Shown piece by piece: positions 1-29,365 of a stretch of 29,365 nucleotides of DNA. The DNA lies in the IMG/VR virus record IMGVR_UViG_3300020204_000268, positions 1-29,365 of that record; one strand, written 5' to 3'. A program made the position numbers and the translations under genes. This DNA comes from a virus. The notes under the pieces are model-generated. The model saw only the letters and a list, made by a program, of their open reading frames with translations, did no database searches and was not told where the DNA came from. Every line of letters starts with the position of its first letter. Position 1 is the stretch's first letter.

Positions 1-1
1 C

Positions 2-1234
2 TCAGTCTCAACAAATAATACGAGCACCAGCACAAGTACAACCACTAGCACTAGTACGGTGAACAGCACCAATACTAACACAAATAATAATGTAAACAGT
101 GGTACAGTAACTTACAATAACAACAATAACAATGTGCAAAGCGGCACAGTTACAAACATTAATCAAAACACCACAAACGGAACAGTCACAAACAATAATA
201 ACAATGTGATGAGTGGTGCTGTAACTTACACAAACAACAATGTGCAAAGTGGTACAGTTACAAACAATAACAATAATGTAAACACCTCAACAAACACCAA
301 CACAAACACAAACCATAACATTAATTCTGGCACTCAAACATTCAATAACAATAACGTGAGTTCCAGTACTTCTGCCAACGTTAACACTAACAACAATATA
401 AATTCTGGCACACAAACATTTAATAATAATAATGTGAGTTCTAGTAACAATGTTAATACAAATCACAATGTCAATTCAGGTACACAAACATTTAACAACA
501 ATAATGTTAGCACAAGCACCAGCACCAATACAAATCATAACATTAATTCGGGTACAATGACGTATAATAACAACAATGTCAGCACCAGTACCAACATTAA
601 CAAAAATGAAAATACTGGTACAATGACTAACATCAATCAAAACACCAATATTTCAGCCAGTGATAATACAAATAGAAATATCAGCACAAGCACAAGTCAG
701 AATACAAATGTAAATCAAAATATCAATTCTGGCACAATGACATATAATAACAACAATGTAAATGCAACGACTAGTACAAACACAAATGTAAATCAAAACA
801 ACAATACATCAACTGCAACAAATGTAAACCAAAACATTAATTCTGGTGAAATGACTAATCGTAATATCAATCAAAGTGAAATTACACAGAGAGTCATTCA
901 ACCTCCACCAACAGCAATTGCTCCTGCAATGATGAGCATGGGTTCAGACCTTTGCGTGACTGGCGTATCTGGTGCAACACAAACACAAGTTTTGGGTATC
1001 AGTTTTGGTGCTACAAAAAGAGATTATAATTGTGAGAGATTAAAACTTTCCAAAACTCTTTATGATATGGGTATGAAAGTAGCTGCTGTTGCAACTATGT
1101 GTCAAGACCGCCGTGTATTTGATGCCATGATGGCTGCAGGAACGCCTTGTCCATACGAAGGTAAAATTGGTGAAGAAGCTAAAGTTGCTTGGAATTCAAA
1201 TCCAGATAGAGTGCCTAGAGTAGTAAACGAATGA
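2..1234 (+). CDS. Asn/Thr/Ser-rich repeat protein, C-terminal part (5' end outside window)
   Basis: The frame is open to the left edge, with no stop between base 2 and the GTG at 59, so the true start lies outside the window. Most of the visible protein is built from repeats around [IV]xSGTxT[YFN]NNNNV, spaced about 12-14 residues apart at first and about 24-30 later, joined by alternating N/T/S runs. The last ~100 residues are of normal complexity and hold four cysteines (LCVTG, YNCER, TMCQD, TPCPY) with motifs such as MCQDRRVFDAMMAAGTPCPY. The repeat pattern suggests a beta-solenoid or fibre shaft capped by a conserved C-terminal domain, so a tail-fibre or adhesin role is plausible but inferred. 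The stop overlaps the next start (ATGA). I recognise no named family. Confidence 0.8.
   Translation, partial: SVSTNNTSTSTSTTTSTSTVNSTNTNTNNNVNSGTVTYNNNNNNVQSGTVTNINQNTTNGTVTNNNNNVMSGAVTYTNNNVQSGTVTNNNNNVNTSTNTNTNTNHNINSGTQTFNNNNVSSSTSANVNTNNNINSGTQTFNNNNVSSSNNVNTNHNVNSGTQTFNNNNVSTSTSTNTNHNINSGTMTYNNNNVSTSTNINKNENTGTMTNINQNTNISASDNTNRNISTSTSQNTNVNQNINSGTMTYNNNNVNATTSTNTNVNQNNNTSTATNVNQNINSGEMTNRNINQSEITQRVIQPPPTAIAPAMMSMGSDLCVTGVSGATQTQVLGISFGATKRDYNCERLKLSKTLYDMGMKVAAVATMCQDRRVFDAMMAAGTPCPYEGKIGEEAKVAWNSNPDRVPRVVNE
89..870 (+). repeat. Degenerate tandem repeats coding for SGTxT-NNNN units
   Basis: AAC/AAT-rich DNA repeats encode successive units such as NSGTVTYNNNN, QSGTVTNNNNN, NSGTQTFNNNN and NSGTMTYNNNN. 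The protein units are more alike than the DNA, because AAT/AAC and the third positions of ACN/AGN codons vary. That suggests selection on the protein rather than recent tandem duplication. The repeats end before the Pro-rich hinge near 897. Confidence 0.8.
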
Positions 1235-3144
1235 AAAACTTCTTTTTTGTTTTGATGATTTTTATATCGTCAATAACAAACGCTCAATCTGTGAACACAC
1301 TTGATCCAAATCAAGTTTACACTACAAATAATATTGTTCTTCCTACAAACCAAGGTGGTCCATCATCTTGGACGAATGGTATTTATCAAGATAATTTAAC
1401 TTGTTGGGCATTTGGTCTATTTGGATATTGTGGACCAAATCCAATAGTACGACCAGGAAATGATATAAATTTTTCTTATGGCCAAACGGACTTATATCAG
1501 ACGCGATCTGTGGCCAGCCTTTTTTCCAATCCTACAAAATTACAAATTAATGGTTATAATTTTGGTTTTACTGCTAAAAATGGAAATGGCTGGGATGATG
1601 GTAGAGTGGACCAATTGAATGCTTATGTAAATCTTTATGATCGCAATGGTGGCGTATTAGTAAGTAAAAATTATGATTTGAATTATAAATTCAATTGGAC
1701 GACATTTAATTATAATGAAACGTTTACAAAGCCCTATGCTGTAAATGATGTTGGAAATATTCGTTATGGTTTTGTAGGTAAAGATAACAATTTTTGGGCA
1801 GGACCATACGGACCAGAAATAAACAATATTAGTTTTTCATTAAAATACTCTGTTGATCCTTGTTCAATAAATGTATTAAGTTCACCAAGTTGTCCTGGTT
1901 ATATCAATGCAATCAATAGTTTGACACCAGCGCCATTGGTTACCTCAACTGAAGTTGTAACAAGTAGCACTATCTCAACAACGCTTCAACCTCCAACAAC
2001 AATATCACAAACGCCAGTTACATCAGTTGTTAATGCTGCTTTACCAACAAGTTCTTCACCAGCTAGCGCACCTGTTTTAGTTTCAACATCCTCAAACAAT
2101 AACAAAGAAACAACTGTAAATTCCAACAGTGTATTAATTGGTTTAAGTGTCGTGGCCAAAAATGCACAAAGAGAACAATCAATTGCAATGCAAGCTGCAC
2201 AAAATGCTGTGGCAGCCGCAGAACAAACTGCACAGTTGGCACAACAAGAAGCAGTAAATGTTGCTCAAGCTTCGGCTTCTCAAAGTATTGCCATGGCCAT
2301 GCCCACAACAACAAAAAGTGACTCAGCAACACAAAAAACTGACCAATCTAATGTATTGCCAATGACAAATTCATCAAATCAATTTGTGCAAAATATTCAA
2401 CCAATTGTTCAACCAAATACAAAAACAAATGAAAAAAATAATTTAAATAATTTTTCAGTAAACGCTGCTCAAGAGAGTTTTCAAAGTCAAAATTTGCCAA
2501 TAAGCACAATGATTCGTGAACAATCTGCAATTTTACAACCTCAAGTAACAACACCGGTTGTGCCGCAGAGACAAACTACAATTACACAAACACAACCACA
2601 AACAAGTTCTTTGCCAACTGTGGTTCAAGAACAAACAACGATTACACAAACACAAACATCATTTGCTTTATTACCACCACAACAATCACAACAAATAATT
2701 ACACAAACAATTCCAGTTTTTGTAAGTGATGCAGCACAAACACCTCAATCGTTTTTAAGTGTGAGCCAACAATCAATTTTTACAACAAATGATTTGACCA
2801 TATTTGAATCACAAAAACTTTTAACAGACAGAACAAATCCAATAAATGATATTATTGAAGGCCGAAATATTGAACTTCCAACAACTTCAACGATTCAACA
2901 AAAAACAACTGTAAATACGAATGTTTCTGATAACGAAATTTCAGGTAGTGTAAATATAAACAAAATGGCAACATCACCAGTTGGATACAATCAGTATTTA
3001 AGTTTCGTTATTGCAGATGCGTCTTTTTATGCTCCAAAAGAGATTTATAAAGGACAAAAAAATGTTGACAATGTTCGAGCATTAAGACGAATGAGCTCGG
3101 ATAGATTACATCAAGAAATGATAGATCAACAATATAGGAAATAA
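1231..3144 (+). CDS. Secreted phage protein with Sec signal peptide and low-complexity Q/T/S linker
   Basis: This 637-residue protein starts with a clear Sec signal peptide: MKN, a hydrophobic FFFVLMIFISS core, and a likely cut after SITNA. Residues about 20-215 form a Gly/Asn/aromatic-rich region, probably beta, with a few Cys (LTCWAFGLFGYCG, DPCSIN, PSCPGY). An Ala/Gln-rich helical stretch (about 300-350) and a long Gln/Thr/Ser linker follow. A conserved-looking end (about 580-637) contains FYAPKEIYKGQKNVDNVRAL and DRLHQEMIDQQY. I remember similar tails on proteins of other aquatic T4-like phages. It overlaps the preceding stop by ATGA and leads straight into the next gene, so co-translation is likely. 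Export to the periplasm or outer membrane is inferred from the signal; the function is unknown. Confidence 0.75.
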   Translation: MKNFFFVLMIFISSITNAQSVNTLDPNQVYTTNNIVLPTNQGGPSSWTNGIYQDNLTCWAFGLFGYCGPNPIVRPGNDINFSYGQTDLYQTRSVASLFSNPTKLQINGYNFGFTAKNGNGWDDGRVDQLNAYVNLYDRNGGVLVSKNYDLNYKFNWTTFNYNETFTKPYAVNDVGNIRYGFVGKDNNFWAGPYGPEINNISFSLKYSVDPCSINVLSSPSCPGYINAINSLTPAPLVTSTEVVTSSTISTTLQPPTTISQTPVTSVVNAALPTSSSPASAPVLVSTSSNNNKETTVNSNSVLIGLSVVAKNAQREQSIAMQAAQNAVAAAEQTAQLAQQEAVNVAQASASQSIAMAMPTTTKSDSATQKTDQSNVLPMTNSSNQFVQNIQPIVQPNTKTNEKNNLNNFSVNAAQESFQSQNLPISTMIREQSAILQPQVTTPVVPQRQTTITQTQPQTSSLPTVVQEQTTITQTQTSFALLPPQQSQQIITQTIPVFVSDAAQTPQSFLSVSQQSIFTTNDLTIFESQKLLTDRTNPINDIIEGRNIELPTTSTIQQKTTVNTNVSDNEISGSVNINKMATSPVGYNQYLSFVIADASFYAPKEIYKGQKNVDNVRALRRMSSDRLHQEMIDQQYRK

Positions 3145-3146
3145 AA

Positions 3147-3767
3147 ATGCCAGAAGAAATTAAAGATGTTAATAAAAAAATTGATGTTGCTGAAGCTGCA
3201 GTTAAAAAATATGCTAGTAAAGATACTGTTATTAGTATTGGCGGTTATGAATTTACGCCTGCTAAATTAATGGTTGCTGCGACACTTGTATCATCAACAC
3301 TTGGTGGTCTTTATGGTGCGTTTGAAGTATATAAAGACTACATCAGTATGAAAAAGAAAATTGCAGAATTTGTTTCGCCTGATTTATCTGAATATGATAA
3401 ACGATTAGCCGTTCTTGAAGGTGAAAGTCAAAAAACTAATGACTACACAAGAGACATTAAAAATGATTTAAAAAGTGATATTCGCCGTAATGAATCTGTA
3501 ACTGAACAGGTCGAAAGAAGTGTTAAAACAGCTCAACGTGAAACTGAAGCTGAGATGCGTGAGATGCGTAAAGCTGTTCGTGAAGATTTAGAGAAAGCAA
3601 GAACAGAAGCAAATGAAATTCGCCGTGATATGGAAAAAACACGCAAAGAAATTAACACCGAGTTTTCATCTGCACGCCGTGAAATTACCAAAGAAGTGGC
3701 TGATCTGAAGAAAGAAGTTGATAGTAAAATTCAAAAGGCAATGGATAATCCGTTAGCAAACAAATGA
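3147..3767 (+). CDS. Membrane-anchored coiled-coil protein
   Basis: This 206-residue protein has one probable membrane segment near residues 40-62 (LMVAATLVSSTLGGLYGAF). A very long charged region (about 85-200) follows, rich in Glu/Lys/Arg heptads such as REMRKAVREDLEKARTEANE, which reads as a continuous coiled coil. It begins three bases after the upstream stop, and its own stop overlaps the next start by ATGA. The shape (one membrane helix plus a long rod) is compatible with an envelope-spanning or lysis-related protein, but no family motif supports that. It is the third gene of the left cassette. Confidence 0.75.
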   Translation: MPEEIKDVNKKIDVAEAAVKKYASKDTVISIGGYEFTPAKLMVAATLVSSTLGGLYGAFEVYKDYISMKKKIAEFVSPDLSEYDKRLAVLEGESQKTNDYTRDIKNDLKSDIRRNESVTEQVERSVKTAQRETEAEMREMRKAVREDLEKARTEANEIRRDMEKTRKEINTEFSSARREITKEVADLKKEVDSKIQKAMDNPLANK

Positions 3768-4261
3768 TTGATCCAATCACAGCACTAGCTGGTATACAAT
3801 CGGCTGTTGCATTAGTAAAGAAAATATCTAAAACAGTAGATGATGTTTCATCTCTTGGTCCAGTTTTAGGTAAATATTTTGATGCTAAAAGCACAGCAAC
3901 AAAAGCAGTTGTCGAAGCCAAAAGAAGCGGCACTAGCTCTAGTATGGGTGCAGCTATTCAAATTGAAATGGCTTTGGATCAAACAAAACAATTTGAAAAA
4001 GAGTTACAACTTCTTTTTATGCAAGCTGGTAAAATTGATGTTTGGAATAATATCAAATCTAGAGCAGCTGCGATGGATTTAGAAATCGCTCGTGAAGCCA
4101 AAAAAGAAAAAGAATCTCAAATGAGAAGAAGGAAGAAGTTTTTTGAGGCTCTAGAGTTAATTATTGGTGTGACTATGCTTGTTATTGGTATTGGTGTTCT
4201 TGTATGGGGTGGTTATGAATTGTTGCAATATTGTAACACAACAAAAAGTTGCGGAAGATGA
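3764..4261 (+). CDS. Small membrane protein starting MIDPITALA
   Basis: This 165-residue protein opens with MIDPITALAGIQSAVALVKK. It has a Lys/Glu-rich helical middle with a basic patch (MRRRKKFFE) and a single strong membrane segment near residues 133-156 (LIIGVTMLVIGIGVLVWGGYELL), followed by a short tail with two Cys. Proteins with the MIDPI(T/S)A start, helical body and late membrane helix are common in aquatic T4-like phages, as I recall, and lack an agreed function. It overlaps the genes on both sides by four bases, so it is translationally coupled. A holin or spanin-like role is possible but not shown by any motif. Confidence 0.75.
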   Translation: MIDPITALAGIQSAVALVKKISKTVDDVSSLGPVLGKYFDAKSTATKAVVEAKRSGTSSSMGAAIQIEMALDQTKQFEKELQLLFMQAGKIDVWNNIKSRAAAMDLEIAREAKKEKESQMRRRKKFFEALELIIGVTMLVIGIGVLVWGGYELLQYCNTTKSCGR

Positions 4262-4434
4262 AATATATAGTTTTATTGATTTCATTTATTTTGATTGCAT
4301 GTTCTGATCCAGTAGATCAATGTGTTCAAAGAAAACAAGATAGTTGGCGAAAAAATAATCCAAATGCCGACCACGGCAAAGCAATCACTGCTAATGAAAA
4401 GTTTCGAAAAGAATGTAATAATTATAAAAAATGA
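4258..4434 (+). CDS. Small phage lipoprotein
   Basis: I chose the ATG at 4258 because it overlaps the upstream stop (ATGA) and gives a compact lipoprotein signal; an in-frame TTG at 4249 would only add three residues. The 58-residue protein reads MKYIVLLISF, then a lipobox LIAC with Cys at residue 17. The short hydrophilic tail contains CVQRKQDSWRKNNPNADHGK and a last Cys. After lipidation about 42 residues would be exposed in the periplasm. It has no Pro-rich stretch typical of Rz1 outer spanins. Small phage lipoproteins can act as outer spanins or in superinfection exclusion; neither can be decided here. Confidence 0.75.
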   Translation: MKYIVLLISFILIACSDPVDQCVQRKQDSWRKNNPNADHGKAITANEKFRKECNNYKK

Positions 4435-4537
4435 TTTTTGATTTTTGCGTAAAAATATGGTTGTCGTGTTTATACTTGCCTTATTACATGATTGCCTGTA
4501 TAAATGAACCAACAAATAAAAAATTGCCGCCTTCTGG

Positions 4538-4566
4538 TTGACAATTTGTTTTATTTCTGTTAAACT
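4538..4566 (+). promoter_or_regulatory. Sigma70-type promoter for the 4596 gene
   Basis: TTGACA (4538-4543), a 17-base spacer and TAAACT (4561-4566) form a good sigma70 match. A start near 4573 leaves a leader of about 23 bases with the ribosome site GAAGGA at 4583-4588. ATTGCCGCC lies just upstream; ATTGCC recurs near other promoters in this window. The gap 4435-4537 shows no other gene. Confidence 0.7.
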
Positions 4567-4595
4567 GACATTTTAAATTATGTGAAGGACTTTAA

Positions 4596-5660
4596 ATGCC
4601 TCGCGCTCGCGTTGTAAATTTTGAACCTAAATTTTCTGGCGAAATTACAAAAACCGACATTTTAAGTGCTTTGTCTTGGTATTCGCAAAACAAAGAAAAT
4701 AAAGATTCGCAAAAGTATGCTCTTGAGTTCTTAAAGAAGAAACACAAGCTTGATGCTAAACCGGTAATCAGAAAAAAATCTTCAACTTTTGGTTTCGTAT
4801 GCCGTATTGTAGCAAACGGTGCCACTCTGCCAATTGAAAATCAAACTTGGTTGGAAAATGAAGTTGAATTAATTCGAAAAGAACTTTCTTCCAAAAAGTT
4901 TGAAGAGACTGAAGAGAGTAAAGAAAATGTGGTTAATATTCAAGACCGCATTCGTGAGAGAGCTTCAGAGTGCATTGGTGAACTTGAAGGTCAGATTGAT
5001 GAATTGATTCTTTCTAACTTTAAAGCAAACACTTCACCGTACGGTTTATTTCATACAATGAATGTTAAACAGGCGCATACTCGACACATTGTTGATTGGT
5101 CTCGAAAGCGCCGTCAACAATTTGATGAAGCACTTACAAGCACCGATAAAGATGTAAAAGAAGCTTGGTCTAACTTTACAAAACCTAACATTAAAAAGTT
5201 GGTTTCTTTTTGTGATCAAGTAATTCTTGATTGTCAAAAACTTTCAGGTGAAGCAGCCAAAACTCGTAAACCACGCAAACGTAAGAATAAAAGTCCTGAT
5301 CAGCTTGTTGCAAAAGTTAAAATTTGCGAAGAGTTTAAAGAACTTAATCTAAAATCAATTGATGTTAAGACTATTCTAGGAGCAATGCAACTATGGGTTT
5401 ACAACACAAAAACTCGTAAAGTTGGTTGTTATCACGCAAACGATGCTGGTGGTTTTTCAATTAAAGGTACAACAATTCAAAACTTTAACGAAACGAAGTC
5501 AGTTCAGAAGAAACTTCGAAAGCCGGAGGTAAGTGTGCCAGAAGTCCTAAATGGAGGAAAAGTGATGCTTCGTAATTATATGGATGGCATTCGTGCCGTT
5601 GAAAGTGTTATGAACGGCCGCTTAAATACTGATACTATTTTACTCAAGGTAATAAAATGA
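4596..5660 (+). CDS. Conserved hypothetical protein of T4-like phages
   Basis: This 354-residue soluble, basic protein follows a clear promoter and ribosome site (GAAGGAC). Visible parts are an N-terminal domain (VVNFEPKFSGEITKTDILSA, about 7-26), a helical middle with NIQDRIRERASECIGELEGQ (about 113-132), and a strongly basic linker (TRKPRKRKNKSPDQLVAKVK, about 226-245). The C-terminal domain has WVYNTKTRKVGCYHANDAGG (about 268-287). I remember relatives in cyanophage-type genomes without assigned function. The basic linker would suit nucleic-acid binding, which is inference. Its stop overlaps the next start by ATGA. Confidence 0.75.
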   Translation: MPRARVVNFEPKFSGEITKTDILSALSWYSQNKENKDSQKYALEFLKKKHKLDAKPVIRKKSSTFGFVCRIVANGATLPIENQTWLENEVELIRKELSSKKFEETEESKENVVNIQDRIRERASECIGELEGQIDELILSNFKANTSPYGLFHTMNVKQAHTRHIVDWSRKRRQQFDEALTSTDKDVKEAWSNFTKPNIKKLVSFCDQVILDCQKLSGEAAKTRKPRKRKNKSPDQLVAKVKICEEFKELNLKSIDVKTILGAMQLWVYNTKTRKVGCYHANDAGGFSIKGTTIQNFNETKSVQKKLRKPEVSVPEVLNGGKVMLRNYMDGIRAVESVMNGRLNTDTILLKVIK

Positions 5661-6118
5661 CAATTTATCTAGACGATGAGCGAGATTATTCGCCAGTTAT
5701 TGAAGGTTGGGTTCGTGAATTTGTTTTAACAATGGATGAAGATGAAAACTTGTATCCAGGAAATGATTCTGGTAATGCACCTTATGGTGTAAAAATTATT
5801 TTTGATGGTTTTGCCGATCTTGAAACTGAAGATGAAAACGGTGAATACGTTTATCAAGAGAGTGCTGACAGAACTACAAAATCTTTCGCTGTCTTTGTGC
5901 ATAAAGACTCATTAACAAAAGAATTTCCTCCACATGACATTACACCTTGGGCTTTGATTCATCGGCCAAAAGAAGAGGTTTGTATTTGGGCATGGTATGA
6001 TGAAAAAACGGATGATGTGCAAATTATACCATTCGAAGACAATAACTCTACCGACTTAGACCATAATTTTATTGCCGATTTAATTTTTGCCATACAAAAA
6101 AGAGACACTGAACAGTAA
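5657..6118 (+). CDS. Strongly acidic protein starting MTIYLDDER
   Basis: This 153-residue protein overlaps the preceding gene by four bases. By hand count it has about 36 Asp/Glu and about 12 Lys/Arg, so it is very acidic. The start, MTIYLDDERDYSP, resembles the first strand and acidic turn of receiver-like domains (YLDDER), but I see no further receiver motifs. The rest is rich in aromatic and acidic residues (WALIHRP, CIWAWYDEKTDDVQIIPFED). No family is recognised. A small, highly acidic phage protein could mimic DNA, which is only a suggestion. Confidence 0.7.
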   Translation: MTIYLDDERDYSPVIEGWVREFVLTMDEDENLYPGNDSGNAPYGVKIIFDGFADLETEDENGEYVYQESADRTTKSFAVFVHKDSLTKEFPPHDITPWALIHRPKEEVCIWAWYDEKTDDVQIIPFEDNNSTDLDHNFIADLIFAIQKRDTEQ

Positions 6119-6120
6119 GA

Positions 6121-6152
6121 TTGCCGCATAACCTACATAATGGTGTTATACT
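6121..6152 (+). promoter_or_regulatory. Possible promoter for rnh
   Basis: TATACT (6147-6152) is a good -10 box whose predicted start (about 6159) lies only three bases from the ATG at 6162. The -35 match is poor: TTGCCG (6121-6126) is 20 bases away, wider than normal. ATTGCC is shared with other promoters here. There is no obvious ribosome site before the ATG. Confidence 0.4.
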
Positions 6153-6161
6153 GAGAGCACT

Positions 6162-7010
6162 ATGATTATATTTGACTACCAACAAATTGCTATTTCTAAC
6201 TTGATGGAACAAATTGGTTCTTCAAAGTCTTCTGTGGACGAAAATCTTGTTCGTCATATGATTTTGAACACGATTCGGACTTATGTAAAAAAGTTTAAAG
6301 AATCTCATGGTCCAGAGATTATCATTGCTTGTGACAATCGCAACTACTGGCGCCGTGAATATTTTCCACATTATAAAGCTGGTCGTAAGAAAGCTCGTGC
6401 AGCTTCAGGTCACGACTGGACTTCTATTTTTGAATCTCTAAACAAAATTCGTGAAGAATTAAAACATAACTCACCATACAAGGTAATTGATGTTGACGGT
6501 GCTGAAGCTGATGACATTATCGGTACACTTGTGCAAAAATATTCTATCACCGAAAAGATTATGATTCTTTCTAGTGATAAAGACTTTGCTCAACTTCAGC
6601 GTTACTCAAATGTTGAACAGTTTTCACCTATTTTGAAAAAACACATCAAAGAACCATTTCCTTTGGTGCAACTAAAACAACTTATTATTCGCGGAGATAA
6701 GAGTGATGGTATTCCTAATATTCTTAGCTCTGATGATTGTTTTGTATCTGCAACACGCCAAAAACCAATAACTGAATCTAAAATTATTAGGTGGTTGAAT
6801 CAAGAACCTAAAGATTTCTGCACAGATGAAATGCTTCGTAATTTTTCTCGTAATGAAACAATGATTGACTTAGCCAAAGTTCCTGATGTTCTAAAACAAA
6901 ATATACTAAATACATATGAATCTGCGAAGGGAAAAACTAAGCAGGAATTTATGAACTACATGATTGCGAACAGACTTAAAAATCTTATTGAAGTCGCACA
7001 TGAATTTTAA
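6162..7010 (+). CDS. rnh: RNase H / 5'-3' exonuclease (T4 Rnh, FEN1 family)
   Basis: In T4 this enzyme removes RNA primers from lagging-strand fragments and nicked or flap DNA, working with gp32. The 282-residue protein shows the ordered FEN1-family acidic motifs: ACDNRNYWRREYFPHYKAGR (D58, then the T4-like WRRE..P.YK block), VDGAEADDIIGTL (E115, D117, D118), ILSSDKDFAQL (D139, D141) and IRGDKSDGIPNI (D179, D182). The last is the metal-binding and helix-hairpin-helix region. Length is close to T4 Rnh (about 305). The ATG at 6162 lies just after a -10-like box, so the mRNA may be almost leaderless. The next gene follows after 11 bases. Confidence 0.92.
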   Translation: MIIFDYQQIAISNLMEQIGSSKSSVDENLVRHMILNTIRTYVKKFKESHGPEIIIACDNRNYWRREYFPHYKAGRKKARAASGHDWTSIFESLNKIREELKHNSPYKVIDVDGAEADDIIGTLVQKYSITEKIMILSSDKDFAQLQRYSNVEQFSPILKKHIKEPFPLVQLKQLIIRGDKSDGIPNILSSDDCFVSATRQKPITESKIIRWLNQEPKDFCTDEMLRNFSRNETMIDLAKVPDVLKQNILNTYESAKGKTKQEFMNYMIANRLKNLIEVAHEF

Positions 7011-7021
7011 TTGAGAAAAAC

Positions 7022-7447
7022 ATGAGTGCAGCAAAACTATATTCTGAAATTTTTGAAGATTTTGAAAAAGCGTCAACAAAACAAGATCGTTTGAGTGTTC
7101 TAAAAAAATACGATCATCCAATGTTTCGTCTTTTCTTGCAAGCTGCATTTCATCCAAATGTTGTATTTGATGTTAACATTCCAAAATACAGGCCTGCGGT
7201 TGAACCTGCTGGTTTGAATTACACATATCTTGACTCTGAGATGACTAAGATGTATCGATTTGTCAAAGATCATCCCTCACGGCCTTTAGGTCTTACAGAT
7301 AAGAAAAAAACTGAACTGCTTCTTGTTACCTTAGAGTCACTTCACAAAGATGAAGCTGTGTTGCTTGAAAAACTTATTAAAAAAGACTTAGGTATTAAAC
7401 ATCTCACACCAAAACTTGTAGACGAAGCATTTCCTGGCCTATTATGA
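7022..7447 (+). CDS. DUF6433-like conserved T4-type phage protein
   Basis: The 141-residue protein has the pattern I associate with DUF6433 proteins found near rnh in cyanophage-type genomes. It has an N-terminal helix (LYSEIFEDFEKA), then LFLQAAFHPNVVFDV, a YRPAVEPAGLN turn, ELLLVTLESLHKDEAVLLEK, and a C-terminal KHLTPKLVDEAFPGLL. The function is unknown. It follows rnh by 11 bases and its stop overlaps the next start (ATGA), so it sits in the same transcription unit. The family name is from memory and should be checked. Confidence 0.7.
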   Translation: MSAAKLYSEIFEDFEKASTKQDRLSVLKKYDHPMFRLFLQAAFHPNVVFDVNIPKYRPAVEPAGLNYTYLDSEMTKMYRFVKDHPSRPLGLTDKKKTELLLVTLESLHKDEAVLLEKLIKKDLGIKHLTPKLVDEAFPGLL

Positions 7448-8196
7448 AAGTTGCTGTCGTAACGCCGACTATCGGGTCCGACTATCTTGCTAAATGTATT
7501 GAAACGGTTCAAAATCAAACCTATAGTGATTTAACACATTACATTTTCTTAGATGGTGAAGAACATTACGAAAAAATTCATCCATACATCTATGACCATT
7601 GTGGTCAAAAAACAATCAAAACAATTGCTTTAGAAGAAAATATTGGAAAAGGTTGGTATGGCCATCGTGTTTATGCTGCTTGTTCATTTCTTGTAAATGC
7701 GGATGTAATTTGTTATCTTGATGAAGACAATTGGTACGAACCAAATCACATAGAAACAATCGTTGACAAAATAAAATCTGGTTACGATTGGGTTTATTCA
7801 TTTAGAAATATATACGACAAAGATGGAGAATTTATTTGTGAAGATAATTGTGAATCACTTGGCAAATGGCCTGTTTATGTTAATTCATCGCTATATCACA
7901 TTGATACCTCAACTTTTGGAATTCGCCGTGATATTGCTACTTCTGTTGGCCATGCCTGGTACGGCCAATGGGGTGCTGATAGACAATTCTTTTCAGCATT
8001 AAAAAAGCATTTTCCAAAATTTGAAGGTACTCGACAGTACACTTGCAATTATCGATTAGACGGCAATCCCAAATCCGTTACAAAAGAGTTTTTTATTCAA
8101 GGAAATCAACAAACGCTAGAACAATATGGCGGTGAATACCCTTGGAAGAAAAAACAGGTCCTAACAATTGGACCCGGTATTACTTTAATAGACTAA
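7444..8196 (+). CDS. Family 2-like glycosyltransferase (GT-A fold)
   Basis: The 250-residue protein begins with the typical nucleotide-sugar strand MKVAVVTPTIGSDYLAKCIE, followed by VQNQTY (the S(V/I)xxQ(T/S)Y motif of family 2 enzymes). LEENIGKGWYGHRVYA (63-78) corresponds to the N(I/x)G motif. A DxD-like metal site, CYLDEDNWYEP (D93-E94-D95), follows. Further on are GIRRDIATS and WGADRQFF, the usual acceptor-side acidic motif region. There is no signal or membrane helix, so it acts in the cytoplasm. Phage enzymes of this kind modify DNA bases or virion proteins; which applies is unknown. It overlaps the preceding gene by four bases. Confidence 0.85.
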   Translation: MKVAVVTPTIGSDYLAKCIETVQNQTYSDLTHYIFLDGEEHYEKIHPYIYDHCGQKTIKTIALEENIGKGWYGHRVYAACSFLVNADVICYLDEDNWYEPNHIETIVDKIKSGYDWVYSFRNIYDKDGEFICEDNCESLGKWPVYVNSSLYHIDTSTFGIRRDIATSVGHAWYGQWGADRQFFSALKKHFPKFEGTRQYTCNYRLDGNPKSVTKEFFIQGNQQTLEQYGGEYPWKKKQVLTIGPGITLID

Positions 8197-8213
8197 GGAG
8201 ATTATTTTCTAAA

Positions 8214-8363
8214 ATGCAAACCAGTGCCAAAAAAATCATCAAGCCAGAAAAAACAAAATTTCGAAAGAATGGTGAAGATGAACAAAAGCGACAACTGAAA
8301 AACAAACATCACGATAAGTCATATTATCGCCTTCTAAAACAAGAAAAAGAATATGTCCTATAG
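8214..8363 (+). CDS. Small basic protein (49 residues)
   Basis: I start this gene at the ATG at 8214, preceded by AGGAG at about 8198-8202. The same frame is open further upstream inside the glycosyltransferase gene but has no ribosome site there. The protein is very basic and hydrophilic (MQTSAKKIIKPEKTKF ... KNKHHDKSYYRLLKQEKEYVL). It overlaps the next small gene by 11 bases. No family is recognised; the composition suggests nucleic-acid contact or a disordered adaptor, which is inference. Confidence 0.6.
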   Translation: MQTSAKKIIKPEKTKFRKNGEDEQKRQLKNKHHDKSYYRLLKQEKEYVL

Positions 8364-8520
8364 AGAACATCTCAAACAGCGCATTAGAGAAATTCAATTG
8401 CAAATTGCAAATAGCGAGGGTCAAGCCGAAGCTTTGCAAAAAGAACTTGAACAACTTGAAATGAAAGAGTTTGAGGAAGACTTGCGAGAAGAAAACAATC
8501 AAGTCTTACTCAAAGGCTAA
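8353..8520 (+). CDS. Small coiled-coil protein (55 residues)
   Basis: This gene starts at ATG 8353 inside the 3' end of the preceding gene. It reads MSYREHLKQRIREIQLQIAN, then AEALQKELEQLEMKEFEEDL and a short end NQVLLKG. The regular Leu/Ile heptads with Glu/Lys/Gln predict a helical hairpin or coiled-coil dimer. The overlap with its neighbour and the similar base composition support it as a real gene although it is short. Its stop is directly followed by the TGTTGT...ACAACA hairpin. Function unknown. Confidence 0.6.
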   Translation: MSYREHLKQRIREIQLQIANSEGQAEALQKELEQLEMKEFEEDLREENNQVLLKG

Positions 8521-8538
8521 TGTTGTAAAAAAACAACA
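8521..8538 (+). other. Intergenic hairpin 1 of the repeated hairpin-promoter module
   Basis: TGTTGT (8521-8526), a six-A loop and ACAACA (8533-8538) form a 6-bp stem directly after a stop codon. TTGACA follows seven bases later. The same arrangement recurs at 8953 and 10275. It has no downstream U-tract, so it is a weak terminator at best and may act as an RNA stabiliser. Confidence 0.6.
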
Positions 8539-8544
8539 GAGCTC

Positions 8545-8572
8545 TTGACAATTTAGCCATTTGCTATAAAAT
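8545..8572 (+). promoter_or_regulatory. Sigma70-type promoter, probably giving a leaderless mRNA
   Basis: TTGACA (8545-8550), a 16-base spacer starting ATTTAGCC, and TAAAAT (8567-8572). Seven bases after the -10 box is 8579, the A of the next ATG. There is no ribosome site between them. Confidence 0.7.
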
Positions 8573-8578
8573 GGCATC

Positions 8579-8962
8579 ATGCAAATTTTAAAAGAAACTA
8601 CAGTGTGGAACACGGATTATCCCGTGGCTAATCACACATATTTACTGGATAATCATAATCGGTTAATCGCATATGCTCGAGCCGATAATAACGAAATCAT
8701 TATCAGTAAATCTCAATCTATTACTATCGATAAACGATATAGAACATTTAAAATAGTAAATCATCTTGGTTTACAGAAACTAATTAAAACTGAAAAACAA
8801 GATGGTGTTCGAATATTTAAAGTGCAGTCTGGTCAAAAAGTATATAATGTCGAAATTCGAGAGAATGGGTATATTTGCACTTGCACTGGATTTAGTTTTC
8901 GTGGAAAATGTAAACACGGCGCGGCTGTTGTAGAAAAACTACAGTCTAAAAGTGTTGCTTAA
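8579..8962 (+). CDS. SWIM-type zinc-finger protein
   Basis: This 127-residue protein ends with a compact SWIM-like zinc motif: C100-x-C102, TGFSFRGK, then C111-x-H113 (the CxC...CxH pattern). SWIM domains bind DNA or protein and occur, for example, in transposase-associated and recombination-mediator proteins. The first ~90 residues form a probably beta-rich domain (TYLLDNHNRLIAYARADNNE; VRIFKVQSGQKVYNVEIREN) that I do not recognise. Its own promoter places the transcription start on or next to the ATG. The stop codon lies in the loop of the next hairpin module. A role in early takeover of host DNA or RNA functions is plausible but inferred. Confidence 0.75.
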   Translation: MQILKETTVWNTDYPVANHTYLLDNHNRLIAYARADNNEIIISKSQSITIDKRYRTFKIVNHLGLQKLIKTEKQDGVRIFKVQSGQKVYNVEIRENGYICTCTGFSFRGKCKHGAAVVEKLQSKSVA

Positions 8963-8970
8963 ATACAACA
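8953..8970 (+). other. Intergenic hairpin 2 of the repeated module
   Basis: TGTTG (8953-8957) pairs with CAACA (8966-8970) around an 8-base loop holding the TAA stop (8960-8962) of the SWIM gene. TTGACA begins 10 bases after the stem. Confidence 0.55.
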
Positions 8971-8980
8971 GCAAAAACAC

Positions 8981-9008
8981 TTGACAATTGCCGAGTCCTG
9001 CGTATAAT
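8981..9008 (+). promoter_or_regulatory. Consensus sigma70 promoter with leaderless start
   Basis: Perfect TTGACA (8981-8986), a 16-base spacer beginning ATTGCC, and perfect TATAAT (9003-9008). The predicted start at about 9015-9016 coincides with the ATG at 9016. An earlier ATG at 9007 overlaps the -10 box and could not be transcribed from this promoter. Confidence 0.85.
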
Positions 9009-9015
9009 GGACTGC

Positions 9016-9270
9016 ATGATGAAAAGAGATAGTAAATCACAAATCGCTTGGGAAATGCAAGCGTACGGTTCGACCAAGAGTGATATTCTTGAGTCGGTTA
9101 AAGATTCAATTACTTTCAAGTTTTCAGGACCTGGTATGGTGGTTATGTCATACCTTTCTGATTCTCAGGAAGTTATGGCATTCGGTGATACTGAGCGTGC
9201 TCGTCAGTATGTCAATATCGCCAAAATGTTAATTGCTGAGTTTCATCTCGGTTTTAATTCACAAGTTTAA
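9016..9270 (+). CDS. Small hypothetical protein (84 residues)
   Basis: The ATG at 9016 (or the adjacent 9019) is chosen because the promoter's -10 box covers the ATG at 9007. The protein starts MMKRDSKSQIAWEMQAYGST and has a mixed alpha/beta look: SGPGMVVMSYLSDSQEVMA in the middle, and a C-terminal helix with DTERARQYVNIAKMLIAEF. There is no signal or membrane segment. I recognise no family. It is the first gene of a small unit with the next gene, whose ribosome site overlaps its 3' end. Confidence 0.65.
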   Translation: MMKRDSKSQIAWEMQAYGSTKSDILESVKDSITFKFSGPGMVVMSYLSDSQEVMAFGDTERARQYVNIAKMLIAEFHLGFNSQV

Positions 9271-9280
9271 GGATTTTATC

Positions 9281-9658
9281 ATGGCTTACATGAATCAAGA
9301 AATGAAGGCTACCATCGCTAAGAACCTAAAGCCGGTTCTGAAGAAGTTCGGTATTAAGGGTACGCTTTCGGTGCGTAATCACTCGACCATTGTGCTGACG
9401 CTCAAGTCTGGCAAGGTTGATTTTTTTACTGACTATGGCGACCGTGAAGATGCTCGCAAGTTTGGCATTGATGTAAATCCTTATTGGTTCCATGAACACT
9501 TTACCGGCACTTCTAAGGTATTTTTGACAGAAGCTTTTAAGGCTATGAAGAGTGCCAATTGGTATGATGAATCGGATATTCAAACTGATTATTTCAATAC
9601 TGCATACTACTTTCGAATCAATGTTGGTAAGTGGAACAAACCTTACATTACGGCATAA
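9281..9658 (+). CDS. Conserved phage hypothetical (MNQEMKATIAKNL... family)
   Basis: I start at ATG 9281, preceded by AAGGA; the frame is open upstream but lacks a ribosome site there. The 125-residue protein has MNQEMKATIAKNLKPVLKKF, then GTLSVRNHSTIVLTLKSGKV, a central VNPYWFHEHF and a C-terminal YYFRINVGKWNKPYITA. This pattern is familiar from many unrelated large phages, where it is always hypothetical. It is soluble and mixed alpha/beta. The composition is noticeably richer in GC-ending codons than the genes near 24000-27000. Function unknown. Confidence 0.75.
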   Translation: MAYMNQEMKATIAKNLKPVLKKFGIKGTLSVRNHSTIVLTLKSGKVDFFTDYGDREDARKFGIDVNPYWFHEHFTGTSKVFLTEAFKAMKSANWYDESDIQTDYFNTAYYFRINVGKWNKPYITA

Positions 9659-9661
9659 ACA

Positions 9662-9817
9662 ATGATTCGCTTGATTCTTGGTTTTTTTCTTTTGTTTGGT
9701 GTGGCTGGCACAATAGATGCCGACCAAAATATTGGTCTGGTAATATTGTGCATTGTTGCCGCATCTGGCATGGGTTTGATGTATTCTGGCCTCTCCAGTG
9801 TCAAGTTTGAAGAATGA
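9662..9817 (+). CDS. Small two-helix membrane protein (51 residues)
   Basis: An open frame fits exactly between its neighbours: ATG 9662 is three bases after the upstream stop, and its TGA overlaps the next ATG. The protein is MIRLILGFFLLFGVAGTI, a short polar turn (DADQNI), then GLVILCIVAASGMGLMYSG and a charged end KFEE. This predicts a two-helix hairpin in the inner membrane. It has no clear ribosome site and may depend on coupling. Function unknown. Confidence 0.55.
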   Translation: MIRLILGFFLLFGVAGTIDADQNIGLVILCIVAASGMGLMYSGLSSVKFEE

Positions 9818-10158
9818 TTATTCATACTCATCAAAAATCTAAAAAGCACAAGCTCAATGCTAAGCAGCGTGAGCTTCGTGATTCTTGGAATGAATTAGTG
9901 CAAAAGCACGCACCAAAAAAACCTCTGAAGGCTGTCAAAGTGATGTTGTCGCCGGTTGTGACAGGCTCTGTTATTCGTGAAAATCCAAATTATCCTAGTC
10001 TTTCATCTTTTGTTCCTGGCGGTGGTTGCACAAAACCAATACATGGCAAAGTGTACACTGGCACGGCTATGAAAGGTATTGGTACTTTGCACAAGAGCAA
10101 TGCTGTACCAATTTTTACTGATGAAGAAGCTCGTGACCAAGCAAATATGCGTAGATAA
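9814..10158 (+). CDS. Conserved small phage protein (MIIHTHQKSKK...)
   Basis: This 114-residue protein overlaps the preceding gene by four bases. It has a basic, disordered N-terminal half (HTHQKSKKHKLNAKQRELRD). The well-ordered C-terminal motifs are GGCTKPIHGKVYTGTAMKG, IGTLHKSNAVPIFTDEEA and a terminal ANMRR. The same C-terminal signature is widespread in phages of very different hosts, as I recall, always without a function. It has no membrane segment. It is the central member of the small-gene run 8214-11214. Confidence 0.7.
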   Translation: MIIHTHQKSKKHKLNAKQRELRDSWNELVQKHAPKKPLKAVKVMLSPVVTGSVIRENPNYPSLSSFVPGGGCTKPIHGKVYTGTAMKGIGTLHKSNAVPIFTDEEARDQANMRR

Positions 10159-10159
10159 A

Positions 10160-10285
10160 ATGGAAATTACTTTAACACAACCAATCATTTTTATGTTAGG
10201 CGCCTTTATTGGTGCTCTATTTGGTCGCCTTGTAACTTTTGGTGTGATGGCGCTTTCGTTTTTAATTTTTTTGTTGTTGCGTTAA
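10160..10285 (+). CDS. Small membrane protein (41 residues)
   Basis: ATG 10160 follows the previous stop by one base. The product is MEITLTQ followed by two hydrophobic stretches (PIIFMLGAFIGALFG; LVTFGVMALSFLIFLLL) and one terminal Arg. It is almost wholly membrane-embedded. The stop (10283-10285) lies inside the loop of the next hairpin module. It is short, so confidence rests on the exact fit between genes. Function unknown. Confidence 0.5.
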   Translation: MEITLTQPIIFMLGAFIGALFGRLVTFGVMALSFLIFLLLR

Positions 10286-10292
10286 TACAACA
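10275..10292 (+). other. Intergenic hairpin 3 of the repeated module
   Basis: TGTTG (10275-10279) pairs with CAACA (10288-10292) around an 8-base loop that again contains the upstream gene's TAA. TTGACA starts four bases later. The architecture is the same as at 8953. Confidence 0.55.
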
Positions 10293-10295
10293 GCC

Positions 10296-10323
10296 TTGAC
10301 AATTGCCAATTTTCTGTTATAAT
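10296..10323 (+). promoter_or_regulatory. Consensus sigma70 promoter with near-leaderless start
   Basis: Perfect TTGACA (10296-10301), a 16-base spacer beginning ATTGCC and perfect TATAAT (10318-10323). The start predicted at about 10330 is two bases before the ATG at 10332, leaving no room for a ribosome site. The -35 and ATTGCC bases match the 8981 promoter exactly. Confidence 0.85.
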
Positions 10324-10331
10324 GTTTCACA

Positions 10332-10592
10332 ATGAACAGTGAACAAATTCAACAAAAAGTTTACGATTGGGCTCTCGGTAAGAATTTTACTGCGCCCTAC
10401 GGCGTATTGATGGGCGAGCACACTAGTCAAAAGGGCGCAAAATATCGTGCTGTAACTTTTGGTCGTGCGAGAACTTTGGACGCTACTGTTGAAATTTACA
10501 ATCGAAATTTTATTCTGTTACGCACCAGTGCTTACGGTACAGAAATTTTTAATGATGTTGCTACTTTGATGGCTAAATTGGAAACTTTATGA
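10332..10592 (+). CDS. Small hypothetical protein (86 residues)
   Basis: First gene after a consensus promoter. The protein reads MNSEQIQQKVYDWALGKNFT, then VLMGEHTSQKGAKYRAVTFG, TLDATVEIYNRNFILLRTS and a short end helix ATLMAKLETL. The alternating pattern suggests a small alpha-beta fold with one sheet. No signal, zinc or nucleotide motif is visible, and no family is recognised. Its stop overlaps the next ATG (ATGA), so the next gene is coupled to it. Confidence 0.65.
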   Translation: MNSEQIQQKVYDWALGKNFTAPYGVLMGEHTSQKGAKYRAVTFGRARTLDATVEIYNRNFILLRTSAYGTEIFNDVATLMAKLETL

Positions 10593-10765
10593 CTCGTTTT
10601 GAAATGATAGAAAAGATTGCACAATACAATGTGGAATCTATGACAGTAACTAACCTAGAAAAAATTGCTTTCGTTCATCTTTGTGTTGATTTAAACAATT
10701 TGTCTGATAGTGAATTAGTAAAAAAAGTGAAGGAGATAGAATCTTATGATTCGCAAGAAATCTAA
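10589..10765 (+). CDS. Small helical protein (58 residues)
   Basis: The start ATG overlaps the preceding stop by four bases, and the end overlaps the next gene by 20 bases. The protein reads MTRFEMIEKIAQYNVESMTV, TNLEKIAFVHLCVDLNNLSD and SELVKKVKEIESYDSQEI. It is predicted to be three short helices with a single Cys. The overlaps on both sides and uniform codon use support translation. Function unknown. Confidence 0.55.
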   Translation: MTRFEMIEKIAQYNVESMTVTNLEKIAFVHLCVDLNNLSDSELVKKVKEIESYDSQEI

Positions 10766-10970
10766 ATCTCGTGGTCGTACCGTAATTGATTTGACCGGTC
10801 CGCAAGGCAATGCCTTTTATTTGCTAGGTGTTGTTCGAAGCACATTCGCTCGCTCGGGCGCTCGTGAGCTAGGTGAATCAATTTGTGAAGAAATGATGAG
10901 AGGTGATTATGAACACCTATTGAAAACTTTCGATTTGCACCTTGGTGACCACTTTATTTTGGAGCGTTAA
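10746..10970 (+). CDS. Conserved small phage protein (MIRKKSKSRGRTVIDLTGPQG)
   Basis: This 74-residue protein has a good ribosome site (AAGGAG near 10730-10735), although it starts inside the preceding gene. It begins with a basic stretch MIRKKSKSRGR, then the motif VIDLTGPQGNAFYLLGVV, and a helical end with EEMMRGDYEHLLKTFDLHLG. The same order of motifs (TGPxGNA...MMxGDYE) is familiar from other large phages, with no known role. It is soluble, with no signal. Confidence 0.7.
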   Translation: MIRKKSKSRGRTVIDLTGPQGNAFYLLGVVRSTFARSGARELGESICEEMMRGDYEHLLKTFDLHLGDHFILER

Positions 10971-10971
10971 A

Positions 10972-11214
10972 ATGACCAAACTTCGTGATTTTCGATCTCC
11001 GCCTTGGGAAGTCTCTTTGTATAAAAAAATTCCTATGGTAAAATACAATCGTGAATCAATTAAACTTATTCGTGAAATCGTCGGAGAACCAATTCGTGTT
11101 CGTTTTCGTGGACCTCGGCCGGCTAATTCTGGCCGTTCGTTTGTTACTCGGCAATCCAGTTGTCTGAAGCAAGATGCGGTAACTTTTGCCGTATACCGCG
11201 ATACTCGGCGATAA
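10972..11214 (+). CDS. Conserved small basic phage protein (FRGPRP motif)
   Basis: I start at ATG 10972, preceded by GGAGCG and two bases after the upstream stop; an upstream GTG frame extension is less likely. The 80-residue basic protein has MVKYNRESIKLIREIVGEPI, then VRFRGPRPANSGRSF and a C-terminal CLKQDAVTFAVYRDTRR. The RFRGPRP...AxTFAVY pattern is one I have seen in cyanophage-type genomes. It may bind nucleic acid given its charge, which is inference. It ends the small-gene unit that began at 10332. Confidence 0.7.
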   Translation: MTKLRDFRSPPWEVSLYKKIPMVKYNRESIKLIREIVGEPIRVRFRGPRPANSGRSFVTRQSSCLKQDAVTFAVYRDTRR

Positions 11215-11226
11215 TGCAAATTGCTC

Positions 11227-11255
11227 TTGACACTTGCTCATGCCTGTGTTACACT
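11227..11255 (+). promoter_or_regulatory. Sigma70-type promoter for the 11289 gene
   Basis: TTGACA (11227-11232), a 17-base spacer and TACACT (11250-11255). The start near 11262 leaves a normal leader with the ribosome site GAAAGGA (11275-11281), unlike the leaderless promoters upstream. Confidence 0.7.
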
Positions 11256-11288
11256 GTAATCTCAAAATTAAATTGAAAGGACTATATT

Positions 11289-11744
11289 ATGCCTCGTGGA
11301 AAATCTATTAAACTCAAGCCGTTTCAAAAGTTGCTAACTGTTCTTGTCTCTGGCAAGCCTGTAACTGTTGAAGAAATTGATGCGACTCTCGGTAAAGAAA
11401 TTTACATGTATCGCCTCTCAACTTATATTTGGCACATTAAGACAAATGCCAATGGCGTTGTCAGGGCTGTCAAAGACGGTCGCAAAGTAACTGCGTATCA
11501 AATCGTCAATGTAAAAGAGATGGAAGAATATCTCAAGCGCACTGGCGTTACTAAGAGTGGCTTCGAACCTGGTAAGGTCGAAAAGAAGCCCTCAATTGCT
11601 AAGCTTGCCGATCTAAAGGCAAAGCCGGTCAAGAAGGTTAAGACTTCTGTGAAGAAGGCTGATCCTGTTCAGCCCGTTGAAGCAGTTCAACCTGTTGCTG
11701 ACAAAATGACCATCGTTGAAGTTACCGAAACTTCAGCTGAATAA
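11289..11744 (+). CDS. Probable winged-helix DNA-binding protein with Lys/Pro-rich tail
   Basis: This 151-residue protein has its own promoter and a strong ribosome site. Residues 1-85 look like a small helix-turn-helix or winged-helix unit: IKLKPFQKLLTVLVSGKPVT, EEIDATLGKEIYMYRLSTYI, then WHIKTNANGVVRAVKDGRKV and TAYQIVN (the wing). Residues about 100-140 are a flexible Lys/Pro/Val tail (KAKPVKKVKTSVKKADPVQP), ending in an acidic strand. Close matches to the first half occur in cyanophages, from memory. A regulatory or DNA-packaging role is inferred. A structured RNA region follows directly. Confidence 0.65.
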   Translation: MPRGKSIKLKPFQKLLTVLVSGKPVTVEEIDATLGKEIYMYRLSTYIWHIKTNANGVVRAVKDGRKVTAYQIVNVKEMEEYLKRTGVTKSGFEPGKVEKKPSIAKLADLKAKPVKKVKTSVKKADPVQPVEAVQPVADKMTIVEVTETSAE

Positions 11745-11759
11745 TATATACATATAATC

Positions 11760-11831
11760 GGGGGAGTAGCGTAACGGACACGCTCACTCTTAAACAACAG
11801 CTGACTGTCGGGAAGATAGACAACGTGCCCC
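11760..11831 (+). ncRNA. Structured RNA region of unknown type (tRNA-like 5' half)
   Basis: This 72-base intergenic segment has three visible helices. One is an extended hairpin (11762-11772 with 11780-11791, one bulged C, loop AACGGAC). Another is a 4-bp hairpin ACAG/CTGT (11797-11808). The third is a closing GGGG (11760-11763) with CCCC (11828-11831), which competes with the first hairpin for two G's. The start looks like the acceptor and D-arm of a tRNA, but there is no anticodon stem and no TTCGA-type T-arm, so I do not call a tRNA. It lies 18 bases before the next start codon, so it could act as a 5'-leader switch or a decayed tRNA. Confidence 0.4.
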
Positions 11832-11849
11832 TTATCCTAGGTTTGTATT

Positions 11850-12416
11850 ATGAATATTTTCTACCTAGATCGTGATCCTAAAACTTGTGCTGAAATGCAC
11901 CTCGACAAGCATGTGGTCAAAATGATCATTGAGTATGGACAACTTATGTCTACGGCTCATCGTTTTCTTGATGGTCATATGTATCTTGACAAGACGGCTA
12001 ATGGTCGATCTATCAAACGATGGCGTGTTAAAGATGATATAGAAGATATTTTGATGAAAGCTTCACATATCAATCATCCGTCAGCCATATGGGCTCGCGC
12101 AACACGCCAAAATTATATTTGGTTTCATCGTATGTGGTATTATCTTTGTAAAGAATACACTTATCGTTATGAAAAAATTCACTCTGTAGAAACACGGCTT
12201 GGTCAAGTGCTTTATCTTCCACCCGAAAATATTGCTCCTGGTGATTTTTATCCTCCGACTCCAGCCATGCCAAATGAATGCAAAATACCAAATAATTCTT
12301 TAGCATCTTATCACAAATATTACATAGAGCGTAAAAATCATTTCGCCAAGTGGACTAAGCGTGATGTTCCGTTTTGGTTCTCAGAAGGACTAAATAAACA
12401 TAATGCCAACTTATAG
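11850..12416 (+). CDS. Conserved phage protein with HLDKHVVKM motif
   Basis: The 188-residue protein starts MNIFYLDRDPKTCAEMHLDK, followed by HVVKMIIEYGQLMSTAHRFL. It continues with HINHPSAIWARATRQNYIWF and ends with a Pro-rich stretch (FYPPTPAMPNECKIP) and a helical YHKYYIERKNHFAKW. The N-terminal signature is very common in T4-like aquatic phages. Some relatives are labelled as pyrimidine-dimer glycosylase-like, but I cannot see the T4 DenV active site and do not adopt that. The many conserved His and acidic residues (D21, H20, K22, H23) hint at an enzyme. It overlaps the next gene by 14 bases. Confidence 0.75.
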   Translation: MNIFYLDRDPKTCAEMHLDKHVVKMIIEYGQLMSTAHRFLDGHMYLDKTANGRSIKRWRVKDDIEDILMKASHINHPSAIWARATRQNYIWFHRMWYYLCKEYTYRYEKIHSVETRLGQVLYLPPENIAPGDFYPPTPAMPNECKIPNNSLASYHKYYIERKNHFAKWTKRDVPFWFSEGLNKHNANL

Positions 12417-12699
12417 ATTTGTGAACATTGAAACTGATGAAGAGTTTGAGGATTTTTTGACCAATTCTCGTAAAGAAGAGTTGTTAGAAAAAAACCAACA
12501 TATTCGCCAGTTGCCATCTGCGCCTGCTATTATCAGTAGTTCCGGTAGCCTCGACTCGAAAACTGATGATACTTGGAAAGAGGTTTTAGCGAAAGTTTCT
12601 GAAGCCCATCCCGACAGTCCTCTTGCGTCAAGATATGGCAAGAAAACAATACATCAGGCGAAAGCTCGAGATATTTTTAACAAGTGGAAAAATAACTAG
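12403..12699 (+). CDS. FmdB-like phage protein lacking the zinc cysteines
   Basis: The 98-residue protein opens with MPTYRFVNIETDEEFEDFLT, which resembles the N-terminal strand of FmdB-family regulatory proteins (MPTYxYxC...). The CxxC pairs of the usual zinc ribbon are absent. After HIRQLPSAPAIISSSGSLDS comes WKEVLAKVSEAHPDSPLASR and a basic end. Similar Cys-less versions occur in cyanophages, from memory. It overlaps the upstream gene by 14 bases and is followed by a strong terminator, so it ends this transcription unit. Function unknown. Confidence 0.7.
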   Translation: MPTYRFVNIETDEEFEDFLTNSRKEELLEKNQHIRQLPSAPAIISSSGSLDSKTDDTWKEVLAKVSEAHPDSPLASRYGKKTIHQAKARDIFNKWKNN

Positions 12700-12726
12700 A
12701 TGATGAGTTTGTATTTTTCATCAACC

Positions 12727-12763
12727 AGAGAGATAACCAATACATTTGGTGTCTCTCTTTTTT
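12727..12763 (+). terminator. Rho-independent terminator
   Basis: AGAGAGA (12727-12733) pairs with TCTCTCT (12752-12758), continued by ACCAA/TTGGT inside the stem, followed by a T-run to 12763. A second, weaker hairpin TGATGA/TCATCA lies just before it (12701-12723). Confidence 0.85.
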
Positions 12764-12784
12764 ATTTCCAAAAAGGTAGAACTA

Positions 12785-13468
12785 ATGGCAAAAAAACTAC
12801 AGAATCAACAAAACCATTTTTCTTTAAGAAGAATCAAGCCGTTGACCTTAAATCAAGAGGACACATTTAACGCCTTTAATGAAGGCAAACATTTACTTTT
12901 ACATGGTGTTGCCGGAACAGGTAAAACATTTATAACACTTTACTTAGCATTAAATGAAGTTCTAAAAGGAAATTCTCTTCAAGATAAAATAGTTATCATT
13001 CGCTCTGTAGTCCCAAGTCGAGACATGGGATTTTTACCAGGAAATGTAAAAGAAAAAACAAAAGTATACGAAGAACCATACCGAGAAATTTGTGATGATC
13101 TATTTGGTCGTGGCGATGGTTATGATATACTAAAGACTAAAAAACTTATTGAATTCGGCACAACTTCATATTTAAGAGGTGTAACCTTCAAGAATGCCAT
13201 TGTAATGGTTGACGAATCGCAAAATATGAATTACCATGAGCTTGATACAATCATTACACGAATTGGTGATAACTGCCGTATTGTGTTTTGTGGTGATTAC
13301 CGACAAAGTGATTTAAATTCAAAAGAACGAACAGGTTTGCTTGAGTTTATGAAAATCATAGATAAAATGGGATGTTTTGATAAGATTGAATTTGGTGTTG
13401 AAGATATTGTTCGATCTGAATTGGTAAAAAATTATATTGTGACTAAATTGGAATTAGGTTTTGCGTAA
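12785..13468 (+). CDS. phoH: PhoH-family ATPase
   Basis: The ATG at 12785, preceded by AAAAGGTAG, gives a 227-residue protein. It has a Walker A motif GVAGTGKT (41-48), the following VVPSRDMGFLPGNVKEK block typical of PhoH, a Walker B IVMVDESQN (139-147) and a late CGDYRQSDL motif. These match the PhoH family (RNA-binding or helicase-like ATPases), common in marine and freshwater phages. Its role in infection is not settled; RNA metabolism is the usual proposal. It follows a strong terminator, so it likely has its own promoter in the short gap, though none is obvious. It overlaps the next gene by eight bases. Confidence 0.92.
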   Translation: MAKKLQNQQNHFSLRRIKPLTLNQEDTFNAFNEGKHLLLHGVAGTGKTFITLYLALNEVLKGNSLQDKIVIIRSVVPSRDMGFLPGNVKEKTKVYEEPYREICDDLFGRGDGYDILKTKKLIEFGTTSYLRGVTFKNAIVMVDESQNMNYHELDTIITRIGDNCRIVFCGDYRQSDLNSKERTGLLEFMKIIDKMGCFDKIEFGVEDIVRSELVKNYIVTKLELGFA

Positions 13469-14120
13469 CTTTGAATTTGTAAAATTAAAATCACTAGACT
13501 ACGATCTTAAAGCAGTAACAACAGATGATGGAAGAGTGTACGAAACACCGACAGGTGAAAAGTATCCTTCCATCACTACTGTTCTTTCTTCTTATAACAA
13601 GAAAGCTTTGTTTGAATGGCGTGAGCGTGTAGGCGCTGAAGAAGCAAATCGTATTTCTCGAAAGGCTTCAAGTCGAGGCACAAAACTTCATACGATTTGT
13701 GAAAAATATCTTTTAAATGAATCTGACGGCATAAAGTTTAAAACTATGATGCCTGATACCAAAGAATTATTTCTTCAACTTAAACCACATATTGATGAAA
13801 ATGTTGGTCGTGTGTTTGGCATTGAACAAGCACTTTTTAGCCATCGATTGAAAATTGCTGGTCGTTGTGATTGTATTGCAGAATGGAATAATCAACTTTC
13901 AATTATTGACTATAAAACGGCTTCAAGAGAAAAAAGTGAAGACGGCATTTTAAACTATTTTATGCAATGCACTGCATACGCTGAAATGTTTGAAGAACGA
14001 ACTGAATTGCCAGTAAATCAGATTGTGGTTGCAATTGCAGTTGAAGACTCACAACCACAAATCTTTGTAAGGGAAAAGCATAAATACCTTAATGCGTTAA
14101 TGAATTATATTGCTGTATGA
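13461..14120 (+). CDS. PD-(D/E)XK exonuclease, RecB/Cas4-like
   Basis: The start is a TTG overlapping the phoH end by eight bases; no ATG gives a full domain. The 219-residue protein shows the nuclease motifs in order: an N-terminal PSITTVLSSY, SRGTKLHTICEKYL (H77), GRCDCIAEW (D137), LSIIDYKTA (D150, K152) and a downstream MQCTAYAEMF (Gln motif region). This is the PD-(D/E)XK arrangement of RecB/Cas4-type exonucleases. T4-like aquatic phages usually encode one. It likely works in recombination or host DNA breakdown. The permuted tmRNA starts directly after its stop. Confidence 0.85.
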   Translation: MRNFEFVKLKSLDYDLKAVTTDDGRVYETPTGEKYPSITTVLSSYNKKALFEWRERVGAEEANRISRKASSRGTKLHTICEKYLLNESDGIKFKTMMPDTKELFLQLKPHIDENVGRVFGIEQALFSHRLKIAGRCDCIAEWNNQLSIIDYKTASREKSEDGILNYFMQCTAYAEMFEERTELPVNQIVVAIAVEDSQPQIFVREKHKYLNALMNYIAV

Positions 14121-14400
14121 AGCAAAGAGAAAAGTGTTCTGGACGGCGGTTCGACTCCGCCCATCTCCACCAAGAGCATATTAGAAATAGTGTGTTGTTG
14201 CTGGGGATGAAATGGTTTCGACAGGGCAAATAGTAACAGAGTGGACAGCACGACACAGAGAGTCGTTAAAAGTAAATCAAGTAAATGCAAACGATGAAAA
14301 GTTCGCATTAGCAGCCTAAACACTGCTTAGGGTTCGGTGGGTTCCTCGTAACAGAATACCCACCATTTATTAAAACAAAATCCCAATCGCCGCAAGAGGC
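14121..14400 (+). ncRNA. ssrA: Circularly permuted (two-piece) tmRNA
   Basis: tmRNA rescues stalled ribosomes and tags incomplete proteins. Here the 3' tRNA half comes first: GGAC, the T-arm GGCGG-TTCGACT-CCGCC (14145-14161), the acceptor strand CATCTCC (14162-14168), A and an encoded CCA ending at 14172. After a 30-base intervening segment comes the 5' half, GGGGATG (14203-14209), which pairs with CATCTCC over 7 bp with one G-U, then the tmRNA-specific GGTTTCGACAGGG. The tag frame is at 14287-14319. A 7-bp hairpin GGTGGGT/ACCCACC (14336-14364) follows. No T-arm or CCA exists downstream, so the gene is permuted and would mature into an acceptor and a coding piece. Exact ends are uncertain; the 3' end may lie anywhere from about 14365 to 14435. 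Confidence 0.92.
14287..14319 (+). other. tmRNA tag-peptide reading frame (ANDEKFALAA)
   Basis: The resume codon GCA follows AGTAAAT; the frame reads ANDEKFALAA and stops with TAA (14317-14319). The ALAA end is the degradation signal recognised by ClpXP and related proteases. The AND(E)-start and ALAA-end style is that of beta and gammaproteobacterial tags. Confidence 0.92.
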
Positions 14401-14457
14401 AAATATTTTTTTATGAGACTTTTTAAAGTCTAGTGGGTAAACTATCTTGAAAGGAAA

Positions 14458-15018
14458 ATGATGGGAGCAAAAACCTTATTTTTTGGATTGTCATTAGCAA
14501 GTATTATTGTAATGTTGCTAGCAATTCATGTGGATACAAGAAGCATTCTACCGATGAAAGCGCCATTTAACGCGCTTAATGCAGAAGCACAAAAACAAAT
14601 ATCGTGTTTAGCTGAGAACATTTATTTTGAAGCTGCACATGAACCAAAAGACGGCAAAATAGCAGTTGCTTTTGTCACTTTGAATCGCCTACGAACAGGC
14701 AATTATGCAGACAGTATTTGTGGCGTGGTTTTTCAGAAAACTAACGGTACTTGCCAATTCTCTTGGTATTGTGATCCAAATGTTACCAGATTACGCTTGA
14801 CAATTAAGAACAGTCCGTTGTATAATGAAATCTTAGAAATGTCGACCTATCTTTATCTAAACCTACATCGGGTTCAAGATGTTACGAATGGTGCGACATT
14901 CTATCATGCGGATTATGTTAATCCTGGCTGGCAACTAAAAAAGGAAAAGCAAATTGGTAGACACATCTTCTACAAACGAAGCGGAGATCAAATTGACCGA
15001 AACAAAACCATTATATAA
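14458..15018 (+). CDS. Membrane-anchored SleB-type cell-wall hydrolase (endolysin)
   Basis: This 186-residue protein starts after GAAAGGAAA. It has an N-terminal membrane segment (LFFGLSLASIIVMLLAIHV, about 7-25), so it is exported or held in the membrane. The catalytic domain shows the Hydrolase_2/SleB pattern: CLAENIYFEAAHEPKDGK (the likely catalytic Glu is E58), VAFVTLNRL, CQFSWYCD and a C-terminal GATFYHADYVNPGW followed by GRHIFYK. Such enzymes cut the glycan strands of peptidoglycan. The single N-terminal helix resembles signal-arrest-release or signal-anchor endolysins, which need no holin for export; this is inference. It lies directly after the tmRNA and overlaps the next gene. Confidence 0.85.
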   Translation: MMGAKTLFFGLSLASIIVMLLAIHVDTRSILPMKAPFNALNAEAQKQISCLAENIYFEAAHEPKDGKIAVAFVTLNRLRTGNYADSICGVVFQKTNGTCQFSWYCDPNVTRLRLTIKNSPLYNEILEMSTYLYLNLHRVQDVTNGATFYHADYVNPGWQLKKEKQIGRHIFYKRSGDQIDRNKTII

Positions 15019-15241
15019 TCGAGCAAACCGCGATTTAATTACAATTATGATAGCACTTACAATTGTATCTTGTACCGCAATTGTTGGTACAATTGTATAT
15101 AATTTAAATGATCGCAATAACATGGCGAAAAATATCGAAGCTGCAATTGCAAAGGGTGTTGATCCTTTGTCTGTAAAGTGTGCATATGAAACAAATCCAA
15201 ATTCTGTTTGTATTGCACATTCTTTAAGTAACAAGAAGTAA
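14954..15241 (+). CDS. Small single-pass membrane protein
   Basis: A TTG start at 14954 with AAGGAAAAG just upstream gives 95 residues; the alternative ATG at 15047 has no ribosome site. The protein has a polar N-terminus and one membrane helix (ITIMIALTIVSCTAIVGTIVY, about 29-49). The outer domain contains NNMAKNIEAAIAKGVDPLSV, a Cys pair (VKCAYE; SVCIAHS) and a basic end. The KGVDPLSVxCxY...CxxxS pattern is familiar from other phages, with no function. It overlaps the endolysin gene by 65 bases. Its place next to the endolysin makes a lysis-helper role (holin or spanin partner) worth testing. Confidence 0.6.
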   Translation: MVDTSSTNEAEIKLTETKPLYNRANRDLITIMIALTIVSCTAIVGTIVYNLNDRNNMAKNIEAAIAKGVDPLSVKCAYETNPNSVCIAHSLSNKK

Positions 15242-15257
15242 TTTTTGGAGATATATT

Positions 15258-15572
15258 ATGACTAAATTTACATTTATTTCAGAGGAGCCTCAGGACTATA
15301 GCAAAGTTACGTTTGAATTTAACGCAATATCGCTAGATACGATGCTTAGACGATTTGAAAGTTTTCTTCGTGGTTCTGGTTATACCTTTGATGGTTATCT
15401 TGAGATTGTTGAACCATTATCTGAAGAATTAAGTGATGTTGAAATTGATGATGTAAATAATGTTGGTGAAAAAGTTTTTTCAAATCTAGTAGATGGTCTA
15501 AACGGAGTTAGCGCTATTGAAAACGAACTTTGGCTCAACGAAGGAGTACAATGCCAACTAAAGATGAAATGA
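15258..15572 (+). CDS. Conserved small phage protein (104 residues)
   Basis: The ribosome site GGAG precedes ATG 15258. The acidic protein reads MTKFTFISEEPQDYSKVTFE, then TMLRRFESFLRGSGYTFDGY, and an acidic tail EELSDVEIDDVNN. The FLRGxGYxFDG motif is common in T4-like phage proteins of unknown function, as I recall. It precedes gene 33 and overlaps its start by 22 bases, so it is probably transcribed with the 33-59-32 block. No membrane or signal segment. Confidence 0.7.
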   Translation: MTKFTFISEEPQDYSKVTFEFNAISLDTMLRRFESFLRGSGYTFDGYLEIVEPLSEELSDVEIDDVNNVGEKVFSNLVDGLNGVSAIENELWLNEGVQCQLKMK

Positions 15573-15775
15573 AAAAGTTTGCATATGCAATTGACAGCAT
15601 GGTTGCAAACTCAGACTATACATATCTTGAAGCCATTGTAGAGTATTGTAAAGAAACTGGACTTGAAGTTGAAGTTGCTGCGTCTTTAATTAACACTGGT
15701 CTTAAAGCTAAGATTGAATCTCAAGCGATGGACCATAATATGTTGAAAATTAAAACATCACGATTACCTATATGA
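15551..15775 (+). CDS. 33: Late-transcription coactivator gp33
   Basis: In T4, gp33 binds the RNA polymerase beta-flap and links it to the sliding clamp, so that late promoters are used with gp55. ATG 15551 follows GGAG. The 74-residue product, MPTKDEMKKFAYAIDSMVAN ... YLEAIVEYCKETGLEVEVAA ... LKIKTSRLPI, matches the short gp33 proteins of aquatic T4-like phages, including the final SRLPI. The neighbours 59 and 32 are as in T4. It overlaps the upstream gene by 22 bases and the 59 start by four. Gene 55 is not in this window. Confidence 0.85.
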   Translation: MPTKDEMKKFAYAIDSMVANSDYTYLEAIVEYCKETGLEVEVAASLINTGLKAKIESQAMDHNMLKIKTSRLPI

Positions 15776-16389
15776 TTACTGGATATGAAGCGTTTTGTAT
15801 TTTTCAAGCACTCAAACTTCATTTCTCTTCCGATTCATACGATTTTTTTAAGTATCACGGCAAAAGTAAAATCTATGTAGATTCTTTTGAAAATCGTAAA
15901 GACAAGTATCATTTCTATAAACTATCTCGGCGACTGCCAAGTAAAGATGAATTAATTTTGTTTATTGTTGCTAATCTGCTTCACAATGATAATTTATGGG
16001 TTGGTGATTTGTTGACCGAAGAATCCGAAACCATCTTTAGAGAGCGACAAAAGATTATTCAAAGTCTTTCGTACACTTTTGAAAATGATTGTCGTAAACT
16101 CTTTGCTGGTATCGACAATCCAAATGATTTATTGCAAAGTGAATCTGGTGATTATCCAGTTCTATTAACAAAAACTCTGCAAAAAGAAATACAAATTGAA
16201 ACTCTTTGTATACTTAATTCTATACTGAAGTTTTTTCCAATGTGGTCGAAAAAAATTACTGACACTATTCGATGGCCAGATTACCGAAGAAAAGTTGAAA
16301 AGTTTACCGCATTTTTATCTTTTGATGATGTAAAATGTAAATCTATTTTAAAGAAAGTAATGAATGAAAGTAAAAAAGTTGTATCTTGA
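15772..16389 (+). CDS. 59: Helicase loader gp59
   Basis: In T4, gp59 loads the gp41 replicative helicase onto gp32-covered forks. The 205-residue protein starts MITGYEAFCIFQALKLHFSS and continues with YDFFKYHGKSKIYVDSFENR and KDKYHFYKLSRRLPSKDELI. This is the gp59 N-terminal pattern (YDFFKY.GK...F..RKDKY.F..LS). The C-terminal half, with LLTKTLQKEIQIETLCILNS and WPDYRRKVEKF, fits the second helical domain. Length (T4: 217) and position between 33 and 32 agree. It overlaps the next gene by 26 bases. Confidence 0.88.
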   Translation: MITGYEAFCIFQALKLHFSSDSYDFFKYHGKSKIYVDSFENRKDKYHFYKLSRRLPSKDELILFIVANLLHNDNLWVGDLLTEESETIFRERQKIIQSLSYTFENDCRKLFAGIDNPNDLLQSESGDYPVLLTKTLQKEIQIETLCILNSILKFFPMWSKKITDTIRWPDYRRKVEKFTAFLSFDDVKCKSILKKVMNESKKVVS

Positions 16390-16867
16390 CATGGATGGTG
16401 TTCTAGCACATTTTGATAAGCGCTATCACGAACTGTTCAATGAATCACCGGCAGACTCAAGACAAAACAAAAACTTTAGTCCTAACTGGACTACTTTTGT
16501 TGAGGGCGAAAACTTTGCTACACTTGATAAGTTTCCTGGTGCTGATGAACTTGTAAAATTTGTGAGAAAGCTAGAAAATGATTTTGATATTATAGTTGAA
16601 ATCTTATCTTCTAGTGGTGGCGAAAAATATCACAATGAAGTTACACTTCAAAAAAATAATTGGCTTAATGGACATCAAATTTATTACACTCGTAATATTG
16701 TGCCTGGCCGCCGACTAAAGAAGAACTATGCAACACCAAAAACCATTTTAATTGATGATACGCCAGATGTAATTGACGATTTCAACCGCGCAGGTGGTAT
16801 TGGCATTCTTCATGTGAATGTGGCAGATACAATTAAAAAGTTGAAGGACACATTTGCACTTCACTAA
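16364..16867 (+). CDS. HAD-family 5'(3')-nucleotidase-like phosphatase
   Basis: The 167-residue protein has the HAD catalytic motif LYLDMDGVLAHF (D9 nucleophile, D11 acid/base). Motif II is in EILSSSGG (about 80-86), a Lys lies in RRLKKNYATPK, and motif IV is ILIDDTPDVIDDF (D131, D132), followed by GGIGILH. This pattern is closest to 5'(3')-deoxyribonucleotidases, which remove phosphate from nucleoside monophosphates. A place in nucleotide balancing between replication genes 59 and 32 is sensible but inferred. It starts inside gene 59, and its stop lies in a CTAAATA late-promoter-like box. Confidence 0.82.
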   Translation: MKVKKLYLDMDGVLAHFDKRYHELFNESPADSRQNKNFSPNWTTFVEGENFATLDKFPGADELVKFVRKLENDFDIIVEILSSSGGEKYHNEVTLQKNNWLNGHQIYYTRNIVPGRRLKKNYATPKTILIDDTPDVIDDFNRAGGIGILHVNVADTIKKLKDTFALH

Positions 16868-16870
16868 ATA
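16864..16870 (+). promoter_or_regulatory. Possible late-type promoter upstream of gene 32
   Basis: CTAAATA resembles the -10-only late promoters of T4-like phages (TATAAATA in T4; CTAAATA in cyanophages, from memory). A start near 16876 gives a leader of about 65 bases before the gp32 ATG, long enough for the kind of leader autoregulation known in T4. It overlaps the upstream stop codon, so chance is possible. Confidence 0.35.
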
Positions 16871-16941
16871 TATCTACATTATGTTTTTGTGGATAATTCG
16901 TTTACATACCGTTAATACTCCGTCATACGAAAGGAAAATAT

Positions 16942-17817
16942 ATGACTTCATTTGCTAATCTCAAGCGTAACAAGAGTTCGTTTGAAAAACTCACTAAGGC
17001 TATCGAAGCCGTCAATCAACCTGCTGATTCAGGTTCCAAAGAAGATACTCGTTTCTGGCAACCAGTTGTAGATAAATCTGGCAACGGCATGGCTGTTGTT
17101 CGTTTTCTACCTGCACCTGCTGTCGATGGTGATGATGCTCTTCCTTGGGTTCGTGTTTTCTCTCATGGATTTCAAGGTCCGGGTGGATGGTTGATTGATA
17201 ACTGTTTAACTACAATCAATCAAAAGTGCCCAGTTTGTGAACACAACAGTATGCTTTGGAATTCAGGTGTTGAAGCCAATAAAGAAATTGTTCGTAAACA
17301 AAAGCGCAAATTGAACTATGTCGCTAATGTGTTCATTGTTTCTGATCCTAAGAATCCTGAGAACGAAGGTCAAGTCAAGCTCTTTAAGTTTGGCAAGAAG
17401 ATTTTCGATAAGATCAGTGAAGCTATGAATCCAGAATTTGAAGATGAAAAGCCTATCAACCCATTTGATTTTTGGGAAGGTGCGAATTTCAAGTTGAAGA
17501 TTCGTAATGTTGAAGGCTATCGCAACTACGATAAGTCTGAGTTTGATTCACCTGAACCACTTTTTGGTGGTAATGATGAAAAACTTGAAACACTTTGGAA
17601 GAAAGAACACTCTCTTCAAGAGTTTACTGATGCAAAGAACTTTAAGTCTTATGAAACTTTGAAAGGTCGCCTTGATAAGGTTCTTGGTTTTGAAGGTGTG
17701 CCTATTCGTTCTAAGGCTGAAGATACAGTCGCAAAGATTGATGCTGACATTGACACATCAAACACTGGCGATGAAGAAGACTTGGATTATTTTAAGTCAC
17801 TAGCAGAAGAACGCTAA
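16942..17817 (+). CDS. 32: Single-stranded DNA-binding protein gp32
   Basis: gp32 coats single-stranded DNA in replication, recombination and repair. The 291-residue protein (T4: 301) has the basic N-terminal cooperativity region (LKRNKSSFEKLTKAIEAV). The core zinc site is H75, C88, C96, C99, spaced like H64-C77-C87-C90 of T4, within VFSHGFQGPGGW and INQKCPVCEHN. The C-terminal acidic tail (GDEEDLDYFKSLAEER) recruits partners. AAAGGAAAA precedes the ATG. A strong terminator follows at once, and the gene faces the minus-strand tail genes. The rnh and gp59 products in this window are its known T4 partners. Confidence 0.95.
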   Translation: MTSFANLKRNKSSFEKLTKAIEAVNQPADSGSKEDTRFWQPVVDKSGNGMAVVRFLPAPAVDGDDALPWVRVFSHGFQGPGGWLIDNCLTTINQKCPVCEHNSMLWNSGVEANKEIVRKQKRKLNYVANVFIVSDPKNPENEGQVKLFKFGKKIFDKISEAMNPEFEDEKPINPFDFWEGANFKLKIRNVEGYRNYDKSEFDSPEPLFGGNDEKLETLWKKEHSLQEFTDAKNFKSYETLKGRLDKVLGFEGVPIRSKAEDTVAKIDADIDTSNTGDEEDLDYFKSLAEER

Positions 17818-17823
17818 AAGAAA

Positions 17824-17845
17824 CCCTGCTTCGGCAGGGTTTTTT
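17824..17845. terminator. Bidirectional UUCG terminator between convergent genes
   Basis: CCCTGC-TTCG-GCAGGG (17824-17839) followed by T6 on the plus strand; on the minus strand the stem is followed by TTTCTTTT. It separates gene 32 from the convergent tape-measure gene. Confidence 0.95.
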
Positions 17846-17846
17846 A

Positions 17847-19946
17847 TTATATTGTTACAGTTCTTCCGACTAACAACTTCATAAACTCACTATCGACCAC
17901 ACCTGGTTGATTATATGCTTGTTGAGTTCTGGCCGGCGATTGAACATTGTTTGTAGTTGGTGCTGAAATAATAACTGGCGCAGAAGCTACCTGCATTCTT
18001 TCTTTAGCAACCTCTGTTGTAGCGGCAGCAATCATCGGTCCTGCCGGTGGTTTAGCTGCAGCAACAGACATTGATGGAGTAGCAGGTTGTAGGGAAGCTG
18101 TCATTGTGGGACTTACACCAAGAGAAGCGGTTTGTCTTGATGTTGATTCACTAATTTTGGTAAGCTTAGCGGCATATTCTGGATCGGTAGCATAACCAGC
18201 TTTTTGTAGAGCACTAAAAAAATCACTAGAAGTTTGTGCTTGAAAAACACCCGCTTTTTCGTATCGCTTGTTTGTTTTTAAAAAACTAACATAGTCATCT
18301 ACAGCTTCTTCTGGACTTGAGTATGACCTGAATGGTTGTGGTATACGAACTTTTTCTCCACTAATAAATTCCTGAGTCATTACATCTTCTTTTGGACCAC
18401 TCCAACTCTTATCTGCTTTTATTCCAAAATAATTATATTTGCCAGAAGTTTTAGTACCAAAAGCACTTTCTACACCCCACTGTGTAAGTAAAGCATTTGG
18501 ATCTACACCACCTAATTTTTCCGATGCTCTTACAGCTAAGGGATACATTCTGGTTAAAAACTCTCGTTTATTTTTAAACTCACCATTTGGACCAGTCTGT
18601 ATACTAGGAGGTTCTTCTCTTGTTGGTGTTGGTGAAACTGATGGCGGATTAACCATACCTCGGCCACCTCCAACTGCACTTGGAGTAACATCTAATCTTG
18701 AAAGTCTCCCCTCACTTGTTTCTGTTTGTCTAAATCTTCTACTTTCAGCTGCGTCATAAGAACCATCATCTGGAACTGGTATTCGCATCTTTTTCAGTTC
18801 TTCAGCACGTTTTACTATCTCTTCATTTTTAACTAAATTTGGATTTTTACCTGCTTGTTCATATTCATTTCGAAGTTGTAATGCAGCTTCATCTTGTAAA
18901 GCAACTCTAGCTGCATTTGTTTCACCAACAATAGCTTGTATTCTAGTTTTACTGGTTTCTTTGTTAAGTATTGGATCATAACTCAATTCTTCTCTAGCAG
19001 CTTGTTGAAGTTTAGGAGAGTTTAATTTTTGTAATTCTGATTCTTCATCAGCAGACAAACCACCTTGCTCTTTTTTCTTAGTTGCAAGTTCCATGTAACG
19101 TTGTTTTTTCTCATCAAATTCTTCTCGCAACATTTTTGCAATTTGAAACATAGTGGCGCCCGCAGCGAAAGCTAAAAATATAGGACTTTTTACGATTGCG
19201 GTGAGAAACTCAACTAGTTTACCAATGACACTACCACCTAGTCCAAGTGCTTTCATAATGTTATCAATACTGAAAACTGACACAATGCCTTTTAATAAAA
19301 ATTCACCTATTCCACCTAAAGCACTTGTAATTGCGCCAACGATTGTTGTACCGATACTCAATAATGGCGCAAACAACATGCTTAACATTCCAAGTAATCC
19401 ACCACCTTCTTCTTTTTTACCTGATACTGGTGTTGGCAGTGTTGATTTTGCTTTTCCAAACTTAGATTCATACTCTGTTTCTCTCTCACCTGCACGCTTG
19501 AAGAACATATCCGCTTTATACGCAGGTTCTCCACCAACTTTACCTTCACCTTGAATCTTTACAAGTTTAGCGATGTTTTGTCGCATCAAATTCATATCTC
19601 GTGCCATCATTGGCAATACAAGAGAGTTTTTAGCGCTTAATTGTGTATTGACAATTACATCATTTGTTTTTGAAACTAACACATCCAACTTTGCATTCAT
19701 GGCCTCAGAAACCATGGAATCTCTTGTTGGTGCTGTTGAAATTTTACTTGTAGCGTCACCAGTTGGAGTTGCACTATATGCCTTGAACATTGAAGGCAAA
19801 ACTGCAGCTAAAAAACCACTTTGATTGAATATTTGGCGTGGGTCAACTTTTTCTAAAAATCTTTTACCAAGAGTCGATCCTACTCCACCGCCTCTTGCCT
19901 TTTCTGATTTATAAATTTCTGCTAGTCTTGATTGTTTGGTAGCCAT
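17847..19946 (-). CDS. Tape-measure candidate (gp29-like) with C-terminal GH73 glucosaminidase domain
   Basis: This 699-residue protein lies directly after the gp26/gp51 chaperone pair (TAATG overlap), where a tape measure is expected. Residues 1-180 are helical and polar. Residues 183-270 hold several hydrophobic segments (LLGMLSMLFAPLLSIGTTIV; SPIFLAFAAGATMFQIAKML), as in tape measures that enter the host membrane. Residues 275-385 are charged helices. Residues about 455-600 look like an FlgJ-type N-acetylglucosaminidase (GH73): NALLTQWGVESAFGTKTSGK (E493 the likely catalytic Glu), YNYFGIKADKSWSG, FRSYSSPEEAVDDYVSFL and DFFSALQKAGYATDPEYAAK. A Thr/Pro/Ala-rich tail ends it. It would set tail length and cut peptidoglycan during DNA entry. 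The tape-measure role is inferred from position and build; the hydrolase domain is clear. Confidence 0.75.
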   Translation of the reverse strand: MATKQSRLAEIYKSEKARGGGVGSTLGKRFLEKVDPRQIFNQSGFLAAVLPSMFKAYSATPTGDATSKISTAPTRDSMVSEAMNAKLDVLVSKTNDVIVNTQLSAKNSLVLPMMARDMNLMRQNIAKLVKIQGEGKVGGEPAYKADMFFKRAGERETEYESKFGKAKSTLPTPVSGKKEEGGGLLGMLSMLFAPLLSIGTTIVGAITSALGGIGEFLLKGIVSVFSIDNIMKALGLGGSVIGKLVEFLTAIVKSPIFLAFAAGATMFQIAKMLREEFDEKKQRYMELATKKKEQGGLSADEESELQKLNSPKLQQAAREELSYDPILNKETSKTRIQAIVGETNAARVALQDEAALQLRNEYEQAGKNPNLVKNEEIVKRAEELKKMRIPVPDDGSYDAAESRRFRQTETSEGRLSRLDVTPSAVGGGRGMVNPPSVSPTPTREEPPSIQTGPNGEFKNKREFLTRMYPLAVRASEKLGGVDPNALLTQWGVESAFGTKTSGKYNYFGIKADKSWSGPKEDVMTQEFISGEKVRIPQPFRSYSSPEEAVDDYVSFLKTNKRYEKAGVFQAQTSSDFFSALQKAGYATDPEYAAKLTKISESTSRQTASLGVSPTMTASLQPATPSMSVAAAKPPAGPMIAAATTEVAKERMQVASAPVIISAPTTNNVQSPARTQQAYNQPGVVDSEFMKLLVGRTVTI

Positions 19947-20137
19947 TATCGTGCCTTTTGTTGTGCTTTCAGTCTTTCTCGCTCTTCTTCTAAGTGTTTC
20001 ACTAACATATCAATATAAATTTGTCTTTCCCACGGTAACATATTTTCTAATTCAGTCAAACTGTATTTGTGATACTGCATCATAGCAAAGTTGGTTTGAT
20101 AGTGATTTGATAAACTATCGTGAGAAAGACCTATACG
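19946..20137 (-). CDS. 51: gp51-like extension reached by -1 frameshift from gene 26
   Basis: In the -1 frame relative to gene 26, codons continue past its TAG without a stop to TAA at 19948-19946, overlapping the next ATG. The decoded extension reads RIGLSHDSLSNHYQTNF, AMMQYHKYSLTELENMLPWE, then RQIYIDMLVKHLEEERERLK. The SLTELENMLPWER core is that of gp51 proteins in aquatic T4-like phages, from memory. A stand-alone start (ATG 20083) has no ribosome site, and the well-formed sequence before it suggests that a fused gp26-51 product is made. T4 gp51 acts in baseplate hub assembly; in lambda the equivalent GT protein chaperones the tape measure. Confidence 0.75.
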   Translation of the reverse strand, partial: RIGLSHDSLSNHYQTNFAMMQYHKYSLTELENMLPWERQIYIDMLVKHLEEERERLKAQQKAR

Positions 20138-20859
20138 AAAAAATTTTGTATGCCCTCTATATTAAGTTTTTCCTCATAGTTACATTTTGGACATTTAAAA
20201 TTCAATTCTTTTTTAATTTTAGGCATTGTCAAAAAGAAGTCTTGAATTTTTTCTAAATCATCTTGTTGCAAGTTTTCAATAAATTCTATTAATTCTTCTT
20301 TTGTTGAATCTTTAGCATAATAAATTTGTTCATCATCGTAAATGTAATCAACACATTTGGCAATAAGTTCGATGGTCTTTTCAATTTCATTTTCTTCACT
20401 TATATGCTCAGTATTAATACTGTCAAAACTTGGATATTTCATCACAATACCAAGTTTGTTTGTAATTTCTATTTTGTTAGAATGTTTCGCGTCTTTAGAC
20501 GGCTCTAACTCCAAAAGATTTAAATCAAATTTAACCAATCCATTACATTTTTTATCATTTTCTATAATATTATTACAAGTATATTTTAATGTAATTATTT
20601 CGCCAACAGACCTTGCTCTTAATTGTAAGAACAAATTTTCTAAATCAAATGTAGGTAAATCATCTACATCCACATCTTTTGATAAAATGCAATTGTTTAA
20701 AACTTGTTTAACAACTTCAATTTGTTCTTTAGAATCTTCTGATTCCATAGCCATCATAAAAAGTTTTTGTTCTTTGACTAAGAATGGCCTAAATTTTATT
20801 TTTTTGCCTGTAGAAACAAGTTTTGTTTCAAAAACAGGCGTATCAATCTTCGGTAACAT
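20131..20859 (-). CDS. 26: Baseplate hub assembly protein gp26
   Basis: The 242-residue protein matches the T4 gp26 family (T4 baseplate protein). It starts MLPKIDTPVFETKLVSTGKK with IKFRPFLVKEQKLFMMAMES (the RPFLVKE(E/Q)K motif) and has LFLQLRARSVGEIITLKYTC. Two Cys pairs (C95/C105 and C223/C226, FKCPKCNYE) suggest a zinc ribbon. In T4, 26 is followed by 51, as here. Its 3' end carries the slippery site that gives the longer gp26-51 product. The pair followed by a tape measure resembles lambda G, GT and H, so a tape-measure chaperone role is inferred. Confidence 0.88.
   Translation of the reverse strand: MLPKIDTPVFETKLVSTGKKIKFRPFLVKEQKLFMMAMESEDSKEQIEVVKQVLNNCILSKDVDVDDLPTFDLENLFLQLRARSVGEIITLKYTCNNIIENDKKCNGLVKFDLNLLELEPSKDAKHSNKIEITNKLGIVMKYPSFDSINTEHISEENEIEKTIELIAKCVDYIYDDEQIYYAKDSTKEELIEFIENLQQDDLEKIQDFFLTMPKIKKELNFKCPKCNYEEKLNIEGIQNFFV
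20137..20143 (-). promoter_or_regulatory. Slippery heptamer T_TTT_TTC for -1 frameshifting
   Basis: Read on the minus strand in the gene 26 frame, AAT TTT TTC is followed by GTA TAG. The heptamer fits X_XXY_YYZ exactly and sits six bases before the stop. Slipping back one base leads into the open gp51 frame. Confidence 0.75.
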
Positions 20860-20871
20860 GATATATCTCCA

Positions 20872-21648
20872 CTAGTTAAAAATTCTACCAAATATAGTTC
20901 CGGCAGGGTTATAAATTTTATCTGTAACATTGGTCAATTTTCTTCCAACAGCATCACCAAATAACTGCGCGGCGGCTTCAACCAAGTTATAATTTCCATT
21001 AAATACTACTTTGTATCGTTGATAAGCAAATTGTATTGATAAGCGATGAAATCCATCTTCTGACCAAGATAATGGTTGTGATGCAATACCAATTGGAAAT
21101 GCATCGATTAATTCAACAGCAAATATTTGACGAATAAATTCATCATATTGAATGATTTTGATATTTGTTAAATAACGTGATTCTCGACCTTTTGGATAAC
21201 GTAAATTATTTGTATCTGATGGCATAATTGAATCAGTCCATCTTTCAAATAATTTACGTTCATAAAATTCATTTGTGCAAATAAAGTTTAATGCTGTTTC
21301 ACCGTATTGTGTTTGATACGGCACTTTAAATGTTGGGCCGTAAATCTTAACATCAGCAGTTTGTAGTGTTTTGCCCGGTAATTCAGCACTTTCGCATTGA
21401 AGTGCTAGATAGCGTGACAGTGATGGATTATCACTGCGAGATTGTGCATCTTGTTTTCCGCTACGAATAATGTTAGTAATATCTGCAACTAAAACATTAG
21501 GCAGATTAATAAGTTTTTCTAGAAAAGAATTTCCAATGAATTGATTAATGTATTGTGGAATTGGAATGATCACTTCAAACCTTGATGGTTTAGCGAAACC
21601 TTCTTTTGCATTTACATTTGATAAAAAAGATTGTGGTGAAAATGCCAT
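20872..21648 (-). CDS. Tail-tube-fold protein, gp54/gp19-like
   Basis: The 258-residue protein has the signatures of the T4 gp19/gp54 tube family. FEVIIPIPQYINQFI is the first strand, and LALQCESAELPGKTLQTADV is followed by KIYGPTFKVPYQTQYGETAL (the ELPG(K/R)...YGP block). Then come FICTNEFYERKLFERWTDSI and DAFPIGIASQPLSW. In T4, gp54 starts tail-tube growth on the baseplate and gp19 forms the tube. The larger size and the position beside hub genes 26 and 51 favour gp54 over gp19 (163 residues in T4). Its ATG overlaps the upstream stop (TAATG). The exact T4 counterpart is not certain. Confidence 0.7.
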   Translation of the reverse strand: MAFSPQSFLSNVNAKEGFAKPSRFEVIIPIPQYINQFIGNSFLEKLINLPNVLVADITNIIRSGKQDAQSRSDNPSLSRYLALQCESAELPGKTLQTADVKIYGPTFKVPYQTQYGETALNFICTNEFYERKLFERWTDSIMPSDTNNLRYPKGRESRYLTNIKIIQYDEFIRQIFAVELIDAFPIGIASQPLSWSEDGFHRLSIQFAYQRYKVVFNGNYNLVEAAAQLFGDAVGRKLTNVTDKIYNPAGTIFGRIFN

Positions 21649-22226
21649 TAGAATTTATTCCTAGATTCAGCGTATACTTTACTTGTCGAAGCTTTAGCAA
21701 ATGATTCCATCGGCAACAATGCGGCAATGTCCCATTCGTCAGCATCAATTTCTAAAAACCTAGATTCAACATGATTAAACAAGTATCGTTTAATACATGG
21801 TTTTGCTTCGTAAGTTTTACTTGCTCGTGAAAGCAAATCGTAACTTAAACGAAGTTTAGTTGTTTTGTCAAACTTGTCGTTATTTGCATATTCACTTAAT
21901 TTATCTAAAAGAACGATACGTTGCCTTGGATGAATGTAATGTAAATTCAATCCTAAAAAACCATCGTTATATTGTTCTATGGGTAAAACCAATGGGAACC
22001 TATCGTAATATGGCAACTTATCTTTCATTTTTGGATCATAAAAGTAAAAATACATACGACCAATGATGGCATTATTTTTTAGTCTTTGACGATCCGCAAA
22101 AAGTGCCTGCCGACTAGGTTTCAAGGTTGATATTTTAGCACGTAGCCATGCTCGTGCTTGATTAGTGCGAGTGTTCAAACCTTCTTTTGCAAGAGAACTT
22201 TTAATGCGGTCAATTAAATAAGCCAT
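21648..22226 (-). CDS. Conserved T4-like virion-associated protein, function uncertain
   Basis: The 192-residue basic protein contains IIGRMYFYFYDPKMKDKLPY, YDRFPLVLPIEQYNDGFLGL, NLHYIHPRQRIVLLDKLSEY and AKPCIKRYLFNHVESRFLEI. This set is highly conserved in aquatic T4-like phages. Some relatives may be labelled as DNA end protector (gp2), which would fit its place beside gene 4, but the family's motifs do not let me prove it. A CTAAATA box ends five bases before its ATG, and no ribosome site is visible. It overlaps the next gene by one base (TAATG). Confidence 0.7.
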   Translation of the reverse strand: MAYLIDRIKSSLAKEGLNTRTNQARAWLRAKISTLKPSRQALFADRQRLKNNAIIGRMYFYFYDPKMKDKLPYYDRFPLVLPIEQYNDGFLGLNLHYIHPRQRIVLLDKLSEYANNDKFDKTTKLRLSYDLLSRASKTYEAKPCIKRYLFNHVESRFLEIDADEWDIAALLPMESFAKASTSKVYAESRNKF

Positions 22227-22230
22227 ATTG

Positions 22231-22237
22231 TATTTAG
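22231..22237 (-). promoter_or_regulatory. Late-type promoter for the 22226 gene
   Basis: Minus-strand CTAAATA (22237 to 22231). With the T4 late spacing (about six bases from the last A), the start falls on or within one base of the ATG at 22226, implying a leaderless late mRNA. Confidence 0.5.
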
Positions 22238-22252
22238 GTGAATTGCTAAAAT

Positions 22253-22266
22253 TGCCTTTTTAGGCA
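22253..22266 (-). terminator. Weak terminator hairpin after gene 4
   Basis: Minus-strand TGCCT-AAAA-AGGCA followed by ATTTTAG: a 5-bp stem with a short U-run. The gap 22238-22297 holds no gene. Confidence 0.45.
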
Positions 22267-22297
22267 CACATTTGGAACATAAGTATGGTGTCCGCTT

Positions 22298-22732
22298 TTA
22301 AATAATACCTAAATTCTTCTCCGTAAGTATTCTAAATTCCCATCCACGATCCTTACAGAACTCAGTAGCAGCTTTCCATTTAGATTGATTGATTGCATAA
22401 GTCACATATTCACTAATGAACTTTTGTGTTTTTCTTTTACGAATCGGTTCTTTAGTTTGATACTCTGGTTTGACTTCTAAAACATGAGTCATCACGGTTC
22501 CGTCTTTACGTTTCACTTTAACGATGAAGTCTGGAAAGTAACGGTGTATCTTGTTGTCAATAGGGTTGTAATATCTAATTACCAACTCTTCGGAAGACCA
22601 ATAAATGACACTTTCACTTTGATCTAGCCAATCCATGACTTTTCTTTCCCACGTGGAACGCCAAATAATATTGCTTGCATCACCGGCATATTTCTTGGGA
22701 TTTTTAAGTATAAATCTTCCTTTGTATGACAT
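22298..22732 (-). CDS. 4: Head completion protein gp4 (PD-(D/E)XK fold)
   Basis: The 144-residue protein matches T4 gp4 in length and motif order: FILKNPKKYAGDASNIIWRS, TWERKVMDWLDQSESVIYWS, SEELVIRYYNP, HRYFPDFIVKVKRKDG, THVLEVKPEYQT and CKDRGWEFRILTEKNLG. It keeps an apparent PD-(D/E)XK nuclease site: E29, D68, E86-x-K88. In T4, gp4 acts at the end of head filling, before tail joining; nuclease trimming of the DNA end is an attractive but unproven idea. It is divergent from gene 48, with a shared late-type promoter region of 29 bases between the two starts. Confidence 0.9.
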   Translation of the reverse strand: MSYKGRFILKNPKKYAGDASNIIWRSTWERKVMDWLDQSESVIYWSSEELVIRYYNPIDNKIHRYFPDFIVKVKRKDGTVMTHVLEVKPEYQTKEPIRKRKTQKFISEYVTYAINQSKWKAATEFCKDRGWEFRILTEKNLGII

Positions 22733-22746
22733 AAATAGTATTTATT
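22730..22746. promoter_or_regulatory. Overlapping divergent late-type promoters
   Basis: ATAAATAGTATTTAT (22731-22745) is near-palindromic and carries ATAAATA on both strands. The plus copy (22731-22737) should start near 22743 and leaves room for the AGGAAAA site before ATG 22762. The minus copy (22745-22739) should start near 22733, next to the gp4 ATG at 22732. Confidence 0.55.
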
Positions 22747-22761
22747 TTACTTAGGAAAAAT

Positions 22762-24024
22762 ATGGCCTTATTTTCGTTTGCAGACCTTCGTTTTAAAACG
22801 GCAACAAGACGTGGATTTGGCGCTATTGGTAATTTGGTTGGTAATAGAAAATACGATGTAGAATTGTTGAGGTATCCTATTGATCTTGGAAGTGCAGATA
22901 AGGGCCATTACATGGTCATTCATATTAACACACAAGTTAAAACACAGTTTCAAAGTAATTTATCTGGTGATTTGCCTACAATATTGCAAAATGGCGGAAT
23001 ACCACCAATATACAGTTCAATTGGTAAACTTGGTGAAGGTGCTGTCAATTTAGTTGGAATTACAGACAAAATATCTGGTGGTGCTTTGACAAGTATTGGA
23101 ACAAAAGCTGCAGATTTGATTGAAAAAATTGATCGATTTGGTATTAGAAATGGTCTTGGCCAACTAGGACAAAATATTACTGGCAACCGTTCAGCTAGTG
23201 AAATATTAAGTCAGGGTGCAAGAACAATTCAAAGAACAACCGAAACAATTGCTCTTTACATGCCAGATACTTTAAATTTTACTTACAATCAACAATACAG
23301 TTCATCTGATTTAACTGGTAATTTAGCTGCAATCATCTCGGCCGGCGCAAGTTCTGTTGATGCCTTAAAAGCGAGCGGCGCTACTGTTGATGGTGCAGTT
23401 GGTGTTGCATCAAATTTAACACCATTTGTATTGAATGCGGTCGCACAAGCTTCTGGCTCTAATCTTTTAAAAGCTGGTTTTGCTGCTATTACAGGTACAG
23501 TTCAAAATCCTATGCTTGAAATGTTGTATTCTAGTCCGTCTTTTAGGTCTTTTAGATTTGATTTTATGTTCTATCCTAGAGATGAAAGAGAGGCTGAAGA
23601 AGTTCAAAAAATATTAAATACATTAAAATTTCATCAAGCGCCAGAAATTGCAGCAGAGGGTTCTGGATTTTTCTTAGTTCCACCTTCAGAATTTGATATT
23701 AAGTTTTATTACAATGGCAAAGAAAATGTAAACATACCAAAAATATCAACTTGTGTATTAGAATCTATTGATGTTAATTATGCGCCAAATGGATTTGCTG
23801 CTTATGAGGTTCCGGGTGAAAACACGCCAGCTTTAGGTAAAACCGGTATGCCCGTTGCCATACAATTAGGTTTACAATTTAAAGAAACAGAAATTCTTAC
23901 AAAAACAAATTTTGCTAACGGTCGGAAAAAAACATCTAGAGTGGTTGGAACTGATTTTAGTGGAACAATAACTTCAGCAGATCAGATGGATTCAAGTTAC
24001 AGTTATCGTGATGGTGGCCACTAA
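22762..24024 (+). CDS. 48: Baseplate tail-tube cap gp48
   Basis: The 420-residue protein starts MALFSFADLRFKTATRRGFG and has YPIDLGSADKGHYMVIHINT (about 38-57), the hallmark of gp48 proteins. It has a Gly/Ala/Ser-rich middle (GNLAAIISAGASSVDALKAS). The tube-like C-terminal domain has FRSFRFDFMFYPRDEREAEE, VQKILNTLKFHQAPE and VLESIDVNYAPNGFAAYEVP. In T4, gp48 and gp54 form the platform on the baseplate hub from which the tube grows. AGGAAAA precedes the ATG. It follows the divergent late promoter and heads the baseplate operon. Confidence 0.85.
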   Translation: MALFSFADLRFKTATRRGFGAIGNLVGNRKYDVELLRYPIDLGSADKGHYMVIHINTQVKTQFQSNLSGDLPTILQNGGIPPIYSSIGKLGEGAVNLVGITDKISGGALTSIGTKAADLIEKIDRFGIRNGLGQLGQNITGNRSASEILSQGARTIQRTTETIALYMPDTLNFTYNQQYSSSDLTGNLAAIISAGASSVDALKASGATVDGAVGVASNLTPFVLNAVAQASGSNLLKAGFAAITGTVQNPMLEMLYSSPSFRSFRFDFMFYPRDEREAEEVQKILNTLKFHQAPEIAAEGSGFFLVPPSEFDIKFYYNGKENVNIPKISTCVLESIDVNYAPNGFAAYEVPGENTPALGKTGMPVAIQLGLQFKETEILTKTNFANGRKKTSRVVGTDFSGTITSADQMDSSYSYRDGGH

Positions 24025-24039
24025 AAAGAAAGACAATTA

Positions 24040-24684
24040 ATGGCTAATTATTTCATAAAATTTCCAAAACTTTTTTATAGCTATGATGCGTTTAATACCG
24101 CAGAGTTGGTTACTAATATTATGGCTCGTTTTTCATTGGAAAAATCAATTAAAGAAAATACATCCGTTTATTATGAATATGATGTTGTAGAGGGCGATAC
24201 GCCAGAAATTATTGCAAGTAAAATATATGATTCTGCTGAAAGACATTGGATTGTTTTAATGACAAATGATATTGTTGATCCACAATATGATTGGCCATTA
24301 ACAACTATTACATTAAATAATTATATTGATGAAAAATATTCAACAAGCGAATATGCTAATTCAAATACTTCTGGTGCTGGTATTTCTTATGCACAATCAA
24401 ACACACATTCGTATTATAAAATAATTACAACAACAATACCAAATGGAGATAAAATTATAAACAAATATGAGATTGATGTAAACACTTATGCCAATGTAAC
24501 ATCATCGTCAAGCTCGGTTACATTACAAGATAATAATGTAATTACAATTGCTACAACAAAAACAACTAAAACTTATTATGATTATGAAATTGAAGAAAAT
24601 GAAGAAAAAAGAAAAATTAAACTTTTAAAACCAGAATTTGTTTCGGACTTAGAAAAAGAGGTTGAGGCTGTTTTTAAAACATGA
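24040..24684 (+). CDS. 53: Baseplate wedge protein gp53
   Basis: The 214-residue protein begins MANYFIKFPKLFYSYDAFNT. It has the LysM-like gp53 core YYEYDVVEGDTPEIIASKIY followed by DSAERHWIVLMTNDIVDPQY and DWPLTTITLNNYIDEKY. This is the typical gp53 order (WxIxxxNxIxDPxxDWPL). gp53 joins neighbouring wedges around the hub in T4 (196 residues). The Ser/Thr-rich stretch VTSSSSSVTLQDNN may be an inserted loop. It lies between 48 and the hub genes and overlaps the next start by ATGA. Confidence 0.88.
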   Translation: MANYFIKFPKLFYSYDAFNTAELVTNIMARFSLEKSIKENTSVYYEYDVVEGDTPEIIASKIYDSAERHWIVLMTNDIVDPQYDWPLTTITLNNYIDEKYSTSEYANSNTSGAGISYAQSNTHSYYKIITTTIPNGDKIINKYEIDVNTYANVTSSSSSVTLQDNNVITIATTKTTKTYYDYEIEENEEKRKIKLLKPEFVSDLEKEVEAVFKT

Positions 24685-26000
24685 GCTTAACTATTGCACA
24701 ATCAACTCAATTTGTATTTGAGGAACTTACTTTAATATTACCTAATAATCAATCTTTTGATTTAAAGGGCATTTATACTGAAATAAATTTGCATGATAAT
24801 TTATTTACACCATGCGTATCTGGTAATATATTAATTGCTGATGCAAATAACTTGGCACAAAAACTTTTACTAAAAGGCCAAGAAAAATTAAAAGTTACTA
24901 TTTCAAAATCTGGCACTCAATTTTTAAAATTTACTAAAGAGTTTGTCATTTATAGTTTGACAAATAAAAAAAATATTAATCAAACTTCAACATCGTACAT
25001 TTTAAATTTTGTTTCAGAAGAATTTGTTTATTCTGAGCAACAAAAACTTTCTCAAAATTTTGAAGGTTTATATTCTGAAGCAGTAACAAAAATTTTAAAT
25101 ACTTATTTAAAAGTTGCTAATAATTCACCATCAAATGGTCGTGCTGGTATTGGTATAATTTATCCTTCAAATGGTAATCAAGATTTTATTTTGCCGTCAA
25201 TAACACCATTTGAATCTTTGAATTGGATTTCACAAAGAGCTATTTGGAAAAGTCCAAAAGGTGGCGATTATAGTCCTGATTTTCTATTTTATGAAACTGC
25301 ACAACAAGGTTATAATTTTGTGCCGTTAACTTTTTTAATGAGTTTAGATCCAGCTTTTCAAATAAACTTTAAACCAAAAAATATTGATGAAAATGTCGCT
25401 GAAGAGTTTCTTGGTGCTCGTGATTTAAAAGTATTGTCTCAATTTAGTTTGTTAGATAGTGTGCGAGATGGTGTTTATGCTGGTAAATTTATTGGTTTTG
25501 ATACTTTAACTAGAACACAAAAAATTACAAAAATTAAAAATGTATATGAAAGTACTGTTACAAATAAAACACAGTATTCGCCAAATCTTGCAACAGATGC
25601 TGTAAGTAAAGATAAAAAGAATTTTACACAAATGAATGATTCAAGAATTGTTTCTTATCCGTTTGCTTTACCAAGAACTGCGGTACAGTATATTAAAGAA
25701 AACTATCCAGAAGCAAGCAGTGTGATAGATAATAGTGAGTTATATGTGTTTCAAAGAAAAGCTATATTTTCTAATTTAATGCAAAGAAGATTGCAATTAG
25801 CCATGCCTGGTAATTTTGGTTTGTTTTCTGGACGCATGATTAATTTAAATGTGCCTAAATTTTCTTATAAAGATGGAACAAATCAAAATTTGGACAAGAG
25901 TTTAAGTGGCAGATACATAATTACTGGCACAAGACATTTAATTAATTATAACAAACATGAAACATTTATTGAAGTTTGCACAGATAAAATAGAGAACTAA
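24681..26000 (+). CDS. Baseplate hub protein, gp27-like
   Basis: The 439-residue protein has an N-terminal tube-like domain: ELTLILPNNQSFDLKGIYTE, INLHDNLFTPCVSGNILIAD (the L.DN...P...G.I.I.D motif) and TKEFVIYSLTNK. It is followed by FESLNWISQRAIWKSP and SPDFLFYETAQQGYNFVPLT, and a C-terminal LSGRYIITGTRHLINYNKHE, close to the tail of many gp27-like hub proteins. In T4, gp27 trimers form the hub ring that holds gp5. Order 53, hub, OB protein, spike supports this. Length is near T4 gp27 (391). Sequence similarity to T4 itself is low, so the call rests on domain logic and context. Confidence 0.75.
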   Translation: MSLTIAQSTQFVFEELTLILPNNQSFDLKGIYTEINLHDNLFTPCVSGNILIADANNLAQKLLLKGQEKLKVTISKSGTQFLKFTKEFVIYSLTNKKNINQTSTSYILNFVSEEFVYSEQQKLSQNFEGLYSEAVTKILNTYLKVANNSPSNGRAGIGIIYPSNGNQDFILPSITPFESLNWISQRAIWKSPKGGDYSPDFLFYETAQQGYNFVPLTFLMSLDPAFQINFKPKNIDENVAEEFLGARDLKVLSQFSLLDSVRDGVYAGKFIGFDTLTRTQKITKIKNVYESTVTNKTQYSPNLATDAVSKDKKNFTQMNDSRIVSYPFALPRTAVQYIKENYPEASSVIDNSELYVFQRKAIFSNLMQRRLQLAMPGNFGLFSGRMINLNVPKFSYKDGTNQNLDKSLSGRYIITGTRHLINYNKHETFIEVCTDKIEN

Positions 26001-26001
26001 T

Positions 26002-27111
26002 ATGCTAACACAAGATTTTTACGGTAAAAAAGGATTTATATGGTGGGTTGGTCTAGTTGAAGACGATGAGGATCCATTAAAACTTGGATCAATTCGTGCT
26101 CGCATTATTGGCCTACATAGTGAAGATAGAAGTTTAGTGCCCACTGAAAGTTTACCATGGGCTCAAATTATGTTACCTGCCACCGGCTCAAATACTTTCA
26201 CTGTGCCAAGAATTGGTGATTGGGTATTTGGTTTTTTTCAAGACGGCGAATATGCACAAATACCAGTTGTTATAGGTATTTTTCCTGGTATTGAAAGTGT
26301 GCAGTCACAAACTCTATATCAACAAATTGTAAATAAAAAAGGTGGACCAAATGAAGTGCCACAAACACCATGGGCCGGCCGAGAACCGGGCAAACCAATA
26401 ACACCACTTGAAGCAAGAAGTGATGGTACAATTGAAGGAACAGTTGTTAATGCAACGAATCAAGTTCGTTCACATGTTTGCGATATTACACCAGAAGTCA
26501 CTAAAGCTGTTGGTTATATAAAAGGCCAATTTGGTGTTGTTATGGAAAAAATACGAGAAGGAATTAGAAAAATATTAGCTGTTTTGGGTTTAAATCCAAG
26601 TCCAGCATCTTTTTTTGTACAAGTAGCTAAAGAAGTCGTTGCATTATTGAAAAAAATTACAAATGCAATTAAAGAGGTAAATGAGCAATTGGTTTCTTTA
26701 TTAAAAGTTGCACAAAGAATTCGTGCAGTAATTGAGTACATTGAAAGTTTACCAGAAAAAGCACGAAAATTTTTAACAGAATGTATTACTAAATTTTTGG
26801 CAGCATTAGCACAAGGTTTTGCTGATCTTTTCGCTAAGCCAATTACTGGTGCTTCATTTGGTGCTTTTTCTGAAATACAAAAATCTTTTAATGAAGTTAG
26901 CAGCGCAGCTAAAGGGCTATTGACTGAAACTGGTAAATTAGTCTCAATGCCAGCTCAATTTGTTGGTACTTTACTAACACCTTCAAGTCCGGATGCTTTA
27001 AATTCGGTTGAACGACAACTTAAAGGCCATATCAACGGTATAACCACAACGGGCACAACAATACATAATAGAAATGTAGTTTCTGCTAATACTGTAGGAC
27101 AAGTAATATAA
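26002..27111 (+). CDS. 5: Baseplate hub OB-fold protein, gp5-like without lysozyme domain
   Basis: The 369-residue protein starts DFYGKKGFIWWVGLVEDDED, followed by LGSIRARIIGLHSED, LPWAQIMLPATG, VPRIGDWVFGFFQDGEYAQI and PVVIGIFPG (residues 6-96). This is the gp5/VgrG OB-fold pattern. Residues about 160-325 are then amphipathic helices (VMEKIREGIRKILAVLG; VVALLKKITNAIKEVNEQLV), where T4 gp5 has its lysozyme. No lysozyme E...D...T triad region is visible. The C-terminal GHINGITTTGTTIHNRNVVS may join the following spike. It overlaps the spike gene by one base (TAATG). The function is a hub adaptor under the spike. Confidence 0.8.
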   Translation: MLTQDFYGKKGFIWWVGLVEDDEDPLKLGSIRARIIGLHSEDRSLVPTESLPWAQIMLPATGSNTFTVPRIGDWVFGFFQDGEYAQIPVVIGIFPGIESVQSQTLYQQIVNKKGGPNEVPQTPWAGREPGKPITPLEARSDGTIEGTVVNATNQVRSHVCDITPEVTKAVGYIKGQFGVVMEKIREGIRKILAVLGLNPSPASFFVQVAKEVVALLKKITNAIKEVNEQLVSLLKVAQRIRAVIEYIESLPEKARKFLTECITKFLAALAQGFADLFAKPITGASFGAFSEIQKSFNEVSSAAKGLLTETGKLVSMPAQFVGTLLTPSSPDALNSVERQLKGHINGITTTGTTIHNRNVVSANTVGQVI

Positions 27112-27932
27112 TGGCAACAAAACCAGAAGGCGATAATAGTTGGTTAGAACCAGAATCTCCAGCTAATGACGAAACACAGCCAAAATATCCATATAATAAA
27201 ATAACAAAAACCGAGTCAGGCCATTCTTTTGAAATGGATGATACACCAACACGAGAAAGAATTCGTCTTTCTCATCGCACTGGCACATTCATTGAAATGC
27301 ATCCAAATGGTGATGAAGTTCATAAAGTTTATGGTGATGGTTATGAAATTACAATTAAAGACAAAAATGTTTTAATTGAGGGCACTTGTAGTGTCACAAT
27401 TAATGGTGACTCAATTGTAGAAGTTAAAGGCAATAAATTTGAAAAGATTTTTGGTGATTATAAACTAGAAGTTAATGGTGATTTTGTTGCATACTCACAC
27501 AAAAAAGCCAGTCTTTTGTCAGATGAAGACACTGAAATTGGCGCTGGTACTTCATTGGGCACAGGTATTTTAAAATTGGCAGCTGGTGATAACATTTATA
27601 CCACTGGCGATTTAAATGTTGGCGGTGCATTAAATGCAGATATTATTACTTCAAAAACCAAAGTTGATGCTGGCACCGGTGTTAGTGCAGGCCCATTAGG
27701 ATTTGTGTCTGTGCTTGGCGGTCTTTCTATTGGAACTCCAGTGGCTCTTCCTGGCAACATAAACTGTATTGGATTAATTTCTGCTGGTATTTCAGTTTCT
27801 TCACAATTAGGAAGTTTTTTTAAGATGAAGGCCTTCTTGGCAACAGACACAGTAAATAAGGGTAAATTCAATTCACATAAACATCCAGCATTCAAAGGCC
27901 CAACCGGAATACCTTCGCGCCGAATGACATAA
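27111..27932 (+). CDS. Beta-helical central spike (equivalent to the gp5 C-terminal domain)
   Basis: The 273-residue protein begins with a polar segment and SGHSFEMDDTPTRERIRLSH, RTGTFIEMHPNGDEVHKVYG. It then has regular beta-prism repeats (GDGYEITIKDKNVLIEGTCS, VTINGDSIVEVKGNKFEKIF, GDYKLEVNGDFVAY) as in gp5 and VgrG spikes. The Gly/Ala-rich middle (TGDLNVGGALNADIITSKTK) continues the helix. The tip has SHKHPAFKGPTGIPSRRMT; an HxH followed by a Gly/Pro end is typical of metal-binding spike tips such as P2 gpV. It would pierce the outer membrane. In T4 it is one chain with the OB and lysozyme domains; here it is separate. Confidence 0.82.
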   Translation: MATKPEGDNSWLEPESPANDETQPKYPYNKITKTESGHSFEMDDTPTRERIRLSHRTGTFIEMHPNGDEVHKVYGDGYEITIKDKNVLIEGTCSVTINGDSIVEVKGNKFEKIFGDYKLEVNGDFVAYSHKKASLLSDEDTEIGAGTSLGTGILKLAAGDNIYTTGDLNVGGALNADIITSKTKVDAGTGVSAGPLGFVSVLGGLSIGTPVALPGNINCIGLISAGISVSSQLGSFFKMKAFLATDTVNKGKFNSHKHPAFKGPTGIPSRRMT

Positions 27933-27944
27933 TGAGAACATAAT

Positions 27945-29365
27945 ATGCAATTTCTTAGAGACAGTTTCACAAGTATACAACAGAATGGTGGTGGCGGCCA
28001 TGTTGATGGCACCTCACAACCAAGTTTGTCTAAATTTTTAACCGATTCAAGACAAGATACAAATCAAAATCGAAAATTTCCTTCTAGTTCGCCAACTGCA
28101 AGCGTTTTCACACGTTTGGGTTACAATTTTACTCCAGCTGATGACACAATACTTTTATTGTCAGATGCGGCAAAAAAACACTTACAGACCGTGCCAAGAT
28201 TGGTCAAAGATTGGCAAGCAGAAGATATGCGAAATGGTAACGTTGGAAACTATTATAAAAATCCACTTACCAGTGTTCTTGTTTCGATTAATAGCGCACT
28301 TGAGCAAATAAAGTCCAAAATTCTTGTTGCTTCGACTACTACTTTTGATTATGAAGCTGGCACTTTAACTACTAGTAATACATATGTTACTAATCTTACA
28401 GATGTTTATGACCAAGCAAATTTTGCTTTAGAAGAAGGTCAGAAATTCTTAGATCATACTGATAGAATTTCAGGTGTTGTGCAACCAAAAGCGGCAACAG
28501 AAACATCGAATAGCACCGCTGATTTGCCGCACTTTGACGAGATAATGTCTCTCGGTCGTACTCTTCTTTACATTTGCAATCAAACTGACGGTATATTAAA
28601 CACAGCACCAGTTATTGGTTCGATGACAAGTTTATTCACAAATCAAGAATTAGAAACATATAATACAACTCTTACACCATATCCTGGTTTAATTGCAAAC
28701 AGCATTACATTAGAAAGTGTATTCTCAGTGTCTGGTGGAGAATCGCTGCAAATTTCAGTATTTACATCAAATCTATCTAACAGTCAAATTGAAACAATTA
28801 CAAATGACATTAAAGCTTTAAAAGTTTTATTTGAGACGAGAAGAACGCATGATGAAAATTTTTGGTATAAGTCAGGAGAAGTATTGGGAGAATTTGAAGT
28901 TTTTGACAATATGAACAATGGTGGTGAGTTTCAAAACTTTATGGTAAACAATTTTGTTGGCACCGAAAAATTATTAGACAGCGCCAACACACCAGACAAT
29001 CCAAAACCATTTGAAGAACAGGTAATTATTTCACCTAGTGGTTTTATAACTGTATACAATAAAAAGACTGGTGAAATTATTTCAAGTGATGAAGACCTTG
29101 AAAATATTATTTTAAATGCTGAACCAACTGATAATGTAATTACAACTGTATTTGACCAAGGCGAACCACCCGCAGCCAATGTTATAACACCCGATGAATC
29201 AACATCTCCAATATTAACACTTGACGAGTTTATTGAACAATTCAATACAAGTGTATTGTCTGTTACAGTTGGAGATAGTACACTTAATGTTAACACTGGT
29301 GCAATTATTTTTAGAACACTTAATGGTGTTTTCTCTGATACAAGAATTATTCAAGTTACAAATGT
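27945..29365 (+). CDS. Large structural (baseplate or tail) protein, 3' end outside window
   Basis: From ATG 27945 the frame stays open to the right edge (about 473 codons). It begins MQFLRDSFTSIQQNGGGGHV and continues with helical and mixed regions: DDTILLLSDAAKKHLQTVPR, LVKDWQAEDMRNGNVGNYYK, NPLTSVLVSINSALEQIKSK and LPHFDEIMSLGRTLLYICNQ. Later parts are Thr/Asn/Asp-rich with repeated beta-like segments (VIISPSGFITVYNKKTGEII). There is no signal peptide. Its place after hub and spike genes and its size suggest a baseplate or tail structural protein. I do not recognise a T4 counterpart. It begins 12 bases after the spike gene. Confidence 0.75.
   Translation, partial: MQFLRDSFTSIQQNGGGGHVDGTSQPSLSKFLTDSRQDTNQNRKFPSSSPTASVFTRLGYNFTPADDTILLLSDAAKKHLQTVPRLVKDWQAEDMRNGNVGNYYKNPLTSVLVSINSALEQIKSKILVASTTTFDYEAGTLTTSNTYVTNLTDVYDQANFALEEGQKFLDHTDRISGVVQPKAATETSNSTADLPHFDEIMSLGRTLLYICNQTDGILNTAPVIGSMTSLFTNQELETYNTTLTPYPGLIANSITLESVFSVSGGESLQISVFTSNLSNSQIETITNDIKALKVLFETRRTHDENFWYKSGEVLGEFEVFDNMNNGGEFQNFMVNNFVGTEKLLDSANTPDNPKPFEEQVIISPSGFITVYNKKTGEIISSDEDLENIILNAEPTDNVITTVFDQGEPPAANVITPDESTSPILTLDEFIEQFNTSVLSVTVGDSTLNVNTGAIIFRTLNGVFSDTRIIQVTN

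Follow-up and report, generated by a model that had tools for sequence, protein, structure and literature searches.

Among described systems, phage curli stand closest to the locus reported here. They belong to type VIII secretion (CsgF, CsgG, CsgA/B) and are represented by HTVC008M, HTVC023P-type phages and Melnitz. According to the literature, marine pelagimyophages and some HTVC023P-type phages carry curli genes, for which roles in sibling capture or superinfection defense have been proposed (PMC7029224, PMC9599517), and freshwater pelagimyophages are without the curli operon (PMC7029224); a role in lysis or its control has also been proposed for phage curli (PMC9004378). Three further systems resemble single parts of the locus: the β-helical phage tailspikes, for example K64-ORF41 (8x8m), the two-gene spanins of the Rz/Rz1 type, and Fbs1 and Fbs2 (FBXO2 and FBXO6), which are N-glycan-binding subunits of ubiquitin ligases.

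The locus comprises a module of three genes, here called A, B and C. Like phage curli, it pairs a β-repeat protein that appears to be exported with partner proteins, and it occurs in aquatic phages whose hosts are without these genes. Unlike curli, it has a four-cysteine C-terminal domain of its own in A, an FBA-like partner and a coiled-coil protein ending in NPL. The accessible part of open-licence PMC text yielded no description of the A module.

The window analyzed here is the whole stretch of 29,365 bases; record IMGVR_UViG_3300020204_000268 consists of this window alone, and the 5′ end of gene A lies beyond it. We take the window to be part of a T4-like phage, judging from reading frames whose products look like flap/RNaseH, PhoH, gp32 and baseplate proteins. 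Its tmRNA has beta_tmRNA as best Rfam match (149.9 bits), which hints at a betaproteobacterial host. Gene A heads an operon with B and C downstream (Table 1), and the protein cluster of gene D is found in 31 of 79 freshwater-type loci.

Table 1. Coordinates of the module genes, their predicted domains and the tmRNA within the window.
Feature	Position	Strand	Basis or remark
Gene A, open reading frame	2-1234	+	410 aa; runs off the 5′ edge of the record
Gene A, repeat region rich in Asn, Thr and Ser, aa 1-296, truncated 5′	2..889	+	12 motif copies, model strands, low dN, even spacing and parity
Gene A, four-Cys C-terminal domain, predicted β-hairpin and four helices	902..1231	+	pLDDT ~74-96 from residue 321; Cys columns; phrog_20531
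Gene B, second protein with export-type N-terminus	1231..3144	+	Open reading frame; start overlaps the A stop by 4 nt
Gene B, predicted jelly-roll domain aa 29-208, FBA (Fbs1/Fbs2) sugar-binding-like	1315..1854	+	Model, Foldseek, VIA, profile
Gene B, conserved C-terminal segment aa 561-635 (...FYAPKEIYKGQKNVDN...HQEMIDQQY)	2911..3135	+	Holds most of the invariant columns in the B alignment
Gene C, single membrane-like segment followed by a long coiled-coil, NPLANK at the C-terminus	3147..3767	+	Open reading frame
Gene D, C-terminal membrane-like helix, phrog_32327	3764..4261	+	Frequent extra member
tmRNA, phage-encoded	14080-14410	+	ARAGORN; tag ANDEKFALAA

A sequence-only reading of this stretch had described gene A as encoding a giant Asn/Thr repeat protein with dozens of units. 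The repeats are real: residues 1-296 of the window protein are 36% Asn, 22% Thr and 13% Ser, and the strict motif SG[TA]xT occurs nine times, against a mean of 0.09 and a maximum of 2 in 2000 shuffles. They amount to about a dozen units, not dozens, as a relaxed SG-type motif is found 12 times. Its spacings (14, 12, 12, 12, 26, 26, 24, 24, 22, 38, 38) agree with the described distances of 12-14 residues at the start and longer ones later, and self-similarity peaks at a lag of 24 (z = 12). Giant the protein is not. Alignment to its relative in locus L003, which is 86% identical and carries ~60 extra N-terminal residues with a signal-like start, indicates that ~60 residues including the signal peptide are absent from the window, so that full-length A is expected to have an ordinary ~470 aa.

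The conservation that the same reading suspected for the Cys-containing C-terminal domain is strong, with Cys columns invariant across 44 sequences. Window A matches the profile of phrog_20531 (E 7.4e-12 for the protein, 8e-14 for its C-terminal domain), a PHROG family that comes without function or described module. Neither the protein nor its C-terminal domain has a match in Pfam, in PADLOC or among PDB sequences; NCBIfam returned one irrelevant sub-threshold match only, and the nine significant matches in BFVD are all unnamed or uncharacterized.

What fold could such a repeat adopt? An AlphaFold2 model based on 85 sequences places successive strands of 9-10 residues along residues 25-215 (pLDDT ~51-76, mostly 65-76), followed by a disordered stretch (residues 228-300) and then by a C-terminal domain that combines a hairpin with four helices and in which pLDDT climbs from ~74 to 96. 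Disorder is thus predicted for one segment and not throughout. Structural alignment of the repeat with VIA ranks the tailspike 8x8m best (Z 11.1), ahead of a putative adhesin (4opw, 6.7) and tapirin (6n2b, 6.4), while a Foldseek search of the PDB returned no significant hit with A; unlike β-helical tailspikes, moreover, the relatives of A carry Sec-type export signals. The predicted strands and the β-helical character of the best-aligned proteins support the proposal of a solenoid-like shaft with varying distance between motifs, and we regard a β-solenoid-like repeat as probable. The four-Cys domain alone was barely covered in the structural comparison, so we make no claim of a new fold.

The clearest evidence of structure comes from the sequence itself, in the register of the repeat. 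Distances between SG motifs are even in all 214 cases from 61 proteins, which are related, so that the 214 are not independent events; among 40 non-redundant repeats they are even in 153 of 153, with 33 distinct values. Residues of one parity class are 39% Thr, 12% Val and 5% Ile. In the second class Asn accounts for 54%, Gly for 10.5%, Met/Tyr/Phe for 12% and Thr for 1.8%, and in the window protein Thr is split 60 to 4 between the two. An even register of this kind is what an uninterrupted in/out alternation of β-strands, connected by even-length turns, would give, with Thr, Val and Ile facing one way and Asn and Gly the other. The Thr-rich class has also been weighed as a solenoid face lined with Thr-x-Thr rows, which would make A a surface protein that binds ice or acts in another way not involving glycans. 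The composition of that face would suit such a role; marine groups whose spacers measure 23-71 residues, however, have the same module, and we give this explanation almost no weight.

Alternatively, the repeat could be a neutral low-complexity expansion beside a C-terminal domain that alone matters, its even spacing arising from slippage of 6-base dipeptide units. The spacer of A does range from 23 to 536 residues, and a few short hexamer runs are present. Set against this is the pattern of substitution: the repeat compared with that of L003 gives a dS of 1.22 and a dN of 0.098, and with that of L004 a dS of 1.43 and a dN of 0.080. These sequences indicate strong purifying selection on the repeat, dN lying ~12 to 18 times below dS. 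The Thr/Asn parity is moreover maintained over ~280 residues. Slippage may yield even indels, such as the 48-residue difference from L003, equal to four 12-residue steps, but it does not explain selection, which makes a neutral origin very improbable.

The C-terminal domain allowed the family to be followed widely. One query produced at least 600 matches in viral contigs, and with diverged members from named phages as queries the numbers of stretches confirmed were 335, 92 and 547. Of 329 matching loci 322 were kept, in which 311 A proteins are complete; all but one of these (310/311) have exactly four Cys in the opening 100 residues of their C-terminal domain. Median spacer length is 263 residues in the window's group, 30 in the HTVC115P group, 60.5 in the CRP-207 group and 68 in the HTVC033P group, and in some relatives the spacer is nearly missing. 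The named carriers comprise 11 records, namely HTVC115P, HTVC023P, HTVC202P, Mosig, HTVC033P, Baldr, CRP-207, CRP-810 and three environmental records. A scan of genomes of bacterial and archaeal species gave 19 places with A, all of them MAG, SAG or draft metagenome-bin contigs by title. By a coarse check C lies nearby in 14 of the 19 and B in five, for which reason these places look like the same viral module, which has been seen only in viral records and such virus-like contigs. Two alphaproteobacterial assemblies with single-cell style names, AG-910-K03 (L344) and AG-899-M17 (L347), carry the module and possibly stem from infected cells.

More distant relatives of A occur in the Achromobacter phages phiAxp-2, AXY1, 2-1 and vB_Ade_ART; that of phiAxp-2 is supported by an hhalign probability of 90.6 and by a match to phrog_20531 (E 1.4e-5). 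They sit among exonuclease, queuosine or polymerase genes, in vB_Ade_ART among queuosine and DNA-polymerase genes. Beside the relative in phiAxp-2 lies a gene for a Sec-like Gly/Ser-rich repeat protein (L459, 45219-45710, minus strand), and vB_Ade_ART, by its own annotation, has both the A relative and a Gly/Ser-rich repeat gene, in a different genomic setting.

In which compartment would such a protein work? Of the 311 complete A proteins, 306 have an N-terminus that is hydrophobic and Sec-like and includes an AxA-like site, as called by a hydropathy rule rather than by SignalP, and a rule of the same kind finds Sec-type N-termini in 177/177 B proteins and in 81/82 of B-prime, a protein of the CRP-207 group unrelated to B. 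A therefore shares with curli, as far as the hydropathy rule goes (306/311), the Sec-exported fiber subunit, and neither A nor B shows the cytoplasmic assembly without Sec signal that is typical of tail fibers. It is very probable that A is exported from the cell rather than built into the virion.

The suggestion that A is a virion fiber or decoration has to be judged in this light. It would account for the β-helix-like model, with a tailspike as best-aligned structure, and for a late-type promoter core upstream of A. TAAATA is the heart of T4 late promoters, and in the window's group it occurs in the 100 nt before A at 52 of 76 loci, compared with 0/71 for B, 2/72 for C and 137/752 for other open reading frames. 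In the other groups its frequency before A (HTVC115P 20/73, HTVC033P 13/82, CRP-207 0/77) is within or below the shuffle range, so a late-promoter-like core is enriched before A only in the window's group. The Sec-type N-termini of both A and its partner B speak against a place in the virion, as do the four conserved Cys, typical of an oxidizing compartment, and the near loss of the spacer in some relatives. We consider a virion fiber improbable, and the sequence-only reading is disfavored on this point.

B comes after A in 295 of the 322 loci, and C lies nearby in 250. With B as query, 22 new loci were found; A is present in 18, and in the other four the contig ends before A would become visible. 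In the Roseobacter group, an unrelated helical exported protein stands in place of B.

Residues 29-208 of B are modeled as a jelly-roll, mostly at pLDDT 85-98, whose best matches are the FBA domains of Fbs1 and Fbs2 (Foldseek E 7.8e-7; VIA Z 12.8 with 158 residues aligned). The profile built from 63 B proteins reaches FBXO6 at E 9.5e-4 in the loop GKDnnFWAGpYGP, the next hits being unrelated low-complexity proteins at 0.0035. Pfam FBA is matched by three of the 63 members, at best with 4.7e-4, and not by window B. B resembles Fbs1/Fbs2 in its predicted fold and in a GKDxxFWAGxYGP-like loop, and differs from them in being phage-encoded, exported by its N-terminus, and fused to a disordered Gln/Thr linker and a C-terminal segment of its own. 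Structural work reports that Tyr279 and Trp280 in the FBA-domain loop of Fbs1 contact GlcNAc-GlcNAc, and that FBG3 retains the sugar-contact residues yet binds no sugar (PMC4603797), which weakens a lectin role for B. We regard B as lectin-like in its predicted fold and its sugar binding as putative. A may still be an adhesin or bind polysaccharide, as once considered, but the sugar-binding-like domain of the model is in its neighbor and not in A itself.

A C-terminal membrane anchor of A was considered as well, owing to a hydrophobic tail in 50/77 and 64/73 proteins of two groups. Where B could be located in these groups, all 111 tails fall where the B start overlaps A by at least 40 nt, and none of the 28 proteins without such overlap has one, so the tail may in part result from overprinting with the signal peptide of B. 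Overlap by itself does not make a tail obligatory, since 74 of 77 overlapped A proteins of the CRP-207 group are without one. An example of shared coding is L007 (6341-6408), where the DNA of the A tail also encodes the B signal peptide in another frame.

C has a single membrane-like segment near its N-terminus, followed by ~143 aa with a coiled-coil, and 249 of 253 relatives have NPL within their final 14 aa. The 'lysozyme' genes of the Roseobacter phages CRP-810 (L087, 10210-10632) and CRP-207 (L088, 3292-3873) read as C-type membrane coiled-coil proteins ending in NPL; the one from CRP-207 has no lysozyme match in PHROGs.

The predicted layout of C, with its conserved end, resembles that of an inner-membrane spanin. 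It invites the explanation that A-B-C is an envelope machine of the lysis stage, in which C would act like such a spanin, B would hold sugars of peptidoglycan or lipid A, and A would span the periplasm and help rupture the outer membrane. Lysis-type genes are present in the fetched flanks of 96 of 322 loci (window's group 19/81, HTVC115P 24/74, Mosig 2/2, HTVC033P 42/83, CRP-207 9/82), flanks being of unequal length, many short, and without a matched control; the remaining 226 show none in those flanks. Eight freshwater-type loci have a spanin-like pair and a GH19 endolysin close to the module; at seven of these loci the endolysin gene shares its strand with A and stops no more than 88 nt from it. 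Replacement of the spanins had been our first strong idea; it was lowered once these pairs were found beside the module, as the module is not needed as spanin there. In further difference from Rz/Rz1, the module has no lipoprotein partner, a loose lipobox being found in just 24/311 A, 16/177 B and 0/82 B-prime proteins, and the Achromobacter relatives of A sit among other genes. We think a lysis machine unlikely, second though it is in our ordering. A cluster of small membrane-like proteins near A in 27 loci (for example L273, 4053-4484) looks holin-like by eye and matches only phrog_38283, whose function is unknown.

How does the module relate to curli in the genomes themselves? CsgG (PF03783) is absent from all 24 module-bearing records, some of them fragments, and present in 4/14 control genomes; the curlin repeat (PF07012) is likewise absent from the 24. 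Conversely, the module is found in none of 11 CsgG-bearing records (two of 146-147 kb, the others fragments) and in all three controls, and the 16 named records with CsgG do not overlap with the 11 with A. With CsgG pore and curlin repeat both absent, A is by its sequence not a curli member. The mutual absence in the records tested also suggests that the module is an alternative to curli, though it is suggestive only, given the small numbers and the differences between phage groups. A direct exchange at one locus, considered for HTVC008M, was rejected: curli genes lie there between the ssDNA-binding protein and the tape-measure gene, a place that is empty in the window.

Taken together, we favor the reading that A-B-C is an exported glycan-binding structure of the envelope or surface of the infected cell, working like curli but unrelated to them, and give it a probability of about 0.42; it ranks first, before the lysis machine and, third, the virion fiber. 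The A product would be made by the host cell late in infection and exported by Sec, not as a tail fiber. Its Asn/Thr region would fold into an extended β-solenoid-like stalk of variable length, and the four-Cys domain may anchor or assemble it. The probable ligand of the FBA-like domain of B is a GlcNAc-type glycan, either in the envelope or on neighboring cells, and the membrane coiled-coil C probably docks with its conserved NPL end on A or B, so that the three could build a structure that binds glycans within the envelope or on it. Read directly from sequence are the repeats with their parity and selection, the Sec-type N-termini of A and B, the gene order and the promoter-like core; the folds come from models, and surface location, ligand, docking and biological role we infer.

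Several observations count against this surface reading. No outer-membrane pore was identified that would carry A to the surface, B is swapped for an unrelated protein in the Roseobacter group, and the promoter core is enriched in the window's group only. The canonical-looking lysis cassette that immediately precedes A in several freshwater loci agrees equally well with lysis and with a role at the surface. For curli themselves, the study of phage Melnitz, which has curli genes, reports that infected cells did not clump (PMC9004378). It is a more far-reaching and doubtful claim that A-B-C, with its even-register solenoid and FBA-type lectin, is an undescribed, phage-only extracellular or envelope apparatus spread across unrelated aquatic phages, an independent counterpart of curli that replaces them and reprograms the infected surface.

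The C-terminal domain of A is very common in aquatic viruses, and the sources searched gave no described function for it. The role of the module is testable in cultured carriers of it or of an A relative, among them the pelagiphages Mosig and HTVC023P, Roseobacter phage CRP-810 and Achromobacter phage phiAxp-2. As a glycan-binding surface structure, the module would fill the niche of curli in other aquatic phages, through aggregation of sibling cells or exclusion of competitors. If it does alter the surface of infected cells, aggregation, superinfection and release would be affected in phages of abundant bacteria of oceans and lakes.
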